A DNA stretch of 64,000 nucleotides from assembly GCA_017743475.1 (NCBI GenBank), contig JAGHYV010000012.1, positions 1 to 64,000 of the forward strand, in the 5' to 3' direction. Shown piece after piece: positions 1 to 64,000 of the stretch (its first letter is position 1; every line of letters starts with the position of its first letter). Under the pieces are notes generated by a model that did not search any database, was not told where the DNA came from, and saw only the letters and a program-made list of their open reading frames with translations. A program made the translations under genes and the position numbers. This stretch comes from Roseiflexus sp. Lineage in GTDB: Bacteria; Chloroflexota; Chloroflexia; Chloroflexales; Roseiflexaceae.

Positions 1-153
1 GCATGACCGTTCCACCTGCAATGTTCACCACGCAATAGGCAACCTGTTGCGGGCGCTCACGCAAGGGCGCCCCTACGCCTGATCACCGTTGCACGTTATC
101 CTGCACTACCGGACCACCTGCAACCTGCAATCTGTGACCCGCATCGGCATCTC
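1..153. other. Gap downstream of nuoK, probable nuoL start at the window edge
   Basis: No gene fits inside this stretch. On the minus strand an ATG ends at position 4 with an AGGTGG-like ribosome site about 7 bases upstream, which is where nuoL would be expected after nuoK; only the start codon lies in the window, so this is an inference. The stretch also carries loose 7-bp repeats: ACCTGCA at 13-19, then ACCTGCA ACCTGCA ATCTGTG ACCCGCA at 116-143, in heptamer phase, like the arrays elsewhere in the window. Confidence 0.4.
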
Positions 154-480
154 TCACCCGCGCAAACTATCAACCTCATCAGCATTGACAGTCTGGCGTG
201 CGCGGTAGATCGCAATAATCATTGCCAGACCGATGGCAGCTTCCGCAGCGGCAACGGTAATAACAAACAGCGCGAAGGTCTGTCCGGCGACGACATTCGG
301 CTCCAGGTAGCGCCAGAACGCAACCAGATTAATGTTCACGGCGTTGAGCATCAGTTCAATGCCCAGCAGGATGCCAACGGTGTTGCGCCGCGAGAGTGCA
401 CCGAACAACCCTATGCAGAAGAGTGCACCAGCAAGGGTTAGCACCCAGGGAAGTGGAACTGCCTCAGTCATTGACGGCAT
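154..480 (-). CDS. nuoK: NADH-quinone oxidoreductase subunit K
   Basis: Small membrane subunit of respiratory complex I, part of the antiporter-like proton-pumping arm. The 108-residue product has the usual family length (about 100), three hydrophobic segments and the NuoK hallmark stretch [12 protein letters not shown] with its intramembrane Glu, followed by [13 protein letters not shown] ribosome site lies 6 bases before the chosen ATG; a second ATG three codons in is also possible. It is the last complete gene of the minus-strand nuoABCDIHJK operon, 54 bases after nuoJ. Confidence 0.95.
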
Positions 481-534
481 AGCGTGCCTCGATGCAGAAC
501 AACAGGAAAGCAGAACTCTTAGATTCGATCCTGC

Positions 535-1179
535 TTACGTCTCGCTGCCAGTGGCCTCCGACGGTTGAACAGTACTCACCGCTGGCTCAGGAAGGGTTGC
601 AACCTGCTGCTGTTGCTGCCGACGCAGCCGCACCTGTTCCGCTAGCGTCAGTACGCGGCGTCGCTGTTCACGTTCCTCGAAGGCAACGACAATCGCGCCA
701 ATCATAGCGACCAGCAGTAGGATGGCCGCCACTTCGAACGGTAGAAGATATTCGCGTATAAATGCAGTACCGATCTGTTGTGCGCCGGAGATGGTCGGCG
801 GCTGCCCAGCAGGCAGTGGCGGGAGTTGCCATGCGTGGGTCATGACCGTCGGCACGATCAGGATCCCGAACAGTGCTGCTGGCACAATCAGTGCTATCCA
901 CCAGCGCGGCGTCAGTTGCCGATTCTGGCTTCCTTCCAGGTCACGCGTCAGCATAATGGCAAACAGGATCAGGATTGACACAGCGCCAACATAGATCAGC
1001 ACCTGCACAACGCCAAGGAACTCCGCCTCCATCAACAGGTACAGTGCACCGACCCCGAAGAACGACGAGATCAGCCAGAGTGCAGCATGCACAATGTTCT
1101 TTACCGTGACGGTCATAATTGCCGCCACAAGGATGAACACAGCAAAGACCAGGAAAAGAATGGTTATCAACGTATTCAT
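535..1179 (-). CDS. nuoJ: NADH-quinone oxidoreductase subunit J
   Basis: Membrane subunit J of complex I. The 214 residues show five hydrophobic segments and the conserved NuoJ core (KNIVHAALWLISSFFGVGALYLL, then LGVVQVLIYVGAVSILILFAIMLT) that includes the pi-bulge helix used in coupling. The last 50 residues are charged and Gln-rich (EQVRLRRQQQQQ), a soluble tail beyond the family core. It sits between nuoH and nuoK in the same operon, 41 bases after the nuoH stop. The ribosome site is weak. Confidence 0.95.
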   Translation of the reverse strand: MNTLITILFLVFAVFILVAAIMTVTVKNIVHAALWLISSFFGVGALYLLMEAEFLGVVQVLIYVGAVSILILFAIMLTRDLEGSQNRQLTPRWWIALIVPAALFGILIVPTVMTHAWQLPPLPAGQPPTISGAQQIGTAFIREYLLPFEVAAILLLVAMIGAIVVAFEEREQRRRVLTLAEQVRLRRQQQQQVATLPEPAVSTVQPSEATGSET

Positions 1180-1220
1180 AGATTGCTAATCCGTCAACAG
1201 CGCTTATCCTGCAGACACGA

Positions 1221-2579
1221 TCATGGTGCCACAACCAATTCCTCGTCCCATTCTTCCTCTTTCGGGCGCTGATTAATCGAGAGGATCCAGTACGTAGCGG
1301 AAATATTGATGATTGCCGTCACAATCACAGCGATCAACTGACGTTGCCAGGAGGCAAAGCCATCGAGATTCACCAATCCGCTCCACTGTGCACTCGTCCA
1401 CTGAGTAATCGACACCATCAGCGATGCGGACACAATATTGACCAATGCGAGCGGCAGAAGCAGTTTCCAGGCAAAGTCCATCAACTGATCGACGCGCAAC
1501 CGTGGGAACGCGCCGCGCAACCAGATCATCACAAAGAATAGAATCCAGATTTTAGCAAGCAGATAGAATGCCGAAAGCGCAGCAGCGACGTGCACCCAGG
1601 GACCGCCCATATTCGCCAGCGCTGCTACCCCCGGTCCCTGCCATCCGCCAAGAAATGCGGTGGCAGCAAGTGCTGCTAGGGAGAAATTGAGAATATACTG
1701 CGCAATATAGAACGTTGCAAACTTCATCCCGCTATACTCGGTCATATACCCTGCAACGATCTCTGAGTCCGCCTCTGGAATATCGAACGGTGTGCGCTCG
1801 CCTTCTGCGAGCGCTGCAATGAAAAAGACCACGAAGCCAAGCAGCCCGACCGGGGTAAATACCCACCATCCCAAACCAAGATCGAGCACCTGCACCGGTT
1901 CATTCGGCGAACCGGGGAACGATGTGAGTGTGGTGTAGAGCAGCGGCGAACACCCCACCGGATCGTTGCAGAGAATGGTCGCACCCATGAGCGGTATGCC
2001 CGCCTGCAAGTACGGCAGGTTTAGCAGCGACATGCCGCCAGCCAGGACGACGACTGTCAGAAGCGCAGTGACTGCCGGGATTTCGTAGGAAACCAGTTGC
2101 GCAACTGCGCGCATCGCGCCAAGGAGAGCGAATTTATTGTTCGACCCCCAACCCGCCATCATTAACCCGATGCCCGATACTGCTGACACTGCAACAACGT
2201 AGAGCAGTGCGACGTTCAGATCGATCGGCTCCCACCCGCGCCCCCATGGAATAACAGCGAGCATCATCACCACTGGCGCTAGCGAGACGACTGGCGCCAG
2301 CAGGTGAACCCAGCGATCAGCACTGCGCGGAACGATGTCCTCTTTAGTGAACATTTTGACCGCGTCGGCAATCGGTTGCAGCAAACCCGCCGGTCCAACC
2401 CGGTTTGGTCCGAGACGGTCTTGCATGCGTGCAATAACCCGCCGCTCTGCCCACACCATTAGAATGAAGTTGCCCACAGCGTAGAACAAGACGATTGTTG
2501 TGACGATGAGATAGGCTATCAGGACGATCAGCCAGTCAGGCAAGGCACTGCCAATCCATGATCTCAGAATATCCGTCAT
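1221..2579 (-). CDS. nuoH: NADH-quinone oxidoreductase subunit H
   Basis: Membrane subunit H of complex I, which contacts the hydrophilic arm and forms the quinone cavity. The 452-residue product has about eight membrane segments and the NuoH signatures ERRVIARMQDRLGPNRVGPAG and AALAEGERTPFDIPEADSEIVAGY. The reading frame is open far upstream into nuoI, but homology begins only at MTDILRSW; that ATG has an AAGTGAG ribosome site and lies 7 bases after the nuoI stop, so it is chosen. The order nuoI-nuoH is the reverse of E. coli. Confidence 0.95.
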   Translation of the reverse strand: MTDILRSWIGSALPDWLIVLIAYLIVTTIVLFYAVGNFILMVWAERRVIARMQDRLGPNRVGPAGLLQPIADAVKMFTKEDIVPRSADRWVHLLAPVVSLAPVVMMLAVIPWGRGWEPIDLNVALLYVVAVSAVSGIGLMMAGWGSNNKFALLGAMRAVAQLVSYEIPAVTALLTVVVLAGGMSLLNLPYLQAGIPLMGATILCNDPVGCSPLLYTTLTSFPGSPNEPVQVLDLGLGWWVFTPVGLLGFVVFFIAALAEGERTPFDIPEADSEIVAGYMTEYSGMKFATFYIAQYILNFSLAALAATAFLGGWQGPGVAALANMGGPWVHVAAALSAFYLLAKIWILFFVMIWLRGAFPRLRVDQLMDFAWKLLLPLALVNIVSASLMVSITQWTSAQWSGLVNLDGFASWQRQLIAVIVTAIINISATYWILSINQRPKEEEWDEELVVAP

Positions 2580-2586
2580 AGCATGC

Positions 2587-3810
2587 TCACTTATCGTCAT
2601 TCCCGTCTTGCTTCTGAGCGGCGGCTTTTTTGGCGGCGTTGGCGGCGCGGATGGCGGCCAGGCGGGCTGCCTTGTCATCGGGCATGCTGCTAGCAGCAGG
2701 CGGCGCATCGGATGCGGGTGCGGCGTGAGCGGTGGGCACGTCGGATGCTGGCGCTGGTGCACCTTCAGCTGCAGCCTTTCTGGCGGCGTTGGCGGCGCGG
2801 ATGGCGGCCAGACGAGCGGCTTTGTCGTCAGGCATGCTGCGGGCAGCAGGCGGTGCGTCGGGTGCGGGCGCGGCGTGGGTGGCGGGCGCGTCAGATGCGG
2901 GCGCCGGTGCGCCTTCAGCCGCAGCCTTTCTGGCAGCGTTGGCAGCGCGAATGGCGGCCAGGCGAGCGGCCTTGTCGGTTGGCGCGCTGTCGTCCGATGG
3001 TGCAGGCTGCGCTTCAGCATCTTTCGCTGCAGCCTTTGCGCGAATAGCAGCTAAACGGTCAGCTTTGTCGGTTGGTACGCTGTCGCGCGCGGTGGGAGCG
3101 GGTTCCTGAGCAGTGGCAGCTTCGGCGCGCTTTGCTTTGATCGTGTCGATCATTTGCGGCGCAACACCGATCAGGTCAGGACGGCGCTTTATGTTGCCCT
3201 GCAACTTCTTCATTGCGCCATCCTTCACCTCTGCCCAGAACGTCGGCGCAATCTTTTCGTAGTACGAAATGGGGCGATTCAACCCCACCTTATTGATCGT
3301 CAACCCGCCGTGCACATCGGTTGAGAGCTCGAACTCATGATCCATTTTGATCGCGTCGAATGGGCAGACTTCCGCACACAGACCGCAACTCATGCACGCA
3401 TCGTACTCAATCAGAAACTCAGCGACCGCTGGAACCGCCTTGCCAGTCGCTGGATCGCGCGCCTGAGTCATGTGAATGACCTGGGGCGGACAGATGCGCT
3501 GACACTGGAAGCACGACGTGCACAACTCATGACCGGTTTCGTCATCGTAGAGCAAGATCGGGAAATTGCGAAACGCTTCGGGCAGTTTCAAACGCTCTTC
3601 GGGATACTGAACGGTAAAAACGCCAGTTTGCTGGCTTGGTTTCTCCAGTTTGCGCATCAGCGCATCGCGAAAATGGCGAAACACAACATCGAGACCGGTC
3701 AGCAACCCCTGCCCGGCACGCAATTTCGGCCGTCCGCGATCGATAACGTACACCTTGCCGCGCGTTGTCTGGGTTTCGGTTGTCTCTGTTTCTGTTTCTG
3801 TCGTCATCAA
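2587..3810 (-). CDS. nuoI: NADH-quinone oxidoreductase subunit I with repeat tail
   Basis: Ferredoxin-like subunit of complex I carrying two [4Fe-4S] clusters. Cluster motifs are clear: C97, C100, C103, C107 and C139, C142, C145, C149. The conserved core ends near residue 225, yet the protein runs to 407, about twice the normal NuoI length. The extra part is Ala/Pro-rich and holds four copies of a helix of the type DKAARLAAIRAANAARKAAA, at about 248, 278, 328 and 378; the last three are spaced exactly 50 residues. A Thr/Glu-rich leader (TETETETTETQTT) precedes the core. The function of the tail is unknown; Ala-rich repeats at the end of RnfC/RsxC are the nearest analogy I know. Confidence 0.93.
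   Translation of the reverse strand: MMTTETETETTETQTTRGKVYVIDRGRPKLRAGQGLLTGLDVVFRHFRDALMRKLEKPSQQTGVFTVQYPEERLKLPEAFRNFPILLYDDETGHELCTSCFQCQRICPPQVIHMTQARDPATGKAVPAVAEFLIEYDACMSCGLCAEVCPFDAIKMDHEFELSTDVHGGLTINKVGLNRPISYYEKIAPTFWAEVKDGAMKKLQGNIKRRPDLIGVAPQMIDTIKAKRAEAATAQEPAPTARDSVPTDKADRLAAIRAKAAAKDAEAQPAPSDDSAPTDKAARLAAIRAANAARKAAAEGAPAPASDAPATHAAPAPDAPPAARSMPDDKAARLAAIRAANAARKAAAEGAPAPASDVPTAHAAPASDAPPAASSMPDDKAARLAAIRAANAAKKAAAQKQDGNDDK
2618..3000 (-). repeat. 150-bp coding minisatellite in the nuoI 3' end
   Basis: Near-identical direct repeats begin at 2618, 2768 and 2918, an exact 150-bp period (50 codons), with a more divergent fourth helix unit upstream on the minus strand to about 3070. 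They encode the repeated helix plus a Pro/Ala linker in NuoI. The high nucleotide identity between copies points to recent in-frame expansion. Confidence 0.85.
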
Positions 3811-3935
3811 CGTTGCACCTTTACCATGCTTTCAGCGATTCGCCTGAAGCGCCGCATCCTGCACACCCATGGTGCATTATCAGGTATCGTCAAATGCTTT
3901 CGGGTTCGAATCGTATTATCGTGCTACGAGTTCCA

Positions 3936-3963
3936 AAGAACCGAGAACTGAGAACTGAGATAT
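3936..3963. repeat. Short 7-bp repeat array between nuoD and nuoI
   Basis: The units read AAGAACC GAGAACT GAGAACT GAGATAT on the plus strand. They lie in the 223-base gap 3811-4033 between nuoD and nuoI, the largest gap inside the operon, about 70 bases downstream of the nuoD stop. I see no gene in that gap. The unit matches the GAGAACC-type arrays at 8880 and 47521. Confidence 0.6.
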
Positions 3964-4033
3964 CGTCTAGCCTTTTTGCCTGTGCCAATCTTGTCTTCTG
4001 ACTTTAGCGATCGACCTTTAGCCAGCTGGCCTT

Positions 4034-5158
4034 CTACCTGTCTACTTCGCCCATCACGATGTCAATGCTGCCAAGAATGACCACCACATCGGCGATCTTG
4101 TGCCCGCGACACATATCGCCGAGAGGGGTCAAATTGATGAACGAAGGTGCACGCACTTTGTAGCGGTACGGTCGCTCACTCCCGTCGCTAACCAGATAGA
4201 AGCCAAGCTCGCCTTTGGGCGACTCTATACGTGCATAAGCATCGCCAGGCGGCGGGCGCAACGCTTTCTGTTTCCCGATGTTCGCCATCGCGGGATTGAT
4301 ATGCCCGCCTGTAGTATCGGGCAGGCGCTCGACTACCTGCTGGAGAATCCGGTAACTCTGCCGCATTTCTTCGATGCGGATCAGGAAGCGATCATAGACA
4401 TCGCCGACTGACCCGATCGGAATATCAAAGTCGAGTTCATCGTACACGCTGTATGGCTCGGCGCGCCGCACATCATACGGAATGCCGGACGCGCGCAGCA
4501 CTGGACCGGTGACGCTATACGATACGGCGACCTCCTTTGGCAGAACGCCAACATTGATCGTGCGTGAGAGCAAGATTTCGTTCTCTTTCAGCAGGCGCTC
4601 GAGCTCATCGAAAAATGAAGGCAATCCCTGCATCAACTCCTTGAGCTGCGGGATGAACTCTGGCGGAAGGTCGCGCCACACACCGCCGAAGCGGAAATAG
4701 TTGCACATCATCCGTGCGCCGCTCGCCATCTCGAACAGGTCGAGAATCTTCTCCCGCTCGCGCATGCCGAACATCAACGGCGTCTGCCAAGCGCCCATAT
4801 CGTTCAGCAGGAAGCCAATTGCCGACGCATGGTTTAGAATGCGGGTCAGTTCGACCATCAGCACACGAATATATTCGGCACGCTGCGGCACGCTGATGCC
4901 AGCAAGTTTTTCGACTGCCAGCGCCAGTGCGTGGTTATTCGCCATCGAGTTGAAATAATCGAGACGGTCAGTGTACGGCATCGACTGAATATATGTCGAA
5001 ACCTCTGCCAGTTGCTCATGGTTGCGATGCAGATAGCCGAACACTGGCTTGAGATCAACAATCGTCTCGCCGTCGACCGTGACAATCATGCGGAACACCC
5101 CATGTGTCGAGGGGTGCTGTGGTCCGATATTAATCTGGAGTTCCTGCGTCTGAAGCAT
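4034..5158 (-). CDS. nuoD: NADH-quinone oxidoreductase subunit D
   Basis: The 49-kDa-type subunit of the complex I connecting arm, which helps form the quinone site with NuoB. The 374 residues match a full separate NuoD: the N-terminal [15 protein letters not shown], the quinone-site loop [24 protein letters not shown], and the C-terminal [13 protein letters not shown]...R(A)PSFINL. NuoC is a separate gene here, unlike the E. coli NuoCD fusion. The start is 31 bases after the nuoC stop. Confidence 0.96.
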
Positions 5159-5189
5159 TGCTCACACCTGCAGGGCGTCGCGCCCTTCC

Positions 5190-5759
5190 TCACTCACCGC
5201 TATCGCCGAAATACTTATCGCCCTGCTTGGGAAAGTCTTTGCGCATGGGCCATCCCTCAAATTCGTCCCACATATAGATGCGCGTCAGGTTAGGGTGCCC
5301 GGTGAATACCACGCCGAACAGATCGAAAGCCTCACGCTCCTGCAGATTCGCTCCAGGCCACTCATTGGTCAGTGATGGAACTACCGGATGATCGCGTGGC
5401 ACGCGGGTTTTGATCACCAGTGCCGGACCGCCACCGAGATGGAAAAAGTGGTAGACCATTTCGATCACCCCATCGGCAAGGTAATCGACAGCAGTGATGT
5501 TCGAGAGCAATTCGTAGCCAAGCACATCGCGCACGTACCGTGCCACCTCCTGGAGGCGCTCAGGGTACACCACTGCATCATCGGTTGCCAGCAGATCAAC
5601 CGGTGCGTGTTCACCGCGTTTGGGATGCGCAGCCTTCCCGCCATCAACCAACGCCTCGCTGTCGCTGCTTGTTTGTGTGCGGGTGCGTGTTGGCATAAGA
5701 ACACCAGGTAGATCTCGAGCCAGTCGCTCCTTGAGTTCAGCGGCGCTCATTTTCGGCAT
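5190..5759 (-). CDS. nuoC: NADH-quinone oxidoreductase subunit C
   Basis: The 30-kDa-type subunit of the complex I peripheral arm. The 189-residue product carries the family block [36 protein letters not shown] in its C-terminal half. The region at residues 20-45 ([18 protein letters not shown]) looks like a lineage-specific linker. Its start overlaps the nuoB 3' end by 23 bases, implying translational coupling; an ATG three codons later is an alternative start. Confidence 0.94.
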
Positions 5760-6543
5760 GGTTCACCTCAACAGCGGGACGCTTCAGATCATTGTAGGCA
5801 ATTTCGGGCGCAATGCCCGTCGCCTTATAGGGCGACTCGCGCTCGACTGTTTCGTCCATAATTGGGAAATGGCGCACCAGTTCGGGGTGCTCGATCATTC
5901 CAGAACGTGTTTCACCTTGCGAAGGTGAGGTATATGGACTGACCAGCGGCAGACCGCCGACCGGATCGATCAGTTTGCCATCGATCTCCAACCCGTGTTT
6001 CCCGAATGTCGGCACCGGATACTCTTTCGCCTCGCGTTTGCCATACCAGCGCACCTGGTTCAGACGTTGCGCATCGATCTGTTTCTGTAACGTCATTAGT
6101 GCGTGGAGCAGCGCTTCGGGGCGCGGCGGACATCCTGGAATGTAGACATCGACCGGGATCAGGAGATCGATGCCGCGCAGCACATTATATCCATCACGGA
6201 ACGGACCACCCGACGTTGCGCATGCACCCATCGAGATGACGTAGCGCGGCTCGGGCATCTGGTTGTAGAGGCGCACCACCTGCGGCGCCATCTTCTTGGT
6301 GACCGTCCCCGCAACAATCATCAGGTCCGCCTGGCGCGGCGACGCGCGAAACATCTCCGCTCCGAAGCGCGCCAGATCGAAGCGTGCCAGACCAGTTGCC
6401 ATCATCTCGATAGCGCAGCATGCCAGACCAAACGATAGGGGCCAGATCGAGGATCGCCGTCCCCAGTTGTAGAACCGCTGCATAGTTGTCAGAAAGATGC
6501 CATGCTTTTCCGCTTCGAGTTGTATCTCACGATCGTCTGACAT
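5737..6543 (-). CDS. nuoB: NADH-quinone oxidoreductase subunit B
   Basis: Carries cluster N2, the last iron-sulfur centre before quinone. Ligand motifs are visible: [24 protein letters not shown] and [13 protein letters not shown]. The start at MSDDREIQ is chosen because GGGGGTGG lies just before that ATG; an upstream ATG would add ten residues with no homology. The 268-residue product is longer than the roughly 160-220 usual because of a C-terminal extension of about 90 residues (from PVPTFGKHG on) that I cannot assign to a known domain. Confidence 0.95.
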
Positions 6544-6604
6544 TTCCACCCCCGTCCATGCTTTTGCTCTCACCTCGGGTTCGCATCCACCATCTCAGCA
6601 TGCA

Positions 6605-6961
6605 TCATACCCACTCGAGCGCCCCCTTCTTCCATTCGTACACCAGACCGCCAATCAGGATAATGAGAAAGATTGCCATCGCAATGAACGCAAACAGCCC
6701 TAATTGGCCATACGCGACTGCCCACGGATACAGGAACACGACCTCGATATCGAAAATAACGAATGCCAGCGCGTACAGGTAGTACTGGATCTTGAACTGT
6801 ACCCGGATATCGCCGATCGCCTCCAGACCACATTCATAGGTGTCAAGTTTGATCGGCGTGGGTCGTTTGGGACCAAGAAAGTGGGCGGCCACAAGCGGAA
6901 TAATCGGGAAGATGATCGCACCGATGAAGAATACGCCAATAAATGCGTAGTTTGCAAGCAT
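6605..6961 (-). CDS. nuoA: NADH-quinone oxidoreductase subunit A
   Basis: Small membrane subunit of complex I, first gene of the operon. The 118 residues have three membrane segments and the NuoA motif [14 protein letters not shown], followed by [27 protein letters not shown] strong ribosome site, AAGGAGGG, lies 8 bases before the ATG. nuoB begins 61 bases downstream. Confidence 0.96.
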
Positions 6962-7015
6962 CGAGCCGCCCTCCTTACTGAATACTGCCTCGCGCTGGTG
7001 TGCGAATGATGTTTG

Positions 7016-7045
7016 AGTATATCATAACCCTTCGTGAAATCGCAA
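7016..7045 (-). promoter_or_regulatory. Candidate nuo operon promoter
   Basis: On the minus strand a TTGCGA -35 (7040-7045) is followed after 18 bases by a TATACT -10 (7016-7021). This would start transcription about 48 bases before nuoA. The rest of the gap up to 7154 shows no gene. Confidence 0.45.
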
Positions 7046-7154
7046 ACAAACAGGTATAGGGTCTATAACCAGAGATTAAGGAATTGCGCGATGGAGCGGG
7101 CTGCGCCAGGGAAAGCCAGTTCGTGATCGCAGCCGATGTATCCAGATGTATGCG

Positions 7155-7718
7155 CTATTCCAGGTGAATGATCTGCGTGGTTTCGCCGTGGGACGTATGG
7201 CTTGTTACGGGGAAGCCGCACTTCTGGATCAGGCGGTGGACGCCCTCGTTGTCCGCCAGCGAAATGCCACGCAGCCGTTTGATGCCACGCACCAGCGCCA
7301 GTTGCAGCAACAGGTCGAGCATGATCGTTCCCAACCCTTCGCGCTGGTAGTCGTCGCGCAGAACAATGGCGAGTTCAGCAGTGTCCGGGTTATTCTTGTC
7401 GAGCACCAGGCGCACCACGCCAATAGCATGATCCTTGCCGCCTTCGTGCGCCAGTGCAATGAATGCCGCCTGTCTGCGCTCATCGAAATCGGCGTAGCGA
7501 CATGCTTCGCGCCACAGGATGTCTTCGGGCAGATCGGGCAGGGCAGTAAAAAAGCGAAAGCGCCGCGTTTCGGGCGATAGATGATGGAAGAGATCGACCA
7601 GCAATCCGGCGTCAGTAGGTTGGATATGCCGGATGCGTACTTTGCGCCCTTTGCGGGTAACAACAGTGACTGTGCCATGCCCGCGCACGAAATGTTGTGA
7701 GTCGGTTTGTGTCTCCAT
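7155..7718 (-). CDS. GNAT family N-acetyltransferase
   Basis: Acyl-CoA-dependent acetyltransferase of the GNAT fold; substrate unknown. In the 187-residue product the acetyl-CoA loop is visible as LRDDYQREGLGTIMLDLLL, preceded by the beta-strand TAELAIVL. The N-terminal VRIRHIQPTDAGLLVDLFHHLSPETRRFRFF resembles GNAT domains found at the C-terminus of acyl-CoA synthetase-type protein acetyltransferases, so a protein lysine target is possible. The start METQTDSQ is preferred over an upstream in-frame ATG because a GAGAGAG stretch lies just before it. It is divergent from homoserine dehydrogenase. Confidence 0.8.
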   Translation of the reverse strand: METQTDSQHFVRGHGTVTVVTRKGRKVRIRHIQPTDAGLLVDLFHHLSPETRRFRFFTALPDLPEDILWREACRYADFDERRQAAFIALAHEGGKDHAIGVVRLVLDKNNPDTAELAIVLRDDYQREGLGTIMLDLLLQLALVRGIKRLRGISLADNEGVHRLIQKCGFPVTSHTSHGETTQIIHLE

Positions 7719-7784
7719 GTGCTCTCTCGCTCCTGCTTTTATGATATGATACATCAGGTTCTATCAGAGTAGGTTTGATGTTTC

Positions 7785-7812
7785 TTGACATTATAACGCA
7801 ATGCGTTATTTT
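7785..7812 (+). promoter_or_regulatory. Promoter of hom with an overlapping perfect palindrome
   Basis: A consensus -35 TTGACA lies at 7785-7790 and a TATTTT -10 at 7807-7812, with a 16-base spacer. The spacer holds a perfect 17-bp palindrome, ATAACGCA-A-TGCGTTAT (7793-7809), so a dimeric repressor bound there would block RNA polymerase. The regulator is not identifiable from the window. Confidence 0.5.
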
Positions 7813-7847
7813 GCGGGGCTGAAAACAAGCGTGACAGGAATGATCCG

Positions 7848-8888
7848 ATGACGCACGAACGTTCAACCTATCGCCTCGCGCTGGTGGGGTTTGGCAGCGT
7901 TGGACGCGGGCTTGCCGAAATACTGTCGCTCCATCATCGCCGTCTTCTTGATCGTTACAGCGTCGATGCGCGCATCGTCGCGGTCTGCACCCGGCACTGG
8001 TGCGTCTACGATCCAGGCGGAATCGATGCTACGGTGTTGATCCAGGCTGCTGCGTCTGGTGCCATTGGCAAGTGGGATTGCGCGCGTGCGTGGAGCGCCG
8101 ATGAGATGATTGCGTCGGTTGATGCCGATGTGCTGGTAGAAGTGTCGCCGACCGATATGACAACTGGCGAACCAGCAACGGGGTACATCCGGGCTGCGAT
8201 AGCACGCGGCATGCACGTGATCACGTCAAATAAGGGACCAATTGCGTTGCACTTTGCTGAACTGCGACGTCTGGCACAGGAGCGTGGCGTGCTGCTCGGT
8301 TTCGAGGCGACGGTGATGGCGGGAACGCCAGCGCTCCGGTTGGGATGGAGCGATCTGGCGGGGTGTGAGATCCAGGAAGTGCGCGGCATTGTAAACGGTA
8401 CGACCAATTTCATTCTTTCGGCCATGGAACGTGGGATGGACTATGCCAGCGCGCTCGCGGAAGCGCAACGCCTTGGATATGCCGAAGCTGATCCAACCGG
8501 TGATGTCGAAGGGTACGATGCAGCTGGCAAAGCTGCGATCCTGGCGAATGTGTTGATGGATGCCCATCTGACGCCCATGGATGTTGAGCGTGAAGGAATC
8601 ACCGGCATTACGCCCGATATGGTCGCTGCGGCGACTGCCGCCGGGGAACGCTGGAAACTGATCGCGCGCGTCTGGCGTGATGCTCAGATCGTGCACGCCG
8701 TGGTGCGCCCGATGCGTCTGAGGATTGACCACCCGCTGGCGGGCGTTGCCGGTGTCACCAATGCGTTGACGATCAGCACCGATCTGCTCGGCGACGTGAC
8801 GATCATCGGTCCAGGCGCAGGCGGCGTCGCTACCGGCTTCGCGATCATCTCCGATCTGCTGGCGCTGCATCGGATGGGGAAGAAGTGA
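7848..8888 (+). CDS. hom: Homoserine dehydrogenase
   Basis: Reduces aspartate semialdehyde to homoserine with NAD(P)H, the branch step to threonine and methionine. The 346-residue product has the Rossmann motif GFGSVGRGLAE at the N-terminus, the catalytic Lys in ITSNKGPIALH, and the substrate loop GIVNGTTNFILSAM...EADPTGDVEGYDAAGKAAILA. It ends after the catalytic domain and has no C-terminal ACT domain, so allosteric threonine inhibition through ACT is not expected. The stop codon lies in a short 7-bp repeat array. Confidence 0.93.
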   Translation: MTHERSTYRLALVGFGSVGRGLAEILSLHHRRLLDRYSVDARIVAVCTRHWCVYDPGGIDATVLIQAAASGAIGKWDCARAWSADEMIASVDADVLVEVSPTDMTTGEPATGYIRAAIARGMHVITSNKGPIALHFAELRRLAQERGVLLGFEATVMAGTPALRLGWSDLAGCEIQEVRGIVNGTTNFILSAMERGMDYASALAEAQRLGYAEADPTGDVEGYDAAGKAAILANVLMDAHLTPMDVEREGITGITPDMVAAATAAGERWKLIARVWRDAQIVHAVVRPMRLRIDHPLAGVAGVTNALTISTDLLGDVTIIGPGAGGVATGFAIISDLLALHRMGKK

Positions 8889-8914
8889 GAAGTGAGAAGT
8901 GAGAACCGGGAGGA
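8880..8914. repeat. 7-bp repeat array at the hom stop codon
   Basis: The units read AAGAAGT GAGAAGT GAGAAGT GAGAACC GGGAGGA. The array begins inside the last codons of hom and supplies its TGA stop. The unit family matches those at 3936 and 47521. Confidence 0.6.
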
Positions 8915-8963
8915 GCGAGAATTGGCCATGGACATTCCACCCAACGTTCCATCTCATCATGTC

Positions 8964-10381
8964 ATGGCTAATCGCGTCTGTCGGGTATTGTATATCGGAT
9001 TGTGATCATCAGTGTGCTGGTTGCTTCGATGGGAAACGTTGTCGTTTCGGGGCAATTCGCCGATCCGCAGCAATCGGCGTTTCGTGTCTACCTGCCACTC
9101 ATTGTCACCCCCGCCACGCCGCTCACGAATCTTTCGGCGATTACTGCCACCTATCTGGGTGCTGCTGGCGCTGATGAGTTGAACGGCGCCGCACTTGCGC
9201 AGACGGTACGTTGGTTGTCGCCGGTGCACTACCGGGATATGCGCCGCCTAGCGCAGACCTGATCGTGCAACCGGGAGCAACGAATGGCGCGGTCGTCCGG
9301 CTGAGCGCCGACGGGAGCAGCGTTCTCTCCATGCTGCGCATCGGCAGCATCGTGCGCGACCTGGATATGAATATCAGCGGCGCCCTGGTTGTCTGTGGCG
9401 ACACGGAGGTTGCGCGGCTGAATGCCAGCGCGACGGCGGTGATCTGGAGCGCCACACCCGGCAATACGACGCGCTGCGCAATCGGCGCTGATGGTGTGGT
9501 TGCGGCGCTGGCAGGTGCTTCGGTCTCCGTCTACGACGGGAATGGCGCCTTGATCGGTTCCTAGACGGCAACCAGTACGACTGCCAGTGATCTGGTTGTG
9601 GACTCCGCCCGCACCCAAGTCATCGTCGGCGGATATACGCAGGTGAACAGTACACTCCAGCTGCCGTGGGTGCGTGCATATGCGTACAATGGTGGCGTGC
9701 GCTGGCGCAGTCACGATGTTTCCGCGGCGCCTGGTCTGTGCGCCGACAGTCGCGTGGAGCGCCTGGCGATCGGCGCTGACGGGAAACTCTACGTCGCCGG
9801 GTCGATCAACGGCGGCATCGGCGCATCGATCTTCTCGCGTGATCCGAAGGACATCACACTCCCTCTCGGTGCGCGCCTGGTCAAAAGTGACGAGTACAGC
9901 GACTCGACCAACACCGGCAGCGTCAACATTGCCTGGTTTGGCTGCTTCAACCCCGAAGATGGCGCGCTCGAACTGGCGCAGGGTCTGCTGACCCGGCGCA
10001 CCAGTGATAACCAAGGAAACTCGGTCTCGATCCGCGCGATGGCGGCTGACGAACGCGGGCGGGTGTTTCTGGCAGGCGATGCCGCGTGTTGTATCAAGAA
10101 CCGCGATCAGCAGCGGGTTGCCGGTGTTGCAGTTGGACCGTATGAGTCGGGCGAAGGGTATGTTGCTCTGGTGAGCGAAGATTTTCGTCAGCGGTTGGTC
10201 TGGACGCCCTACGCAGGACCGACCATCAGCGGCGGGAGCAGTGCCGCGAATGCGCTGGCTGTGCGCAACGGCAACGTGCTCACCGTCGCAAAGCAGTCTG
10301 ATCACGGTCAATGCCATCCAGCCCACGCCAGGCGGATCAACGGGTTCTGAAGGGTATCTGCTCCTCTGGCGGGCGACGTAA
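8964..10381 (+). pseudogene. Broken gene for a secreted propeller-like protein
   Basis: Consecutive pieces of one secreted protein lie in different frames. A signal peptide runs from the ATG at 8964, but a TGA at 9003 interrupts it unless the frame shifts to the piece beginning near 9002, which continues as SGQFADPQQSAFRVYLPLIV. A second shift near 9200 leads to GTLVVAGALPGYAPPSADLIV. An in-frame TAG stands at 9562. The next piece carries propeller-type blades such as SDLVVDSARTQVIVGGYTQV and RAMAADERGRVFLAGDA. A last shift near 10300 leads to TVNAIQPTPGGSTGSEGYL and a final stop at 10381. Three shifts and one stop make this a decayed gene rather than a sequencing slip. Its original role is unknown. 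Confidence 0.75.
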
Positions 10382-10440
10382 ATTGCACTGGACGTGCGGG
10401 TTTCATGTTACAGACTTGAGTCCAATGCAAAAAGGGTATG

Positions 10441-10767
10441 TCACCGCAGAGCACGCAGAGGTTTTTTTATAGAACACGGATGAGCGCGGATGTGACGGAT
10501 CGGCACGGATAAAATAAAAACATCCGTGACCATATAATCCGTAACAATCCGTGGTTTCTTAATGATATAGAACACGGATCGGCACGGGTGCGACGGATCG
10601 GCACGGATAAAACATCCGTGACCATCCGTATAATCCGTAGCAATCCGTGGTTTCTTAATGAATAGAACACGGATCGGCACGGATATGACGGATAAGCACG
10701 GATTAAGAATAAAAATATCTTCGATCAGTGTGTGCCCGTGGTTCATTCCCAAAGAGCACACGGATGA
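10441..10767. repeat. Hairpin-forming CACGGAT repeats downstream of gltB
   Basis: A unit beginning ATAGAACACGGATC recurs at 10469, 10567 and 10662, a period of 95-98 bases; the third copy is partial. Each unit contains CACGGAT arms facing ATCCGTG arms across A-rich loops, so the transcript would fold into hairpins. The degenerate end (CACGGATGATCACCGATGG) runs into the last codons of gltB. The left edge holds a CACCGCAGAGCACGCAGAG motif. The short reading frames through the array are repeat-driven and not genes. It may act as a terminator or RNA stabiliser for gltB. Confidence 0.75.
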
Positions 10768-13700
10768 TCACCGATGGACACCGAGGGTGCGTTCGCGGAC
10801 GCGCAGCAGCGCCTTCGGCAGGCGAACCGTCTCCATCCCGCGCGGTTGAACACGCCAGAACGCCCCGCGCACCACTTCCCAGCGTTCCAGCAGCGATGCC
10901 GCATGCGGACTTCCGGTCAGTTCCACATGTCGCACCAGCAGCGCCCGCACATTATCCTCATCTGCCGGGTCGAGCATTGCGAGTGTGACCGTCTCGGTGT
11001 TGCAGCGCGATGGGAATGCACCACGTTCATCGTACACGTACGCCATGCCGCCAGTCATGCCGGCTGCGAAGTTACGCCCTGTCGGGCCGATAATCAGCAC
11101 CACACCGCCCGTCATATACTCACACCCGTGATCGCCAACCCCCTCGACTACTGCAACTGCACCCGAGTTGCGCACGGCGAAGCGCTCACCGGCGCGCCCG
11201 GCTGCGAAGAGCGCGCCGCCGGTCGCCCCGTACAGGCATGTATTGCCAATGATCGTACTCTCGTGCCAGGGATAACGCGCCTGCGGCAGTGGTCGCACGA
11301 CAATTTCGCCGCCCGCCATCCCTTTGCCGACATAGTCGTTGCATTCACCATCGAGCAGCATCCGCATACCGGGCGCCAGGAACGCCCCAAAACTCTGACC
11401 GGCGCTGCCGCGGAAACTTACCGTGATCATACCTTCGGGCAATCCGGTCTCGCCAAAGCGTCGCCCGATCTCGCCTGATAGCGTTGCGCCGACAGTGCGA
11501 TCAACATTCGTGATCGGATAGTGCAATTCAACGTGCAGTTGATGATCGATCGCACAGGCGGCATCCTCGATCAACCGCTGGTTCAGCGCGCCGACCTCGA
11601 TCATCCCGTTCCAGGGCTGCACATTGCGGATCGGATCGCCGGGGCGGTCGAAGCGTGCAAGCAGCGCCGACAGATCGAGCGCATCGGCGCCCGCGTGACC
11701 GCGCCGGACCTGACGCAGCAGGTCAGTGCGCCCGATAATATCATTGAGCGACCGTGCGCCGATCGACGCCAGAATTTCGCGCACTTCCTGCGCCACATAG
11801 CGAAAGAAGTTGATCACGTGTTCCGGCTTGCCGGGAAATCTGGCGCGCAGGTCAGGGCGCTGCGTTGCAACGCCAACCGGGCAGTTATTCGTGTGACAGG
11901 TGCGCGCCATAACGCATCCCTCAGCGATGAGTGCAGCAGTGCCAAACGAGAACTCATCAGCACCAAGCAGCGCTGCTATCACCACATCGCGCCCGGTTTT
12001 GAGCCCGCCATCAACACGCAACCTGACGCGCCCGCGCAACCCGTTGAGCACCAGAGTCTGTTGCGTTTCAGCGAGCCCCAATTCCCAGTTGATCCCGGCA
12101 TTCTTGATCGACGAGAGTGGTGACGCGCCGGTGCCGCCCGAATGGCCAGAAATATGAATAATGTCGGCGCCGCCTTTGGCAACCCCGGCAGCAATTGTCC
12201 CCACACCCGCTTCGGCAACCAGTTTGACCGACACTGCCGCTCGTGGGTTAACCTGCTTCAGGTCGTAGATCAACTGCGCAAGGTCTTCGATACTGTAGAT
12301 ATCGTGGTGCGGCGGAGGCGAGATCAGTGCCACGCCAGGGGTCGTGTGACGGATGCGTGCAATCTCCTCAGATACCTTAATACCGGGAATCTGCCCGCCC
12401 TCGCCAGGTTTGGATCCCTGCGCCATCTTGATCTGCAATTCCAGCGCCGATGCCAGGTACGCTGGCGTGACACCAAAGCGTCCAGAGGCGACCTGCTTGA
12501 TCGCACTGTTGCGTTCGTCGTTATAGCGCGCCGGGTCCTCACCTCCTTCGCCACAGTTGCTCATGCCGCCAAGCCGGTTCATCGCAATCGACAGCGTTTC
12601 GTGCGCTTCGATGCTAGTCGAACCGTGGGACATCGCCGCAGTTGAGAAGCGCCGCACGATTGCCTCGATCGGTTCGACTTCATCGACAGGAATCGGCGCG
12701 GTGGGTCCTTCTACCCGCTCGTCGGGCGGCACAATTTCGAGCAGATCGCGCAACTCAACTGGCGGGCGGTCGTGTACCAGTTTGCTATAGGCGAGATAGT
12801 CAGCGTAACTGCCGCCGTTAGCGGCGCGTTGCAGCGCATGAACGACTGCCGGTGAGAAGGCGTGATACTCGCCATCCTTCTTGAACTTGTAGTATCCCGG
12901 ATGCGGCAGTGTCGAGCGACCAGCGAGGAGTGGCAGACGATTCGAGAACGCTGCGTCGTGATGTTCGAGCACATCGGCAGCGAGTTTGCGGAAGCCATAC
13001 CCGCCAAGGTGAGAAGGGACGCCTGCAAAACAGCGTTCGGTGACCTCTTCCGCCAGACCGACAATCTCGAAAATCTGAGCGCCGCAGTAACTATCCACAG
13101 TGGAGATGCCCATTTTGGACATTACCTTGAGCAACCCCTTTTCGAGCGCATGGATGTAGTTCTGTTCGGCTTCGTCAGCCAGTTCATCGGCAGTGCGCCG
13201 GTCGTGCATTTCGGCTACCTTCCCGCGCACTTCGTCGCGCTCGACAGCAAGCGCGCGCACGGTTGCCAGTGCCAGGTACGGATTGACCGCTTCAGCGCCC
13301 ATCCCGACTAGGCATGCCAGATGATGCACCTCACGTGGTTCGCCGCTTTCGACCACCAGACTCACCGACGTGCGCAACCCAATGCGAATAAGATGCTGAT
13401 GCACCGCACCGAGTGCCAGGAGCGCCGGAATTGGCGCATGGCGTTCATCGACGCCGCGGTCGCTAATGATCAGGATAACTTTGTCGGCAGCAATTGCCGC
13501 TTCCGCATCACGACACAAGCGATCAAGCGCCGCGAGCATACCCTGAACGCCATCATCAGCCACGAATGTTGCATTGAGTGTTGCTGTCGCAAATGCCGGA
13601 TCGCGCAGATCGCGCAGCATCGCAAGGTGTTCATTGTTCAGCACTGGACTTGCAATGCGGAGCAGATGGGCATGTTCCGGCGTCTCCAGCAACAGATGAC

Positions 13701-15432
13701 CACGTCGACCGAGACCGAACGAGAGGGACATCACCAGTTCCTCGCGAATTGGGTCGATCGGCGGGTTAGTCACTTCGGCAAAGCGTTGCTTGAAATAGTT
13801 GTACAGCGGGCGTGGGCGGTCAGCGAGGACGGCAGTCGGCGTATCATCGCCCATCGAGCCGACCGGTTCCTGACCATCGCGCAGCATCGGCTTGAGGATG
13901 ACTGCCAGTTCTTCAGCGGTATAACCAAACGCACGCTGCAATTTGCCGAGCAGCGCCGACTTGCTTTCACGTGAAGCATGGCTTTCCGGCTCGTCCGGTT
14001 CACTGACGCGCGGTGCTCCTGCCGGAGCGAGCACGCGCATATGGCGTTTAAGCCACTCCGCATACGGGCGGCGTGCCGCAAGCCTGCTGCGAATCTCATC
14101 ATTTTCCTCAAAGCGCCCGGTGCGCAGATCAGCAGCTATCATCTGACCGGGACCTACCTTGCCTTTGCGCACAATCCGCGCCTCGTCGATCACCACCGCG
14201 CCGACTTCCGAACCACAGATCACCAGACCATCATCGGTCAACAGATAGCGTGCCGGGCGCAACCCATTGCGGTCGAGCGCCAGACCGACCACCTGCCCAT
14301 CGCAGAACGCCAACGCAGCCGGACCATCCCACGGCTCCATCAACCCGGCATGATACTGGTAGAACGCGCGCCGGGCGGGTTCCATGTCGTGGACGCGCTC
14401 CCAGGCTTCCGGAACGAGCATTGTCAGGCTGTGGCGAATGTCGCGCCCGCCCATAACCAACAGTTCGAGCACATTATCGAGCATTGCCGAGTCGCTACCG
14501 CTGGTATCAACAATCGGTCCAATCGTCGCGGCACTGAGCGCCATCGCCAGCGGATCGCCATTGATCGCCGCTTCGATCAGCGAAGGTTGGTGAGCTTTCA
14601 TTGCTGCGCGGCGCCACTCCGCCTCGCGCGCCTGCATCCAGATGACATTGCCGCGCAGCGTGTTGATCTCGCCGTTATGCGACAGCATGCGGAAGGGTTG
14701 CGCGCGTTCCCAGGAGGGAAACGTATTGGTTGAATAGCGCTGATGATAAAGGGCGATTGCTGTCTCATACAATGGATCGCGCAGGTCTTCATAGAAATCG
14801 GGCAATGCTGGCGCAACTAGTAACCCTTTATAGATCAGCGTGCGACTGGAGAGCGAGGGGACAGAAAAACCTTCCAGATGATGGGCGCGCGCTTCGGCTT
14901 CAATTGTGCGGCGTGCCAGGTAGAGGGCACGCTCATAAGCGTTCGGCGCAGTATGATTATGCGGCGGGCGGGCAATCAGCGCCTGTTCGATGACCGGACA
15001 CGTTTCACGCGCGCTTGTGCCGAGGGCATGCAGGTTAACCGGAACCGGGCGCCACGCTAGCAACGCCATGCCGTACTGGGCAAGAACCTGTTCCACCACA
15101 CTACGGGCAGTATTGCGATGTCCTTCGTTCTGGGGCAGAAAGAACATGCCGACAGCCAGATCGTCGACCGGATAGCGGATCCCGCGGGTTGCCAGTTCAC
15201 GCGCAAAGAATGCGCGAGGAATCTGCGTCAACACACCGGCGCCATCACCACTTTTTCCATCGGCAGCCACGCCGCCGCGGTGCGCCATACGTCCAACAGC
15301 CATCAGCGCATACGCTAGGATCGCGTGGTCCGGCTCACCGCTGAGGCGAGCGACAAAACCGATACCACATGCATCTCGTTCAAATCGCGGGTCGTACAGT
15401 CCGCGTTGTTTCAGGTTCTTCAGTTGGTTCAT
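10768..15432 (-). CDS. gltB: Glutamate synthase, large chain
   Basis: Makes two glutamates from glutamine and 2-oxoglutarate, the second half of the GS-GOGAT cycle. The 1554-residue chain has the class II amidotransferase domain starting at the nucleophile Cys22 (RDACGIGF; residues 1-21 would be a cleaved propeptide), a central domain, the FMN synthase domain, the 3Fe-4S ligands in CVMARTCHTNNCPVG, and the C-terminal beta-helix. The ATG at 15432 has AGGTGA 8 bases upstream. The frame stays open to a GTG at 15648 with GAGGAG before it, so a longer form is possible. No gltD lies nearby; it may be ferredoxin-dependent or use a distant small subunit. Confidence 0.95.
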   Translation of the reverse strand: MNQLKNLKQRGLYDPRFERDACGIGFVARLSGEPDHAILAYALMAVGRMAHRGGVAADGKSGDGAGVLTQIPRAFFARELATRGIRYPVDDLAVGMFFLPQNEGHRNTARSVVEQVLAQYGMALLAWRPVPVNLHALGTSARETCPVIEQALIARPPHNHTAPNAYERALYLARRTIEAEARAHHLEGFSVPSLSSRTLIYKGLLVAPALPDFYEDLRDPLYETAIALYHQRYSTNTFPSWERAQPFRMLSHNGEINTLRGNVIWMQAREAEWRRAAMKAHQPSLIEAAINGDPLAMALSAATIGPIVDTSGSDSAMLDNVLELLVMGGRDIRHSLTMLVPEAWERVHDMEPARRAFYQYHAGLMEPWDGPAALAFCDGQVVGLALDRNGLRPARYLLTDDGLVICGSEVGAVVIDEARIVRKGKVGPGQMIAADLRTGRFEENDEIRSRLAARRPYAEWLKRHMRVLAPAGAPRVSEPDEPESHASRESKSALLGKLQRAFGYTAEELAVILKPMLRDGQEPVGSMGDDTPTAVLADRPRPLYNYFKQRFAEVTNPPIDPIREELVMSLSFGLGRRGHLLLETPEHAHLLRIASPVLNNEHLAMLRDLRDPAFATATLNATFVADDGVQGMLAALDRLCRDAEAAIAADKVILIISDRGVDERHAPIPALLALGAVHQHLIRIGLRTSVSLVVESGEPREVHHLACLVGMGAEAVNPYLALATVRALAVERDEVRGKVAEMHDRRTADELADEAEQNYIHALEKGLLKVMSKMGISTVDSYCGAQIFEIVGLAEEVTERCFAGVPSHLGGYGFRKLAADVLEHHDAAFSNRLPLLAGRSTLPHPGYYKFKKDGEYHAFSPAVVHALQRAANGGSYADYLAYSKLVHDRPPVELRDLLEIVPPDERVEGPTAPIPVDEVEPIEAIVRRFSTAAMSHGSTSIEAHETLSIAMNRLGGMSNCGEGGEDPARYNDERNSAIKQVASGRFGVTPAYLASALELQIKMAQGSKPGEGGQIPGIKVSEEIARIRHTTPGVALISPPPHHDIYSIEDLAQLIYDLKQVNPRAAVSVKLVAEAGVGTIAAGVAKGGADIIHISGHSGGTGASPLSSIKNAGINWELGLAETQQTLVLNGLRGRVRLRVDGGLKTGRDVVIAALLGADEFSFGTAALIAEGCVMARTCHTNNCPVGVATQRPDLRARFPGKPEHVINFFRYVAQEVREILASIGARSLNDIIGRTDLLRQVRRGHAGADALDLSALLARFDRPGDPIRNVQPWNGMIEVGALNQRLIEDAACAIDHQLHVELHYPITNVDRTVGATLSGEIGRRFGETGLPEGMITVSFRGSAGQSFGAFLAPGMRMLLDGECNDYVGKGMAGGEIVVRPLPQARYPWHESTIIGNTCLYGATGGALFAAGRAGERFAVRNSGAVAVVEGVGDHGCEYMTGGVVLIIGPTGRNFAAGMTGGMAYVYDERGAFPSRCNTETVTLAMLDPADEDNVRALLVRHVELTGSPHAASLLERWEVVRGAFWRVQPRGMETVRLPKALLRVRERTLGVHR

Positions 15433-15714
15433 CTCGTCTGTCACCTTGCTACCTGACATGGCGTACACAGAACCAGCGCTCCGCAGACCCGGGGGAGCGA
15501 CACTGCCATCAGCGGAAAGCGTATATACGGGATGCCCTGATGAATGCGAACGAATAACCGCTTTGGGAAGCGTTGCAAAAGCCGTAGCGCAAGTACGCTG
15601 ACAAACGCCAGTATAGGCGTTGCTCACCAATAGACGATAAACGCCCACAGCACATACTCCTCAATCGAGCAGGCCGCGGGCGTCGCTGCAATCCGCAAAA
15701 TCATATTAGAGGCT
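15433..15714 (-). other. Long gltB leader, possibly translated
   Basis: About 275 bases separate the predicted transcription start from the chosen gltB ATG. The leader has short stem-loops (ACGCC/GGCGT, AGCG/CGCT, CGCTT/AAAGCG) and matches no riboswitch I recognise. In frame with gltB, a GTG at 15648 is preceded by GAGGAG at optimal spacing and no stop intervenes for 72 codons. It may therefore encode a long propeptide, or simply be untranslated. Confidence 0.35.
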
Positions 15715-15743
15715 AATATAAAGCGACAGACGAGATTTGTCAA
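15715..15743 (-). promoter_or_regulatory. gltB promoter
   Basis: On the minus strand, TTGACA (15738-15743), a 17-base spacer and TATATT (15715-15720) give a near-consensus promoter. The block CTTGACAAATCTC (15732-15744) is identical to the -35 region of the livK promoter at 29185-29197. Confidence 0.65.
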
Positions 15744-15838
15744 GCAAGAACAGGAAACAGGAGAACACACAGATTGCGTTTCTCAGAGGAGTTAATATGC
15801 GAGATGTTCTCTCGGGGAAGATTATTCTACAGGAACCA

Positions 15839-15864
15839 AGGTCTGGAGCATGCGCTCCAGACCT
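15839..15864 (-). terminator. Terminator hairpin after amt
   Basis: An 11-bp perfect stem (GGTCTGGAGC core) with a 4-base ATGC loop lies 14 bases past the amt stop. It is not followed by a T-tract on the minus strand. It separates amt from the gltB promoter. Confidence 0.65.
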
Positions 15865-15877
15865 CACCTTGCCAGGC

Positions 15878-17314
15878 TTACTCAGCCGTGCTGGAAGCTG
15901 GCTTCCCGGTAATCGCGCGGATTGTTTCAGACTCAGGCATCTTATGGATATCCGGGTACGCAACCGTCCCATGCTCGCCGATATCGAGACCCAGTTCTTC
16001 CTCTTCCGGCGAAACACGCAAACCAATCGTGCGCTTGATGATGAAGAAGAGAAGGAAACTGGTTAGCGCGCTCCAGACGCCAATTGCCAGCACGCCGACA
16101 ATCTGAGCAATCAGCAACTGCGGGCCGCCACCAGCGAACAGACCGACTGTGCCAGTATTGCCTTCGATAGTTGCAAACAGACCAACCGCCAGCGTTCCCC
16201 AGACGCCGTTTACCAGGTGTACTGGCACCGCGCCGACCGGGTCGTCGATCTTCAGCGCCTCAAGCCACTTCATCGAGATAACATAGAGCGGACCGGCAAC
16301 CAGACCGACGATCACTGCATCAATCGGACGCATGTAGGCGCAGCCAGCGGTAATCGCCACCAGACCCGAAAGCACACCATTTAGCGATGCGCCAAGTTCC
16401 GGCTTGCCACTCTTGATCCAGCTCGCAATCATTGCACCAACCGCGCCCGAGGCCGCAGCAAGCGTGGTCGTCACAGCAGCCAGCGCAATTGCATCAGCGT
16501 CACCCTGGCTTTTGAATGCCAGCTGACTGCCGGGATTGAAGCCATACCACCCCAGCCAGAGGATGAAGACCCCCAAACCAGCAAGCGCTGCACTGTGTCC
16601 GGGAATTTCGCGCGGCTTGCCATCCGGACCGTAGCGCCCCATACGTGGACCGAGGAGCCACGCTCCCATCAGTGCTGCCCAGCCGCCAACGCTGTGGACC
16701 ACTGTCGAGCCAGCGAAATCGGTGAATCCCCAGTCGCCAGTAGTGGTTGGATCGTAGTCATTGAGCCAGCCAGCGCCGCTCCATACCCAGTGGACAACAA
16801 CAGGGTAGATAAGGATCGAGATAACCGCACTGTAGATCAGGTATGCGACAAACTTTGTACGTTCTGCCATCGCGCCGGACACGATCGTCGCTGCGGTGCC
16901 CGCAAACACCACCTGGAACAGCCAGACAGCGAGCGTCGGTACGCTCCCCTCCTCACGTACATCTCCTAAGAAAAACTGGTCGGTTCCGAAGAATCCACCG
17001 ACTGTCGTGCCGTATGCAACACCCCAACCAATCATCCAGAATGCCAGCGCACCAATGCAGAAGTCCATAAAGTTTTTGAACATGATGTTGATCATGTTCT
17101 TGGATCGAGTAGAACCGGCTTCGACGAGCGCAAAGCCCGCCTGCATGAAGAAGACCAGGAAGGCGGCGATCAGCATCCACATCGTATCGGTGACAACCCC
17201 CATTTCCGCGATCGCCGGATCAATCTCCTGGGCGAAGGATGTTCCGGTTGTGCCAATCAACAGACCGGCGAGTGCGCCAATGCCGAGCATCAGTTTTGTT
17301 CGTCGTTTGACCAT
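15878..17314 (-). CDS. amt: Ammonium transporter
   Basis: Membrane channel of the Amt/MEP/Rh family for ammonium uptake. The 478-residue product has a signal-peptide-like start (MVKRRTKLMLGIGALAGLLIG...AQ) and about eleven membrane segments, with the Amt signature DFAGSTVVHSVGGWAALMGAWLLGPR and the pore motif region IYPVVVHWVWSGAGWL. The start MVKRR is chosen because GAAGGAAGGAAC stands before this ATG; the upstream frame shows no homology. It lies between glnA and gltB on the same strand. No glnK/glnB partner is present in the window. Confidence 0.95.
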   Translation of the reverse strand: MVKRRTKLMLGIGALAGLLIGTTGTSFAQEIDPAIAEMGVVTDTMWMLIAAFLVFFMQAGFALVEAGSTRSKNMINIMFKNFMDFCIGALAFWMIGWGVAYGTTVGGFFGTDQFFLGDVREEGSVPTLAVWLFQVVFAGTAATIVSGAMAERTKFVAYLIYSAVISILIYPVVVHWVWSGAGWLNDYDPTTTGDWGFTDFAGSTVVHSVGGWAALMGAWLLGPRMGRYGPDGKPREIPGHSAALAGLGVFILWLGWYGFNPGSQLAFKSQGDADAIALAAVTTTLAAASGAVGAMIASWIKSGKPELGASLNGVLSGLVAITAGCAYMRPIDAVIVGLVAGPLYVISMKWLEALKIDDPVGAVPVHLVNGVWGTLAVGLFATIEGNTGTVGLFAGGGPQLLIAQIVGVLAIGVWSALTSFLLFFIIKRTIGLRVSPEEEELGLDIGEHGTVAYPDIHKMPESETIRAITGKPASSTAE

Positions 17315-17335
17315 GCTGTTCCTTCCTTCTATGTG

Positions 17336-17364
17336 AGGATAGTACCAGGTATCACAATGTCCAA
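17336..17364 (-). promoter_or_regulatory. Candidate amt promoter
   Basis: TTGGAC (17359-17364), a 17-base spacer and TATCCT (17336-17341) on the minus strand would start transcription about 15 bases before amt. The remaining upstream DNA to 17628 is AT-rich with no gene; I see no clear NtcA- or sigma-54-type box. Confidence 0.4.
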
Positions 17365-17628
17365 CCGCAATGCGTAGCAGAACGAAAAACGTCCTGCGAC
17401 ATGCGTGGGCGCAGGATCCGCTTCTTCGCATCAGGTTGAACACGTGTGACAATTGATGTGCTGAAGAGTACGACAGAAGCGGCAATTGCGCTACGTCCGG
17501 TTCATATGAAATATCCGGTTTCGTTCTTGTTTACTTTATACAAACTAGCCACTTATTGGTTCTCAAATATGGTTCGCCGACGAAATTTTGATTGTATGAT
17601 CTGTCTAAGGCAGGTATGCACGAACAGA

Positions 17629-17659
17629 CACAGGGACGTGAGAAAACAACGTCCCTGTG
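17629..17659 (-). terminator. Terminator hairpin after glnA
   Basis: An 11-bp perfect stem (CACAGGGACGT and its complement) with a 9-base loop, 22 bases past the glnA stop. No T-tract follows. Confidence 0.65.
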
Positions 17660-17681
17660 CCTGCGCGAATGGGGAGCGCAC

Positions 17682-19106
17682 CTATGCGTCGAAATACATG
17701 AAGAACTCGTAGGGATGGGGGCGGATGGCTACCTGGATCAGTTCACGTGACCGCTTGTAGTCCAGATAGGTCTCGATTACGTCGGGGGTGAAGACTCCGC
17801 CTGCCAGCAGAAAATCGTGATCCGCCTCAAGTGCATCAAGCGACTCTGCCAGCGAGCCAGGCGTTCCGCGGATGTGCGCCTTTTCCTCTGCCGTCAGTTC
17901 GTAAATATCAACGTCGAGCGGGGGTGGCGGCTCAATCCGGTTCTTGATCCCATCGATACCAGCCATCAACATTGCTGAGAATGCCAAGTACGGGTTACAC
18001 GTCGGGTCAGGCGCGCGGAACTCAATGCGGCGCGCCTTTGGCGAGTCCGAGTAGGTAGGAATACGAATCGCTGCCGAGCGGTTGCGCTGCGAGTACACTA
18101 GGTTGATCGGCGCCTCGAATCCCGGTACCAGACGACGGTACGAGTTGGTCGTTGGCGCGCAGATGGCCAGCAATGCCGGTGCGTGGGCCAGAATGCCGCC
18201 AATATACCAGCGTGCTGTATCAGAGAGCAGCGCATACCCCTTTGGATCGTAGAACAGGGGCTGTCCTTCCTTCCACAGACTCTGGTGACAGTGCATACCG
18301 CTGCCGTTATCGCCGAAGAGCGGCTTAGGCATGAACGTCGCCGTTAGACCAAACTGTCGCGCAGTGTTTTTGACGATGTACTTGTATTTGACCAGTTTAT
18401 CCGCCATGCGCAGCAGCGAATCGAAGCGCATGTCGATCTCGCACTGACCAGCAGTAGCGACTTCGTGGTGGTGCACCTCAACCTCAATGCCAGCCGCTAT
18501 CATGTTGAGCGTGATCTGTGAGCGCACATCTTGAAGCGTGTCAAGCGGCGGGCAAGGGAAGTACCCTTCCTTGTAGCGTGGGCGGTACCCGAGGTTCTTC
18601 CCGCCGCGATCAGCGCCGCTATTCCAGATACCTTCATCACTATCGAGGAAGTAGTAACCAAAATGGCTCCCCTGGTCGAATCGCACATCGCTGAACAGAA
18701 AGAACTCCGCCTCAGGTCCGAAATAGGCGGTGTCGGCGATACCAGTGCTGCGGAGATAGTCTTCAGCTTTCTTGGCAATGTAGCGCGGATCGCGGCTGTA
18801 GTTTTCCCCGGTTATTGGATCACGAATGTCGCAAATAAGCACAAGAGTGGGAATTTTCAGCAGCGGATCGATAAATGCAGTGTCTGGATCGGGGACGACC
18901 AGCATATCACTTTCGTTAATTGCCTGAAAGCCACGGATCGATGATCCGTCGAACCCCAGACCATTAACGAAGTCATCTTCGCTGAGCATGCTGGCAGGCA
19001 GCGAGAAGTGCTGCCATGTGCCTGGCAGATCGGTGAAGCGGACGTCGACCATCTTAATGTCGTGCTCTTTGATCATTGCCAGGACATCTTTTGGAGTCAT
19101 TCCCAT
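17682..19106 (-). CDS. glnA: Glutamine synthetase, type I
   Basis: ATP-dependent formation of glutamine from glutamate and ammonia; cytoplasmic dodecamer in this family. The 474 residues have the N-terminal [12 protein letters not shown] loop, the metal site [11 protein letters not shown], the [18 protein letters not shown] block, the ATP/Glu loop of the [12 protein letters not shown] region, and REFR-like [29 protein letters not shown] near residue 400 matches the NLYDLPPEE adenylylation loop of GSI-beta enzymes, with its Tyr kept. GGGAGG lies 9 bases before the ATG. It heads the nitrogen block; amt and gltB follow on the same strand with their own signals. Confidence 0.96.
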
Positions 19107-19360
19107 TGAGCCATCCTCCCAGAAGTGTTGTGCGCCATGTCGCAGACAATACGCAGGCAGAGATGACAGAACGTGGTCATCTGCGCTGCACCCTTGCAGG
19201 ACACGTACCAGGAACGTTCAATGCTTCGCATTATACGAAACCGCAACCAGTTTCGGTAGGGCTACTCGGTACGAAGATCGGCAAAGGCGATTTGGATGGA
19301 ATGACTAAATTTGAAGGGAACGTATTGTAGCACTGATGATAGAACAGCAGGGAGACAGGG
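19107..19360 (-). promoter_or_regulatory. glnA upstream region with a TATAAT -10
   Basis: No gene is visible. On the minus strand a TATAAT lies at 19230-19235, but the -35 position (TACCGA) is poor, so an activator may be needed. An imperfect dyad, CCGAAAC and GGTTTCG, surrounds the spacer. Confidence 0.35.
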
Positions 19361-20476
19361 TTACAGTGCTGGCGAACGAGGGGTGACGCCATGCCCGGCT
19401 TCGATCTGCGTCAGGTCGATAGTGCCATCGTGGTATGTCATACCGCCATCAAACGGGTTCTCCGCCAGGAAAAGGGGCGTATCCAGATCGACGAAGCGAA
19501 AGCTACCCTGCCCGGCTGCAAAACAGGCTGAGACAGTCATTGCCAGCAGCGACTCGACCATGCCGCCGATCATCAGGTGCAGACCGGCGGTGCGGGCGAT
19601 GGCAGCAATATCGAGCGCTTCAACGATGCCACATTTCATCAGTTTGATGTTCAGCACATCCACTGCGGCGCTCTGCGCCAGCCGGGCTGCGTCAACCGCA
19701 CTGGCAACGCTTTCGTCAGCAGCAATTGGCACGCGGCGTGTTGCAGTCAGGCGGCGTAACCCCTCTTCATCATCCTTTGCGACCGGTTGCTCGAAGAGGG
19801 CAGGCACGATGCCATGTACGCTAAGCATATCAAGCAACCTGAGCGCGTTGGAAGCGGTATAGCTGCAGTTGCCGTCGAGGATGAGACGTGCTGCAGGCGC
19901 AATGTCTCTAATGGCAACAATACGCGCCAGGTCGTGTTCCATCGTGTGGATGGTAGTGGCGTCCGGATCACCAGCGCCGATCTTGATCTTGATCGTTGTC
20001 ACTCCGCGCGCGACAATTGCCTGCGCCGCGCGCGCTGCTGCTGCAATGCTGCCGATAGGGACTGTAACATCAGTCTCAATCCGGGTGGCGACGCCGCCGA
20101 AGAATGCCCAGAGCGGCAGGCGCGCGCGGCGTGTCAGGGCATCGAGAAGCGCGGTTTCAATTGCACAGCGCGCTGAGCCGGTCATACTGGATAGAGTGGG
20201 AAGCGCCAGGGCAATCCGACGCCATTCGCGCACGTCGGCGCCTTCAACCAGCGATCGTGCTGCCAGGATGGCAGCATACGCCATGTCCTGCGTCTCGCCG
20301 TTGAACGCCGGGAATGGCGCCGCTTCGCCGTACCCGCGTGTGCCATCGGTCAGTTCCACCGCAACCAGCAGATTGTGCGCCACTTCCTGCGTGCCGCTGG
20401 CAATGCCGAATGGTTCGTGGAGCGGAATATCAAGCGGCGCAACCGTGAGGGCGCGAATGGTTGTCGGTGCAGTCAT
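19361..20476 (-). CDS. Dipeptide epimerase, enolase superfamily
   Basis: Probable L-Ala-D/L-Glu-type epimerase that recycles or edits murein peptides. The 371-residue product has the capping domain, then a barrel with K163-x-K165 (TIKIKIG), metal ligands D201 (LDGN), E229 (FEQPV) and D254 (AADES), and the second-face base Lys in NIKLMK. FVDLDTPLF supplies D330-x-D332, the DxD motif typical of dipeptide epimerases that binds the substrate ammonium, which argues against muconate cycloisomerase. It is divergent from the MurF-Alr fusion, supporting a cell wall role. The exact dipeptide is not predictable here. Confidence 0.85.
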   Translation of the reverse strand: MTAPTTIRALTVAPLDIPLHEPFGIASGTQEVAHNLLVAVELTDGTRGYGEAAPFPAFNGETQDMAYAAILAARSLVEGADVREWRRIALALPTLSSMTGSARCAIETALLDALTRRARLPLWAFFGGVATRIETDVTVPIGSIAAAARAAQAIVARGVTTIKIKIGAGDPDATTIHTMEHDLARIVAIRDIAPAARLILDGNCSYTASNALRLLDMLSVHGIVPALFEQPVAKDDEEGLRRLTATRRVPIAADESVASAVDAARLAQSAAVDVLNIKLMKCGIVEALDIAAIARTAGLHLMIGGMVESLLAMTVSACFAAGQGSFRFVDLDTPLFLAENPFDGGMTYHDGTIDLTQIEAGHGVTPRSPAL

Positions 20477-20762
20477 AGCGGTGTACTATAGTATCAGAGC
20501 GACAGGGTGATATTATCTGGTTGCAAGTATACAATTGTTGCGCGGGCGCGCAAAAATGTCAAGTGATAGAACTGTTCACACCCAAGATAACGCATGCCCC
20601 TAGAAGCGGGGGGTCGCCTTTGTCGCGTTTACGAGGGCAAGATGCTCTCGCTCCCATGATAAATGTGAACACTTGCCAGGCGATGCACATCCGGGTGAAT
20701 GTCTCGTTCTTCGCAGGCAGAGACGTTTCTGCACCGAAGGCGAGCGTCGGTAAGGGTTTTCT
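20477..20762. other. Divergent control region between epimerase and murF-alr
   Basis: No gene is visible. TGTTCACA at 20573-20580 and its reverse complement TGTGAACA at 20664-20671 form a widely spaced inverted pair that could bind one regulator at two sites, and GCCCCTAGAAGCGGGG is a small hairpin. No convincing -35/-10 pair was found. Confidence 0.3.
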
Positions 20763-23300
20763 GTGATCGATCTGGACGACCTTCTTGCGGCAGGCGGGCA
20801 GCTGGCGTCACTAGTGCATGCGCGCCGGTTCAGCGGGTTCTCGTATGACTCGCGGTTGACCGCTAAAGGGGAACTGTTCCTAGCGCTTCGCACACCACGC
20901 GGCGATGGTCATGCGTATATTGCCGATGCGCTGGCAGCTGGCGCCACTGGCGTGATCTGTGAGACGCCACCTGTCAATCCGTCCAATGCCACCGTAATTG
21001 TCACCGACGATCCGGCGCTCCTCGCAGCGCGCTGGGCAGCAGCGCGATTGCGGCGAGTTGCGCCACGGGTCATTGGGGTAACTGGCAGTGTCGGCAAGAC
21101 GTCGGCGACCCGTGCGATCGCCGCTGTGCTTTCTGGTCTTGCGCCGACCTTTCGCAGTCGTCGCAGTTTCAATTCGCTGATTGGTCTGCCGGTCTCACTT
21201 GCACGGCTCCAGGACGATCACCGCTTTGCGGCGCTGGAATACGGTACGGCGTATCCTGGCGAGTTGCAGCGTCTAACGGCGCTCTTTCCACCGCATGTCG
21301 CAGTTGTCACGTCTGCTGCTCCGATGCGACTATCGGCATTTGGATCGGTTGCGGGTCTGGTGCGTGAGTATGGCGCGCTGGTCGCTGCGCTTCCCGCCGA
21401 TGGATGGGTGGTGGTGAACGGTGACGATCCTGCGCTTGCCGACCTGTGCGACACGACCCGTGCCAGGGTGCTGACGTTTGGAACTCACTCACCCTGCGAT
21501 CTGCGCGTAGAGTCGCCACAGTATACGCTTGACGGGACACGCATGCGGTTATTTTATCGTGGCGAGTCGGTTGATGCGGTCATTCCGCTGGTCGGTGAAC
21601 CGGCAGTCGGCGCGGCGCTGGCTGCTGTCGGAGTGGCGCTTGCGTGCGGGATGACGCTGGAGCGCGCTGCCGAACGCCTGGCGCTGGTCGAGCCGCCAGC
21701 CGGGCGTCTCCGTCCGCATCCGGCACGCGGCGGTGCAATTGTGATCGATGATACAGTTGGTGCTGAACCATCAGCGATGCTGGCAGCGTTGCGAACGCTA
21801 GCGACCCTTCCGGCGCAACGGCGAATTGCAGTGCTCGGCGATCTTCCCGCCGACAGTTCCATCCCTGGTGAACAAAACGATATCTATGCAACAATCGGAA
21901 CGCTCGCGGCGCGTACTGCCGATGTGTTGATCTGGAAGGGTGATGCCGGAACGCACGTAATGCGTGCGGTGCAACGTGTGCGTCCTGCCATGGCGGCGAC
22001 GGTCGTTCATACGATTGCCGGTACGCTTGAAGCCATGCCGCCTAACCTGAGGGCAGGTGATCTAGTTCTGGTCTGCGGCGGTGCAACGGCACGCCTGGAG
22101 CGCCTGGTCGCTGCGCTGATCGATCCGTCGGTGAATACATCGCAGGCGCTGGTGCGTCAGGACGCCGGGTGGCGCGCCGCGCGCATCGCCGATCCCGATC
22201 GACCGACATGGGTGCGGATCGATCTGGACGCGATCCGCGACAATGTGCGCGCGTTGTGTTCAATTGCTGGCGTGCCAGTAATGGCAGTGCTCAAGGCGGA
22301 TGCGTATGGTCATGGCGCGGTGCGTGCAGCACGCGCGGCGCTGGCTGGCGGCGCTGTCGCCCTGGCAGTCGCAACGCTTGGTGAGGCGCGGACGTTGCGC
22401 GAAGCCGGGATCGGCGCGCCGATCCTGGTGCTCGGCTACACGCCGCCGTGGCAAGTGGCGCAGGCGGCGCGGCTGGGTGTCGCCATCACAGTCTTCGACC
22501 ATGATGTAGCGCGCGCCTGTGCTGCTGTCGCCGAGACTGGCGTAACAGTTACAGTGCACGTCGAGGTGGATACGGGGATGGCGCGCACCGGTTTGAGCAT
22601 GGATGAGCTGGGTCCATTTCTTCGCTCGCTTGCCAGATTGCCGGGGGTGCGCGTCGAAGGATTGTACACGCATTTTGCCGATGCTGACGCTGCGGATCCT
22701 GGCGCAGCAGAAGCACAGTTACGCAGATTCCGCAGCGCACTCGACGCAGTGACCCGCGCTGGACTTCGTCCGCCCATTGTGCATGCCGCCAACAGCGCTG
22801 CCCTGTTGCGTCTGCCGGGGGCGCGCTTCGATATGGTGCGTCCTGGCATTGCGTGCTACGGGCTGGCGCCATCACCCTGGGTTACACTGCCAGCAGCGCT
22901 GCGTCCTGCGCTTTCGTTTCATTCAGAAGTGGCGCAGGTGCGTGATCTGCCTCCGGGAACGCCAGTATCGTATGGCGGTACGTTCGTCACCCGCCGCCAT
23001 TCGCGGATTGCGACTATTCCTGTAGGGTATGCAGACGGCATGCGCCGTGTACCGCCTTGGCGCGAGGTGCTGGTACGCGGTCGGCGTGCCCGAGTTGTTG
23101 GGCGCATCTGTATGGATTACGCAATGATCGATGTCACTGAGCATACAGATGTCAGGCGCGGCGATCTGGTAACGTTAATCGGCGCGCAGGGCGATGCATG
23201 TATTACCGTCGCTGAGGTCGCCGAATGGCTGGGGACGATCAGTTACGACATAGTGGCGACCATCCTGCCAAGGGTACCACGCGAGACCGAGATCGGATGA
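20763..23300 (+). CDS. MurF ligase-alanine racemase fusion
   Basis: An 845-residue fusion. The first half (about 1-455) is a Mur ligase of the MurF type, which adds D-Ala-D-Ala to UDP-MurNAc-tripeptide: P-loop GVTGSVGKTS and the NSLIGLPVSL loop. The second half (about 470-845) is a PLP alanine racemase: Schiff-base Lys in AVLKADAYGHG, the catalytic Tyr in PVSYGGTF, and RICMDYAMIDVT. The D-Ala producer is thus joined to its consumer branch, as known in Bacteroidetes. In the MurF half the usual ALEMG motif reads ALEYGTAYPGEL and the ATP-grip region is poorly kept, so ligase activity is less certain than racemase activity. The start is GTG with a weak ribosome site. Confidence 0.88.
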   Translation: MIDLDDLLAAGGQLASLVHARRFSGFSYDSRLTAKGELFLALRTPRGDGHAYIADALAAGATGVICETPPVNPSNATVIVTDDPALLAARWAAARLRRVAPRVIGVTGSVGKTSATRAIAAVLSGLAPTFRSRRSFNSLIGLPVSLARLQDDHRFAALEYGTAYPGELQRLTALFPPHVAVVTSAAPMRLSAFGSVAGLVREYGALVAALPADGWVVVNGDDPALADLCDTTRARVLTFGTHSPCDLRVESPQYTLDGTRMRLFYRGESVDAVIPLVGEPAVGAALAAVGVALACGMTLERAAERLALVEPPAGRLRPHPARGGAIVIDDTVGAEPSAMLAALRTLATLPAQRRIAVLGDLPADSSIPGEQNDIYATIGTLAARTADVLIWKGDAGTHVMRAVQRVRPAMAATVVHTIAGTLEAMPPNLRAGDLVLVCGGATARLERLVAALIDPSVNTSQALVRQDAGWRAARIADPDRPTWVRIDLDAIRDNVRALCSIAGVPVMAVLKADAYGHGAVRAARAALAGGAVALAVATLGEARTLREAGIGAPILVLGYTPPWQVAQAARLGVAITVFDHDVARACAAVAETGVTVTVHVEVDTGMARTGLSMDELGPFLRSLARLPGVRVEGLYTHFADADAADPGAAEAQLRRFRSALDAVTRAGLRPPIVHAANSAALLRLPGARFDMVRPGIACYGLAPSPWVTLPAALRPALSFHSEVAQVRDLPPGTPVSYGGTFVTRRHSRIATIPVGYADGMRRVPPWREVLVRGRRARVVGRICMDYAMIDVTEHTDVRRGDLVTLIGAQGDACITVAEVAEWLGTISYDIVATILPRVPRETEIG

Positions 23301-23315
23301 TCAGTCAGGCACACA

Positions 23316-24029
23316 CTATCCGATGCCCAGATACGCATGCTGAACAAGTGTATTCTCACGCAGCGCCTGCGCCGTATCTGTTAGAACGATCTCTCCTGTC
23401 TGGAGCACATAGCCACGATGGGCAATTGCCAGTGCCATCAGCGCGTTTTGTTCGACAAGCAGGATTGTTGTGCCCTGTGCGTTAATGTCGTTAATGATAC
23501 TGAAGATCTGTTCAACCAGCACTGGAGCGAGACCCATCGACGGTTCATCAAGGAGGAGCACCCGCGGTCGTCCCATCAGCGCCCGTCCAATAGCGAGCAT
23601 CTGCTGTTCACCACCGGAGAGCGTGCCGCCACGCTGATTGATTCGTTCGTAGAGGCGTGGGAAGAGATGGAAGACGCGCTCCATATCTCTGGCAATCCCG
23701 GCTTTATCTTTACGGAGAAATGCACCAATTTCGAGATTTTCGCGCACTGTCAGGCGCGGAAAGATCCGGCGTCCTTCTGGTGCCTGGATCACGCCCCTCT
23801 CGACGATCTTATGTGGCGGGAGATGGTCAATTCGCTCTCCCTGGAACCAGATCTCGCCACGGCGCGGCTTCAACAGTCCAGAAATGGTGCGAAGCGTCGT
23901 GCTCTTCCCTGCACCGTTCGATCCAATCAGAGTCACAATCTCACCTTGCTCAACTGCCAGCGAGATACCCTTTAGGGCATGAATATTGCCATAGTAGGTG
24001 TGAACGTCTTTAAGTTCAAGTAGTGGCAT
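23316..24029 (-). CDS. livF: Branched-chain amino acid ABC transporter, ATPase LivF
   Basis: One of two ATPases of the LivFGHMK importer. The 237 residues contain Walker A GSNGAGKSTT, the signature LSGGEQQMLAIGRALM, Walker B VLLLDEPSMGL and the LivF-typical QAPEGRRIFPRLTVRENL. The ATG at 24029 is chosen because LivF homology begins at MPLLELKDV; a TTG 12 codons upstream lies in the 7-bp repeat next to the livG stop. It is the last gene of the liv operon and converges with murF-alr, 15 bases apart. Confidence 0.95.
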   Translation of the reverse strand: MPLLELKDVHTYYGNIHALKGISLAVEQGEIVTLIGSNGAGKSTTLRTISGLLKPRRGEIWFQGERIDHLPPHKIVERGVIQAPEGRRIFPRLTVRENLEIGAFLRKDKAGIARDMERVFHLFPRLYERINQRGGTLSGGEQQMLAIGRALMGRPRVLLLDEPSMGLAPVLVEQIFSIINDINAQGTTILLVEQNALMALAIAHRGYVLQTGEIVLTDTAQALRENTLVQHAYLGIG

Positions 24030-24054
24030 AGTGATGAGAACCACCGTTCGACTT

Positions 24055-24849
24055 TCAACCTTCAACCTTCACCGTTCCGTGCACAGCGGCGCCCTTGCCC
24101 AGGTAGGCTTCGATCACGCGCGGGTTAGAACGGATCTCGTGGGGGAGACCCTCCGCAATTTTAGTACCATAGTCGAGCACAGTAATACGCTCCGAGATGG
24201 TCATTACTACCCGCATATCATGTTCGATAAGCACGACGGTGATCCCCAACTCATCGCGCAGCCGACGGATCAGATTGGTCGCTTCCGCGGTTTCCTGCGG
24301 ATTCATGCCAGCGGTCGGTTCATCGAGCAGGATTAGTTTTGGTGAAGATGCCAGCGCCCGTGCAATCTCGAGGCGGCGCTGATCACCGTAGGGAAGATTG
24401 CGCGCCAGCTGATTACGCTGGTGGTCCAGGTTGACGAATCGGAGCAACTCGCGCGCCCGTTCAAGCGATGCCTTCTCCTCAGCACGGACAGAGGGGGTGC
24501 CAAGGATGATCTGCCACAATCCGGCATTCAATCGCGTGTGCATCCCAACCTGAACGTTTTCAAGCACGGTCATTGCATTGAACAGGCGAATATTCTGGAA
24601 TGTGCGACAGATCCCCAGTGCTGTGATCTGGTCGGGGCGCAAACCGGTAATATCTTTACCGTCGAACAGAATAGTTCCTTTTGTCGGCTTGTAGATCCCG
24701 GTCAGCACGTTGAAGAACGTCGTTTTTCCTGCACCGTTAGGACCGATAACGCTTACAATACTGCCAGCTTCGATGGTGAGCGACACATCGTTGACTGCAG
24801 TAAGTCCACCAAACTGCTTAGTAATGTGTTTTGCTTCCAGGAGCGCCAC
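24055..24849 (-). CDS. livG: Branched-chain amino acid ABC transporter, ATPase LivG
   Basis: Second ATPase of the importer. The 264-residue product has Walker A GPNGAGKTTF, the LivG-type long insert after RTFQNIRLFNAMTVLENV, LPYGDQRRLEIARAL in place of the canonical LSGGQ (usual for LivG) and Walker B LILLDEPTAGMNP. The GTG at 24849 is chosen because GAGGGG lies 7 bases upstream; it overlaps neither neighbour. Its stop codon and the livM stop both sit in GTTGAAG/GTTGAGG heptamers. Confidence 0.94.
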   Translation of the reverse strand: MALLEAKHITKQFGGLTAVNDVSLTIEAGSIVSVIGPNGAGKTTFFNVLTGIYKPTKGTILFDGKDITGLRPDQITALGICRTFQNIRLFNAMTVLENVQVGMHTRLNAGLWQIILGTPSVRAEEKASLERARELLRFVNLDHQRNQLARNLPYGDQRRLEIARALASSPKLILLDEPTAGMNPQETAEATNLIRRLRDELGITVVLIEHDMRVVMTISERITVLDYGTKIAEGLPHEIRSNPRVIEAYLGKGAAVHGTVKVEG

Positions 24850-24860
24850 AATCAAACCCC

Positions 24861-26225
24861 TCAACCTTCAGCGCTTTGCGCGGTTTCCGTAACAGATGCT
24901 GATTGCTGCGTCTCAGGCGCCGGTTCAGGTTCATCGTAGTGCAGCTCCCGACGGCGGCGATCCTCTGGCAGCAATCCTTCGGGACGGAAAATCATCATAA
25001 TGATCAACAACAACCCAAAGAGCAAACGCTGATACTGCGCCGGGTCGAACCATGCCGGGATCGGAATGCCACGACGCTGAAGCGCTGCTAGTTCAGTAGC
25101 AATACGCGGCAGCAGTTGCAGGTCGAGCAGGGTTACGATCACTGCACCTAGCATCGTGCCTGGAATACTCCCCATGCCGCCAAGAATGACCATCGAGAGA
25201 ATGCCGATTGAACGCAGCAGGTCGAACGTCGGCGGATTAATGAAAGTTTGCAGCGCGCTGAAAATGACCCCCATCACGCCAGCGAACGACGCACCGACCG
25301 CAAATGCCAGCAGTTTCATCCGCACCAGCGGAATCCCCATCGCAATCGCAGCGGTCTCATCCTCGCGGATCGCGGTCCAGGCACGCCCAATGCGCGAATC
25401 ATTCAGGCGATGAACGACAAAGACAGTAAGCCCAAGAACGATCAGCACCAGGAAATAGAAATAGAGTTGATACTCCTGCACCTGTGAGATAGTGATTCCT
25501 AACGACTGGAAGATTGGCTCGGTGAAGAGTGGCGGTCGTCCAATATCTTTGATGCCCTGAGAACCGTTCGTAATGTTGATTGGTCGGTCGAGGTTCGTGG
25601 CGAGCACCCGGATCACCTCGCCAAGACCAAGGGTAACAATCGCCAGATAGTCGCCGCGTAACCGCAGCACTGGCAGACCGAGCAGCACTCCAAACAGGGC
25701 GCCTACCGCAAGACCAATCGCCAGGAAAAGCCAGAACCATGAGCCATGCAGCGGTTCCGTGCCAGGAACAATATTGGAGATCTGCGGCGTGCTGAAGATG
25801 CCCCACAGATAGGCGCCAACGGCGAAGAACGCCACATACCCCAGGTCGAGCAGGCCAGCAAACCCGACGACCACATTCAGACCCAGCGCCAGCGCTGCAA
25901 ACATCCCTGCTTTTGTCACAACATCGATATAGAACGGGTTGAGGACGCCAAAGACTGGCATAATAATCGCAAGCAGGATCGTGCCAAGCGTCAGTTTGAA
26001 TGCCAGCATAGTTGGCGCTCGATAAATGACGAACATCAACAGCAGGAACAGCACTACGACCATATCGGTGCCAAGCCCGGTCGTCGGGTTAGACAGCAGC
26101 AGCGCCGACACAATTGCCGCATAGGCTGCAATCAACACATATGGCGCCGGACCGCGTCCTGCCATTGTCCGCAGTTGCGCCCAGAGCGATACGGGCGGAC
26201 TGACTTGTCCCTTCCTCGTAGCCAT
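24861..26225 (-). CDS. livM: Branched-chain amino acid ABC transporter, permease LivM
   Basis: Inner-membrane permease of the importer. The 454 residues hold about ten membrane segments, with the LivM signatures GLNVVVGFAGLLDLGYVAFFAVGAYLWG and LRLRGDYLAIVTLGLGEVIR and the EAA-like AIREDETAAIAMGIP loop. A Glu/Gln/Ser-rich cytoplasmic tail of about 30 residues (EPEPAPETQQSASVTE) extends past the core. It starts 4 bases after the livH stop, with AAGGTG before the ATG. Confidence 0.95.
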   Translation of the reverse strand: MATRKGQVSPPVSLWAQLRTMAGRGPAPYVLIAAYAAIVSALLLSNPTTGLGTDMVVVLFLLLMFVIYRAPTMLAFKLTLGTILLAIIMPVFGVLNPFYIDVVTKAGMFAALALGLNVVVGFAGLLDLGYVAFFAVGAYLWGIFSTPQISNIVPGTEPLHGSWFWLFLAIGLAVGALFGVLLGLPVLRLRGDYLAIVTLGLGEVIRVLATNLDRPINITNGSQGIKDIGRPPLFTEPIFQSLGITISQVQEYQLYFYFLVLIVLGLTVFVVHRLNDSRIGRAWTAIREDETAAIAMGIPLVRMKLLAFAVGASFAGVMGVIFSALQTFINPPTFDLLRSIGILSMVILGGMGSIPGTMLGAVIVTLLDLQLLPRIATELAALQRRGIPIPAWFDPAQYQRLLFGLLLIIMMIFRPEGLLPEDRRRRELHYDEPEPAPETQQSASVTETAQSAEG

Positions 26226-26229
26226 ACCA

Positions 26230-27411
26230 TCACACCTTCTGCGTCACCGCTTCGCCCAGCAAGCCCGAGGGTCGGAAGATCAGGATCAGGATCAGAATGC
26301 TGAATGCAACAATATCGGCGTAGCTTGCGCCAGAGAACTGCCCGCGTGTGAAGAGCGACAGATATGAAGCGACGAACGCTTCCAGAAAGCCAAGCACAAT
26401 ACCGCCGACCATAGCGCCGGTAATGTTGCCAATACCTCCCAACACCGCGGCAGTGAACGCCTTGAGACCTGGCAGGAACCCAACGTAAGGGTTGATCGTG
26501 CCAACGCGCATCCCGAACAGAATACCAGCCGCACCGCCAAGCGCCCCGCCAATCAGGAATGTGAGTGCAATCACGCGGTTAACATCGATCCCCATCAGGC
26601 TGGCAGTCGCCCGGTCCTGTGCTACAGCGCGGATCGCCTTTCCCAGTTTGGTGATATTGACCAGATAGTTCAGCCCAATCAACATCACGATCGCCACCAC
26701 GATAAAGATCAGCGAACGACTATCGATGCTGACCGGTATGGTGCGCTCATCTGCGATAGGCATCTGCGCCAACACCAGTGGTTGACCCAGGTCAGGGGTG
26801 CGGAACTGTGCATTGAACCCCAACCCTGTGTTCACCGTGATCATGCGCATCACATCCTGGAGCACAAGTGAAACGCCGATTGCCGAGATGAGCGGCACCA
26901 GGCGCGGCGCGTTGCGCAGCGGGCGGTAAGCGACGCGCTCGATCAACATTGCCAGAACTCCGGAGACTGACATGCCGAGCAGCACGGCGGCAATGACAAA
27001 CAGAATCGGGCTGAGGGTTGTTAGCATGCCGGAAGAGGCCAGCGCTGCACTAAAAAAGGCACCTACGAAGGCGCCGACCATGAAAATCTCGCCGTGGGCG
27101 AAGTTGATGAATTCCAGCACGCCGTAGACCATTGTATAGCCGAGGGCAATAGTGGCATAGAGGAATCCACGCACTAGACCATCAATGACTACCTGTGGAA
27201 GAATGATGATTGTTCCCTGCACCAGGTCGATATCTTCACGCGTGCCGCGCAGAGCGATTGCGAGAAGGAGAACAATCCCACCGAGCACAACAGCGCTGCC
27301 CACAACGAATACAAACACCTGAAGCAGCGGACCAAACACTTCGCTCGCAAATGCACGGAAGGAGCGATGTGTTATCAGCAAATCTGAACCTGTAGTTGCT
27401 TTGACTGACAT
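26230..27411 (-). CDS. livH: Branched-chain amino acid ABC transporter, permease LivH
   Basis: Second permease of the importer. The 393-residue product has the LivH signatures LGYTMVYGVLEFINFAHGEIFMVGAF and the AVAQDRATASLMGIDVNRVIALTF coupling loop. An N-terminal membrane segment (about residues 28-55) precedes the core and makes it longer than the usual 300 residues. The start MSVKATTG has GGAAGAG upstream; a more distal ATG lies inside the livK-livH hairpin and is rejected. Confidence 0.95.
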   Translation of the reverse strand: MSVKATTGSDLLITHRSFRAFASEVFGPLLQVFVFVVGSAVVLGGIVLLLAIALRGTREDIDLVQGTIIILPQVVIDGLVRGFLYATIALGYTMVYGVLEFINFAHGEIFMVGAFVGAFFSAALASSGMLTTLSPILFVIAAVLLGMSVSGVLAMLIERVAYRPLRNAPRLVPLISAIGVSLVLQDVMRMITVNTGLGFNAQFRTPDLGQPLVLAQMPIADERTIPVSIDSRSLIFIVVAIVMLIGLNYLVNITKLGKAIRAVAQDRATASLMGIDVNRVIALTFLIGGALGGAAGILFGMRVGTINPYVGFLPGLKAFTAAVLGGIGNITGAMVGGIVLGFLEAFVASYLSLFTRGQFSGASYADIVAFSILILILIFRPSGLLGEAVTQKV

Positions 27412-27441
27412 GAATTTCGACTCTTCCCATGGTTTTGATAA

Positions 27442-27474
27442 GACCCGAAGTGTTAAGTGCAAACACTTCGGGTC
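27442..27474 (-). terminator. Processing or attenuator hairpin between livK and livH
   Basis: A 13-bp perfect stem (GACCCGAAGTGTT and its complement) with a 7-base loop, without a T-tract. Its position between the binding protein gene and the permeases fits partial termination or mRNA stabilisation that gives more LivK than LivHMGF. Confidence 0.65.
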
Positions 27475-27508
27475 GGCCATTTACCTCAATCGCTTAAAAC
27501 GAGCTTTC

Positions 27509-28798
27509 TCACGGCGCAGCAATCTCAAGGCGCTTGACGACCGCATTCTTGTTCCACACCTCCGCCGGATCGCCTGCCTCAGTGCTAACCTGCAGCACAA
27601 AGTAGGTGCCTTTCACCGGGTCGCCCTTAGCGTTGAATTCATACGTGCCGGTGATGCCCTTATAGGTACCCAGCTTCTTCATAGCGTCAAGCACCTGTGC
27701 GCGAGTCGGCTTGCCGTTGGCTGCCTTGGCAGCATTGGCGATTGCCTGGATGCAGATGCCCATTGCATCGTATGCCTGCGCCGAGAATGGCGGCGCTGCC
27801 TCCTTGTACTTCGCCTGATAATCCTCGGCGAACTTGGCAGCATCGGGGAACTGACTGACTGGCGCGGCGACCGAGGTATAGTACATGCCCTTCACTGCGT
27901 CGCCCGCTACTTTCAGCAGCTCCGGCGAGTCGAGACCGTCCGGTCCCAGGAACGCCGCCTTAATGCCACGATCACGTGCCTGTTTGAACAGGGGCGCTGC
28001 CTGGTCGTAAATTCCGCCGAAGTAGATCAGGTCGGGGTTGGCAGCCTGGATCGGCGTCAGAATCGAGTCGAAGACCGACTTTTCTTCGGTGCCTTCAAAA
28101 CCCAACACCTTGATGCCGTTCTTCTCCGCGTTCTGGCGGAAGAATTCCGCAACACCCTGACCATAGTCAGTCTTATCGTGGATGATGTACACGCTCTGGA
28201 TCTTCAGTTCAGTGCGGGCGAATTCCTCGCCGACTGCGCCCTGAACATCATCGCGTCCCACGATCCGGAAGGCGTTGGGATAGCCACTCTCGGTGATCTT
28301 CGGATTCGTATTTGCTGGCGAAACCATCACCAGGCTGGCTGCCTGGTAGTCGGGCAGCGAGGCGAGAGCCACGCCCGAGTTAAGGTGACCGACCAGGCAC
28401 AGAATATCATTATCGGAAATGATATTCTTCGCATTCGCCGAACCAACCTCTGGCTTTGCCTGGTCATCGAACGGTGCCAGTTCAACCGTAAAGCCCATGT
28501 CGGTAAGGGTCTTACCCAGTTGCTCAAGACCCAGTTCAGCGCCATTGCGAAGACCAACGCCCAGCGCTGCCTGCGGACCGGAAAGCGGGCTTTGCGTGGC
28601 AATCTTGATCGTGCCGGTCATACCGGCGGGCGGCGGAGTTGTCGCCGGTGTCGGCTGCTCTGGCGCCGGTGTCGGTTGCGCTGGCGCCGGTGTTGGCTGT
28701 GCTGGCGTCGGTGTTGGCGTCGGAGCAGGCGCACCGCATGCTGCCAGGATCGCGCCTATCAAGGCGAAGATGAGAAACGCACTGATACGTTTCATCAT
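27509..28798 (-). CDS. livK: Branched-chain amino acid ABC transporter, binding lipoprotein LivK
   Basis: Extracytoplasmic solute-binding lipoprotein of the LivFGHMK importer. The 429-residue product has a signal peptide with lipobox LAACG (Cys near residue 21), a Pro/Thr/Gln-rich spacer of PTPAPAQ-type repeats to about residue 58, then a Leu/Ile/Val-binding fold starting IKIATQSPLSGPQAALGVGLRNG. AAAGGAGAGG precedes two adjacent ATGs. First gene of the operon; ligand preference cannot be read from sequence and could include other amides or polar amino acids. Confidence 0.94.
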   Translation of the reverse strand: MMKRISAFLIFALIGAILAACGAPAPTPTPTPAQPTPAPAQPTPAPEQPTPATTPPPAGMTGTIKIATQSPLSGPQAALGVGLRNGAELGLEQLGKTLTDMGFTVELAPFDDQAKPEVGSANAKNIISDNDILCLVGHLNSGVALASLPDYQAASLVMVSPANTNPKITESGYPNAFRIVGRDDVQGAVGEEFARTELKIQSVYIIHDKTDYGQGVAEFFRQNAEKNGIKVLGFEGTEEKSVFDSILTPIQAANPDLIYFGGIYDQAAPLFKQARDRGIKAAFLGPDGLDSPELLKVAGDAVKGMYYTSVAAPVSQFPDAAKFAEDYQAKYKEAAPPFSAQAYDAMGICIQAIANAAKAANGKPTRAQVLDAMKKLGTYKGITGTYEFNAKGDPVKGTYFVLQVSTEAGDPAEVWNKNAVVKRLEIAAP

Positions 28799-29160
28799 TG
28801 TGCCTCTCCTTTGTGCACTGAGAGAATCTGTTCCGGAAAATCTGCATTACCAGAGTATCAATATGCGGCGGCTACCCGCATCGTACCTCTGCCGTGTCTA
28901 GGCGGCAGGCTATCCCTGAAAGCGTGCGTAGCCCTTTCACCTCCCTTTCTTTCGCCCTACCGCAAACCCATCTTCTCCTTAACAGCATGATCAGGACCGG
29001 CTATCCTCGACGAAGAGGCGCTACCTTGCGTGTATGTCTGTGAAACGCCCGAAGCTGAACATGCGGCTCGACTGTTCGGGCAAATAGTGTGGTCCTTTCG
29101 TGCCGTCCGGGAGCGGGGCCGTCGGCTTCGGAGCGATAAGGATTTGTCTTAAGTTGATGA
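28799..29160 (-). other. Long structured leader of livK
   Basis: About 360 bases lie between the predicted livK transcription start and its ATG with no open gene. Dyads include ATGCGG/CCGCAT around 28862-28880, GCCCGAA/TTCGGGC around 29047-29081 and CTGCC/GGCAG near 28893-28912. I compared it by eye with common riboswitch cores (SAM, FMN, B12, glycine, lysine) and with 6S, tmRNA, RNase P and SRP RNA and found no match. It may be a leader regulator or an unrecognised small RNA. Confidence 0.35.
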
Positions 29161-29167
29161 TATTGCG

Positions 29168-29196
29168 AGTGTACTCATATCATGGAGATTTGTCAA
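29168..29196 (-). promoter_or_regulatory. livK promoter
   Basis: On the minus strand TTGACA (29191-29196), a 17-base spacer and TACACT (29168-29173). The 13 bases at 29185-29197 are identical to those around the gltB -35. Confidence 0.55.
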
Positions 29197-29225
29197 GTTT
29201 CGTTGACGACCCGGATGAGTCACGT

Positions 29226-29804
29226 ATGAGTGAACGGCGCACAACAATAACGATGGTAGCGCTTGGCGTGCTGATTGCGCTAGCGCTGATTGCGTTTGAC
29301 GGCTCGGGCGGCAGTTTTAGTTCGCCAGAGTTGATGAAGCATTTTGCAGCGCGTCCCCCCGATCCTTCTGATCCGCTGTTTGATCTGCCCCGCATCAGCG
29401 TGCCACAGGCGCCGCCTGATCTCATACGTGCACTCGAAGAGCTGCAGGCACGGCTGTCTGAAGGTCGGACGGCGGCGCCATTGACGCCAACCGCGACTGG
29501 TCCACGCGCCGAAGTGCGCGTCAGTGGGATGCGTCGCCACGGGGACCAGATAATTGTGAGCGGCAGCGTCCGCAATGTAGGGAACCGGGCTGTGACGATT
29601 CCGCCTGGCACTTTCGTCTTTCGCGATAGCCATGGTGTGCGCTATACGACCGAAGCGAGCGGCAGTGCGACTCTGGCGCCAGGGGAAATGATGACGTTTG
29701 AGTTTACAATTCCACTGCCCCCCAGGCGGGGTCTGACGCTGATTTTCGATCTGCCGCCTGATCCGCCCCTTGAACAAACGCTGACTCTGGAAGTCATCGA
29801 ATAG
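29226..29804 (+). CDS. Membrane-anchored protein of unknown function
   Basis: I do not recognise this 192-residue protein. A signal anchor (VALGVLIALALIAF, about residues 11-24) is followed by a Pro-rich stretch, a short helix (PPDLIRALEELQARL) and, from about residue 95, an all-beta domain: VRVSGMRRHGDQIIVSGSVRNVGNRAVTI, then GEMMTFEFTIPLP. The pattern of a conserved 'NVGN' turn resembles FxLYD or DUF4352 immunoglobulin-like modules, so an extracytoplasmic binding or packing role is likely. The start ATG at 29226 fits the anchor; the upstream DNA is the livK promoter. Confidence 0.6.
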   Translation: MSERRTTITMVALGVLIALALIAFDGSGGSFSSPELMKHFAARPPDPSDPLFDLPRISVPQAPPDLIRALEELQARLSEGRTAAPLTPTATGPRAEVRVSGMRRHGDQIIVSGSVRNVGNRAVTIPPGTFVFRDSHGVRYTTEASGSATLAPGEMMTFEFTIPLPPRRGLTLIFDLPPDPPLEQTLTLEVIE

Positions 29805-30098
29805 GCGATGCTCGCATCAGAGTGCCGAATCGGCGTGCAGGCACGTCTGGTGTGCACCTGGGAGTCAAAGTGGCAACTTCCTCTGTTTTACAACATCTTC
29901 ACAACATTTCTGCAACATCCTCGTGGTACAGTGCGTTATAGAAATCACTATTCCCGACCAGTGACCTGATAGTGTCAGTGTGGACAGAGTTGCACCAGTG
30001 TCGGAATCGTTCAATGTCAAGGCGGGTGATACCTTTTTGGCACACCGTTGATCGGCAGTTCGTTCCATGAATTCAGCACAGAGAGGAAACAGACCCCG

Positions 30099-30650
30099 AT
30101 GAGCGACATCACCCCGGCAGTCTATTTTGCGGAAGTTGTGCCGCAGCGCTTCGCTGCAGCAGTTGCCAGCGCGTCGGAAGAGGTGCTGGCGCAGCCTGAG
30201 TTGACGGTGACCTACACCATTGAAGGAGAGGGCGATCAGGGTGGCGTCTTTGGATTAAAAGTTTCGGGCAGGTCGATAGAATTCGTCGATGGCGGCATCG
30301 AAAACGCCGATCTGCAACTCGTGATGACCTATGACAACTGGCGTTCCGTGGCAGAGGGGGATGCCATAGAGCCATTCATCGACTATTTCCTTCGCCGCAA
30401 GGTCGAGGTAGTGAAGAACCTGCGCGGGATGGTCAAACTGGAGTTGACCCGCTCCGACGAGAGTTTGTTTGAGAGCGTCAGCATCTTTGGCGGTCAATCC
30501 GAGCCGTCGGTGACGCTGCGGATGACGGCGGACGATTATCGTCAGATGCTTTCGGGCGAGTTGAATGGGCAGATGGCGTTTATGATGGGGAAGTTGCGGT
30601 TTGAGGGTAGTCTGCCGCTGTTGATGCAGATCGGTGCGCTGAGCGGCTAG
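30099..30650 (+). CDS. SCP2 sterol-binding domain protein
   Basis: A 183-residue single-domain protein of the SCP2 (sterol carrier protein 2) fold, which binds sterols, fatty acids or acyl-CoA in a hydrophobic tunnel. Typical traits are the N-terminal helix (YFAEVVPQRFAAAVA), the beta-sheet with LQLVMTYDNWRSVAEG, and the C-terminal MTADDYRQMLSGELNGQMAFMMGKLRFEGSLPLLMQIGAL. GAGAGGAAAC precedes the ATG. It is the first gene of the acyl-CoA oxidation cluster, 53 bases before the first acyl-CoA dehydrogenase, which suggests a lipid carrier for it. The upstream gap 29805-30098 has direct repeats of ACAACAT but no clear promoter. Confidence 0.85.
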   Translation: MSDITPAVYFAEVVPQRFAAAVASASEEVLAQPELTVTYTIEGEGDQGGVFGLKVSGRSIEFVDGGIENADLQLVMTYDNWRSVAEGDAIEPFIDYFLRRKVEVVKNLRGMVKLELTRSDESLFESVSIFGGQSEPSVTLRMTADDYRQMLSGELNGQMAFMMGKLRFEGSLPLLMQIGALSG

Positions 30651-30703
30651 CGGATTTTGCACGACATACGCAGTCTCACTATCCAGACACTAAGGAGATA
30701 TCC

Positions 30704-31798
30704 ATGATCTCGTTTACTCCGTCGGAAGAGCAGCAGTTGATCATCGACACCGTGCGCCGCTATGCGGTTGATCGGATGCGCCCCGCCGCCTATGAGGCGG
30801 ACGAGAAGCGCGTAATTCCATCGGAGATCATCGCGCGGGGGTGGGATCTGGGCTTGTTGCCGAGCGCCATCCCGGAGCAGTATGGCGGCTTTGGCGAGAC
30901 GCATCAGGCGCTGACCGGCGTTCTGGCGGCGGAAGAGTTGGGGTATGGCGATCTGTCCATGGCGCTGTACCTGATGACCCCCAACCTGTTTGCGATCCCG
31001 ATCCTGCACTTTGGCACTGAGGATCAGAAGGAGCGCTGGTTGCCACGCTTGGTGGAAGGCGGGTTTGCACCGTATACGGCAGCGCTGATCGAGCCGCGCT
31101 GGAGTTTCGATCCGCATACACTGCATACGGTTGCCGAGCGCGAGGGCAATATCTACGAAATCACAGGGCATAAAGCGCTTGTGCCCCTCGCCGCCGATGC
31201 GCAGGCGTTCCTGGTTTATGCTCGTGAGAACGATACGACCCAGGCGTTTATCATTGAGCGCGGCACGGAAGGGCTAGCAGTGCTGGAACGGGAAAGTTTT
31301 ATGGGCATTCGCGCATTGCCAACCTATGAATTGCGGTTGGATGATGTGCATGTACCGGCATCGTGTCGGCTAGGGGGTGATCAGGGCATCGATATCGATG
31401 CGCTGATGAATTATTCGCGGGTTGCGCTGGCGGCGCTGGCAGTCGGTGTGGCGCGCGGCGCTTTCGAGTATGCGCGCGATTACGCAAAGCAGCGTGAAGC
31501 GTTTGGGAAACCGATTGCGCAGAACCAGGCGATTGCGTTCATGCTGGCTGAGATGGCGATTGAGATTGAGGCAGCGCGCCTGATGACCTATGAAGCGGCA
31601 TGGCATCTTGACAAAGGACACAATGCCACGCAGTCGGCATCGCTTGCCAAAGCGTATGCTGATGAAATGGTGCTGATGGTGACCGACCGCGCTGTGCAGA
31701 TCCTGGGCGGTCATGGCTATATTCGCGAGCATCCGGTCGAGCGCTGGCTGCGGAACGGGCGCGGGTTCAGCACGTTCCTCGGTCTGGCAATGGTGTGA
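30704..31798 (+). CDS. Acyl-CoA dehydrogenase-like subunit lacking the catalytic Glu
   Basis: Acyl-CoA dehydrogenase fold, 364 residues. It keeps the FAD-contact motifs of the C-terminal domain, KQREAFGKPIAQNQ (263-275) and QILGGHGYIREHPVERWLR (332-350). It ends at once afterwards: the usual YEGT segment with the catalytic Glu is absent, the alternative IVD/LCAD position reads NYSR rather than LERL, and the mid-domain TEPxxGSD motif is replaced by IEPRWSFDP. Alone it should not be a complete enzyme. AAGGAGA precedes the ATG. The next gene, 11 bases on, has exactly the missing motifs, so the two probably form one heteromeric enzyme. Confidence 0.9.
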   Translation: MISFTPSEEQQLIIDTVRRYAVDRMRPAAYEADEKRVIPSEIIARGWDLGLLPSAIPEQYGGFGETHQALTGVLAAEELGYGDLSMALYLMTPNLFAIPILHFGTEDQKERWLPRLVEGGFAPYTAALIEPRWSFDPHTLHTVAEREGNIYEITGHKALVPLAADAQAFLVYARENDTTQAFIIERGTEGLAVLERESFMGIRALPTYELRLDDVHVPASCRLGGDQGIDIDALMNYSRVALAALAVGVARGAFEYARDYAKQREAFGKPIAQNQAIAFMLAEMAIEIEAARLMTYEAAWHLDKGHNATQSASLAKAYADEMVLMVTDRAVQILGGHGYIREHPVERWLRNGRGFSTFLGLAMV

Positions 31799-31809
31799 GG
31801 AGAACTAGA

Positions 31810-33060
31810 ATGATCGACTTTGAAATACCAACCCCGATCAAGCGTCAGGTACAGTTCATCACGATGCTCGGCGAGCAGGTGATGCGCCCGGTAGCGCGCT
31901 ACTACGATGAGCATGAAATGGAACGTCCGTGGGATTATATCAATCTGATCTGGCCCACCATCCGCGATCGCGGCGGGCGCTCGTTCTCAGTCGAAGATGG
32001 CAAGGAGGATAAAGAAGGTAAGCCGCGCCCGCGCATCGGCTATCTCATGCTGGCTCACGTGGTTGAGGCGCTGTCGTGGGGCGACGCCGGGCTGTATCTC
32101 TGCACGCCGGGGAGCGCGCTTGGCGGTGCGGCTGTCGATGCGACCGGCACGCCAGAGCAGAAGGAGCGCTTCCTGAAGCGTTTTGGCGAAGGGGAGCCAA
32201 AATGGGCGGCGATGGCGATGACCGAACCGCACTGCGGATCGGATACGGCGGCGATCCGCACGACGGCGCGTCTCTCCGAAGATGGCAAAGAGTGGATCCT
32301 GAATGGCGAGAAAATCTTCGTCACCGGGGGTCTAATGGCTGCCAAAGAATCGCGTGGGTTCGTCGTCGTGTGGGCGACGGTCGATCCGTCGGCAGGACGT
32401 GCCGGGATAAAGCCGTTCGTGGTCGAAGCCGGTACGCCGGGGATGACGGTGACGAAACTGGAGCATAAGCACGGCATCCGCGTGTCGGATACGGCAGCGA
32501 TTGTGTTCAACGATTGCCGCATTCCGTATGATAATATCCTTGGCAGCCCAGAAATTGTGAAGGGGGATACGGAGCACAAGGGCTTCAAGGGTGCGATGAA
32601 AACGTTCGACGCCACCCGCCCGCTGGTGGCGGCGTCGGCGCTGGGCATTGCGCGCGCCGCGCTTGAGTTCACCGCCTCGTACCTGAAAGAACGTGGCGTA
32701 AAGGTGCGCTACGGCATCGCTCCGCACCTGCAAACGGCGGTCGAGCGCGACTTGATCCATATGGAGATGCAGCATCGGGCAGCCTGGTTGCTGGTGCTCA
32801 AAGCGGTGACGAAGATGGATGCCGGTGAGGAGAACGCGCTCGACGCATCGATGGCGAAGGTGAAAGCCGGTCAGGTGGCAACGTATGTCTCGCAGAAAGC
32901 GGTTGAACTGCTGGGTCCGGAAGGGTATTCGTGCAAACTGCTGGTCGAAAAGTGGATGCGCGACGCCCGGATCAACGATATTTACGAGGGCACCGGTCAG
33001 ATCAATCGCCTGATCGTGGCGCGACGCTTGCTGGGGTACACCAGTCGTGAGTTGCGCTGA
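31810..33060 (+). CDS. Acyl-CoA dehydrogenase-like subunit with the catalytic Glu
   Basis: Acyl-CoA dehydrogenase fold, 416 residues. It has the mid-domain motif MTEPHCGSDTAAIRTTA (137-153), NGEKIFVTGG, and RINDIYEGTGQINRLIVARRLL with catalytic Glu393. It lacks the RxxFG...Q and GGHGY FAD-contact motifs, which read ERGVKVRYG and LLGPEGYSCK. These losses complement those of the preceding subunit. The ATG at 31810 follows GAGGAG at 8 bases. Similar alpha2beta2 dehydrogenases are known from actinobacterial steroid side-chain oxidation (ChsE1-ChsE2 type); with the SCP2 gene, a bulky or sterol/hopanoid-like acyl-CoA is a reasonable guess. Confidence 0.92.
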   Translation: MIDFEIPTPIKRQVQFITMLGEQVMRPVARYYDEHEMERPWDYINLIWPTIRDRGGRSFSVEDGKEDKEGKPRPRIGYLMLAHVVEALSWGDAGLYLCTPGSALGGAAVDATGTPEQKERFLKRFGEGEPKWAAMAMTEPHCGSDTAAIRTTARLSEDGKEWILNGEKIFVTGGLMAAKESRGFVVVWATVDPSAGRAGIKPFVVEAGTPGMTVTKLEHKHGIRVSDTAAIVFNDCRIPYDNILGSPEIVKGDTEHKGFKGAMKTFDATRPLVAASALGIARAALEFTASYLKERGVKVRYGIAPHLQTAVERDLIHMEMQHRAAWLLVLKAVTKMDAGEENALDASMAKVKAGQVATYVSQKAVELLGPEGYSCKLLVEKWMRDARINDIYEGTGQINRLIVARRLLGYTSRELR

Positions 33061-33084
33061 TGCAGCAGTTATTCAGAGAAAGAA

Positions 33085-33109
33085 CAGGGGCGCTTCGTTG
33101 GCGCCCCTG
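33085..33109 (+). terminator. Hairpin between acyl-CoA dehydrogenase and fadN-like gene
   Basis: A 9-bp stem (CAGGGGCGC and complement) with a 7-base loop, 25 bases after the stop. Only a weak T-rich stretch follows, so it may reduce rather than stop read-through into the next operon gene. Confidence 0.5.
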
Positions 33110-33138
33110 CTTCTCCGTTTCATGAGAAGGAGTCACCA

Positions 33139-35562
33139 ATGACCCAGATTAAGAAAGTGGCTGTCGTTGGCGCCGGTACAATGGGAAGCGGCATCGCTGC
33201 CCACTGTATCAATGCCGGGTTGCAGGTTGTGCTGCTCGATACCGTTCCGTCCAGCCTGACCCCTGACGAGGAAAAACGCGGTCTGACGCTCGAATCGAAG
33301 GAGGTGCGCAATCGCTTCGTCCAAGCGGGTCTGGAGCGGATCAAAAATGCTCGCCCGGCAGCGCTCTTTGATCCGCAGTCGGTCTCCCGAATTGTGATCG
33401 GCAATGTGGAGGACGACCTGGCACTGATCGCGGATGCCGACTGGATTGTCGAGGCGATTATCGAGCAACTCGAACCCAAACGCGCGTTGATGGAAAAGAT
33501 CGAGCGGGTGCGCAAGCCGGGCAGCATTGTTTCGTCCAATACGTCTGGCATCCCGATCGCTGCCATTGCAGCAGGTCGATCCGACGATTTTCGCAGGCAT
33601 TTCTTGGGAACGCACTTCTTCAATCCGCCGCGCTATCTCTACCTCCTCGAAGTCATTCCAACGCCCGACACTGACCCGCAGGTCGTTGCCGCGATTAGTC
33701 GCTTCGCCGATGTGACGCTTGGCAAGGGCGTGGTGATCTGCAAGGATCGCCCCAACTTTATCGGCAACCGCATCTTCAGTTACGATATTGCCACGACGGT
33801 GGGGTATGCGCTGCGCAACGGCTACAGCGTCGAAGAGGTCGATGCCCTGACAGGTGAATTGATCGGCAGACCGAAGACGGCAACCTTTCGCCTCCTCGAT
33901 CTGGTTGGCATCGATGTGATGCTGCATGTGCAACGTAATCTGTATGCGGCGCTTCCAGACGACGAGGAGCGTGAGGCGTTGAAGATCGCGCCCGAAATTG
34001 AGGCAATTGCAGCCAAAGGATGGCTAGGGAACAAGAGCGGCGTCGGTTTCTACAAGGAAACGACAGGTGCATCCGGGCGCGAGTTCTGGCCCCTCAATCT
34101 GCAAACGATGGAACATGAACCGCCTAAAAAGCCACGCTTCGATCTGGTCGGTAAGGCGCGCAATATCGAAGACCTCCGGGAGCGGCTGCGCTTCCTGATC
34201 GACAATGCCGATACCGACCGCGCCGGCGTCTTTATCCGCGAAACAATGCTGCGCACGCTGGCGTACACGGCGCGACGCATTCCGGAGATCTCCGAGAGCA
34301 TCGTCGATATCGACCGCGCTATGCGCTGGGGGTTCAGCCATCAGCTTGGTCCTTTCGAGGTGTGGGATGCGCTTGGGGTGCGGAAGACGGTCGAGCGTAT
34401 GCGTGAACGCGACATTGCTATTGCGCCATGGGTCGAAGACATGCTTGCAAAGGGCGGCGAGAGTTTCTATCGTCGCGAGAATGGGCGGATCGTCAGCGTG
34501 TGGAACCCGATGGATGCGCAGTACGTCGCATACACGCCGCCGGAAGGGGTGCTGTCGCTCGACGACCTGCGTGCACAGGGGAAAGAAATCGCGCGCAACC
34601 ACAGCGCATCGCTTATCGACCTGGGAGATGGCGTGCTCTGCTTCGAGTTCCACTCCAAGGTGAATGCTATCGATCCACTGATCACCGAGATGGGGTGGAA
34701 AGCGCTTGAGTTGCTCCAGGATGATCGCTGGGTCGGCATGGTGATCGGCAATCAGTCGTCCGACTTTTGCGCTGGCGTGAACCTGGGGGTCGTGCTGATG
34801 GGAGTGATGGGTGGCAAACCCGAAGAGTCGGCGAAGTTCGCTAAAGGAACGCAGGACCTCTTCTTCCGCTTCCGTACCTGTCCAAAACCAATCGTAGCTG
34901 CGCCATATGGCCGCGTGCTCGGCGGCGGTGTCGAAGTCTGCCTGGCGGCAGCGCGACGGGTGGCAGCTGCTGAGACGTATATGGGTCTGGTGGAACTGGG
35001 AGTGGGCCTGATCCCTGCCTGGGGCGGGTGCAAGGAGTTTGTCCGCCGGCATGTGTCACCACACGTCAAAACGCCTGGTGTTGATCCGCTTCCCTATCTG
35101 CAACAGGCGTTCGAGACGATTGCGATGGCGAAGGTCAGTGAGTTGGGCGCCGTTCAGGCGAAGCAGCTTGGCTACCTGATGGAAGACGACAAGATCGTGA
35201 TGAACCGCGAGCGGTTGATCGCCGAAGCAAAGAAGGAAGTGTTGCTGATGGTCGCCGAGGGGTATACGCCGGTTCCGCCAGAGGGTGAGCCAGTGTATGC
35301 TATTGGGCGGCGCGGAATTGCAGCCGTGAATGCCATGGTCTATGGCATGCGCCAGGGCGGCTACATCAGCGATTACGATATGAAACTGGCGCGCGCGCTG
35401 GCGTATGTGATGTGCGGCGGCGACCTGACCCAGCCACAGTGGGTCACCGAACAGTATTTCCTTGACCTGGAGTTTGAGCAGGCAAGCCAGTTGATCCAGC
35501 AACCGAAGACCCAGGAGCGGATCATAGCGATCCTGCAAACCGGCAAGCCGTTGCGGAATTGA
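33139..35562 (+). CDS. 3-hydroxyacyl-CoA dehydrogenase/enoyl-CoA hydratase fusion
   Basis: Two-step beta-oxidation enzyme of the FadN/FadB group, 807 residues. Order: NAD-binding domain (GAGTMGSGIA at 11-20, SSNTSGIP, catalytic His in GTHFFNPP with Glu in LLEVIPTPD), two hydroxyacyl dehydrogenase C-terminal domains (to about 440), then a crotonase domain (from about 490). The latter has the oxyanion loop SSDFCAGVNLG and both candidate catalytic Glu, in GGGVEVCLA and GLVELGVGLIPAWGG. The dehydrogenase-first order matches Bacillus FadN rather than E. coli FadB. AAGGAG lies 6 bases before the ATG. Thiolase follows, completing the cycle. Confidence 0.93.
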   Translation: MTQIKKVAVVGAGTMGSGIAAHCINAGLQVVLLDTVPSSLTPDEEKRGLTLESKEVRNRFVQAGLERIKNARPAALFDPQSVSRIVIGNVEDDLALIADADWIVEAIIEQLEPKRALMEKIERVRKPGSIVSSNTSGIPIAAIAAGRSDDFRRHFLGTHFFNPPRYLYLLEVIPTPDTDPQVVAAISRFADVTLGKGVVICKDRPNFIGNRIFSYDIATTVGYALRNGYSVEEVDALTGELIGRPKTATFRLLDLVGIDVMLHVQRNLYAALPDDEEREALKIAPEIEAIAAKGWLGNKSGVGFYKETTGASGREFWPLNLQTMEHEPPKKPRFDLVGKARNIEDLRERLRFLIDNADTDRAGVFIRETMLRTLAYTARRIPEISESIVDIDRAMRWGFSHQLGPFEVWDALGVRKTVERMRERDIAIAPWVEDMLAKGGESFYRRENGRIVSVWNPMDAQYVAYTPPEGVLSLDDLRAQGKEIARNHSASLIDLGDGVLCFEFHSKVNAIDPLITEMGWKALELLQDDRWVGMVIGNQSSDFCAGVNLGVVLMGVMGGKPEESAKFAKGTQDLFFRFRTCPKPIVAAPYGRVLGGGVEVCLAAARRVAAAETYMGLVELGVGLIPAWGGCKEFVRRHVSPHVKTPGVDPLPYLQQAFETIAMAKVSELGAVQAKQLGYLMEDDKIVMNRERLIAEAKKEVLLMVAEGYTPVPPEGEPVYAIGRRGIAAVNAMVYGMRQGGYISDYDMKLARALAYVMCGGDLTQPQWVTEQYFLDLEFEQASQLIQQPKTQERIIAILQTGKPLRN

Positions 35563-35646
35563 TCGCGGTGACGCGGTATACCAGTGTGGCGTCGCCCCGG
35601 CGACCCAGTATGCTGCGCCCATCACGATAGAGTGGAGGCAAAGAGC

Positions 35647-36822
35647 ATGCGAGAAGCAGTGATTGTCAGCGCAGTTCGCACGGCCGTCGGCAAAGCGCCG
35701 CGCGGCTCGTTGCGCAGTGTTCATCCGACCGATCTGGCGGCGACCGTGATCCGGTCAGCAGTTGAGCGTGTTCCTGGTCTCGACCCGAAGGAGATTGATG
35801 ATGTTATTCTGGGATGCGCCATGCCTGAGGCGGAACAGGGCTTGAATATGGCGCGCATCGCGCTCCTGCGCGCAGGTCTGCCTACAGATGTGCCCGGTCA
35901 GACGGTCAACCGGTTCTGTGCGTCGGGTTTGCAGACTATCGCTATTGCAGCGCAACAGGTGATGAGCGGCATGGGTGATGTGATCGTCGCCGGAGGCGCT
36001 GAGAGTATGAGCTCCGTACCAATGGGAGGGCATCACTTTGCGCCCAACCCGGCAATGGCGGAGATAAGTCCTGAGGTATACCTCGGCATGGGTTTGACTG
36101 CCGAGAATGTGGCAAAGCGGTACGAGATCAGTCGTGAGGATCAGGATGCGTTTGCGCTGCGGTCGCATCAGCGCGCAATTGCTGCCATCGACGCCGGTCT
36201 GTTCAAGGACGAGATTGTGCCGATTGAAGTAGAGCACGTCTGGTTCGAAAACGGCAAGGTACAGCGTTCGACGATGATCTTTGACACCGATGAAGGTCCA
36301 CGTCGTGACACCTCGGCTGAAGCGCTGGCGAAACTCAAACCGGTCTTTGCGGTCAACGGCACAATCACTGCCGGAAACTCCTCGCAGACTAGCGACGGAT
36401 CGGCGGCGGTGGTGGTCATGAGCCGCGAAAAGGCTGATGCGCTGGGGGTGAAGCCGCTGGCGCGCTTTGTGTCATTCGCAGTTGCGGGTGTGCCGCCGGA
36501 AATAATGGGGATTGGTCCAGTTGCTGCAATCCCGAAAGCGCTCAAGCAGGCCGGGTTAACCATCGACCAGATTGACCTGATCGAACTGAACGAGGCGTTT
36601 GCAGCGCAGGCGCTGGCAGTGATTCGTGCGCTCGAACTCGACGAAGAGAAGGTCAACGTCAACGGTGGCGCTATTGCGCTCGGGCATCCGCTGGGATGCA
36701 CCGGCGCCAAGTTGACGGTGCAGATCCTGCACGAACTCCGGCGTCGCGGCGGTCGCTACGGACTGATCACCATGTGCGTCGGCGGCGGTATGGGAGCTGC
36801 TGGCATTGTCGAGATGCTGTAA
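35647..36822 (+). CDS. fadA: Acetyl-CoA acyltransferase (thiolase)
   Basis: Cleaves 3-ketoacyl-CoA to acetyl-CoA and a shortened acyl-CoA. The 391-residue product has the acyl-accepting Cys in [33 protein letters not shown], the His in [17 protein letters not shown] and the second Cys in [12 protein letters not shown]. The ATG at 35647 has GGAGG about 10 bases upstream and is preferred over a longer frame. Last gene of the operon. A degradative (FadA) rather than biosynthetic role is inferred from the neighbours. Confidence 0.94.
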
Positions 36823-36829
36823 TGTGTAG

Positions 36830-36859
36830 GCAGGCGTCTTCGACAGCGGAGACGCCTGC
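36830..36859 (+). terminator. Terminator hairpin after fadA
   Basis: A 10-bp perfect stem (GCAGGCGTCT and complement) with a 10-base loop, 7 bases after the stop, no T-tract. Confidence 0.65.
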
Positions 36860-36917
36860 TATCGAAGAGATTCATCTCATGGGTTGTAGTGATTTTGTAA
36901 ACTTTTGTCGTTTCCCT

Positions 36918-36947
36918 CTTGATTTCCTTATCAAGGGCTGCTATACT
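36918..36947 (+). promoter_or_regulatory. Promoter of the HerA-like gene with overlapping dyad
   Basis: TTGATT (36919-36924), a 17-base spacer and TATACT (36942-36947). The -35 lies in the inverted repeat CTTGAT-TTCCTT-ATCAAG (36918-36935), which could be an operator. Confidence 0.55.
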
Positions 36948-36982
36948 GCGAACGGGTGTTTAGCATTTCTGTTCGGAGTAGC

Positions 36983-38764
36983 ATGCGTCCATTGCGTGAA
37001 CGTCAGGAAGCGTCAAGTCTGCGTTCGACTGCGGTGCCTCTGGTAGCGGCGCCGATCGCAGTGATCGGCAGTCCGAACTCCACAACCCACTTCACGGTTG
37101 ACATTCTCGAAACCGCGCGCGACCGGGCACTTGATCACGCCTGGGTGGTGTTCGAAGTGACTGAGCGCTTCAATGGTAAGGTGTACCGCAAACGTGCGCT
37201 CTGTCAGCTGGGAGGGATCATTACCCGCAACCGCTGGCACGAAGACCCAGTGATCCGCGCAGTGATCAAGCATCAGGGTGCCCTTCCCGCACTCTCTGGC
37301 GAGAGTGACCTGACGGCAGCGCAACTCTCGGCGCTGGGGGTTTTTCTGCTCGACGATCAGGGGCGGGTGGTGCGTCGCACTACCCTTTCGACCCCGCCGC
37401 CATCAGGGACGCTGGTCTATCCAGCGGATGCCGCCACTCTGCAGGACCTAGTACATACTGAGCCAGGGATTTTCTATGCCGGGCAATCACCGGGAGATGG
37501 GTTGCCAGTGCCGCTGACGCTACGCCACTTCGGTCCGACTGAGCAGGGTGGGTTCGGCGAAGCAGTCATGATTGGCATCTTCGGGCAAACACGCAGCGGC
37601 AAATCGATCCTGGCAGCGCAGTTGCTTGCCGGATTTGCTGCCAACCCTCAAATGGGCATTCTGGTGATTGATCCACAGGGTGAGTTCGGACGCGACCGTT
37701 TCGCCGCTGGCGATCATCGCGTCGATTTCAGCATCCGCCGTCTGCTTGCCGGTCTACGCCATCGCCGCGAAGTGATTGCATTGACGACTGATGATGTAGC
37801 GATGGAGGGCGCGGAGGCGTTCACCGAACTGTTGCGCCGCGCCGGGTTCTTTGACAGTCTGGGGTTCAAGGGCGCACACAAGGAACGTGAAGCTGCCGAA
37901 CGACTGTCCAGCTTGTTGACCGACCTGACCGATGCAGGTGGACGTCGTCGTCCGATCCGTGATCTGACGGCGGCGGATCTGCCGTTGCTGGTGAAGGACC
38001 TGGCGCGCTTCGCAGATGTGATCTATGCCACCCGTCCCGGAACGATGCCGGGGGAGGGGCAGCGAGCTGCCGATGTGCTGGCGCGCTACAGCCTCGACGA
38101 GGCGCGCCTGCGCCGGTTGTGGGACGATGCGTTGCAGCGTTTCCGCATCGAGCCAGGGAAACGGCAACCGCTGTCACAGGTGATCCAGCAGGTACTGACC
38201 GATCGCGCCATCGTGATCCTGTCGTTCGCCCAGGAGAATGTCGCCGATACGCCGTACTTCCTGCTCAACGAAATCCTGACCCGCCTGCGTCAGGTGATCC
38301 ATCGCTCTTTCCAGGACGGACGAACCTCAAATGCGCTGGTGCTGCTCGATGAAGCGCATCTGTTCGCCGGTGAACATGCTGACGACACCAGTGACGGCGC
38401 GCGCACCCGTTCGCTGCTGGCGCAGAGCATTCGAATGACCGGCAAGTATGGCGTCGGCTGGATGTTCATTACCCAGACGCTGCACGATTTTGACAAGACG
38501 ATCCTGCGGCAGTTGCAGGTGAAGATTTTTGGGCATGGGTTCAAACTCGGCGCTGACCGCGAGTATGTCGAAACTGAACTGGGCAAAGAGGGGTTTGCAC
38601 GCTACTGTTCCCTCCCCGATCCAAAACGCACTGGGCGCTACACGTTTATGGTGACCGGGCCGATTGTGGCGCTTGGCAGCCTTGGTACGCCGCTTGTGTT
38701 GCAGGGATTCCGCAGCGTCGACGACCTCATGCGCGCCAATCCGCATTGCTTCGGCAGCGATTGA
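36983..38764 (+). CDS. HerA-like DUF87 ATPase
   Basis: A 593-residue P-loop ATPase of the HerA/FtsK superfamily. An N-terminal barrel-like region (to about 185) precedes Walker A GQTRSGKS (about 201-208) and LVIDPQGEF; later come ALVLLDEAHLF (Walker B), the sensor strand VGWMFITQTLHDFD and an Arg-finger-like R-rich tail. Family members move or process DNA at double-strand breaks, in phage defence (with nucleases or SIR2) or in conjugation. No nurA, mre11, rad50, SIR2 or nuclease gene adjoins it, so its partner is unknown. The ATG at 36983 has CGGAG 6 bases upstream. It stands alone with its own promoter. Confidence 0.82.
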   Translation: MRPLRERQEASSLRSTAVPLVAAPIAVIGSPNSTTHFTVDILETARDRALDHAWVVFEVTERFNGKVYRKRALCQLGGIITRNRWHEDPVIRAVIKHQGALPALSGESDLTAAQLSALGVFLLDDQGRVVRRTTLSTPPPSGTLVYPADAATLQDLVHTEPGIFYAGQSPGDGLPVPLTLRHFGPTEQGGFGEAVMIGIFGQTRSGKSILAAQLLAGFAANPQMGILVIDPQGEFGRDRFAAGDHRVDFSIRRLLAGLRHRREVIALTTDDVAMEGAEAFTELLRRAGFFDSLGFKGAHKEREAAERLSSLLTDLTDAGGRRRPIRDLTAADLPLLVKDLARFADVIYATRPGTMPGEGQRAADVLARYSLDEARLRRLWDDALQRFRIEPGKRQPLSQVIQQVLTDRAIVILSFAQENVADTPYFLLNEILTRLRQVIHRSFQDGRTSNALVLLDEAHLFAGEHADDTSDGARTRSLLAQSIRMTGKYGVGWMFITQTLHDFDKTILRQLQVKIFGHGFKLGADREYVETELGKEGFARYCSLPDPKRTGRYTFMVTGPIVALGSLGTPLVLQGFRSVDDLMRANPHCFGSD

Positions 38765-39546
38765 GGCAGGCGCTGCACAGGTCGGCGCCTCTGGCATACC
38801 TGCGCGTGCGCGTCCGCATTGCTGTGGCAGCCGTCAGGGGGCATTGAGCGTGCGCCCGCGTCTGCCCGCCTGTCGGTACCTGAACATCGGACATTCAAAC
38901 CGCAGGCACGTGGATAGGCTTGAGGGTCGGAGTGCGCCCTACGTGCTACCGACACTCAAGCCGCGCGCCTGTTGATAGGCGGACTGGACGTAGGAGCGTG
39001 CATGTGCAGGGAGCAGTATGCCGTGTGGATAGGCAGATGTCGTCTGGGTACAGACGGTTTCAGACATACGTTCAAACTGGCGTATGGGCGGATGCTCTAC
39101 GGACAAGTGCAAAATGGTTGAACGCTAGACTGCGTGCGCCAGGAGCAGGTGTGGATAGGAGGAGGATACTAGCAAACTAGCACTCTGGCTTATGCATACT
39201 TTTGTCGCCAGAGGAGCGAGGCAGCGCGATCCAGGCACGCCTGGCACTGTAACGAGGCCTTTGCCTCTGGAAGCGGGTCGTAGCGCTTTGCGCCCGTACA
39301 GGCGCGAAGCGGCTCCGGGGCTTGATGCTGCCTTGAGCTGGGTCTGGCGCTGCTGCGCCTGTACTGTGAGGGGCAATGCTCTCAGCCTCCTCCTGCCCGC
39401 TTCTTACACTGCTGTATCGGTACGGGCTGGAGGCGATAGCAGATAGGTGCGGTAGTGTAGAGGTGCAACACCACTGCATTCTTAGCCTCCCTGCGGCAAT
39501 GGTATACTATACGGGAAATAATGAGGGGCGAGCAATTCTGCAAGGT
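38765..39546. repeat. Repeat-rich non-coding region before the GH1 gene
   Basis: No gene fits. Degenerate copies of a roughly 60-bp unit centre on GTGGATAGGC at 38910, 38971 (GTTGATAGGC), 39025 and 39151; around the first two, about 24 of 32 bases match. Further right are dyads, CTCTGGC/GCCAGAG near 39181-39211, CCAGGC-AC-GCCTGG near 39230 and a large GCCTCC...GGAGGC fold near 39388-39435. At 39503-39508 TATACT preceded by TGG forms an extended -10, probably the GH1 promoter. Confidence 0.5.
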
Positions 39547-40842
39547 ATGACATCTCAGTACGATATTGGTCTATTTGTCCAATCCCGTCCTCATACACGT
39601 CTTCCTGAACCACTCCGTTTTCCGCCGGGCTTCCTGTGGGGAACCGCAACTAGCGCACACCAGGTCGAAGGGCAGAACACCAATAATCAGTGGTGGGTCT
39701 GGGAGCAGCAGGGACGCTGCTGGCACGGCGATGTTTCCGGCGATGCCTGCGGGTGGTGGCGCGACGCCGAGGGGGACCTCGATCGTGCGGCTGCACTGGG
39801 TACGAATGCCCATCGTATGTCTATCGAATGGAGCCGTATCGAACCGGAAGAAGGGCATTTTGAACGGAGTGCGATTCGTCGCTACCGCGAGATCATTGGC
39901 GGCATCGTCAGGCGCGGAATGACGCCAATGGTCACACTGCACCACTTTACCAACCCGCTCTGGGTTGAGGCGAAGGGCGCTTGGTTGAATGCGAAGACGC
40001 CACGATGGTTTGCACGCTTCGTTGCTCGCGCAGTTGAGGAACTTGGCGATCTCTGCAACCTCTGGTGTACAGTCAACGAGCCAACGGTCTACGCTGCGTT
40101 GAGTTATCTGCAGGGCGTGTGGCCTCCTGGTCGTCGTAACATCCTGCAAGCGCTACGGGTCTTCGGCAATCTGATGCGTGCTCACGAACTCGCGGCGCGA
40201 GCAGTGCACGAGCAACATCCGGCACACCGTGTCGGCATTGTGCACCATAAACGGATTCTCGATCCGGCATCGCCTGCTGGTCACGATGTGCTCACGACGG
40301 TCATGTACGACTATCTGGTCAACGGCCTGGTACTGCGCCGTCTGCGTGAGACGTCCGATTTCTTTGGATTAAACTACTATAGCCGCGATCACATTGCTTT
40401 CGACCTGCGACGACCGTACCATCTGTTCATTCGTCGCTTCACACCTCCATATGTGGAACAGAGCGATGCCGGTATGCTTGGCACATTCGGCGAGATCTAT
40501 CCCAACGGTCTGTACCGTGCGCTCAAACGAGCCTATCGCTGGCTGAAACTCCCCATCTACGTGACCGAGACCGGTCTGCCAGACGAGGACGACAATCAGC
40601 GTCCGCGGTTTCTGCTCAACCATCTTGAGTCGGTTTATCGAGCGATTCAGGAAGGGATCGACGTCCGTGGAGTGTTCATCTGGTCGCTGGTGGACAACTT
40701 TGAGTGGGCGGAGGGATGGGGGCTGCGCTTCGGGTTGTATGCGCTCGATGAGCGAACCGGTGAACGGCGGATGCGCCCTTCGGCAGCGCTCTATGCCATT
40801 ATTGCACGTGCAAATGCGATACCTGCTCCTGGTGCACTCTGA
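39547..40842 (+). CDS. Glycoside hydrolase family 1 beta-glycosidase
   Basis: Retaining beta-glucosidase/galactosidase type enzyme, 431 residues, no signal peptide, so cytoplasmic. GH1 hallmarks are FPPGFLWGTATSAHQVEG, the acid/base Glu in WCTVNEP, the nucleophile Glu in IYVTETGLPDEDD and FIWSLVDNFEWAEGWGLRFGLY. The ATG at 39547 fits the family start; AAGG is close to it and GAGGGG is further off, so initiation is not strongly marked. No transporter or regulator for sugars is adjacent; the gene is flanked on both sides by repeat-rich non-coding DNA. Substrate is not predictable. Confidence 0.92.
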   Translation: MTSQYDIGLFVQSRPHTRLPEPLRFPPGFLWGTATSAHQVEGQNTNNQWWVWEQQGRCWHGDVSGDACGWWRDAEGDLDRAAALGTNAHRMSIEWSRIEPEEGHFERSAIRRYREIIGGIVRRGMTPMVTLHHFTNPLWVEAKGAWLNAKTPRWFARFVARAVEELGDLCNLWCTVNEPTVYAALSYLQGVWPPGRRNILQALRVFGNLMRAHELAARAVHEQHPAHRVGIVHHKRILDPASPAGHDVLTTVMYDYLVNGLVLRRLRETSDFFGLNYYSRDHIAFDLRRPYHLFIRRFTPPYVEQSDAGMLGTFGEIYPNGLYRALKRAYRWLKLPIYVTETGLPDEDDNQRPRFLLNHLESVYRAIQEGIDVRGVFIWSLVDNFEWAEGWGLRFGLYALDERTGERRMRPSAALYAIIARANAIPAPGAL

Positions 40843-41364
40843 ACAGCCGAGCTCCCTGCGCATAGTCCAGGTGCGTGGGCGTCCCACCCGCGTGTGCGCC
40901 AGGGGCGCGCGCACTGCTCAAGGGTAGAGTTCCTGGGAGGGATGCGCGGGCATTTCCGTGGGCGTTTGCCCCTCATCCCCCCAACCCCCTTCTCCCACAC
41001 GGGGAGAAGGGGGAGTCTGGGCGTCCTGATGCCTGAAAGGGGAGATGGCACGCAGGGGCTTCCTGAAAAATCTACCCCTGTAAAGGGCGCGCACCTGGAG
41101 GGTTTGCGCCGGGAACGCGGGCGTCCCGCCCGCACACCCGCTCGATGCGTTGAAATACATGGCACGGAATGTCGGGAGAGGGCGTCGCCGCTGTGTGGTG
41201 TGCAATGATACCAGGCGCCCGATGTGTGTTTTCCGGTGTACAATGGGTGCGCTTATTCACCGCAGGTTTTCCTGATCCGGCGGGTGACTGTCAGAGCGAG
41301 AAGCGCCCTGTCTTTCTGTCAGGATTGCCGCCGTGTCTCCCGTCCTGAATATAGAGGAGCAGGA
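40843..41364. repeat. Non-coding region with REP-like palindromes
   Basis: No gene is visible. A 12-bp perfect stem (CCCCCTTCTCCC, 40985-40996) with a 5-base loop and its complement (41002-41013) sits in a pyrimidine-rich context of a type found repeatedly in other genomes, so a REP-like element. Two smaller palindromes, GTGGGCGTCCCAC near 40875 and GCGGGCGTCCCGCCCGC near 41117, share the core GGGCGTCCC. TACAAT at 41239-41244 may be the -10 for the next operon, without a clear -35. Confidence 0.55.
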
Positions 41365-42030
41365 ATGATGCACGAGCAATGGATTGCTGTCGATGAGTAC
41401 ATTACCGGTCTCTTTCCTTCAGACCCGGCGCTGGAGATGGTGCTCCAGACGACACGCGCGGCTGGCATGCCGCAGATCAACGTGTCACCTGTCCAGGGGC
41501 GGCTGCTGCACGTCCTGGCGCTGACCTGCGGCGCGCGGACGATCCTGGAGATTGGGACGCTGGCGGGCTATAGTGCGATCTGGATGGCGCGCGCGCTCCC
41601 TGCCGACGGGAAACTGATCACGCTGGAATCTGACCCGAAGCACGCTGAAGTCGCACGGGCGAATATTGCGCGCGCTGGTCTTGCCGACCGGATCGAGGTG
41701 CGCCTGGGAGTTGCGCTTGATGTGCTGCCGCAACTTGCCGCAGAAGGGATGGGTCCTTTCGATCTGATCTTTATCGATGCCGATAAGACGAACCTGACGA
41801 CCTACTTTGAATGGGCGGTGCGTCTGGCGCGTCCCGGCAGCCTGATCATTGCTGATAACGTGATCCGTCACGGCGACGTGCTGGACGACTCCAGCGCTGA
41901 TGCCAGCTTGCAGGGAGTCCGCCGCTTCAACGAGGCGCTTGCCGCTGACCGGCGCGTGACTGCGACGATTGTTCAGATGGTCGGGATCAAAGGGTATGAT
42001 GGCATGGCGCTGGCAGTGGTGCGGGAGTAG
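41365..42030 (+). CDS. SAM-dependent O-methyltransferase
   Basis: Class I methyltransferase of the catechol/caffeoyl-CoA O-methyltransferase type (Methyltransf_3), 221 residues. It has the N-terminal cap, the SAM loop ILEIGTLAGYSAIWMA, the acidic end of strand 2 (ITLESDPKH), and the metal-binding DLIFIDADKTNLTTYFEW with IIADNVIRHGDV. GAGGAGCAGGA precedes the first of two adjacent ATGs. The amine dehydrogenase-like gene starts 2 bases after its stop, so the two are cotranscribed and may act on one pathway; the methyl acceptor is unknown. Confidence 0.9.
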   Translation: MMHEQWIAVDEYITGLFPSDPALEMVLQTTRAAGMPQINVSPVQGRLLHVLALTCGARTILEIGTLAGYSAIWMARALPADGKLITLESDPKHAEVARANIARAGLADRIEVRLGVALDVLPQLAAEGMGPFDLIFIDADKTNLTTYFEWAVRLARPGSLIIADNVIRHGDVLDDSSADASLQGVRRFNEALAADRRVTATIVQMVGIKGYDGMALAVVRE

Positions 42031-42032
42031 AT

Positions 42033-44090
42033 ATGACCCATCCCTATGCTCTTCTCTTCGAACCGGTGCGCATCGGTCCGGTGACTGCCCCCAACCGCTT
42101 CTACCAGGTTCCGCACTGTAATGGCATGGGGTACCGTATGCCGCGTGCGCTGGCTGCTATGCGCGGCGTGAAAGCCGAGGGTGGTTGGGGTGTTGTGTGC
42201 ACCGAGGAAGTCGAGATTCACCATTCGAGCGATCTGGCACCATACCTGGAGGGGCGCCTGTGGAGTGATGATGACATCCCGGCGCTGGCGCTTATGGCAG
42301 AGGCAGTGCACCGTCACGGCGCGCTTGCGGGCATTGAGTTGACCCATAATGGTCACGATGCGATGAACTATTACTCGCGCGCGACGTCGCTCGGTCCACG
42401 TTCGATTGGCTTGATGGGCGGCACAGGTTTCGAGCCGGGTCAGTGTCGTCGGATGGACCTGGAAGACATTCGCAATCTGCGTCGCTGGCATCGCAGTGCG
42501 GCATTGCGCGCCAGACGCGCTGGTTTTGACATTATCTACTGCTATGCCGGGCACGGTTTGAGTCTGGCGATGCACTTCTTGCTGCGACGGTACAATGATC
42601 GGAGTGATGAGTATGGTGGAAGCCTGGAAAACCGGGTGCGCCTGCTCCGCGAGTTGATCGAGGATACAAAAGATGCCGTTGGCGACCGCTGCGCGGTTGC
42701 GGTGCGTCTGGCGGTCGATGAACTGCTTGGCGATGAAGGTCTCAGCAGTCAGGGAGAGGCATATGAGATTGTTGCGATGCTTGCGGAGCTTCCCGATCTA
42801 TGGGATGTCAACGTTGCGAACTGGAGCAACGACTCGGCGTCGTCACGCTTTGAGAAGGAAGGGTTTCAGGAACCGTACATTGCTTTTGTCAAACGATTGA
42901 CGAGCAAACCAGTAGTGGGTGTGGGACGGTATACGTCGCCGGAGTCGATGGTTTCTGCCGTCCGGCGCGGAATCCTGGATTTTATCGGTGCGGCGCGACC
43001 GTCAATCGCCGATCCGTTTCTGCCGCGCAAAATCCGGGAAGGACGCGTCGAAGATATTCGCGAGTGCATTGGGTGCAATATCTGTGTCGCCAGCGACAAT
43101 AAATGCATCCCGATTCGTTGCACGCAAAACCCGACGATGGGTGAGGAATGGCGGCGCGGATGGCATCCCGAAAGAATTGCGCCGCGACGCAGCAACGCCG
43201 AGATTCTGGTCGTCGGTGCAGGTCCGGCGGGATTGGAGTGCGCCCGCGCGCTGGGTCAACGCGGCTATCAGGTGACGCTGGTTGAGGCGCAGCGTGAGCC
43301 GGGTGGTCGCGTGGCGCGCGAGGCGCGTCTCCCTGGATTGCAGGAGTGGCGGCGGGTGGTTGACTGGCGTCTCACGCAGATTGCCAGGATGCCGAATGTT
43401 CAACTTTTGCCAGGGAACTCGATGAACGCCGCTGACGTTCTCGAAAGCGGGTATGAGCACGTCATCATCGCAACCGGTGCAGTCTGGCGACGGGACGGCA
43501 TGGGACGCACGATACATCACCCATTGCCGGGGCATGATCTGCCTCATGTGTACACCCCCGATGATCTGATGGATGGGCGTCTGCCGTCGGGTCGGGTTGT
43601 GATCTACGATGATGATCACTACTACATGGGAGGCGTTCTGGCGGAGTTGCTGGCGCGCCAGGGGTGCCAGGTCATTGTGTGCACACCTGCGCCAGTGGTT
43701 TCGCATTGGACCCAGTTCACGCTCGAACAGGAGCGAGTTGAGCGAAGATTGTGCAAATTGGGGGTGGTTATCCATACCCGCAGTGTGCTCAGCGCCATTC
43801 TTGAAGGGGGCGTTGCCATTCGCCATGTGATAACTGGCGTCACCATCGATCTAGCATGCGATGCGGTGGTGATCGTTGCTGATCGCCTGCCACGCGATGG
43901 ACTGGCGGTTGATCTGGCGTCTGCGCGTACCGCTGGACGCATACGCACCCTACGGGTGATCGGTGACGCAGAAGCGCCGCACATTATTGCGCAGGCAGTG
44001 TTTGCCGGTCATCGGGCAGCGCGTGAGTTCGATGAGACGCTGGATGACGATGCGCCGTCGTTCATGCGGGAGAGGTGCGAGGCGACGTAG
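42033..44090 (+). CDS. Trimethylamine dehydrogenase-family flavoprotein
   Basis: 685-residue FMN, [4Fe-4S] and nucleotide-binding oxidoreductase. It follows trimethylamine dehydrogenase (TMADH) along its length: Cys29 in YQVPHCNG for the covalent FMN link, Y171/H174/D267 at the catalytic triad, cluster ligands C345, C348, C351, C363, then an FAD/ADP-type domain with GAGPAGLECARALG. Two of three aromatic TMADH pocket residues differ: Tyr60 reads Glu59 and Trp355 reads Asp355, while Trp264 stays. This resembles histamine dehydrogenase, so a larger or dicationic amine is likelier than trimethylamine. 2,4-dienoyl-CoA reductase is the main alternative. It overlaps the convergent regulator by 29 bases. 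Confidence 0.88.
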   Translation: MTHPYALLFEPVRIGPVTAPNRFYQVPHCNGMGYRMPRALAAMRGVKAEGGWGVVCTEEVEIHHSSDLAPYLEGRLWSDDDIPALALMAEAVHRHGALAGIELTHNGHDAMNYYSRATSLGPRSIGLMGGTGFEPGQCRRMDLEDIRNLRRWHRSAALRARRAGFDIIYCYAGHGLSLAMHFLLRRYNDRSDEYGGSLENRVRLLRELIEDTKDAVGDRCAVAVRLAVDELLGDEGLSSQGEAYEIVAMLAELPDLWDVNVANWSNDSASSRFEKEGFQEPYIAFVKRLTSKPVVGVGRYTSPESMVSAVRRGILDFIGAARPSIADPFLPRKIREGRVEDIRECIGCNICVASDNKCIPIRCTQNPTMGEEWRRGWHPERIAPRRSNAEILVVGAGPAGLECARALGQRGYQVTLVEAQREPGGRVAREARLPGLQEWRRVVDWRLTQIARMPNVQLLPGNSMNAADVLESGYEHVIIATGAVWRRDGMGRTIHHPLPGHDLPHVYTPDDLMDGRLPSGRVVIYDDDHYYMGGVLAELLARQGCQVIVCTPAPVVSHWTQFTLEQERVERRLCKLGVVIHTRSVLSAILEGGVAIRHVITGVTIDLACDAVVIVADRLPRDGLAVDLASARTAGRIRTLRVIGDAEAPHIIAQAVFAGHRAAREFDETLDDDAPSFMRERCEAT

Positions 44091-46782
44091 GGGCGCAGCA
44101 GCGCTGCGCCCAGACCGGCAGCTGGGGCAATTGAGGGATTATGCCCCATCGAGCAGATGGAGATCGCGCGCGGGCAAGCGCCAGGGTACGGCTGTTGACC
44201 TGGAGTTTGCTGTAAAGACTCTTGACGTGGTAACGCACTGTGTTGATGCTGATCATCAGTTCGCTGGCAATCTGCTGGTAGGTCAATCCACGCGCCATCA
44301 GGCGCAGAATGTCACGTTCACGTTCGCTGAGTGGTTCGCTCAGTTCTGACAGTGTGGCGCTGCGCTCACGGATCGCTGGAGGAAACGCTTCCAGCAGACG
44401 ATGGGCAGCAGGGCTACCTGCGCGATAAAGCAGTTTCGCCATACGCGGGCCTGCTTCGAGGAAGACGCGCACGAACCCTTCCGGCGCCGCCAGTGTCACT
44501 GCGCGTCGCAGATCGTCGAGCGCAGCGGACTCGTCACCTGACGCATCATTTGCCAGCGCACGCAGCACCAGCGCCTCGATGACTCTTCCCTGCCGATCAG
44601 ATGCCTCCGCTAGAGCGATCACCTCATCAAGCAGTGCACGCGCGTCGGCGCTGCGCCCCTGATGCAGCAGCAGGCGTGCGCGCGCCAGCGGTACCGCCTC
44701 ACGGCTTACCCCAGCAACCGAATCGCTATGTGTACCGTGCCCGGTTAGCGCACGTCTGGCTTTCGTCACCGCGCCCTGATCGAGGTACAGATGCACGCGT
44801 TCGGCGATCAGTATCGGCTCGATCCATACCGGAACACCCTGGGCAACATATGCGTCAGCGGCATCAAGTGTGGCCTGGGCGCCTGCGAAGTCGCCGTGGG
44901 CGCGCTGTACCCGCGCCAGATGAATAAAGCATTGCGCCAGCGCAGCGGTATGTCCGCTCTGCTGCGCCAGGTTGAGTGCGTGTTGCAACTGCTGCTGGGC
45001 TTCGTCCAGCCGGTTGCGTTCGATCAGAAGCGCGCTGTGCGCAATAAAAGCGAGTGCAGCGGCAGGCATAAATGCCACTGAGGTCAAAACCGGTCGCACC
45101 GTCGCCTCGGCGTTGCGCAACCGTCCCTGCACCAGATACAGCATGCCGAGATGCGCGCGCCCCAGGAGCGCTAGCAGTGGCAGGCGTGCGGCGACACAGA
45201 GCGGCACAGCCTGTTCATATGCAACAATGGCGGCGTCTACATCGCCAGCCGCACGCAGCGCTCCAGCAATTGCCGTCTTTGCCAATGCGTGGGCGATACA
45301 ATGATCGGAAGGGGCATGGTCGAGCGCCTGCTGCGCGTGGTGGAGCGCCTCTGCCAGTTGTCCTTTGATTTCAGCTAGGACGGCGCGCACGGCATGGAGT
45401 TCACCACGGAGTGCAGGATCGTCTGCCGGTATGATCGTTTCCACCTGTGCAATGTACGGCTCGACCTCGCTATACCGCCCGCGCAGAATGAGCGCCCAGG
45501 CAAAGGCAATGCTGGCGCGTGGCAATGTCTGTCGCAGTTCGTCGGGCAAAAGGGTCAACCAGCGTTCAAGGAGCGCTGCCCGTCCTTCCATCACCAGCGT
45601 GCTGGCGGCCCGGTCAAGAAGGTGCGTGGCGGCATTGAAATCGCGCCCTGCTAGGGCATACTCGATGGCCTGCTCGATGTCGCCATGCGCAGCGTGCCAG
45701 GCTGCCGCGCGCCAGTACAGTACGGGAATGTCTGCCGAATAGGTGCTCGACAACTGCCTGCGCAGCAGATCGCCAAACAACCGGTGGAAACGAAACCAGC
45801 GCTCATTGTCGTTTGCCGCAGTATTGAGCGGGAGGAGAAACAGATTGCGTTGCGCCAGTGATTCGAGAAGCGCGGCGCTGCCGCTCCTGCCGGTAACAGC
45901 GTCGCATAGCGGACCGCAGAATCGTTCCAGAACGGAGATGCATAGCAGGAACTCATGCACGTCTGGCGGTTGTTGCGCCAGCATCTCTTCGGTCAGATAT
46001 TTGATGATGAACCGGTTGCTCTGCGCCAGTCGTGCGATGCGTTGACTCCGGGTTGCAGGATCGTCTTCGCGCAACGCCAGCCCTGCCAGGTAGAGAGCAG
46101 CGGGCCATCCTTCGGTCTGCCGCAGCAGGGTCGCCATATCCTCTTCATCTAACCCCAGGCGCATGACCCCGTTGAGCAGCCCCGCCGCTTCCATCAGATC
46201 GAAGCGCAGATCGTCCATCCGCACCTCGAGCAACTGACCGCGTGCACGCCAGCGGTGCAGTGGCAGTGGCGGGTCGGCGCGCGTGATGATCGCACCATGC
46301 AGGTTCGGGGACGCGTGATCCAGAAGAAACGCCAGGTCGTCATGAATGGCGGGCAGATCGATGAAATGATAATCGTCCAGCACAAGGACGAAATGCTGTT
46401 CCTGCGCTCCTATCTCGTTGATCGTCGCAATAAGCAGTGGTCGAATCGGCGCCGGTTGCGGTCCTGCCAGCGCCTCGATCATTGCGACGCCGCAGTTGTT
46501 GATGGCGCTGTGCACTGCCAGGGCCACATAGCGCCAGAAGTGGATTGGATCGTTGTCGTGTTCGTCGAGTGTCAGCCACGCCAGCGCCACATCAGCACGC
46601 TTCCACAGCATGCTGGTCGCCTCCAGCATCGCCGTGGTTTTGCCAAAACCCGCAGGGGCGCTGAGAAGCGTCAATGGTACATCGATGAGATTGCGCAATT
46701 GTGCAAGAACGCGTCGGCGCGGAACGAGATGGCTTCGATAGGCGGGTGGGGCAATCCTAGTAATGAGCAGCGATTCGCTCAT
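44062..46782 (-). CDS. MalT-type LuxR family transcriptional regulator
   Basis: A 906-residue STAND regulator. Order: P-loop NTPase (Walker A LLSAPAGFGKTT near residue 42; Walker B FVLVLDDYHFID), the winged-helix/arm region, a long TPR-like helical sensor (about 400-810), and a C-terminal LuxR DNA-binding domain (LSERERDILRLMARGLTYQQIASELMISINTVRYHVKSLYSKL). The ATG at 46782 has AGGGG upstream. Family members bind an inducer with the helical region and oligomerise on ATP. It converges with the amine dehydrogenase operon; regulation of that operon is a guess. The tail past the LuxR domain (about 30 residues) is encoded in the overlap and may be unselected. Confidence 0.9.
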   Translation of the reverse strand: MSESLLITRIAPPAYRSHLVPRRRVLAQLRNLIDVPLTLLSAPAGFGKTTAMLEATSMLWKRADVALAWLTLDEHDNDPIHFWRYVALAVHSAINNCGVAMIEALAGPQPAPIRPLLIATINEIGAQEQHFVLVLDDYHFIDLPAIHDDLAFLLDHASPNLHGAIITRADPPLPLHRWRARGQLLEVRMDDLRFDLMEAAGLLNGVMRLGLDEEDMATLLRQTEGWPAALYLAGLALREDDPATRSQRIARLAQSNRFIIKYLTEEMLAQQPPDVHEFLLCISVLERFCGPLCDAVTGRSGSAALLESLAQRNLFLLPLNTAANDNERWFRFHRLFGDLLRRQLSSTYSADIPVLYWRAAAWHAAHGDIEQAIEYALAGRDFNAATHLLDRAASTLVMEGRAALLERWLTLLPDELRQTLPRASIAFAWALILRGRYSEVEPYIAQVETIIPADDPALRGELHAVRAVLAEIKGQLAEALHHAQQALDHAPSDHCIAHALAKTAIAGALRAAGDVDAAIVAYEQAVPLCVAARLPLLALLGRAHLGMLYLVQGRLRNAEATVRPVLTSVAFMPAAALAFIAHSALLIERNRLDEAQQQLQHALNLAQQSGHTAALAQCFIHLARVQRAHGDFAGAQATLDAADAYVAQGVPVWIEPILIAERVHLYLDQGAVTKARRALTGHGTHSDSVAGVSREAVPLARARLLLHQGRSADARALLDEVIALAEASDRQGRVIEALVLRALANDASGDESAALDDLRRAVTLAAPEGFVRVFLEAGPRMAKLLYRAGSPAAHRLLEAFPPAIRERSATLSELSEPLSERERDILRLMARGLTYQQIASELMISINTVRYHVKSLYSKLQVNSRTLALARARSPSARWGIIPQLPQLPVWAQRCCAPTSPRTSPA

Positions 46783-47061
46783 AAGACCCCTATAGTGTCC
46801 ATCTTTCTCATCGTATTGTACAGGAACTCTGTCTGAAAAAGTAATAATACTGAATGTCGATTTAGAGAGAAGCATTATCCCAGATGCCAGCAGACGCTTT
46901 TGCTGCACTGGTGCCCGGTCGATTGTTGCATAAGGGGGAGAATATTGGCTTCTTCTGGCAGGATGAGAGGAGCGCCTGCACGACGAACACATCGCCCAGG
47001 CGCCTGGTCAAGGCACTGCCCCGGCTCGATCACGATGCCCGGTTTTCTAGGTCTGCGCTGG
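46783..47061. other. Gap between the MalT-type regulator and the rhodanese gene
   Basis: I see no gene I can support. Short frames on both strands (for example 46875-47087 minus) lack a family match and a ribosome site. TACAAT in the minus direction near 46832 could be a -10 for the regulator, without a good -35. Confidence 0.3.
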
Positions 47062-47505
47062 TTACTTCTCGACGGGATACCCGGCACGTTGCCATGCCAG
47101 CAGACCGCCCTGCATATTGTGAACGCGAGTGAAGCCGTTGCGGCGCAGGAAATCGGTGATCTGCCCGCTGCGATTGCCGCTGCGACAGGTGACGATCACG
47201 GTCTTGTCGGTCGGGATCTCGTTCAGGCGGGAAGGAACCTCGCCCATCGGGATAAGACGCACGCCGGGGATGTATCCGGCGGCGTATTCTTCCGGCTCGC
47301 GCACGTCGATCAGGACGACATCATCTCGACCCTGGAGCGCGCGTACTGTGGCGACATCGACGTTGAACGGCAGGTTTGCAACGTCAATAATGTTCAACTG
47401 TGACTGCGCAATGTCCGGTGCGACAGGGGCGGTCATCACAGGCGTGCCGCAGGAGGCAAGTGTGAATGTAGAGACGATGAGCAACAGGACGAAGAGACGT
47501 TTCAT
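47062..47505 (-). CDS. Rhodanese-like lipoprotein
   Basis: A 147-residue extracytoplasmic lipoprotein with one rhodanese domain. The signal peptide ends in lipobox LASC (Cys near 19). The domain (about 50-147) has VVLIDVREPEEYAAGYIPGVRLIPMGEV, the active-site loop VTCRSGNRS with its Cys, and the closing GGLLAWQRAGYPVE. A sulfurtransferase role outside the membrane, for instance in thiosulfate or polysulfide handling, is typical of the fold but not shown here. The ATG at 47505 is just downstream of a 7-bp repeat array. Confidence 0.88.
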   Translation of the reverse strand: MKRLFVLLLIVSTFTLASCGTPVMTAPVAPDIAQSQLNIIDVANLPFNVDVATVRALQGRDDVVLIDVREPEEYAAGYIPGVRLIPMGEVPSRLNEIPTDKTVIVTCRSGNRSGQITDFLRRNGFTRVHNMQGGLLAWQRAGYPVEK

Positions 47506-47520
47506 AGGATGCTCTCTGGA

Positions 47521-47583
47521 AAGAACTGAGAACCGAGAACCAGGAACCAAGAACCGGGAGCTGAGAACCGAGAACCAGGAACC
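47521..47583. repeat. 7-bp repeat array upstream of the rhodanese gene
   Basis: Nine consecutive heptamers, consensus GAGAACC on the plus strand (variants AAGAACT, AGGAACC, AAGAACC, GGGAGCT). It begins 16 bases before the rhodanese start codon. Confidence 0.75.
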
Positions 47584-47592
47584 AATTCATAG

Positions 47593-47625
47593 ACGTCGTT
47601 GCGCGCGAAGCGAAGCAATCTTCTC
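47593..47625. repeat. Fragment of a dispersed GCGAAGCGAAGCAATC element
   Basis: The stretch GTCGTTGCGCGCGAAGCGAA followed by GCAATCTTCTCG resembles a short dispersed repeat (GTCATTGCGAGCGAAGCGAA type) seen in many bacterial genomes. One copy only here. The rest of 47584-47730 shows nothing else. Confidence 0.4.
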
Positions 47626-47730
47626 GTCTCATTGGGTCAGGCGCCCGGAAAACTATTCGAGCCCGGTTCGTTTTGTATGATGCGTTTGGGGGTCCAAAGG
47701 TTACTGCTGTTCTGCTCTAGGACTCATGAC

Positions 47731-48894
47731 TCAGGATCGCTTCATCACATCGGACAACAGCCAGGCGTTGAAGGAGATCAGGTGCGCCGTGCTGTTTTCG
47801 GCGAAGAGTGCCGTGCTGTAACTGTCATAACGTGTCGGTTAGACACGTGCGGTCAGGCAGGCGTGACCGTTGGCGAACACTTCGACGATTGAATGATCAA
47901 CGAAGATGCGCAGGTCGAGCATTTTACCGGGAGCAAGCGACAGAGCAACAGAGGGCGAGTCAGAAGATCCGCTGCCGGATCGTATCCGAATCGATCAGCA
48001 ACCGACCCGGAAGACGTTCGTAGATGACGCGCGTTTCTTCTTCACGGTTCGGGCTGGCAAGCAGTGTGATGCCAACACGTTGCGCAGCGCCGAGATCGAT
48101 GGTCGTTACAATTTCCAGCATATCTCCACGCAGATCGGCGAGCGGCACATATTCACCAGGCAAAAGTCGTTCTGGAGCGCGGAAGATATGCGCTCCACAC
48201 AGTGTCGTGACCTCTGGAACAGGAGACATGCCAACGCGACCGTCGATGCGTGGCAGAATCAGGCACAACAATGACATCGCTCCCGACTATCCTGCGTTCA
48301 GTTGAGCTATTTCGCCGCGCGCCTCACGCAGCCATCCGAACCATAGTAGACCGAGATACTCCCACTCCAGCAGACTGCAACTGCGATGCAGAAAGCACGT
48401 GCCTCCCTGCTCCACAATTCCCGATCCGATAATCTGGCGCCACTCGTTGTTCTCATGCCAGACACAACGGTTGCAAAAACTGGAAACCTCCAGTCCTTCC
48501 GGTAGACCAGGAATCACCGGATTGCGCAGATGTTTACGCTACATCACCAGAACTGCCAGTCGCAATATACGGCAACTGGACGCCATTGCGCACTTCGGTA
48601 TATACCAACGTGGGAATGCCATGATCACCCACAGCCACGCCAGACCAGCACCCATTACCGCGCAGTGAACCTGGTTCCGGCGCTGGCGCAATCGGCAGAT
48701 TAGTCCGGCGTATCAGGTCATTGCTGACAGCATGCCCTCAGAGGATAAAAACCCCAGCGCGCCTCGTACGGATTACGCTGGAACAGGCGATAATGAACAC
48801 ACCACTGAGTCAACCCATTTGGGTCGTTCTTCCTTCCAGCTAGTGGACGGGGTAAAGTAATACCCAGCTCAATATTGATTTCGGATGGCGTCAT
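47731..48894 (-). pseudogene. Decayed GH32 beta-fructosidase gene
   Basis: Remnant of a sucrose/levan hydrolase of family GH32. The ATG at 48894 has GAGGAAAC upstream. The first frame has GRKNDPNGLTQW (the NDPNG nucleophile motif) and NPYEARWG; a shift leads to GHAVSNDLIRRTNLPIAPAP...NGCWSGVAV...GVQLPYIATGS, then a stop. The next frame has IPGLPEGLEV...IIGSGIVEQGG...WEYLGL. About 100 residues including the RDP and EC motifs are missing. The C-terminal sandwich follows (DGRVGMSPVPEV...EETRVIYERLPGRLLI; LRIFVDHSIVEVFANGHACLTARV) with a TAA where Tyr is expected. Several independent lesions make it non-functional. Confidence 0.85.
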
Positions 48895-48953
48895 GTTTCC
48901 TCAATTCAGTCATTGCAGCGCAGTGGAGAACATTTGCAACCCATGGCAACCCT

Positions 48954-49340
48954 TCACGTCAGCGTCCTGACAGCAATCGCTTCGATCTCGACTCGCGCAT
49001 CGCGCGGCAGCCGCGCCACCTGGACGGTCGAACGCGCTGGCGGATTTGCGGGAAAGAATTCGGCATACACCGCATTCATTGCAGCAAAGTCTCCCATATC
49101 AACGAGGAAGACTGTTGTTTTGACCACCTGATCGAGTGAACTGCCAGCGGCCGACAGCACCGCCTGAAGGTTTGTCAGCACCTGGCGCGTTTGCGCGGCG
49201 ACATCCCCCTCGATCAGTGCCCCATCGGGTGTCAGGGGTATCTGACCCGAGCAAAACACAAGATTACCAGCAGTAATTGCCTGGGAGTAAGGACCAATTG
49301 CCTGGGGCGCATCCGGCGCTTGCACGACTGCACGTTCCAT
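48954..49340 (-). CDS. ridA: RidA family enamine/imine deaminase
   Basis: Hydrolyses reactive 2-aminoacrylate and related enamines left by PLP enzymes. The 128-residue product is of typical length, with [26 protein letters not shown], a [23 protein letters not shown] stretch and the catalytic Arg in [35 protein letters not shown] precedes the ATG at 49340; a longer upstream frame has no homology. It is divergent from the GT39-type gene and the two share a short AT-rich promoter region. Confidence 0.94.
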
Positions 49341-49411
49341 CGAGGTTTTCCTTTCTGCTGGAATGCGAACCGCAGCTATTGTAGCAGAAACATTCGAGTA
49401 TAATACTGCCT

Positions 49412-52258
49412 GTGAGAGGTAAAACGATTTCGGGCGACCCACCTGCCTGGCAGCCGTCCGCTGGCACGTATGCGCAGATGGTGCTGCATTATCTGGATAT
49501 GCGCCTGGCGCTGATCATCGCGCTGGCGGTGCTGGCTGGCATCTTCGCGTATCAGGCGCCGGTCAATACGACGATTCTCGTCGGCTGGCCTGGCGACCGC
49601 TTGTTTTTGCAGGCGAGTGAGGGCGCTGGCGCTGCGGATCGCTACACGTTCTATGGTGACGAACTCACCGCAGACGCACACAGTGGACGGAGTCGCTGGA
49701 CGCACCAGGGGGCGCGTGTCGATCTCGCCGGTGTGGGGGGCGGTGCGCTCGTTGTGACAGTGCGCGCTCAGGGGTGGCCCGCCGATGCACTGAACAGCAC
49801 GACGCGCCAACCGGAGGTGATCGTCGCAGCTCACGATACGCCGATCGGTCGATTCACCCCCCATGAGCGATGGGCGGAGTATGAGTTTGCCATCCCGGTC
49901 GAGGCGCGTCGTGGTGCCGACCTGATATTGACGTTCACCGCCTCAGACGTTTTTACCAGCACACGTGTCTACACCGATCCACGGCCCAAAGGGGTTCGGA
50001 TTGAATCGATCAGTGTGCGCAGCGCTAACGATGGCCCGTTCATGCCAGTCGTTGCACCGGTGTTCTGGCTGGCGGTGAATGGCATCGTCTGGTTCCTGGC
50101 GCTTGCCGCGCTCACGCACCGACCGACAGGCGCCTTTGTTGTCACCACATTGCTGGTCAGCGGAGCAGCGGTTGCTCTGGCTGCGTTGCGTATCTGGGCA
50201 GTTGCGTTGCTGCCGTGGTTTGCTGGCATTGGCGCTGTCCTGCTGGTCTGGCAGCACCGCGCGCTACTCACAAGGTATCCCCTGCGGTTGATACGCTGCT
50301 TCACGCGTGGTGCATCCCTTGGATATGGATTGCTGGGCGCAGTTGCCGTGTGGTTAATGGCGATGGTGGCACTTCATGCTCCTCCATTGCCGCGTCCAGA
50401 GTGGTTCTGGGAGTTCTTCCCAGATTCATTGGTCTATACCCTGATAACCGTTGGCATTCTGGCGCTGGCGCTGATCTACGGACGCAATGGCTTACCGCGC
50501 CTCGTGCAGGGTATTGTGGATGCCATCGGTTCGCGACGGGGAGCGACATTACTGCTGGCGCTGATGCTGGCAGTATGGGTCGGGTATCTGGGATCGGCCA
50601 TCCTGGTACTTCCGTATGTTGGTCATGCTGATTATGCCGATAATGCGGTTGTGGCGCGCAATCTGATCGCCGGTCGCGGATGGACGGTTGATTATGTGAC
50701 GCAGTTCTACCGGCTCTACGACAGTGTGACGCGTCCGCAGGAGACCTGGCCCCTGCTCCAGCCAGTGTGGGTGGCGTTATCGTTTGCAATATTCGGTGTC
50801 AGTGCGTGGGCAGCGAAAGTTCCTAATCTGCTGTTCATAACGCTACTGGCGCTGGCGGTCTACCGCGCTGGATCCATGCTTTGGGATCGGCGGGTAGGGT
50901 TATTCGCCGTTGTCGTGTTAATTACTAGTCACCTCTACTTCAAGCTGGTGATCTATGTGACCAATGACCTGGGGTTTGCACTGTTTGCATTTGGGGCGCT
51001 GATCGCGCTGTACCGCGCCTGGGGTGCGCCGCAGGCGAGTATGTCTGTGCGAAAGGTTGCGCTCCTGACCACCATTTCTGGTGCGTTGACTGGACTCATG
51101 CTGCTTCAGAAGCCGGGAAGTGGCGGGCTGATCGCTTTGGGGATGGGAGCGTGGTTCCTGTGGGTGCGCTTCGACTCACTTCCGCGAACCATGGCAGACC
51201 TGCGCGTGCGTCTTGCCCCGGTTGTCGGGTGGGGTGTTGTCGCTTTTGCGTTACTCTCCCCCTACCTGGTGCGGAATATGCTGACCTTTGGCGTGCCGTT
51301 CTATTCAACCGAAAGTAAAGATGCATGGGTGCTGGAGTATACGACCTGGGATCACATCTATGCAGTGTATACCACCGAAGAAGGATTGAGCACGCTTGGC
51401 GTTCCGGATCGAAGCTGGATTCTGCGCTGGGGATTTGACCGCACTCTGGTGAAACTGGAACGTCAGGTACGGGCATTGCGCGATTATCTGATCCCTTCCT
51501 GGGAGCGTGCCCCGTTCGGGATGGGCGAGTGGTTCGGGCGCGCCGACAAGAAGCGTTTGTTATTCGAGGCGGGCGCGTGGCTGGCGCTTTTTGGCGCCGC
51601 TAGCGCTGCAGTTGTTCATCGTCGCCTGATGATGCTTCTAGGCGCCGCTTTTGTGCCATATGCTCTGTTTCTGATCGTCTACTGGCACACGAACGAGGAA
51701 CGCTACTGGGTTGTGATTATGCCTTGGCTGGCGCTCTTTGCCGCTGCTGCACTCTGGCGCATCTACGATAGAATTGCTGGGATATCCAACCGGCAGTGGT
51801 CGCCGTTCGGGTTGCTGGCAATTGTCGCGTTGACTGCGGCTATCATCAGCCCCTCGTGGCCCGAAATTGCCGAAAAGGTGCGCGATGAACCACATCTCTA
51901 CCGCGCCGATCTCGACGCTTACACCTGGTTACAACGTTCTACGCCGCCTGATGCGGTCGTTATGACGCGCAATCCGTGGCAACTCAACTGGCATAGCCAG
52001 CGTCCGGCACTGATGATTCCGTACACAACCGATCAGGAGACGTTTCTTCGCCTGGCGCGCCACTACCGCGTGCGGTACCTGGTGCTTGATACGTTGCAGC
52101 GTCCGGCGCCAGAGGTGCGACGGATGCTTGATGCAGTGATTGCCGACCCGCACCTGGGTTTCCGAGAAGTCTATCGCACACCGACGTACCGCGCCGATTT
52201 TCGGGGTACGACGAAAGAGTTGACCACAGTAGTGTACGCGCTTCCGGGAGAAGATTGA
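49412..52258 (+). CDS. GT39-type membrane glycosyltransferase (large)
   Basis: A 948-residue membrane protein of the dolichyl-phosphate-mannose mannosyltransferase (PMT/ArnT, GT39/GT83) type, which uses polyprenyl-phosphate sugars. One membrane segment near residue 31-50 precedes an extracytoplasmic beta domain (about 55-205), then about a dozen segments. The first long loop carries an acidic pair in [26 protein letters not shown]. The C-terminal soluble part has the [24 protein letters not shown] fold. The GTG at 49412 has no ribosome site but lies 7 bases after a TATAAT (49399-49404), so a leaderless transcript is plausible; an ATG at 49499 is the alternative. Acceptor unknown. Confidence 0.8.
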
Positions 52259-52314
52259 GAACTGCACGGACGCTTATTGTCGCATGACACGTCTGTCTGT
52301 GCTCCCTGCGAACT

Positions 52315-53541
52315 ATGAATATTCTGATGCTCACATCGTCGTACCCGAAATATGCGGGAGAAACGACCGCGCCATTTATCGAATCGATTGCTATTAGTCT
52401 TGTGCGCCGCCAGCATACGGTACATGTTCTAGCGCCATTTCATCCGGAAGTGCGGCGTGCGCCGATCGAGTCTGGCGTGCGGTTGCACTTTTACCGGTAT
52501 GCTCCCCATCCAGCCCTTAACGTCTATGGCTATGCTGCATCGCTGCATGCCGATATCGGTCTGCGTCGCACGGCGCTGGCAGCGGCGCCGTTTGCCCTAG
52601 TGACGTCATTTCAGGCAACAATGCGCCTTGTGCAGCATCACAAGTTTGATCTGATCCACGCGCACTGGGTGCTGCCGAATGGCGCCCCCGCCCTGCTCGC
52701 TGCTCGTTTGTGTCGGTTGCCGCTGGTGGTCAGTTTGCATGGTTCGGATGTCTACCTGGCGTTCAAGGGATGGCCGTTCGCTCTGACTGCCGCAACTGTG
52801 TTTCGCGGTGCAGCAGCGATCACTGCCTGTAGCAACGATCTCTATCAGCGTGCGTTGCGGCTCGGTGCGCCGATGGATCGCACAACCGTGATCCCCTATG
52901 GTGTGGATGCGTATGCCTTCCGTCCGGATCCGCGCGCTGGCGCGCAGGTGCGCGCAGAACTCCAGTTGCCGCCTGATACGCCGCTGATCGTTGCAATGGG
53001 CAGAATGGTCTATAAAAAAGGGTTTACCTATTTGCTCGACGCCATGCCGCGCATACGTGCAATCCATCCGCACGCGACCCTCGTGCTGGCGGGATATGGC
53101 GATCTGCTGGACGCATTGAAACGTCGCGCTTACGAACTCAATGTTGCGGAAGCAGTCATCTTTCCCGGTCAACTTCCGCGTGACCGCGCTGCGCGCTATG
53201 TCGCCGCTGCCGATGTGTATGTCGTGCCGTCGGTGCATGATGATGCCGGTAATGTTGATGGTCTGCCCAACACGCTGCTTGAAGGGATGTGTGCGGCGCG
53301 TCCAATCGTTGCCACGCGCGTCGCTGGCATTCCCGATGTGGTAGTTGATGGTGTTCATGGCGTACTCGTGCCAGAGCGCGATCCTGCGGCCCTGGCAGAG
53401 GCGATCACGCGCTTGCTGATCGGGCGTGATATGGCGGTTCGCCTTGGCGAAGCTGCCCAGCGCCGCGTACTGGAAGAACTGTCGTGGGATGTCGTTGCGG
53501 CGCGCTTTGAGGAGACATACTATCGTGCACTTGCCATATGA
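52315..53541 (+). CDS. Glycosyltransferase family 4
   Basis: A 408-residue GT-B fold retaining glycosyltransferase, acting at the cytoplasmic face on a lipid or polysaccharide acceptor. Features: N-terminal MLTSSYPKYAGETTAPFIESIA acceptor side, SLHGSDVYLA, the linker VIPYGVDAYAFRPD, GRMVYKKGFTYLLDAM, and the donor-site E-x7-E region in PNTLLEGMCAARPIVATRVAGIPDVV. It lies between two GT39-type genes and its stop overlaps the start of the second. Donor sugar not predictable. Confidence 0.93.
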   Translation: MNILMLTSSYPKYAGETTAPFIESIAISLVRRQHTVHVLAPFHPEVRRAPIESGVRLHFYRYAPHPALNVYGYAASLHADIGLRRTALAAAPFALVTSFQATMRLVQHHKFDLIHAHWVLPNGAPALLAARLCRLPLVVSLHGSDVYLAFKGWPFALTAATVFRGAAAITACSNDLYQRALRLGAPMDRTTVIPYGVDAYAFRPDPRAGAQVRAELQLPPDTPLIVAMGRMVYKKGFTYLLDAMPRIRAIHPHATLVLAGYGDLLDALKRRAYELNVAEAVIFPGQLPRDRAARYVAAADVYVVPSVHDDAGNVDGLPNTLLEGMCAARPIVATRVAGIPDVVVDGVHGVLVPERDPAALAEAITRLLIGRDMAVRLGEAAQRRVLEELSWDVVAARFEETYYRALAI

Positions 53542-55756
53542 GGGTAATGCGGTTGCGGGTTGGACGATGCGAGAACGTTTGACAGCCAGTTTGTATGCCT
53601 TCACCCGGCACGCCAGAACATCCGGCGATCTGTTTCGTGCATCAGATGCGATGCAGCGGATATTCCTGGTCACGATTGCATTGACGGCGCTGGCGTTTGC
53701 GCTGCGCATCTATCGGCTGGATGCCCAGAGTCTCTGGCTGGACGAAGGGAGCACGTGGGTCGAGGTGACTAGGAAGAGCTGGCTGGCGCTGATTGCCGAA
53801 CTGCTCAGCCCCGATGCCGGTTATCCACTCTACCATCTTCTGCTAAAGGCGTGGGTGCTTATTGCCGGTGATACAGAGTGGGCGCTCCGCTTTCCATCGG
53901 CGCTGGCGGGGGCGCTGGTCGTGCCAGCGCTAGTGGCGGCAGCAGGTGAACTCTCCTCCTATCACACCCTTGCGAGGGATGTCCGAAGCGTCACTGCGAT
54001 TGGCGCGCTCGTTGTGCTTTCGCCCTATGCTCTCTGGCACGCACAGGACGCGAAAGTCTACAGCCTGGTGATCCTGGCGTCGTCGGTGTTGCTCTGGACT
54101 TTTCTGCGTGCGTTACGCCTGGATACGCGACGTGCGTGGTTGTTATTCGCTTCCGTGGCGCTGGTCAGCGTATTCGTGCACCGTCTGGCGCTCCTCTCGC
54201 TGGCTGGCGCTGCACTGGTTCTGGGGCTTCACCTGTGGCAGCGGAACGCCAGTATGCACCGTTGGCTGGCTGCCGCGTTTGTAGCGATTGCACTAGTATT
54301 GAGCCTGACCGGGGTAGCCGGAACGATCCTGGCGACGCGCAATGAACGGATTGGCAGTGAACGTAGTTCTGTCGGGATTGTCGAGGGAATCTGGTTCACG
54401 TTCGCGCATTTCAGTCTGGATCGCTGGCCCGGCGATCTGGATGGGTATCTCTGGTTGCCAACGTTTGCCTGGTTCCTGCCGTGGGCAGTGCTGACGCTCT
54501 GGGGTGTCGCGCTGTTGTGTCGCGATGCACTTGACGGACGGATCAGCGCTGGTGCAATTGTCGCTCTGCTGGTTGCGCCGGTGGGACTGTTCGCCATCGT
54601 TCATACCCTTGTACCTGTGTATGAGGCGCGCTACGTTGCGCCAGCGTTTCCTGCGTGGCTGGTGGCACTGGTCTACCCGATTCTGGAACAGCGTGATGGA
54701 AAAGACAGCATGCCCATGTCATCACGTCGAATGCTGTCGGATGCCCTCGCGCCTATCCTGCTCGTTCTCAGTCTGACAACAGGTGTCGCAACGCTGCTTC
54801 AACCGGAGAAAGGGTTGTTCAGCGGTGATCCGGTCAAAGAACAGTGGCGCGAGGCAGTAACGGCGCTGGCTCTGCGGGCGCATCCCGATGATCTCGTGCT
54901 GCTGCATCCGCACTATGTCGAGCCGATGTACGCCTACTATGCACCTCGCGTTACGCCTGATCCATTGCCGCAGCCGATAACATTCCCGGTTTTTGCGGAA
55001 GGCGATGTCTGCGGTATCGTCAACCCGACGCGGCAGCAGATGCTGGAGTGCATCCGTCGCCGCTTCGAGCCGTTCTTCAATGAGCAGGCGACAGGGAAAA
55101 AACGCGCCTTGCTGCTGATCGCGCCGGATCACGCGCGAACGGTCGATCCGCCCCCATTGCCAATTGATCGTTTCGGTTGGGTTGGGTTGCGCTTCCAGTA
55201 TCCGCAGCGCACCTGGCCCTGCGGCGGCACCGAATTTGTCGGCGTCCTTCTCATGTGCCAGAGCTTTCCGGAAACCTTCAATGCTGGCGGTCCGGGCACG
55301 ATCCCACAACCAGACACAGCGCTCGACGCAACATTCGGCCACGAATTGCGCCTGCGCGGATTTACGCTGGCGCTCCACGGCGGCGCTGCACGGGCTGGCG
55401 GATCGCTTCCCGTGACACTCTACTGGGAGGCAGTGGTGCCGCCAACGCGCGACTACCGGATATTTCTCCATCTCTGCCGCAATTGTGACATGCCGCCGGT
55501 CGCACTTGATGACGGACCGCCGCTCGGTGGATATGCGCCTGCCGGAATGACCACGACCTGGCGAATTGGTGACCCAGTGCACGATGAGCGATCGCTTCCG
55601 CTGCCGCATACCCTTCCTCCTGGTCGTTACACATTGGTGTTGGGAGTCTACAGCGGAGACGGTGCGCCCGCTTCGCGCCTGCCGATTGTCACCCGCGCGC
55701 CGACGCTCCCCGACAACCGCCTCGTGATTGGATCCATCGATGTGATTGCGCCATAA
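53525..55756 (+). CDS. GT39-type membrane glycosyltransferase with C-terminal beta domain
   Basis: A 743-residue membrane protein of the GT39/ArnT type. After a short cytoplasmic leader, the first membrane segment (MQRIFLVTIALTALAFALRIY) leads to the loop motif LWLDEGSTWVEV with the D-E pair expected for metal/donor binding, then about ten segments. The last 150 residues (HELRLRGFTLALHGGAARAGGSLPVTLYWEA...GRYTLVLGVYSG) look like an extracytoplasmic beta-sandwich. The GTG at 53525 overlaps the GT4 stop and has GAGGAG 10 bases upstream; an ATG at 53567 is possible. Forms an envelope or protein glycosylation group with its two neighbours. Confidence 0.82.
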   Translation: MHLPYEGNAVAGWTMRERLTASLYAFTRHARTSGDLFRASDAMQRIFLVTIALTALAFALRIYRLDAQSLWLDEGSTWVEVTRKSWLALIAELLSPDAGYPLYHLLLKAWVLIAGDTEWALRFPSALAGALVVPALVAAAGELSSYHTLARDVRSVTAIGALVVLSPYALWHAQDAKVYSLVILASSVLLWTFLRALRLDTRRAWLLFASVALVSVFVHRLALLSLAGAALVLGLHLWQRNASMHRWLAAAFVAIALVLSLTGVAGTILATRNERIGSERSSVGIVEGIWFTFAHFSLDRWPGDLDGYLWLPTFAWFLPWAVLTLWGVALLCRDALDGRISAGAIVALLVAPVGLFAIVHTLVPVYEARYVAPAFPAWLVALVYPILEQRDGKDSMPMSSRRMLSDALAPILLVLSLTTGVATLLQPEKGLFSGDPVKEQWREAVTALALRAHPDDLVLLHPHYVEPMYAYYAPRVTPDPLPQPITFPVFAEGDVCGIVNPTRQQMLECIRRRFEPFFNEQATGKKRALLLIAPDHARTVDPPPLPIDRFGWVGLRFQYPQRTWPCGGTEFVGVLLMCQSFPETFNAGGPGTIPQPDTALDATFGHELRLRGFTLALHGGAARAGGSLPVTLYWEAVVPPTRDYRIFLHLCRNCDMPPVALDDGPPLGGYAPAGMTTTWRIGDPVHDERSLPLPHTLPPGRYTLVLGVYSGDGAPASRLPIVTRAPTLPDNRLVIGSIDVIAP

Positions 55757-55824
55757 CCGGCAGAATGGGCTGTCCTTATGGCAGCGTTCGGGTCTGCTGC
55801 CAGTACACGACTGTCGTCCCGGTA

Positions 55825-56241
55825 TCAGTCCATCGCGCGCCACCCGCGAATCGTCAGCGGCGTGACGACGATCAGCGGCGCGCCGTCCAGCGGCAACGTT
55901 GCATACTGAAGATACTTCTGGCGCAACAGTTCAATGCCGGTCACATATGTCGGTCCGTCAGTGACGATGTCTGCCGTTCCGCGGATTAGTACCCATGCTA
56001 GATCGCGCCAGTTTTCGCTATAGTGATCGACGACAATTGCAACGTGCGGGTGTGCTCGAATGTTTCGCACACGCTGCAACTGCGTTGCGGCAACACGCTT
56101 GGGTTTCGCATCGAGAGGCGTATACAGCCGATCATCGAAAGCATACACAATTGGCACAACACTGGGGTGTCCACGTGCATCGACAGTGGCCATACGCGCC
56201 ACGCGCCCATGCACGATAAAATCGCGTTCCCATGCTGTCAT
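55825..56241 (-). CDS. PPOX-class flavin/F420-binding protein
   Basis: A 138-residue split-barrel protein of the pyridoxamine 5'-phosphate oxidase superfamily. RVARMATVDARGHPSVVPIVYAFDDRLYTPLDAKPKR is characteristic of a subfamily usually annotated as probable F420-dependent (TIGR03668 type), followed by NIRAHPHVAIVVDHYSENWRDLAWVLIRGTADIV. FMN cannot be excluded as cofactor. GAAGGAACC precedes the ATG. It is divergent from pgsA. Confidence 0.85.
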   Translation of the reverse strand: MTAWERDFIVHGRVARMATVDARGHPSVVPIVYAFDDRLYTPLDAKPKRVAATQLQRVRNIRAHPHVAIVVDHYSENWRDLAWVLIRGTADIVTDGPTYVTGIELLRQKYLQYATLPLDGAPLIVVTPLTIRGWRAMD

Positions 56242-56281
56242 ACGCGGTTCCTTCGGGTATAATGCCGGATGGAGAGATTGC

Positions 56282-56851
56282 GTGTATACTCGTCATCTGC
56301 CCAATCTGCTCGGTCTGTTCCGGATAGTCGCAACGCCAGCGCTCTACATCCTGATCGCGCTGGGCGCGCCGACCGGCGATCTGGGCGCCGTTGTGCTGTT
56401 AGTCGTGATGGCTATAAGTGATATTGCCGATGGGCGAATTGCACGGAAACTCAAGGTCGTTTCGCCGCTCGGCGTTTTTCTCGATACCATTTCCGATAAG
56501 ATATTCGTTGCCGGTGCGCTGTTACCAATGGTCGAACGCGGGTTGCTGCCCGGCTGGGTTGCGCTGATCATTATTATCCGCGAATTTGCCGTATCGGGGT
56601 TGCGTTCCTACGCCGCTGCCGAAGGTGAAGTCATTGCAGCGCGCCAGTGGGGGAAGCAAAAGCTGGTGTTTACCGTTGCAGCGCTGATCTGGTGTCTGGT
56701 GGACGCTGCAGTGCGCGCAATTCCCGGATCGCCGGATGTGCTGTTGACTCTGGCGTCGTTCTGGCCCTTTGTTCTGGGGCTTGCGCTGATCTGGACGATC
56801 GGGTCGGGCGTGGAGTATTTCTGGAAGGCGATGCCGTTGCTGCGACGGTGA
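56282..56851 (+). CDS. pgsA: CDP-diacylglycerol-glycerol-3-phosphate 3-phosphatidyltransferase
   Basis: Makes phosphatidylglycerol phosphate from CDP-diacylglycerol and glycerol 3-phosphate in the membrane. The 189-residue product has the CDP-alcohol transferase motif D-G-x2-A-R-x8-G-x3-D-x3-D, seen in SDIADGRIARKLKVVSPLG followed by VFLDTISDK, and about five membrane segments. The start is GTG at 56282 with GGAGAG 5-6 bases upstream and TATAAT at 56258-56263 giving a transcript start near 56270. Its stop codon is the first unit of the large heptamer array. Confidence 0.9.
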   Translation: MYTRHLPNLLGLFRIVATPALYILIALGAPTGDLGAVVLLVVMAISDIADGRIARKLKVVSPLGVFLDTISDKIFVAGALLPMVERGLLPGWVALIIIIREFAVSGLRSYAAAEGEVIAARQWGKQKLVFTVAALIWCLVDAAVRAIPGSPDVLLTLASFWPFVLGLALIWTIGSGVEYFWKAMPLLRR

Positions 56852-57059
56852 AGGTTTCGCGTTGAAGGTTTCGCGGTGAGGGTTGAAGGTTGAAAGTTGA
56901 AGGTTGCGGGTTGAAGGTGGGAGCATTGAGTGTTGAAGGTGGAACGTTGAATGTTGAATGTGGAACGTTGAATGCGGGAACGTTGCGCGTTGAACGTTGA
57001 GCGTTGAATACGGGAACGTTGCGCGTTGAACGTTGAACGTTGAACGTTGCGGGTTGAAT
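56844..57059. repeat. Large 7-bp repeat array between pgsA and mntA
   Basis: About 30 consecutive heptamers with consensus GAACGTT/AAGGTTG (variants GAATGTT, GCGCGTT, AAGGTTT, CGGGTTG), in phase except for two single-base insertions at two GGAACGTT units. It starts within the pgsA stop codon region and ends directly at the mntA ATG, so it fills the whole gap. Subtypes are clustered: AAGGTTG at the left, GAACGTT at the right, as expected from local duplications. Confidence 0.9.
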
Positions 57060-57461
57060 ATGACGTCCGTCGAAATACGCATCAACGATGTTCTCGGCGC
57101 GGAGCCGGGCATTGCTGCCGTCCTGCTGTTCGGTTCGGCAGTGCGCGGACGTCTCCGACCTGACAGCGATATTGATGTGGCGACACTCTTCGAGCACAGC
57201 GCCATTCCCGGCATCGAAGAGCGTCTGGCGCTACGTCAACGCCTTGAAGAAGCGGTACAACGCGATGTCGATCTCATCGTTCTCAATGATGCGCCGACCA
57301 TTCTGGCATTTCAGGCGCTCCGTTATGGCAAATTGATCGCATGCCCGCGCCCACGTGTCTATCATGAATTCGTGATGCGGCTGGTGACAGAGTATGCCGA
57401 CTTCAAACGGATTCGGAAACCGATCGAAGATGCAGTGATACGACGGAGCGTGCTTGAGTGA
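57060..57461 (+). CDS. mntA: MntA-type nucleotidyltransferase antitoxin
   Basis: A 133-residue minimal nucleotidyltransferase. The motif GSAVRGRLRPDSDIDV gives the G-S-x10-D-x-D active site, with a third acidic residue in RDVDLIVLND. In HepT-MntA (type VII) toxin-antitoxin systems this enzyme AMPylates a Tyr of the HEPN toxin and silences it. The next gene is such a toxin and overlaps by 4 bases. The ATG at 57060 abuts the heptamer array and has no clear ribosome site. Confidence 0.88.
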   Translation: MTSVEIRINDVLGAEPGIAAVLLFGSAVRGRLRPDSDIDVATLFEHSAIPGIEERLALRQRLEEAVQRDVDLIVLNDAPTILAFQALRYGKLIACPRPRVYHEFVMRLVTEYADFKRIRKPIEDAVIRRSVLE

Positions 57462-57898
57462 TCGACCCTGATATTGTTCTCGCAAAAGTGGCAATTATTC
57501 AGCGTTGCCTGGATCGCATCAGGTCGGTCACGCACATGGATCCGAACCGGCTTGAGAACATCGATATCCAGGATATCTTTGTTCTCAATCTGCAACGCGC
57601 AATCCAGGCAGCGATTGATCTCGGCGCGCATACACTGGCATCTCAGAGACGCGACATGCCGGCGACGCTGCGCGAGATTTTTGTAGCGCTCGCGGAACAG
57701 GGGCTGCTCTCCGACGCTGTAGCACGCGCCATGCAAAATATGTGCGGTTTTCGGAATATCGCTGTGCATGATTATCGAAAACTCTCCCTTGATGTGCTCA
57801 AATCAATACTGGTTCATCACCTGACCGATCTTGAAGCGTACTATCGTGAGATTCTGGCGCTTTTGCCACAACCGCCGTCGGATCAACCGGTTGAGTGA
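57458..57898 (+). CDS. hepT: HepT-type HEPN ribonuclease toxin
   Basis: A 146-residue HEPN-domain protein (DUF86). The RNase motif R-x4-H is present in GFRNIAVHDY, followed by Tyr two residues later, the residue AMPylated in the HepT-MntA system (RX4HXY). The remainder is helical (LNLQRAIQAAIDLGAHTLA). It starts at a GTG in the GTGA overlap with mntA, so the two are translationally coupled. Role: mRNA or tRNA cleaving toxin, for stress or phage response; target unknown. Confidence 0.88.
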   Translation: MIDPDIVLAKVAIIQRCLDRIRSVTHMDPNRLENIDIQDIFVLNLQRAIQAAIDLGAHTLASQRRDMPATLREIFVALAEQGLLSDAVARAMQNMCGFRNIAVHDYRKLSLDVLKSILVHHLTDLEAYYREILALLPQPPSDQPVE

Positions 57899-57916
57899 TA
57901 CGCATGGAGGACGACC

Positions 57917-60304
57917 GTGGTCGATGTTGCGCCTGGACAGCAGACCGGGACACCCGTGGCGATCACGCCTGAACGTCTCGCAGTGCTGGACGCGATCCAG
58001 CGTCGCATTCTCTGGTTGGCGACATTCATGGTGCATCACGCCAACCACGTGCGTCCCAATCTCGATGGCACGAAGATCGGCGGTCATCAGGCATCCTCAA
58101 CGTCGCTCGTGACAATCCTCACGGCGCTCTATTTCCACTTCCTGCGTCCCGGCGATCGGGTGTCAATCAAGCCGCATGCTTCGCCTGCTTTCCACGCAGT
58201 GCAATACCTTCTGGGGCGGTTGCCGCGCGACTATCTGATGACGCTACGCGCCTACGGCGGTCTCCAGGCGTATCCCAGTCGCACGAAAGACCCTGACGAC
58301 GTTGATTTCTCGACCGGTTCGGTTGGATTGGGTGCGGTTGCGCCTGCATTTGCGGCACTAGCGCATCGTTACGCGAAACTTCACTTTGGTCACGTTACAT
58401 CGCGCCGCTTTATTGCGCTGGTGGGCGACGCAGAACTGGACGAAGGCAATGTCTGGGAAGCGATCCTCGATGAAGCGCTGGAAGGTCTGGACAATCTGAT
58501 CTGGATTGTTGATCTGAACCGTCAGAGCCTCGACCGGGTCATTCCCGGCATACGGGCAGCGCGCCTGAAACGGTTGTTCGCCGAGAATGGCTGGCGGGTG
58601 CTGGAAGCGAAGTATGGGCATCGGTTGCAGGCGCTGTTTCGGCAACCCGGCGGCGATGCGCTGCGCCAGCGTATCGATGACATGAGTAACGAAGAGTATC
58701 AGGCGCTTATCCGTTTGCCCGGTCACGAATTGCGCCCGCGTTTGTGCAATGATCCGGCTGGTAGAAGTGATCAGATCGCGCGCGTGATTGCGGATATTCC
58801 CGATGCCGAACTGCCCGCTGTTCTTTCAAACCTGGGCGGACACGATCTGGCGAAACTGTGTGATGTGCTAGCGCAGGCAGACAAACCAGTCGGCAAGCCC
58901 ACCATCATTTTTGCCTATACGATCAAGGGGTGGGGATTGCCGATCGCCGGACATCCGCTCAACCACTCGATGCTGTTGACCGCCGAACAGATCGAGGCGT
59001 TGCGCATCGCGCACGGCATCGCTCCGGGCACCGAGTGGGACGCATTCGCACCAGGCACGCCCGAAGCCGATCTGTGCGCCGAAGTTGCAGCGCGTCTCTA
59101 TCCGCCCGAAAAACCGCCGGTCGTCGCATGCGATCCCGCCCTCATTCCCGATGACCTGGACGTTGCCATACCGGAGCGCACCAGCACGCAAGACGCTTTT
59201 GGTCGTTTGCTGGTGCGTCTGGCAGACACGCCGATCGGTAAACGGATCGTGACTTCTTCGCCGGATGTATCGGTCTCAACCAATCTGGCGGGATGGATCA
59301 ACAAGACCGGTGTGTTCACGCCGGTGGAACATCCAGACTACGAAACCGAGTCGTACCGCCTGCTGCGCTGGAAGCGCGGTCCCTCCGGCAGACATATCGA
59401 ACTGGGCATTTCTGAGATGAACCTGTTCATGCTGCTGGGGATGATGGGACTGGCAGCCGAACTGTGCGGGCAACTGCTGATACCAATCGGCACTGTGTAC
59501 GACCCGTTCGTCTGTCGGGGTCTCGATGCCCTGATCTACAGCGTGTACTCCGGTGCAAAGTTCATCTTCGCCGGAACGCCGTCAGGCATCACCCTATCAC
59601 CCGAAGGCGGCGCCCATCAATCGACGATCACACCCTCAATCGGGGCGGAACTGCCGAAACTGCGCGCGTATGAGCCGTGCTATGCGCAGGAAGTGGCATG
59701 GTTGCTGCTGGAAGCAATCCGCGAGTGTTGCGACCGAGTCCACGGGCAGGCGACGTACCTGCGCCTTTCGACGCGCCCCATCGATCAGGCGCCGTTCAAT
59801 GCGGCGCTTGAGCGCATCGGAAGAGCGGAACTGCGACGGCAGGTTATGATGGGCGGGTACCGCCTCTACGACTGGCGTTTTGGCGACCAGACCGCCATAG
59901 CGCGGCGTGGTGACGGACGCCCCTATCAGGTGATGATCGCTGCCGTCGGTGCGATTGTGCCGGAGGCGCTGGAGGCAGCAGCGTACCTGCAACGTGAAGG
60001 GGTGGCGGTCACCGTGCTGAACCTGGTCAGCCCGAAACGGGTCTTCGAGCGTTGGCGTGCAGGGCGCGACCGGGATCCGCTGGGATGGTTGTTTCTGCCG
60101 GAAGAGCGTCGTGCACCGATAGTTACTGTGCAGGATGGTGCGTCCCACAGCCTGGCGTGGTTAGGGAGCGTGTACGGTGTGCCGGTAGCGGCATTGGGAG
60201 TCGACGATTTCGGTCAATCGGGCACGCGCGTCGATCTCTATCGCCACTTCGGGATCGACCCAGCGAGCATCGCGGAAGCAGCATTTCGCATGATCGATGA
60301 ATGA
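57917..60304 (+). CDS. AceE-like thiamine diphosphate-dependent dehydrogenase E1
   Basis: A 795-residue transketolase-fold enzyme of the homodimeric pyruvate dehydrogenase E1 type. The thiamine motif is GDAELDEGNVWEAILDEALEGLDNLIWIVDLNRQSLDR (GDx...N); the pyrimidine-binding domain follows (QDAFGRLLVRLADTPIGKRIVTSSPD...IELGISEMNLFMLLGMMGLA) and a C-terminal transketolase domain ends the protein. It is shorter than AceE (about 890) and has no E2 or E3 gene nearby, so substrate and partners are uncertain; it may act alone or on another 2-oxo acid. GTG start with GGAGG 6 bases upstream, 18 bases after hepT. Confidence 0.8.
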   Translation: MVDVAPGQQTGTPVAITPERLAVLDAIQRRILWLATFMVHHANHVRPNLDGTKIGGHQASSTSLVTILTALYFHFLRPGDRVSIKPHASPAFHAVQYLLGRLPRDYLMTLRAYGGLQAYPSRTKDPDDVDFSTGSVGLGAVAPAFAALAHRYAKLHFGHVTSRRFIALVGDAELDEGNVWEAILDEALEGLDNLIWIVDLNRQSLDRVIPGIRAARLKRLFAENGWRVLEAKYGHRLQALFRQPGGDALRQRIDDMSNEEYQALIRLPGHELRPRLCNDPAGRSDQIARVIADIPDAELPAVLSNLGGHDLAKLCDVLAQADKPVGKPTIIFAYTIKGWGLPIAGHPLNHSMLLTAEQIEALRIAHGIAPGTEWDAFAPGTPEADLCAEVAARLYPPEKPPVVACDPALIPDDLDVAIPERTSTQDAFGRLLVRLADTPIGKRIVTSSPDVSVSTNLAGWINKTGVFTPVEHPDYETESYRLLRWKRGPSGRHIELGISEMNLFMLLGMMGLAAELCGQLLIPIGTVYDPFVCRGLDALIYSVYSGAKFIFAGTPSGITLSPEGGAHQSTITPSIGAELPKLRAYEPCYAQEVAWLLLEAIRECCDRVHGQATYLRLSTRPIDQAPFNAALERIGRAELRRQVMMGGYRLYDWRFGDQTAIARRGDGRPYQVMIAAVGAIVPEALEAAAYLQREGVAVTVLNLVSPKRVFERWRAGRDRDPLGWLFLPEERRAPIVTVQDGASHSLAWLGSVYGVPVAALGVDDFGQSGTRVDLYRHFGIDPASIAEAAFRMIDE

Positions 60305-60317
60305 TGGTGAATCACAG

Positions 60318-60345
60318 CAGCCCTGCACGTCATCGTGCAGGGCTG
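60318..60345 (+). terminator. Terminator hairpin after the E1 gene
   Basis: A 12-bp perfect stem (CAGCCCTGCACG and complement) with loop TCAT, 13 bases after the stop; no T-tract. Confidence 0.7.
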
Positions 60346-60398
60346 TCAAAGGAGTATGGCAGAAGCGTCAGGCTCGCCGACTCCAGAGTGAGCGCGTA

Positions 60399-60761
60399 TC
60401 ACGTCGTTGCCGGCGGGTTGCGTCGCGCCTCAATGAACGAGCGCACGCCGAGCGCCACATAGATGCCACAGATAAGCGCCATCGCAATGTTGGCGCCGGT
60501 CGCTGCATTCAGTTCAAACGAACCAAGCGATGGGATAATGCGGCTCATCGGCGCAATGAACCCGAGTGCCCCAAGGGCGACTGCGATGTGCATCATCGTT
60601 TTGCGGCGCTGCCCGTTGTGCGCCAGCCATCCCAGCAGAATCAGCGGCACGCCGAAAAACGCCGGGATGAGCGCCGTAATGCTCGACATACCAGTTCCGA
60701 AATATGTTGACAGCGCCAGTATCGTCAGCGCGACGCCAGCGACAATCGTAATCCTGGGCAT
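60399..60761 (-). CDS. Small four-helix membrane protein
   Basis: A 120-residue protein with four hydrophobic segments (VAGVALTILALSTYFG, ALIPAFFGVPLILLGWLA, MHIAVALGALGFIAPMS, ANIAMALICGIYVALGV). I do not recognise a functional family; similar short uncharacterised membrane proteins are widespread. AAAGGAGGG precedes the ATG, and a promoter lies upstream. It converges with the E1 gene. Confidence 0.75.
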   Translation of the reverse strand: MPRITIVAGVALTILALSTYFGTGMSSITALIPAFFGVPLILLGWLAHNGQRRKTMMHIAVALGALGFIAPMSRIIPSLGSFELNAATGANIAMALICGIYVALGVRSFIEARRNPPATT

Positions 60762-60798
60762 CGTTCCCTCCTTTGCGATGGAAGAAGACTCTGGATTG

Positions 60799-60826
60799 TT
60801 TATATTAGTTTATTTGTATTTTACAA
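60799..60826 (-). promoter_or_regulatory. Promoter of the small membrane protein gene
   Basis: TTGTAA (60821-60826), a 16-base spacer and TATAAA (60799-60804) on the minus strand, in a notably AT-rich stretch (60795-60832). Confidence 0.5.
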
Positions 60827-60949
60827 TATCCGACGTAAAGCGCCCAGGGTCGCCTTCCCTGTTGAGTATGTGAATTTCTTCCCGAACGTCGCATTTGTCC
60901 GGGCTTCGCTGCCTGGGAATGCAGTGCAAGACAGGCTGAGGATTCTGCA

Positions 60950-61735
60950 ATGAGCCGTATCGAAGCAACATTCGCCCGATTGCGCGCCGCCGGGCGCACA
61001 GCGCTCATGCCCTACCTGATGACCGGTTACCCGGATCGCGACTCGGCGCTCGAACTAGCGCCGGCACTGGAGACGGCTGGTGCCGATCTGTTCGAACTTG
61101 GCGTTCCATTCTCTGATCCGCTCGCCGACGGCGCCACGATCCAGCGCGCCTCGGAGCGCGCCCTTGCCAACGGCATTCGACTGGAACATTGTATCGAAAC
61201 GGTTGCCGGGTTGCGCAAACGTGGTGTGTGCGCGCCAATTGTGCTAATGGGGTATTACAACCCGTTTTTGCAGTATGGTCTTGAGCGGTTGGCGCGCGAC
61301 ATAGCTAGTGCTGGCGCGGACGGACTGATCATTCCCGATCTGCCGCCGGAAGAAGCGCAGGAGTGCCACGCTGCCTGCCGTGCGCATGGTCTTGACCTGA
61401 TCTTTTTCGTTGCTCCCACCACTCCTGACGAACGAATTGATCGTATCGTTGCGCTTGCAAGCGGTTTCATCTACTGCGTTGCGCTGACCGGCGTCACTGG
61501 AGCGCGGCGCGAACTGTGGAGCGGATTACCTGCGTTCCTCGAACGGGTTCGCCGCCGCACCAGTCTGCCGCTGGTGGTCGGATTCGGCATCAGTAGCGCA
61601 GCGCATGTCCGTGAGGCAGGCAGATATGCTGCCGGTGCAATCGTTGCCAGTGCACTGATCAACGTCATCGAACAGGCGCCGCCCGGCGAGTATGTTGCAC
61701 GGGCAGTCGATTTCGTGCGGTCGCTGCGTGGCTAA
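60950..61735 (+). CDS. trpA: Tryptophan synthase alpha chain
   Basis: Splits indole-3-glycerol phosphate to indole, which passes to the beta subunit. The 261-residue product has [10 protein letters not shown], the catalytic Glu in [20 protein letters not shown], the catalytic Asp in [20 protein letters not shown] and the phosphate loop [16 protein letters not shown] lies about 9 bases before the ATG. No trpB or other trp gene is adjacent, so it is detached from the usual operon. Confidence 0.95.
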
Positions 61736-61875
61736 TGGTTGCGCTATCAGCTGCGCGATCATGCTGGCAGAATGCCCGAATAACTCTATGCGTCAGGCGA
61801 TAGTGTGCGCATTCAGGCATCGCTTACAGGTATGATATAATTGCGGCATTGACATGCCGTCTGCGGGGTTCGACC

Positions 61876-62775
61876 ATGGCGTCGCTTGCGATTGTCATCG
61901 TCAATTACAACACCTGTGATCTGCTGCGTGCCTGTCTACGCTCAATCAAGGAAGACAATCCGCACTGCGCTATCAGCATCTGGGTGGTGGATAATGCATC
62001 GAACGACGGCAGCGTCGCAATGGTGCGTGCCGAATTCCCGCATGTGCGCCTGATCGTTAGTCCGCGCAATGGCGGGTTCGCTTTCGCCAATAATCTGGCG
62101 CTGCGCGCCATTCTTAATGAGACGGATGCTGCCAATTATGTGATGCTGCTCAACCCGGATACGGTTGTGCCGCGTGGTGCGCTTGATCTGCTGATTGATT
62201 ACATGGAAGCGCATCCCGACGTTGGTGCGTGTGGTCCAAAGTTACTGTTGCCCGATGGTTCGCTCGACCTGGCGTGCCGGCGCTCGTTCCCCACGCCGGA
62301 GGTCGCCTTCTATCGGATGATCGGTCTGTCGCGCCTGTTCCCGCGTCACCCGCGCTTTGCGCGCTACAACCTGACCTATCTGGATGAAAACCGCGAGACT
62401 GAGGTCGATTCAGTGGTGGGTGCCTGTATGCTGGTGCGAACCAGTGTAGTGCGCGAAATCGGGTTGCTCGATGAGACGTTCTTTATGTATGGCGAAGACC
62501 TTGATTGGGCGTACCGCATCAAACAGTATGGCTGGCGTATTATGTATGTTCCATCGGCGACGGTGTACCACCACAAACGCGCATCGAGCAGCCAGCGTCC
62601 GGTGCAGACGATCCGCTGGTTCTACGATGCCATGCGAATTTTTCACCGCAAGCATTTTGCCGCCACTACTCCGGCTTTGCTGAACGCATTAATTGAAACC
62701 AGTATTACACTGAAGGAGTTCCTCAGCCTTGGCAGCAATCTCATCCGCACCCCGGTCTCGCGTCGCGCCCGGTAA
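61876..62775 (+). CDS. Glycosyltransferase family 2
   Basis: A 299-residue GT-A fold inverting glycosyltransferase of the rhamnosyltransferase-like type. [22 protein letters not shown] begins the nucleotide-binding half, with [19 protein letters not shown] (metal/donor site) and the C-terminal [24 protein letters not shown] with its catalytic acidic residue. The ATG at 61876 starts the fold directly; TATAAT at 61836-61841 is a likely -10. It is followed by a sugar phosphotransferase, marking the start of an exopolysaccharide cluster that runs out of the window. Confidence 0.93.
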
Positions 62776-64000
62776 AACGATGCGCCAGCGCTCATGGGTG
62801 GTGCGCACGCTGCTGATACTGGCGCTGATTGCCTGTGATTCGCTGGCGCTCAATGGAGCGTTTATCGGCGTCTATCTGTGGGCGGCTCGTGCTGATGCCG
62901 CGTTTGCAACTTCACTTGTTACCGCTGGTTCGACGACATGGCTGATCATGCTGTTGATCATGAATGTTTCCATGGCTGTCGCTTTTGTGGGAGGCAGTCT
63001 GTACTCGTTGCGTCGCGGCGTGTCACGGGTGGATGAGTTCTTCAAAGTGATCGTAGCAGTTTCACTTGGAACATTTGCTACGCTGATCATCAACGCGATG
63101 CAACCGCAGTTCGGACGTGATCCTCTTCCCTGGAACGAGCAGGTGCTGGTGAGTGGCTGGATCGGCGCTGTAGCGGGTGTGGTCGCGCTAAGGTGGGCAC
63201 ACCGTTCGGTGCTGACAGCATTGCGTCGGCGCGGGATCGATGTGCGCCGTGTGATCATCGTCGGAACGCGCGATCCAGGGCGGGTGGTGCTCAACACCAT
63301 CCGACGCCAGCCCGAAATGGGGTATCATGTCGTCGGTTTTATTTCGAACTCAACGCCGGTTGGCACCCTGGTCGAGGGGGTGCCGGTGCTTGGCAAGCCA
63401 GCGGCGCTTGGTCGTGTGATACGCGCAGCACAGGCGGATGAGGTCATCATTGCAGTGTCGGGGAGAACGTCGGCGGAAGTGCTGGACCTTGTTGCTCTTG
63501 CCGAGGATGAGTCGGTCGAGATTAAACTCTATCCCGACGCTTTTCAACTGATCACCAATAATGATATTTCAATCGGCGATGTGAGCGGCTTACCCCTGAT
63601 CGGTATTCGTAACGTTGCACTCGACAGCCCAATCAACCGGGCACTTAAGCGTGCTCTTGATTTGGTGGTTGCGATCCTGGTATTGACCATCAGTTCGCCG
63701 GTCATGCTTCTGATCGCGCTGCTGATCAAATTCGAGTCGCGCGGTCCGGTCTTCTTTGTGCAGGAGCGGGTCGGTCTTGATGGGAAGCCGTTCCCGACCT
63801 TCAAGTTCCGCACCATGTGCATCGATGCGCCACTGATCGGCAACTGGACGACGAAGGACGATCCGCGGGTGACGCCACTTGGGCGCTTCCTGCGGCGCTA
63901 TAGCCTCGATGAATTGCCACAGTTTATCAATGTTATTCGTGGGGAGATGAGTGTTGTCGGACCACGCCCAGAGCAACCGGTATGGGTCGAGCGGTTCAGT
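62729..64000 (+). CDS. Polyprenyl-phosphate sugar phosphotransferase (partial)
   Basis: Starts exopolysaccharide repeat synthesis by moving a sugar phosphate to undecaprenyl phosphate (WcaJ/CpsE type). The frame is open to the window end. It has four membrane segments, a CoA-binding-like domain ([20 protein letters not shown]...[18 protein letters not shown]), a fifth segment and the transferase domain: [46 protein letters not shown] and [12 protein letters not shown] choose a TTG at 62729 because AAGGAG lies 10 bases upstream inside the GT2 gene; an ATG at 62780 just past the GT2 stop lacks a ribosome site. The C-terminus is missing. Confidence 0.9.

Follow-up and report, generated by a model that had tools for sequence, protein, structure and literature searches.

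The two adjacent acyl-CoA dehydrogenase genes described here very probably encode the two subunits of one alpha-beta enzyme of the FadE24-FadE23 type, acting in general fatty-acid beta-oxidation, as judged from sequence comparisons and structure prediction. They lie in the window, that is, the whole 64,000-nt stretch of Roseiflexus sp. DNA analysed. An earlier note on this DNA had proposed that they form a heteromer whose active site is split between the subunits. This proposal is strongly supported by the complementarity of the motifs, the perfect co-occurrence of the genes and the predicted fold of a fusion of the two proteins. ORF1 and ORF2 were found where the earlier note had placed them, side by side and in the same direction, each with the N, M and C acyl-CoA dehydrogenase domains (Pfam). 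The plus-strand order is SCP2, ORF1, ORF2, FadN-like enzyme and FadA-type thiolase (Table 1); the SCP2 gene upstream and the FadN/FadA-type genes downstream are those the note had named.

Table 1. Features of the locus, in window coordinates. Residue numbers within motifs are those of ORF1 or ORF2.
Feature	Position	Strand	Basis or remark
SCP2-domain protein, likely acyl-CoA/lipid carrier	30099..30650	+	Pfam SCP2 8.4e-14
ORF1, clamp subunit, 364 aa, FadE24-like	30704..31798	+	Pfam and alignment
F135, at the FAD-phosphate position of MCAD Ser142	31106..31108	+	F in 90% of clamps
R264-E-A-F-G...Q275, partner-FAD motif	31493..31528	+	R, F and Q invariant in 90/90 clamps
Q332-I-L-G-G-H-G-Y339, partner-FAD (adenine) motif	31697..31720	+	Alignment
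ORF2, catalytic subunit, 416 aa from ATG 31810, FadE23-like	31810..33060	+	Pfam and alignment
E366-L-L-G-P370-E-G-Y, degenerate QxxGGxGY	32905..32928	+	Q349 to E, G353 to P
Codon of catalytic Glu393, MCAD Glu376 position	32986..32988	+	E in 95/95 relatives
FadN-like 3-hydroxyacyl-CoA dehydrogenase/enoyl-CoA hydratase, 807 aa	33139..35562	+	
FadA-type acyl-CoA thiolase	35647..36822	+	

The start of the SCP2 gene was taken as the ATG at 30099 (the listed ORF opens with TTG at 30048). For ORF2, listed from a GTG at 31795, the best start is the ATG at 31810, preceded by a GGAG ribosome site. If translation begins at this ATG, the catalytic Glu is E393; the GTG would make it E398. The 78-base gap between ORF2 and the FadN gene holds a strong GC hairpin (window 33083-33111, AGGGGCGC...GCGCCCCT) and has a fold z of -2.4 relative to shuffles. 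This hairpin could set the relative expression of the operon's two halves. Promoter and terminator scans gave values near those of shuffled sequences.

To compare the two proteins, reference residues were numbered as in human MCAD and positions in ORF1 and ORF2 were assigned by alignment to it. In MCAD, as is established for this family, the flavin side of the site is made by a subunit's own S142, T168 and T378, with E376 as the base, and the ADP side of FAD is held by R281, F284, Q292, Q349 and G353 of the neighbouring subunit. ORF1 keeps all of the latter (R264, F267, Q275, Q332 and G336). At the TEPxxGSD site it reads IEPRWSFD, with S142 changed to F135, and at the W-x-T168 site L-V-P161. 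Its C-terminus is truncated, with LGLAMV where others read YEGTxxIQ; E376 is replaced by L359 and no catalytic Glu is present. The alignment thus bears out what the earlier note had said of ORF1, namely that REAFG...Q (264-275) and GGHGY (335-339) are kept and that YEGT and TEPxxGSD are gone.

ORF2 shows the reverse pattern. It keeps TEPHCGSD, T172, R270 and E393-G-T395, and has VRYG...LQT in place of REAFG...Q (F284 to Y, Q292 to T) and ELLGPEGY in place of QILGGHGY. The earlier note was correct about TEPHCGSD and Glu393, but the REAFG and GGHGY segments that it considered absent are present in degenerate form (VRYG...LQT and LLGPEGY). That the motifs might seem missing because they are shifted, a check the note itself had put forward, was examined and rejected: the aligned places hold degenerate residues.

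The analysis was extended to an alignment of 90 distinct relatives of ORF1 and 95 of ORF2, together with acyl-CoA dehydrogenases from the same genome and human MCAD. All 90 clamps retain the five partner-FAD residues, along with zero to three of the five own-side catalytic residues; T168 is replaced by P in 76%. Conversely, the five catalytic residues are intact in 95/95 catalytic subunits, which have none (n = 84) or one (n = 11) of the five clamp residues: Q349 is E in 94%, G353 is P in 91% and Q292 is never Q. Homomeric controls (human MCAD and five homomer-like paralogues from the same genome) score 4-5 for catalytic and 5 for clamp residues. Since the losses are reciprocal, the site formed by the ORF2 pocket and the ORF1 clamp is complete and both halves of the opposite site are ruined. 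The pair is expected to function only together because each protein has lost residues that the other kept. Chance loss in one genome was considered and rejected, as the pattern is conserved in more than 90 pairs. About 20% of clamps, and the actinobacterial FadE24-like ones, still have a Glu at MCAD 376 despite a ruined FAD site; S142 and T168 are gone in nearly all clamps retaining this Glu.

The genes travel together. A search for the pair in other Chloroflexota, as the earlier note had proposed, covered 251 genomes from across the phylum: 28 contain an ORF2 orthologue, exactly these 28 also contain ORF1, and neither gene occurs alone. Among 100 near relatives, ORF1 adjoins ORF2 in all 25 genomes that have the latter. 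We also collected 80 loci from a species-wide genome collection, mostly from Chloroflexota but also from Myxococcota/'Deltaproteobacteria'. ORF1 directly precedes ORF2, in the same orientation, in 76; the remaining four comprise broken ORF1 copies or frameshifts, a contig end and an ORF2 paralogue that stands alone next to FadD. A second catalytic-subunit paralogue lacking a clamp gene of its own was seen in two loci (L096:7995-9239, with FadD adjoining, and L026:1495-2739). As the L026 paralogue too has lost the clamp residues, a clamp made elsewhere in the genome may be borrowed. The pair is absent from every sampled member of one family (f4, genomes G028-G081, same order) and present in the surrounding families, which suggests that the beta-oxidation module was lost or replaced there. 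The pair also occurs in L097 and L103, whose record titles (Klebsiella pneumoniae and Bacteroidetes) appear to reflect mislabelling or contamination of metagenome bins. In the plasmid collection, two megabase "plasmids" carrying chromosomal genes (NZ_LN868939.1 and NZ_CP077849.1) look like chromosomes or parts of them.

In several loci the ORF1 stop codon is in frame with ORF2, so that read-through yields a fused chain straight from the DNA. The Thermoflexus ORF1-ORF2 fusion (28-residue linker, 14 aligned fusions) was modelled with AlphaFold2 at pLDDT 84.6 and pTM 0.87. A control of similar size, in which the neighbouring FadA was fused likewise to ORF1 (23 rows), gave pLDDT 82.1 and pTM 0.53. 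Thus, the two dehydrogenases are confidently predicted to pack together and the product of the neighbouring gene is not. The value for the fusion speaks to compatibility rather than exclusivity, because acyl-CoA dehydrogenase chains form dimers anyway and AlphaFold would pair nearly any two of them. The best match among solved folds is pig MCAD (Z 46.1, rmsd 1.8, 360 residues aligned). In PDB sequence and fold searches homomeric MCAD/SCAD rank first, with no solved heteromer among the matches listed.

Closest named relatives in tblastn searches are from Nocardia, Rhodococcus, Tsukamurella and Acinetobacter baumannii, and in both annotated records of the Nocardia/Rhodococcus/Tsukamurella group hisN adjoins the relatives. 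The gene order in M. tuberculosis is impC/hisN-pflA-fadE24-fadE23-fadB4 (PMC2834668); the link to the M. tuberculosis proteins is drawn from this synteny and from the Nocardia, Rhodococcus and Tsukamurella relatives. As in FadE24-FadE23 (Rv3139-Rv3140), the clamp gene comes first, the same complementary losses occur and the Glu is at the MCAD position; the window pair has the features of this subtype, a catalytic Glu at MCAD 376 and a non-acidic residue at 255. Identity to the actinobacterial relatives is 36-38% for the clamp and 48-50% for the catalytic subunit, and each subunit falls in one clade with the hisN-linked actinobacterial pair (branch supports 100/99 and 100/100). The actinobacterial clamp differs in having a long N-terminal extension and in lying by hisN, whereas the window pair is part of an SCP2-FadN-FadA operon. 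In actinobacteria the counterpart of the window pair is FadE24-FadE23, for which a complex has already been described: PMC11980559 refers to FadE23-FadE24 as a complex that is under SigE control and that cholesterol represses. The earlier note had likened the pair to the heteromers of actinobacterial steroid degradation. By relatives and tree the equivalence to actinobacterial heteromers holds, but the nearest of them is FadE24-FadE23 and not a steroid ChsE enzyme.

The reference set consisted of the remaining N. farcinica acyl-CoA dehydrogenases, among which several pairs match 4X28 and 6WY8 (the ChsE4 orthologue matches 4X28 with E 1e-201). Reciprocal losses are also seen in the N. farcinica orthologues of ChsE4 (4X28) and Tcur3481/3483 (6WY8), relatives of validated heteromers. 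The same residue classes are lost per subunit in ChsE4-ChsE5 (FadE26-FadE27, 4X28), ChsE1-ChsE2 and Tcur3481-Tcur3483 (6WY8) as in the window pair. In the ChsE mechanism one subunit provides the isoalloxazine site and the Glu, the other the ADP-ribose site (PMC11153573; PMC8399759). These steroid enzymes are alpha2beta2, each heterodimer having a single FAD site and a single catalytic Glu, an arrangement to which our pair is likened from sequence. Unlike the window pair, they have the catalytic gene first in most pairs seen and lie in steroid gene clusters; the gene context of the window pair is not one of steroid degradation. The base differs as well. ChsE/Tcur enzymes have the Glu beside Arg256, at the IVD/LCAD position, and G/A at 376, where the window protein has T269-R270 and E393, respectively.

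In the tree, ChsE-type clamps, ChsE-type catalytic subunits, window-type clamps and window-type catalytic subunits form four separate clades, suggesting two origins of the split site; both window-type clades lie among homomeric MCAD-like enzymes. AU tests of a joint origin with the ChsE pairs gave p 0.216 for the clamps and 0.069 for the catalytic subunits, values by which one origin is neither accepted nor rejected. An origin separate from the ChsE pairs is favoured by these sequence comparisons, though not proven.

Two further systems bear comparison. PimC-PimD pimeloyl-CoA dehydrogenase (large and small subunit) likewise involves two adjacent acyl-CoA dehydrogenase genes acting together, but belongs to a dicarboxylate pathway, and the weak matches of both ORFs to TIGR03204/TIGR03203 reach 57-75 bits, about a tenth of the cut-offs (624-653). 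The Bacillus fadN-fadA-fadE operon places enzymes of the FadN and FadA types by an acyl-CoA dehydrogenase; its FadE is one homomeric enzyme, unlike the two-gene window pair. Our literature search turned up no description of a comparable Chloroflexota pair.

We envisage a heterodimer, probably alpha2beta2 overall, with a single FAD and a single active site in each. ORF2 would bind the isoalloxazine and the acyl-CoA and supply Glu393 as the catalytic base, and R264, F267, Q275, Q332 and G336 of ORF1 would cross the dimer interface to grip the ADP part of the FAD of ORF2. The reciprocal site, combining the ruined ORF1 pocket with the ruined ORF2 clamp, should stay empty. We infer the FAD count, the tetramer, obligate pairing and electron transfer to ETF. 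The role would most likely be acyl-CoA dehydrogenation in ordinary (medium/long-chain) fatty-acid beta-oxidation, with SCP2 acting as the acyl-CoA carrier and FadN and FadA performing the later steps.

Because each ORF by itself contains the full set of three acyl-CoA dehydrogenase domains, one could imagine two separate homomeric enzymes, at least one of them degenerate or inactive. This is hardly credible given that the losses are complementary and fixed over more than 90 pairs from several phyla, that catalytic subunits are invariant at five catalytic and clamps at five clamp positions, and that the genes are never found apart in 251 genomes. It is also very unlikely that the heteromer carries out a reductase or other flavin reaction in place of the usual acyl-CoA oxidation. 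PMC11980559 states, citing earlier work, that the mycobacterial FadE23-FadE24 complex has an activity different from acyl-CoA dehydrogenation, and an acryloyl-CoA reductase model is among the NCBIfam matches, far below cut-off. However, the Glu, TEP..GSD and T168 sites are intact and the operon is one for beta-oxidation.

According to the earlier note, the substrate was perhaps a bulky acyl-CoA such as that of a sterol or hopanoid, as in actinobacterial steroid degradation. The pair does share the split-site architecture of the ChsE enzymes and has a sterol-carrier-like SCP2 neighbour. SCP2 domains also carry fatty acyl-CoA, and across the 80 loci, many of them on short contigs, the neighbours are FadN (39), FadA (34) and SCP2 (27), the last lying upstream, downstream or fused to FadD; the relatives also have FadD neighbours. 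The window FadN is the only full 3-hydroxyacyl-CoA dehydrogenase (3HCDH) in a genome scored 100% complete, so that the operon must serve general beta-oxidation. ETF is present in this genome and no KshA_C match, indicative of a KshA-type steroid hydroxylase, was found in it. Moreover, the pair groups with MCAD-like enzymes rather than with ChsE, and FadE23-FadE24 is reported to be repressed by cholesterol (PMC11980559). Specialisation for such substrates is therefore unlikely. Based on the FadN/FadA/SCP2 context, the sole full 3HCDH, the ETF and the lack of a KshA match, general fatty acyl-CoA beta-oxidation fits better, the substrate being read from the neighbours. In Thermoflexus (L070:4408-6804, also L068 and L072) the acyl-CoA synthetase encoded immediately before the pair carries SCP2 as a C-terminal fusion, hinting that SCP2 passes newly formed acyl-CoA on to the dehydrogenase.

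The usual view is that acyl-CoA dehydrogenases became heteromeric to accommodate bulky steroid substrates. With slightly more doubt than confidence, we suggest that the FadE24-FadE23-type pairs may be a second, separately evolved split-site lineage, with its base at the MCAD position, which serves as a main enzyme for ordinary beta-oxidation in parts of Chloroflexota, Myxococcota/Proteobacteria, Acinetobacter and Actinobacteria. If this is true, adaptation to steroids does not account for heteromerisation. A widespread, strictly paired version, in an ordinary beta-oxidation operon and with the base elsewhere, makes the steroid-adaptation explanation testable. The Roseiflexus pair also offers a thermophilic, non-pathogenic source for the little-characterised mycobacterial FadE23-FadE24 complex.
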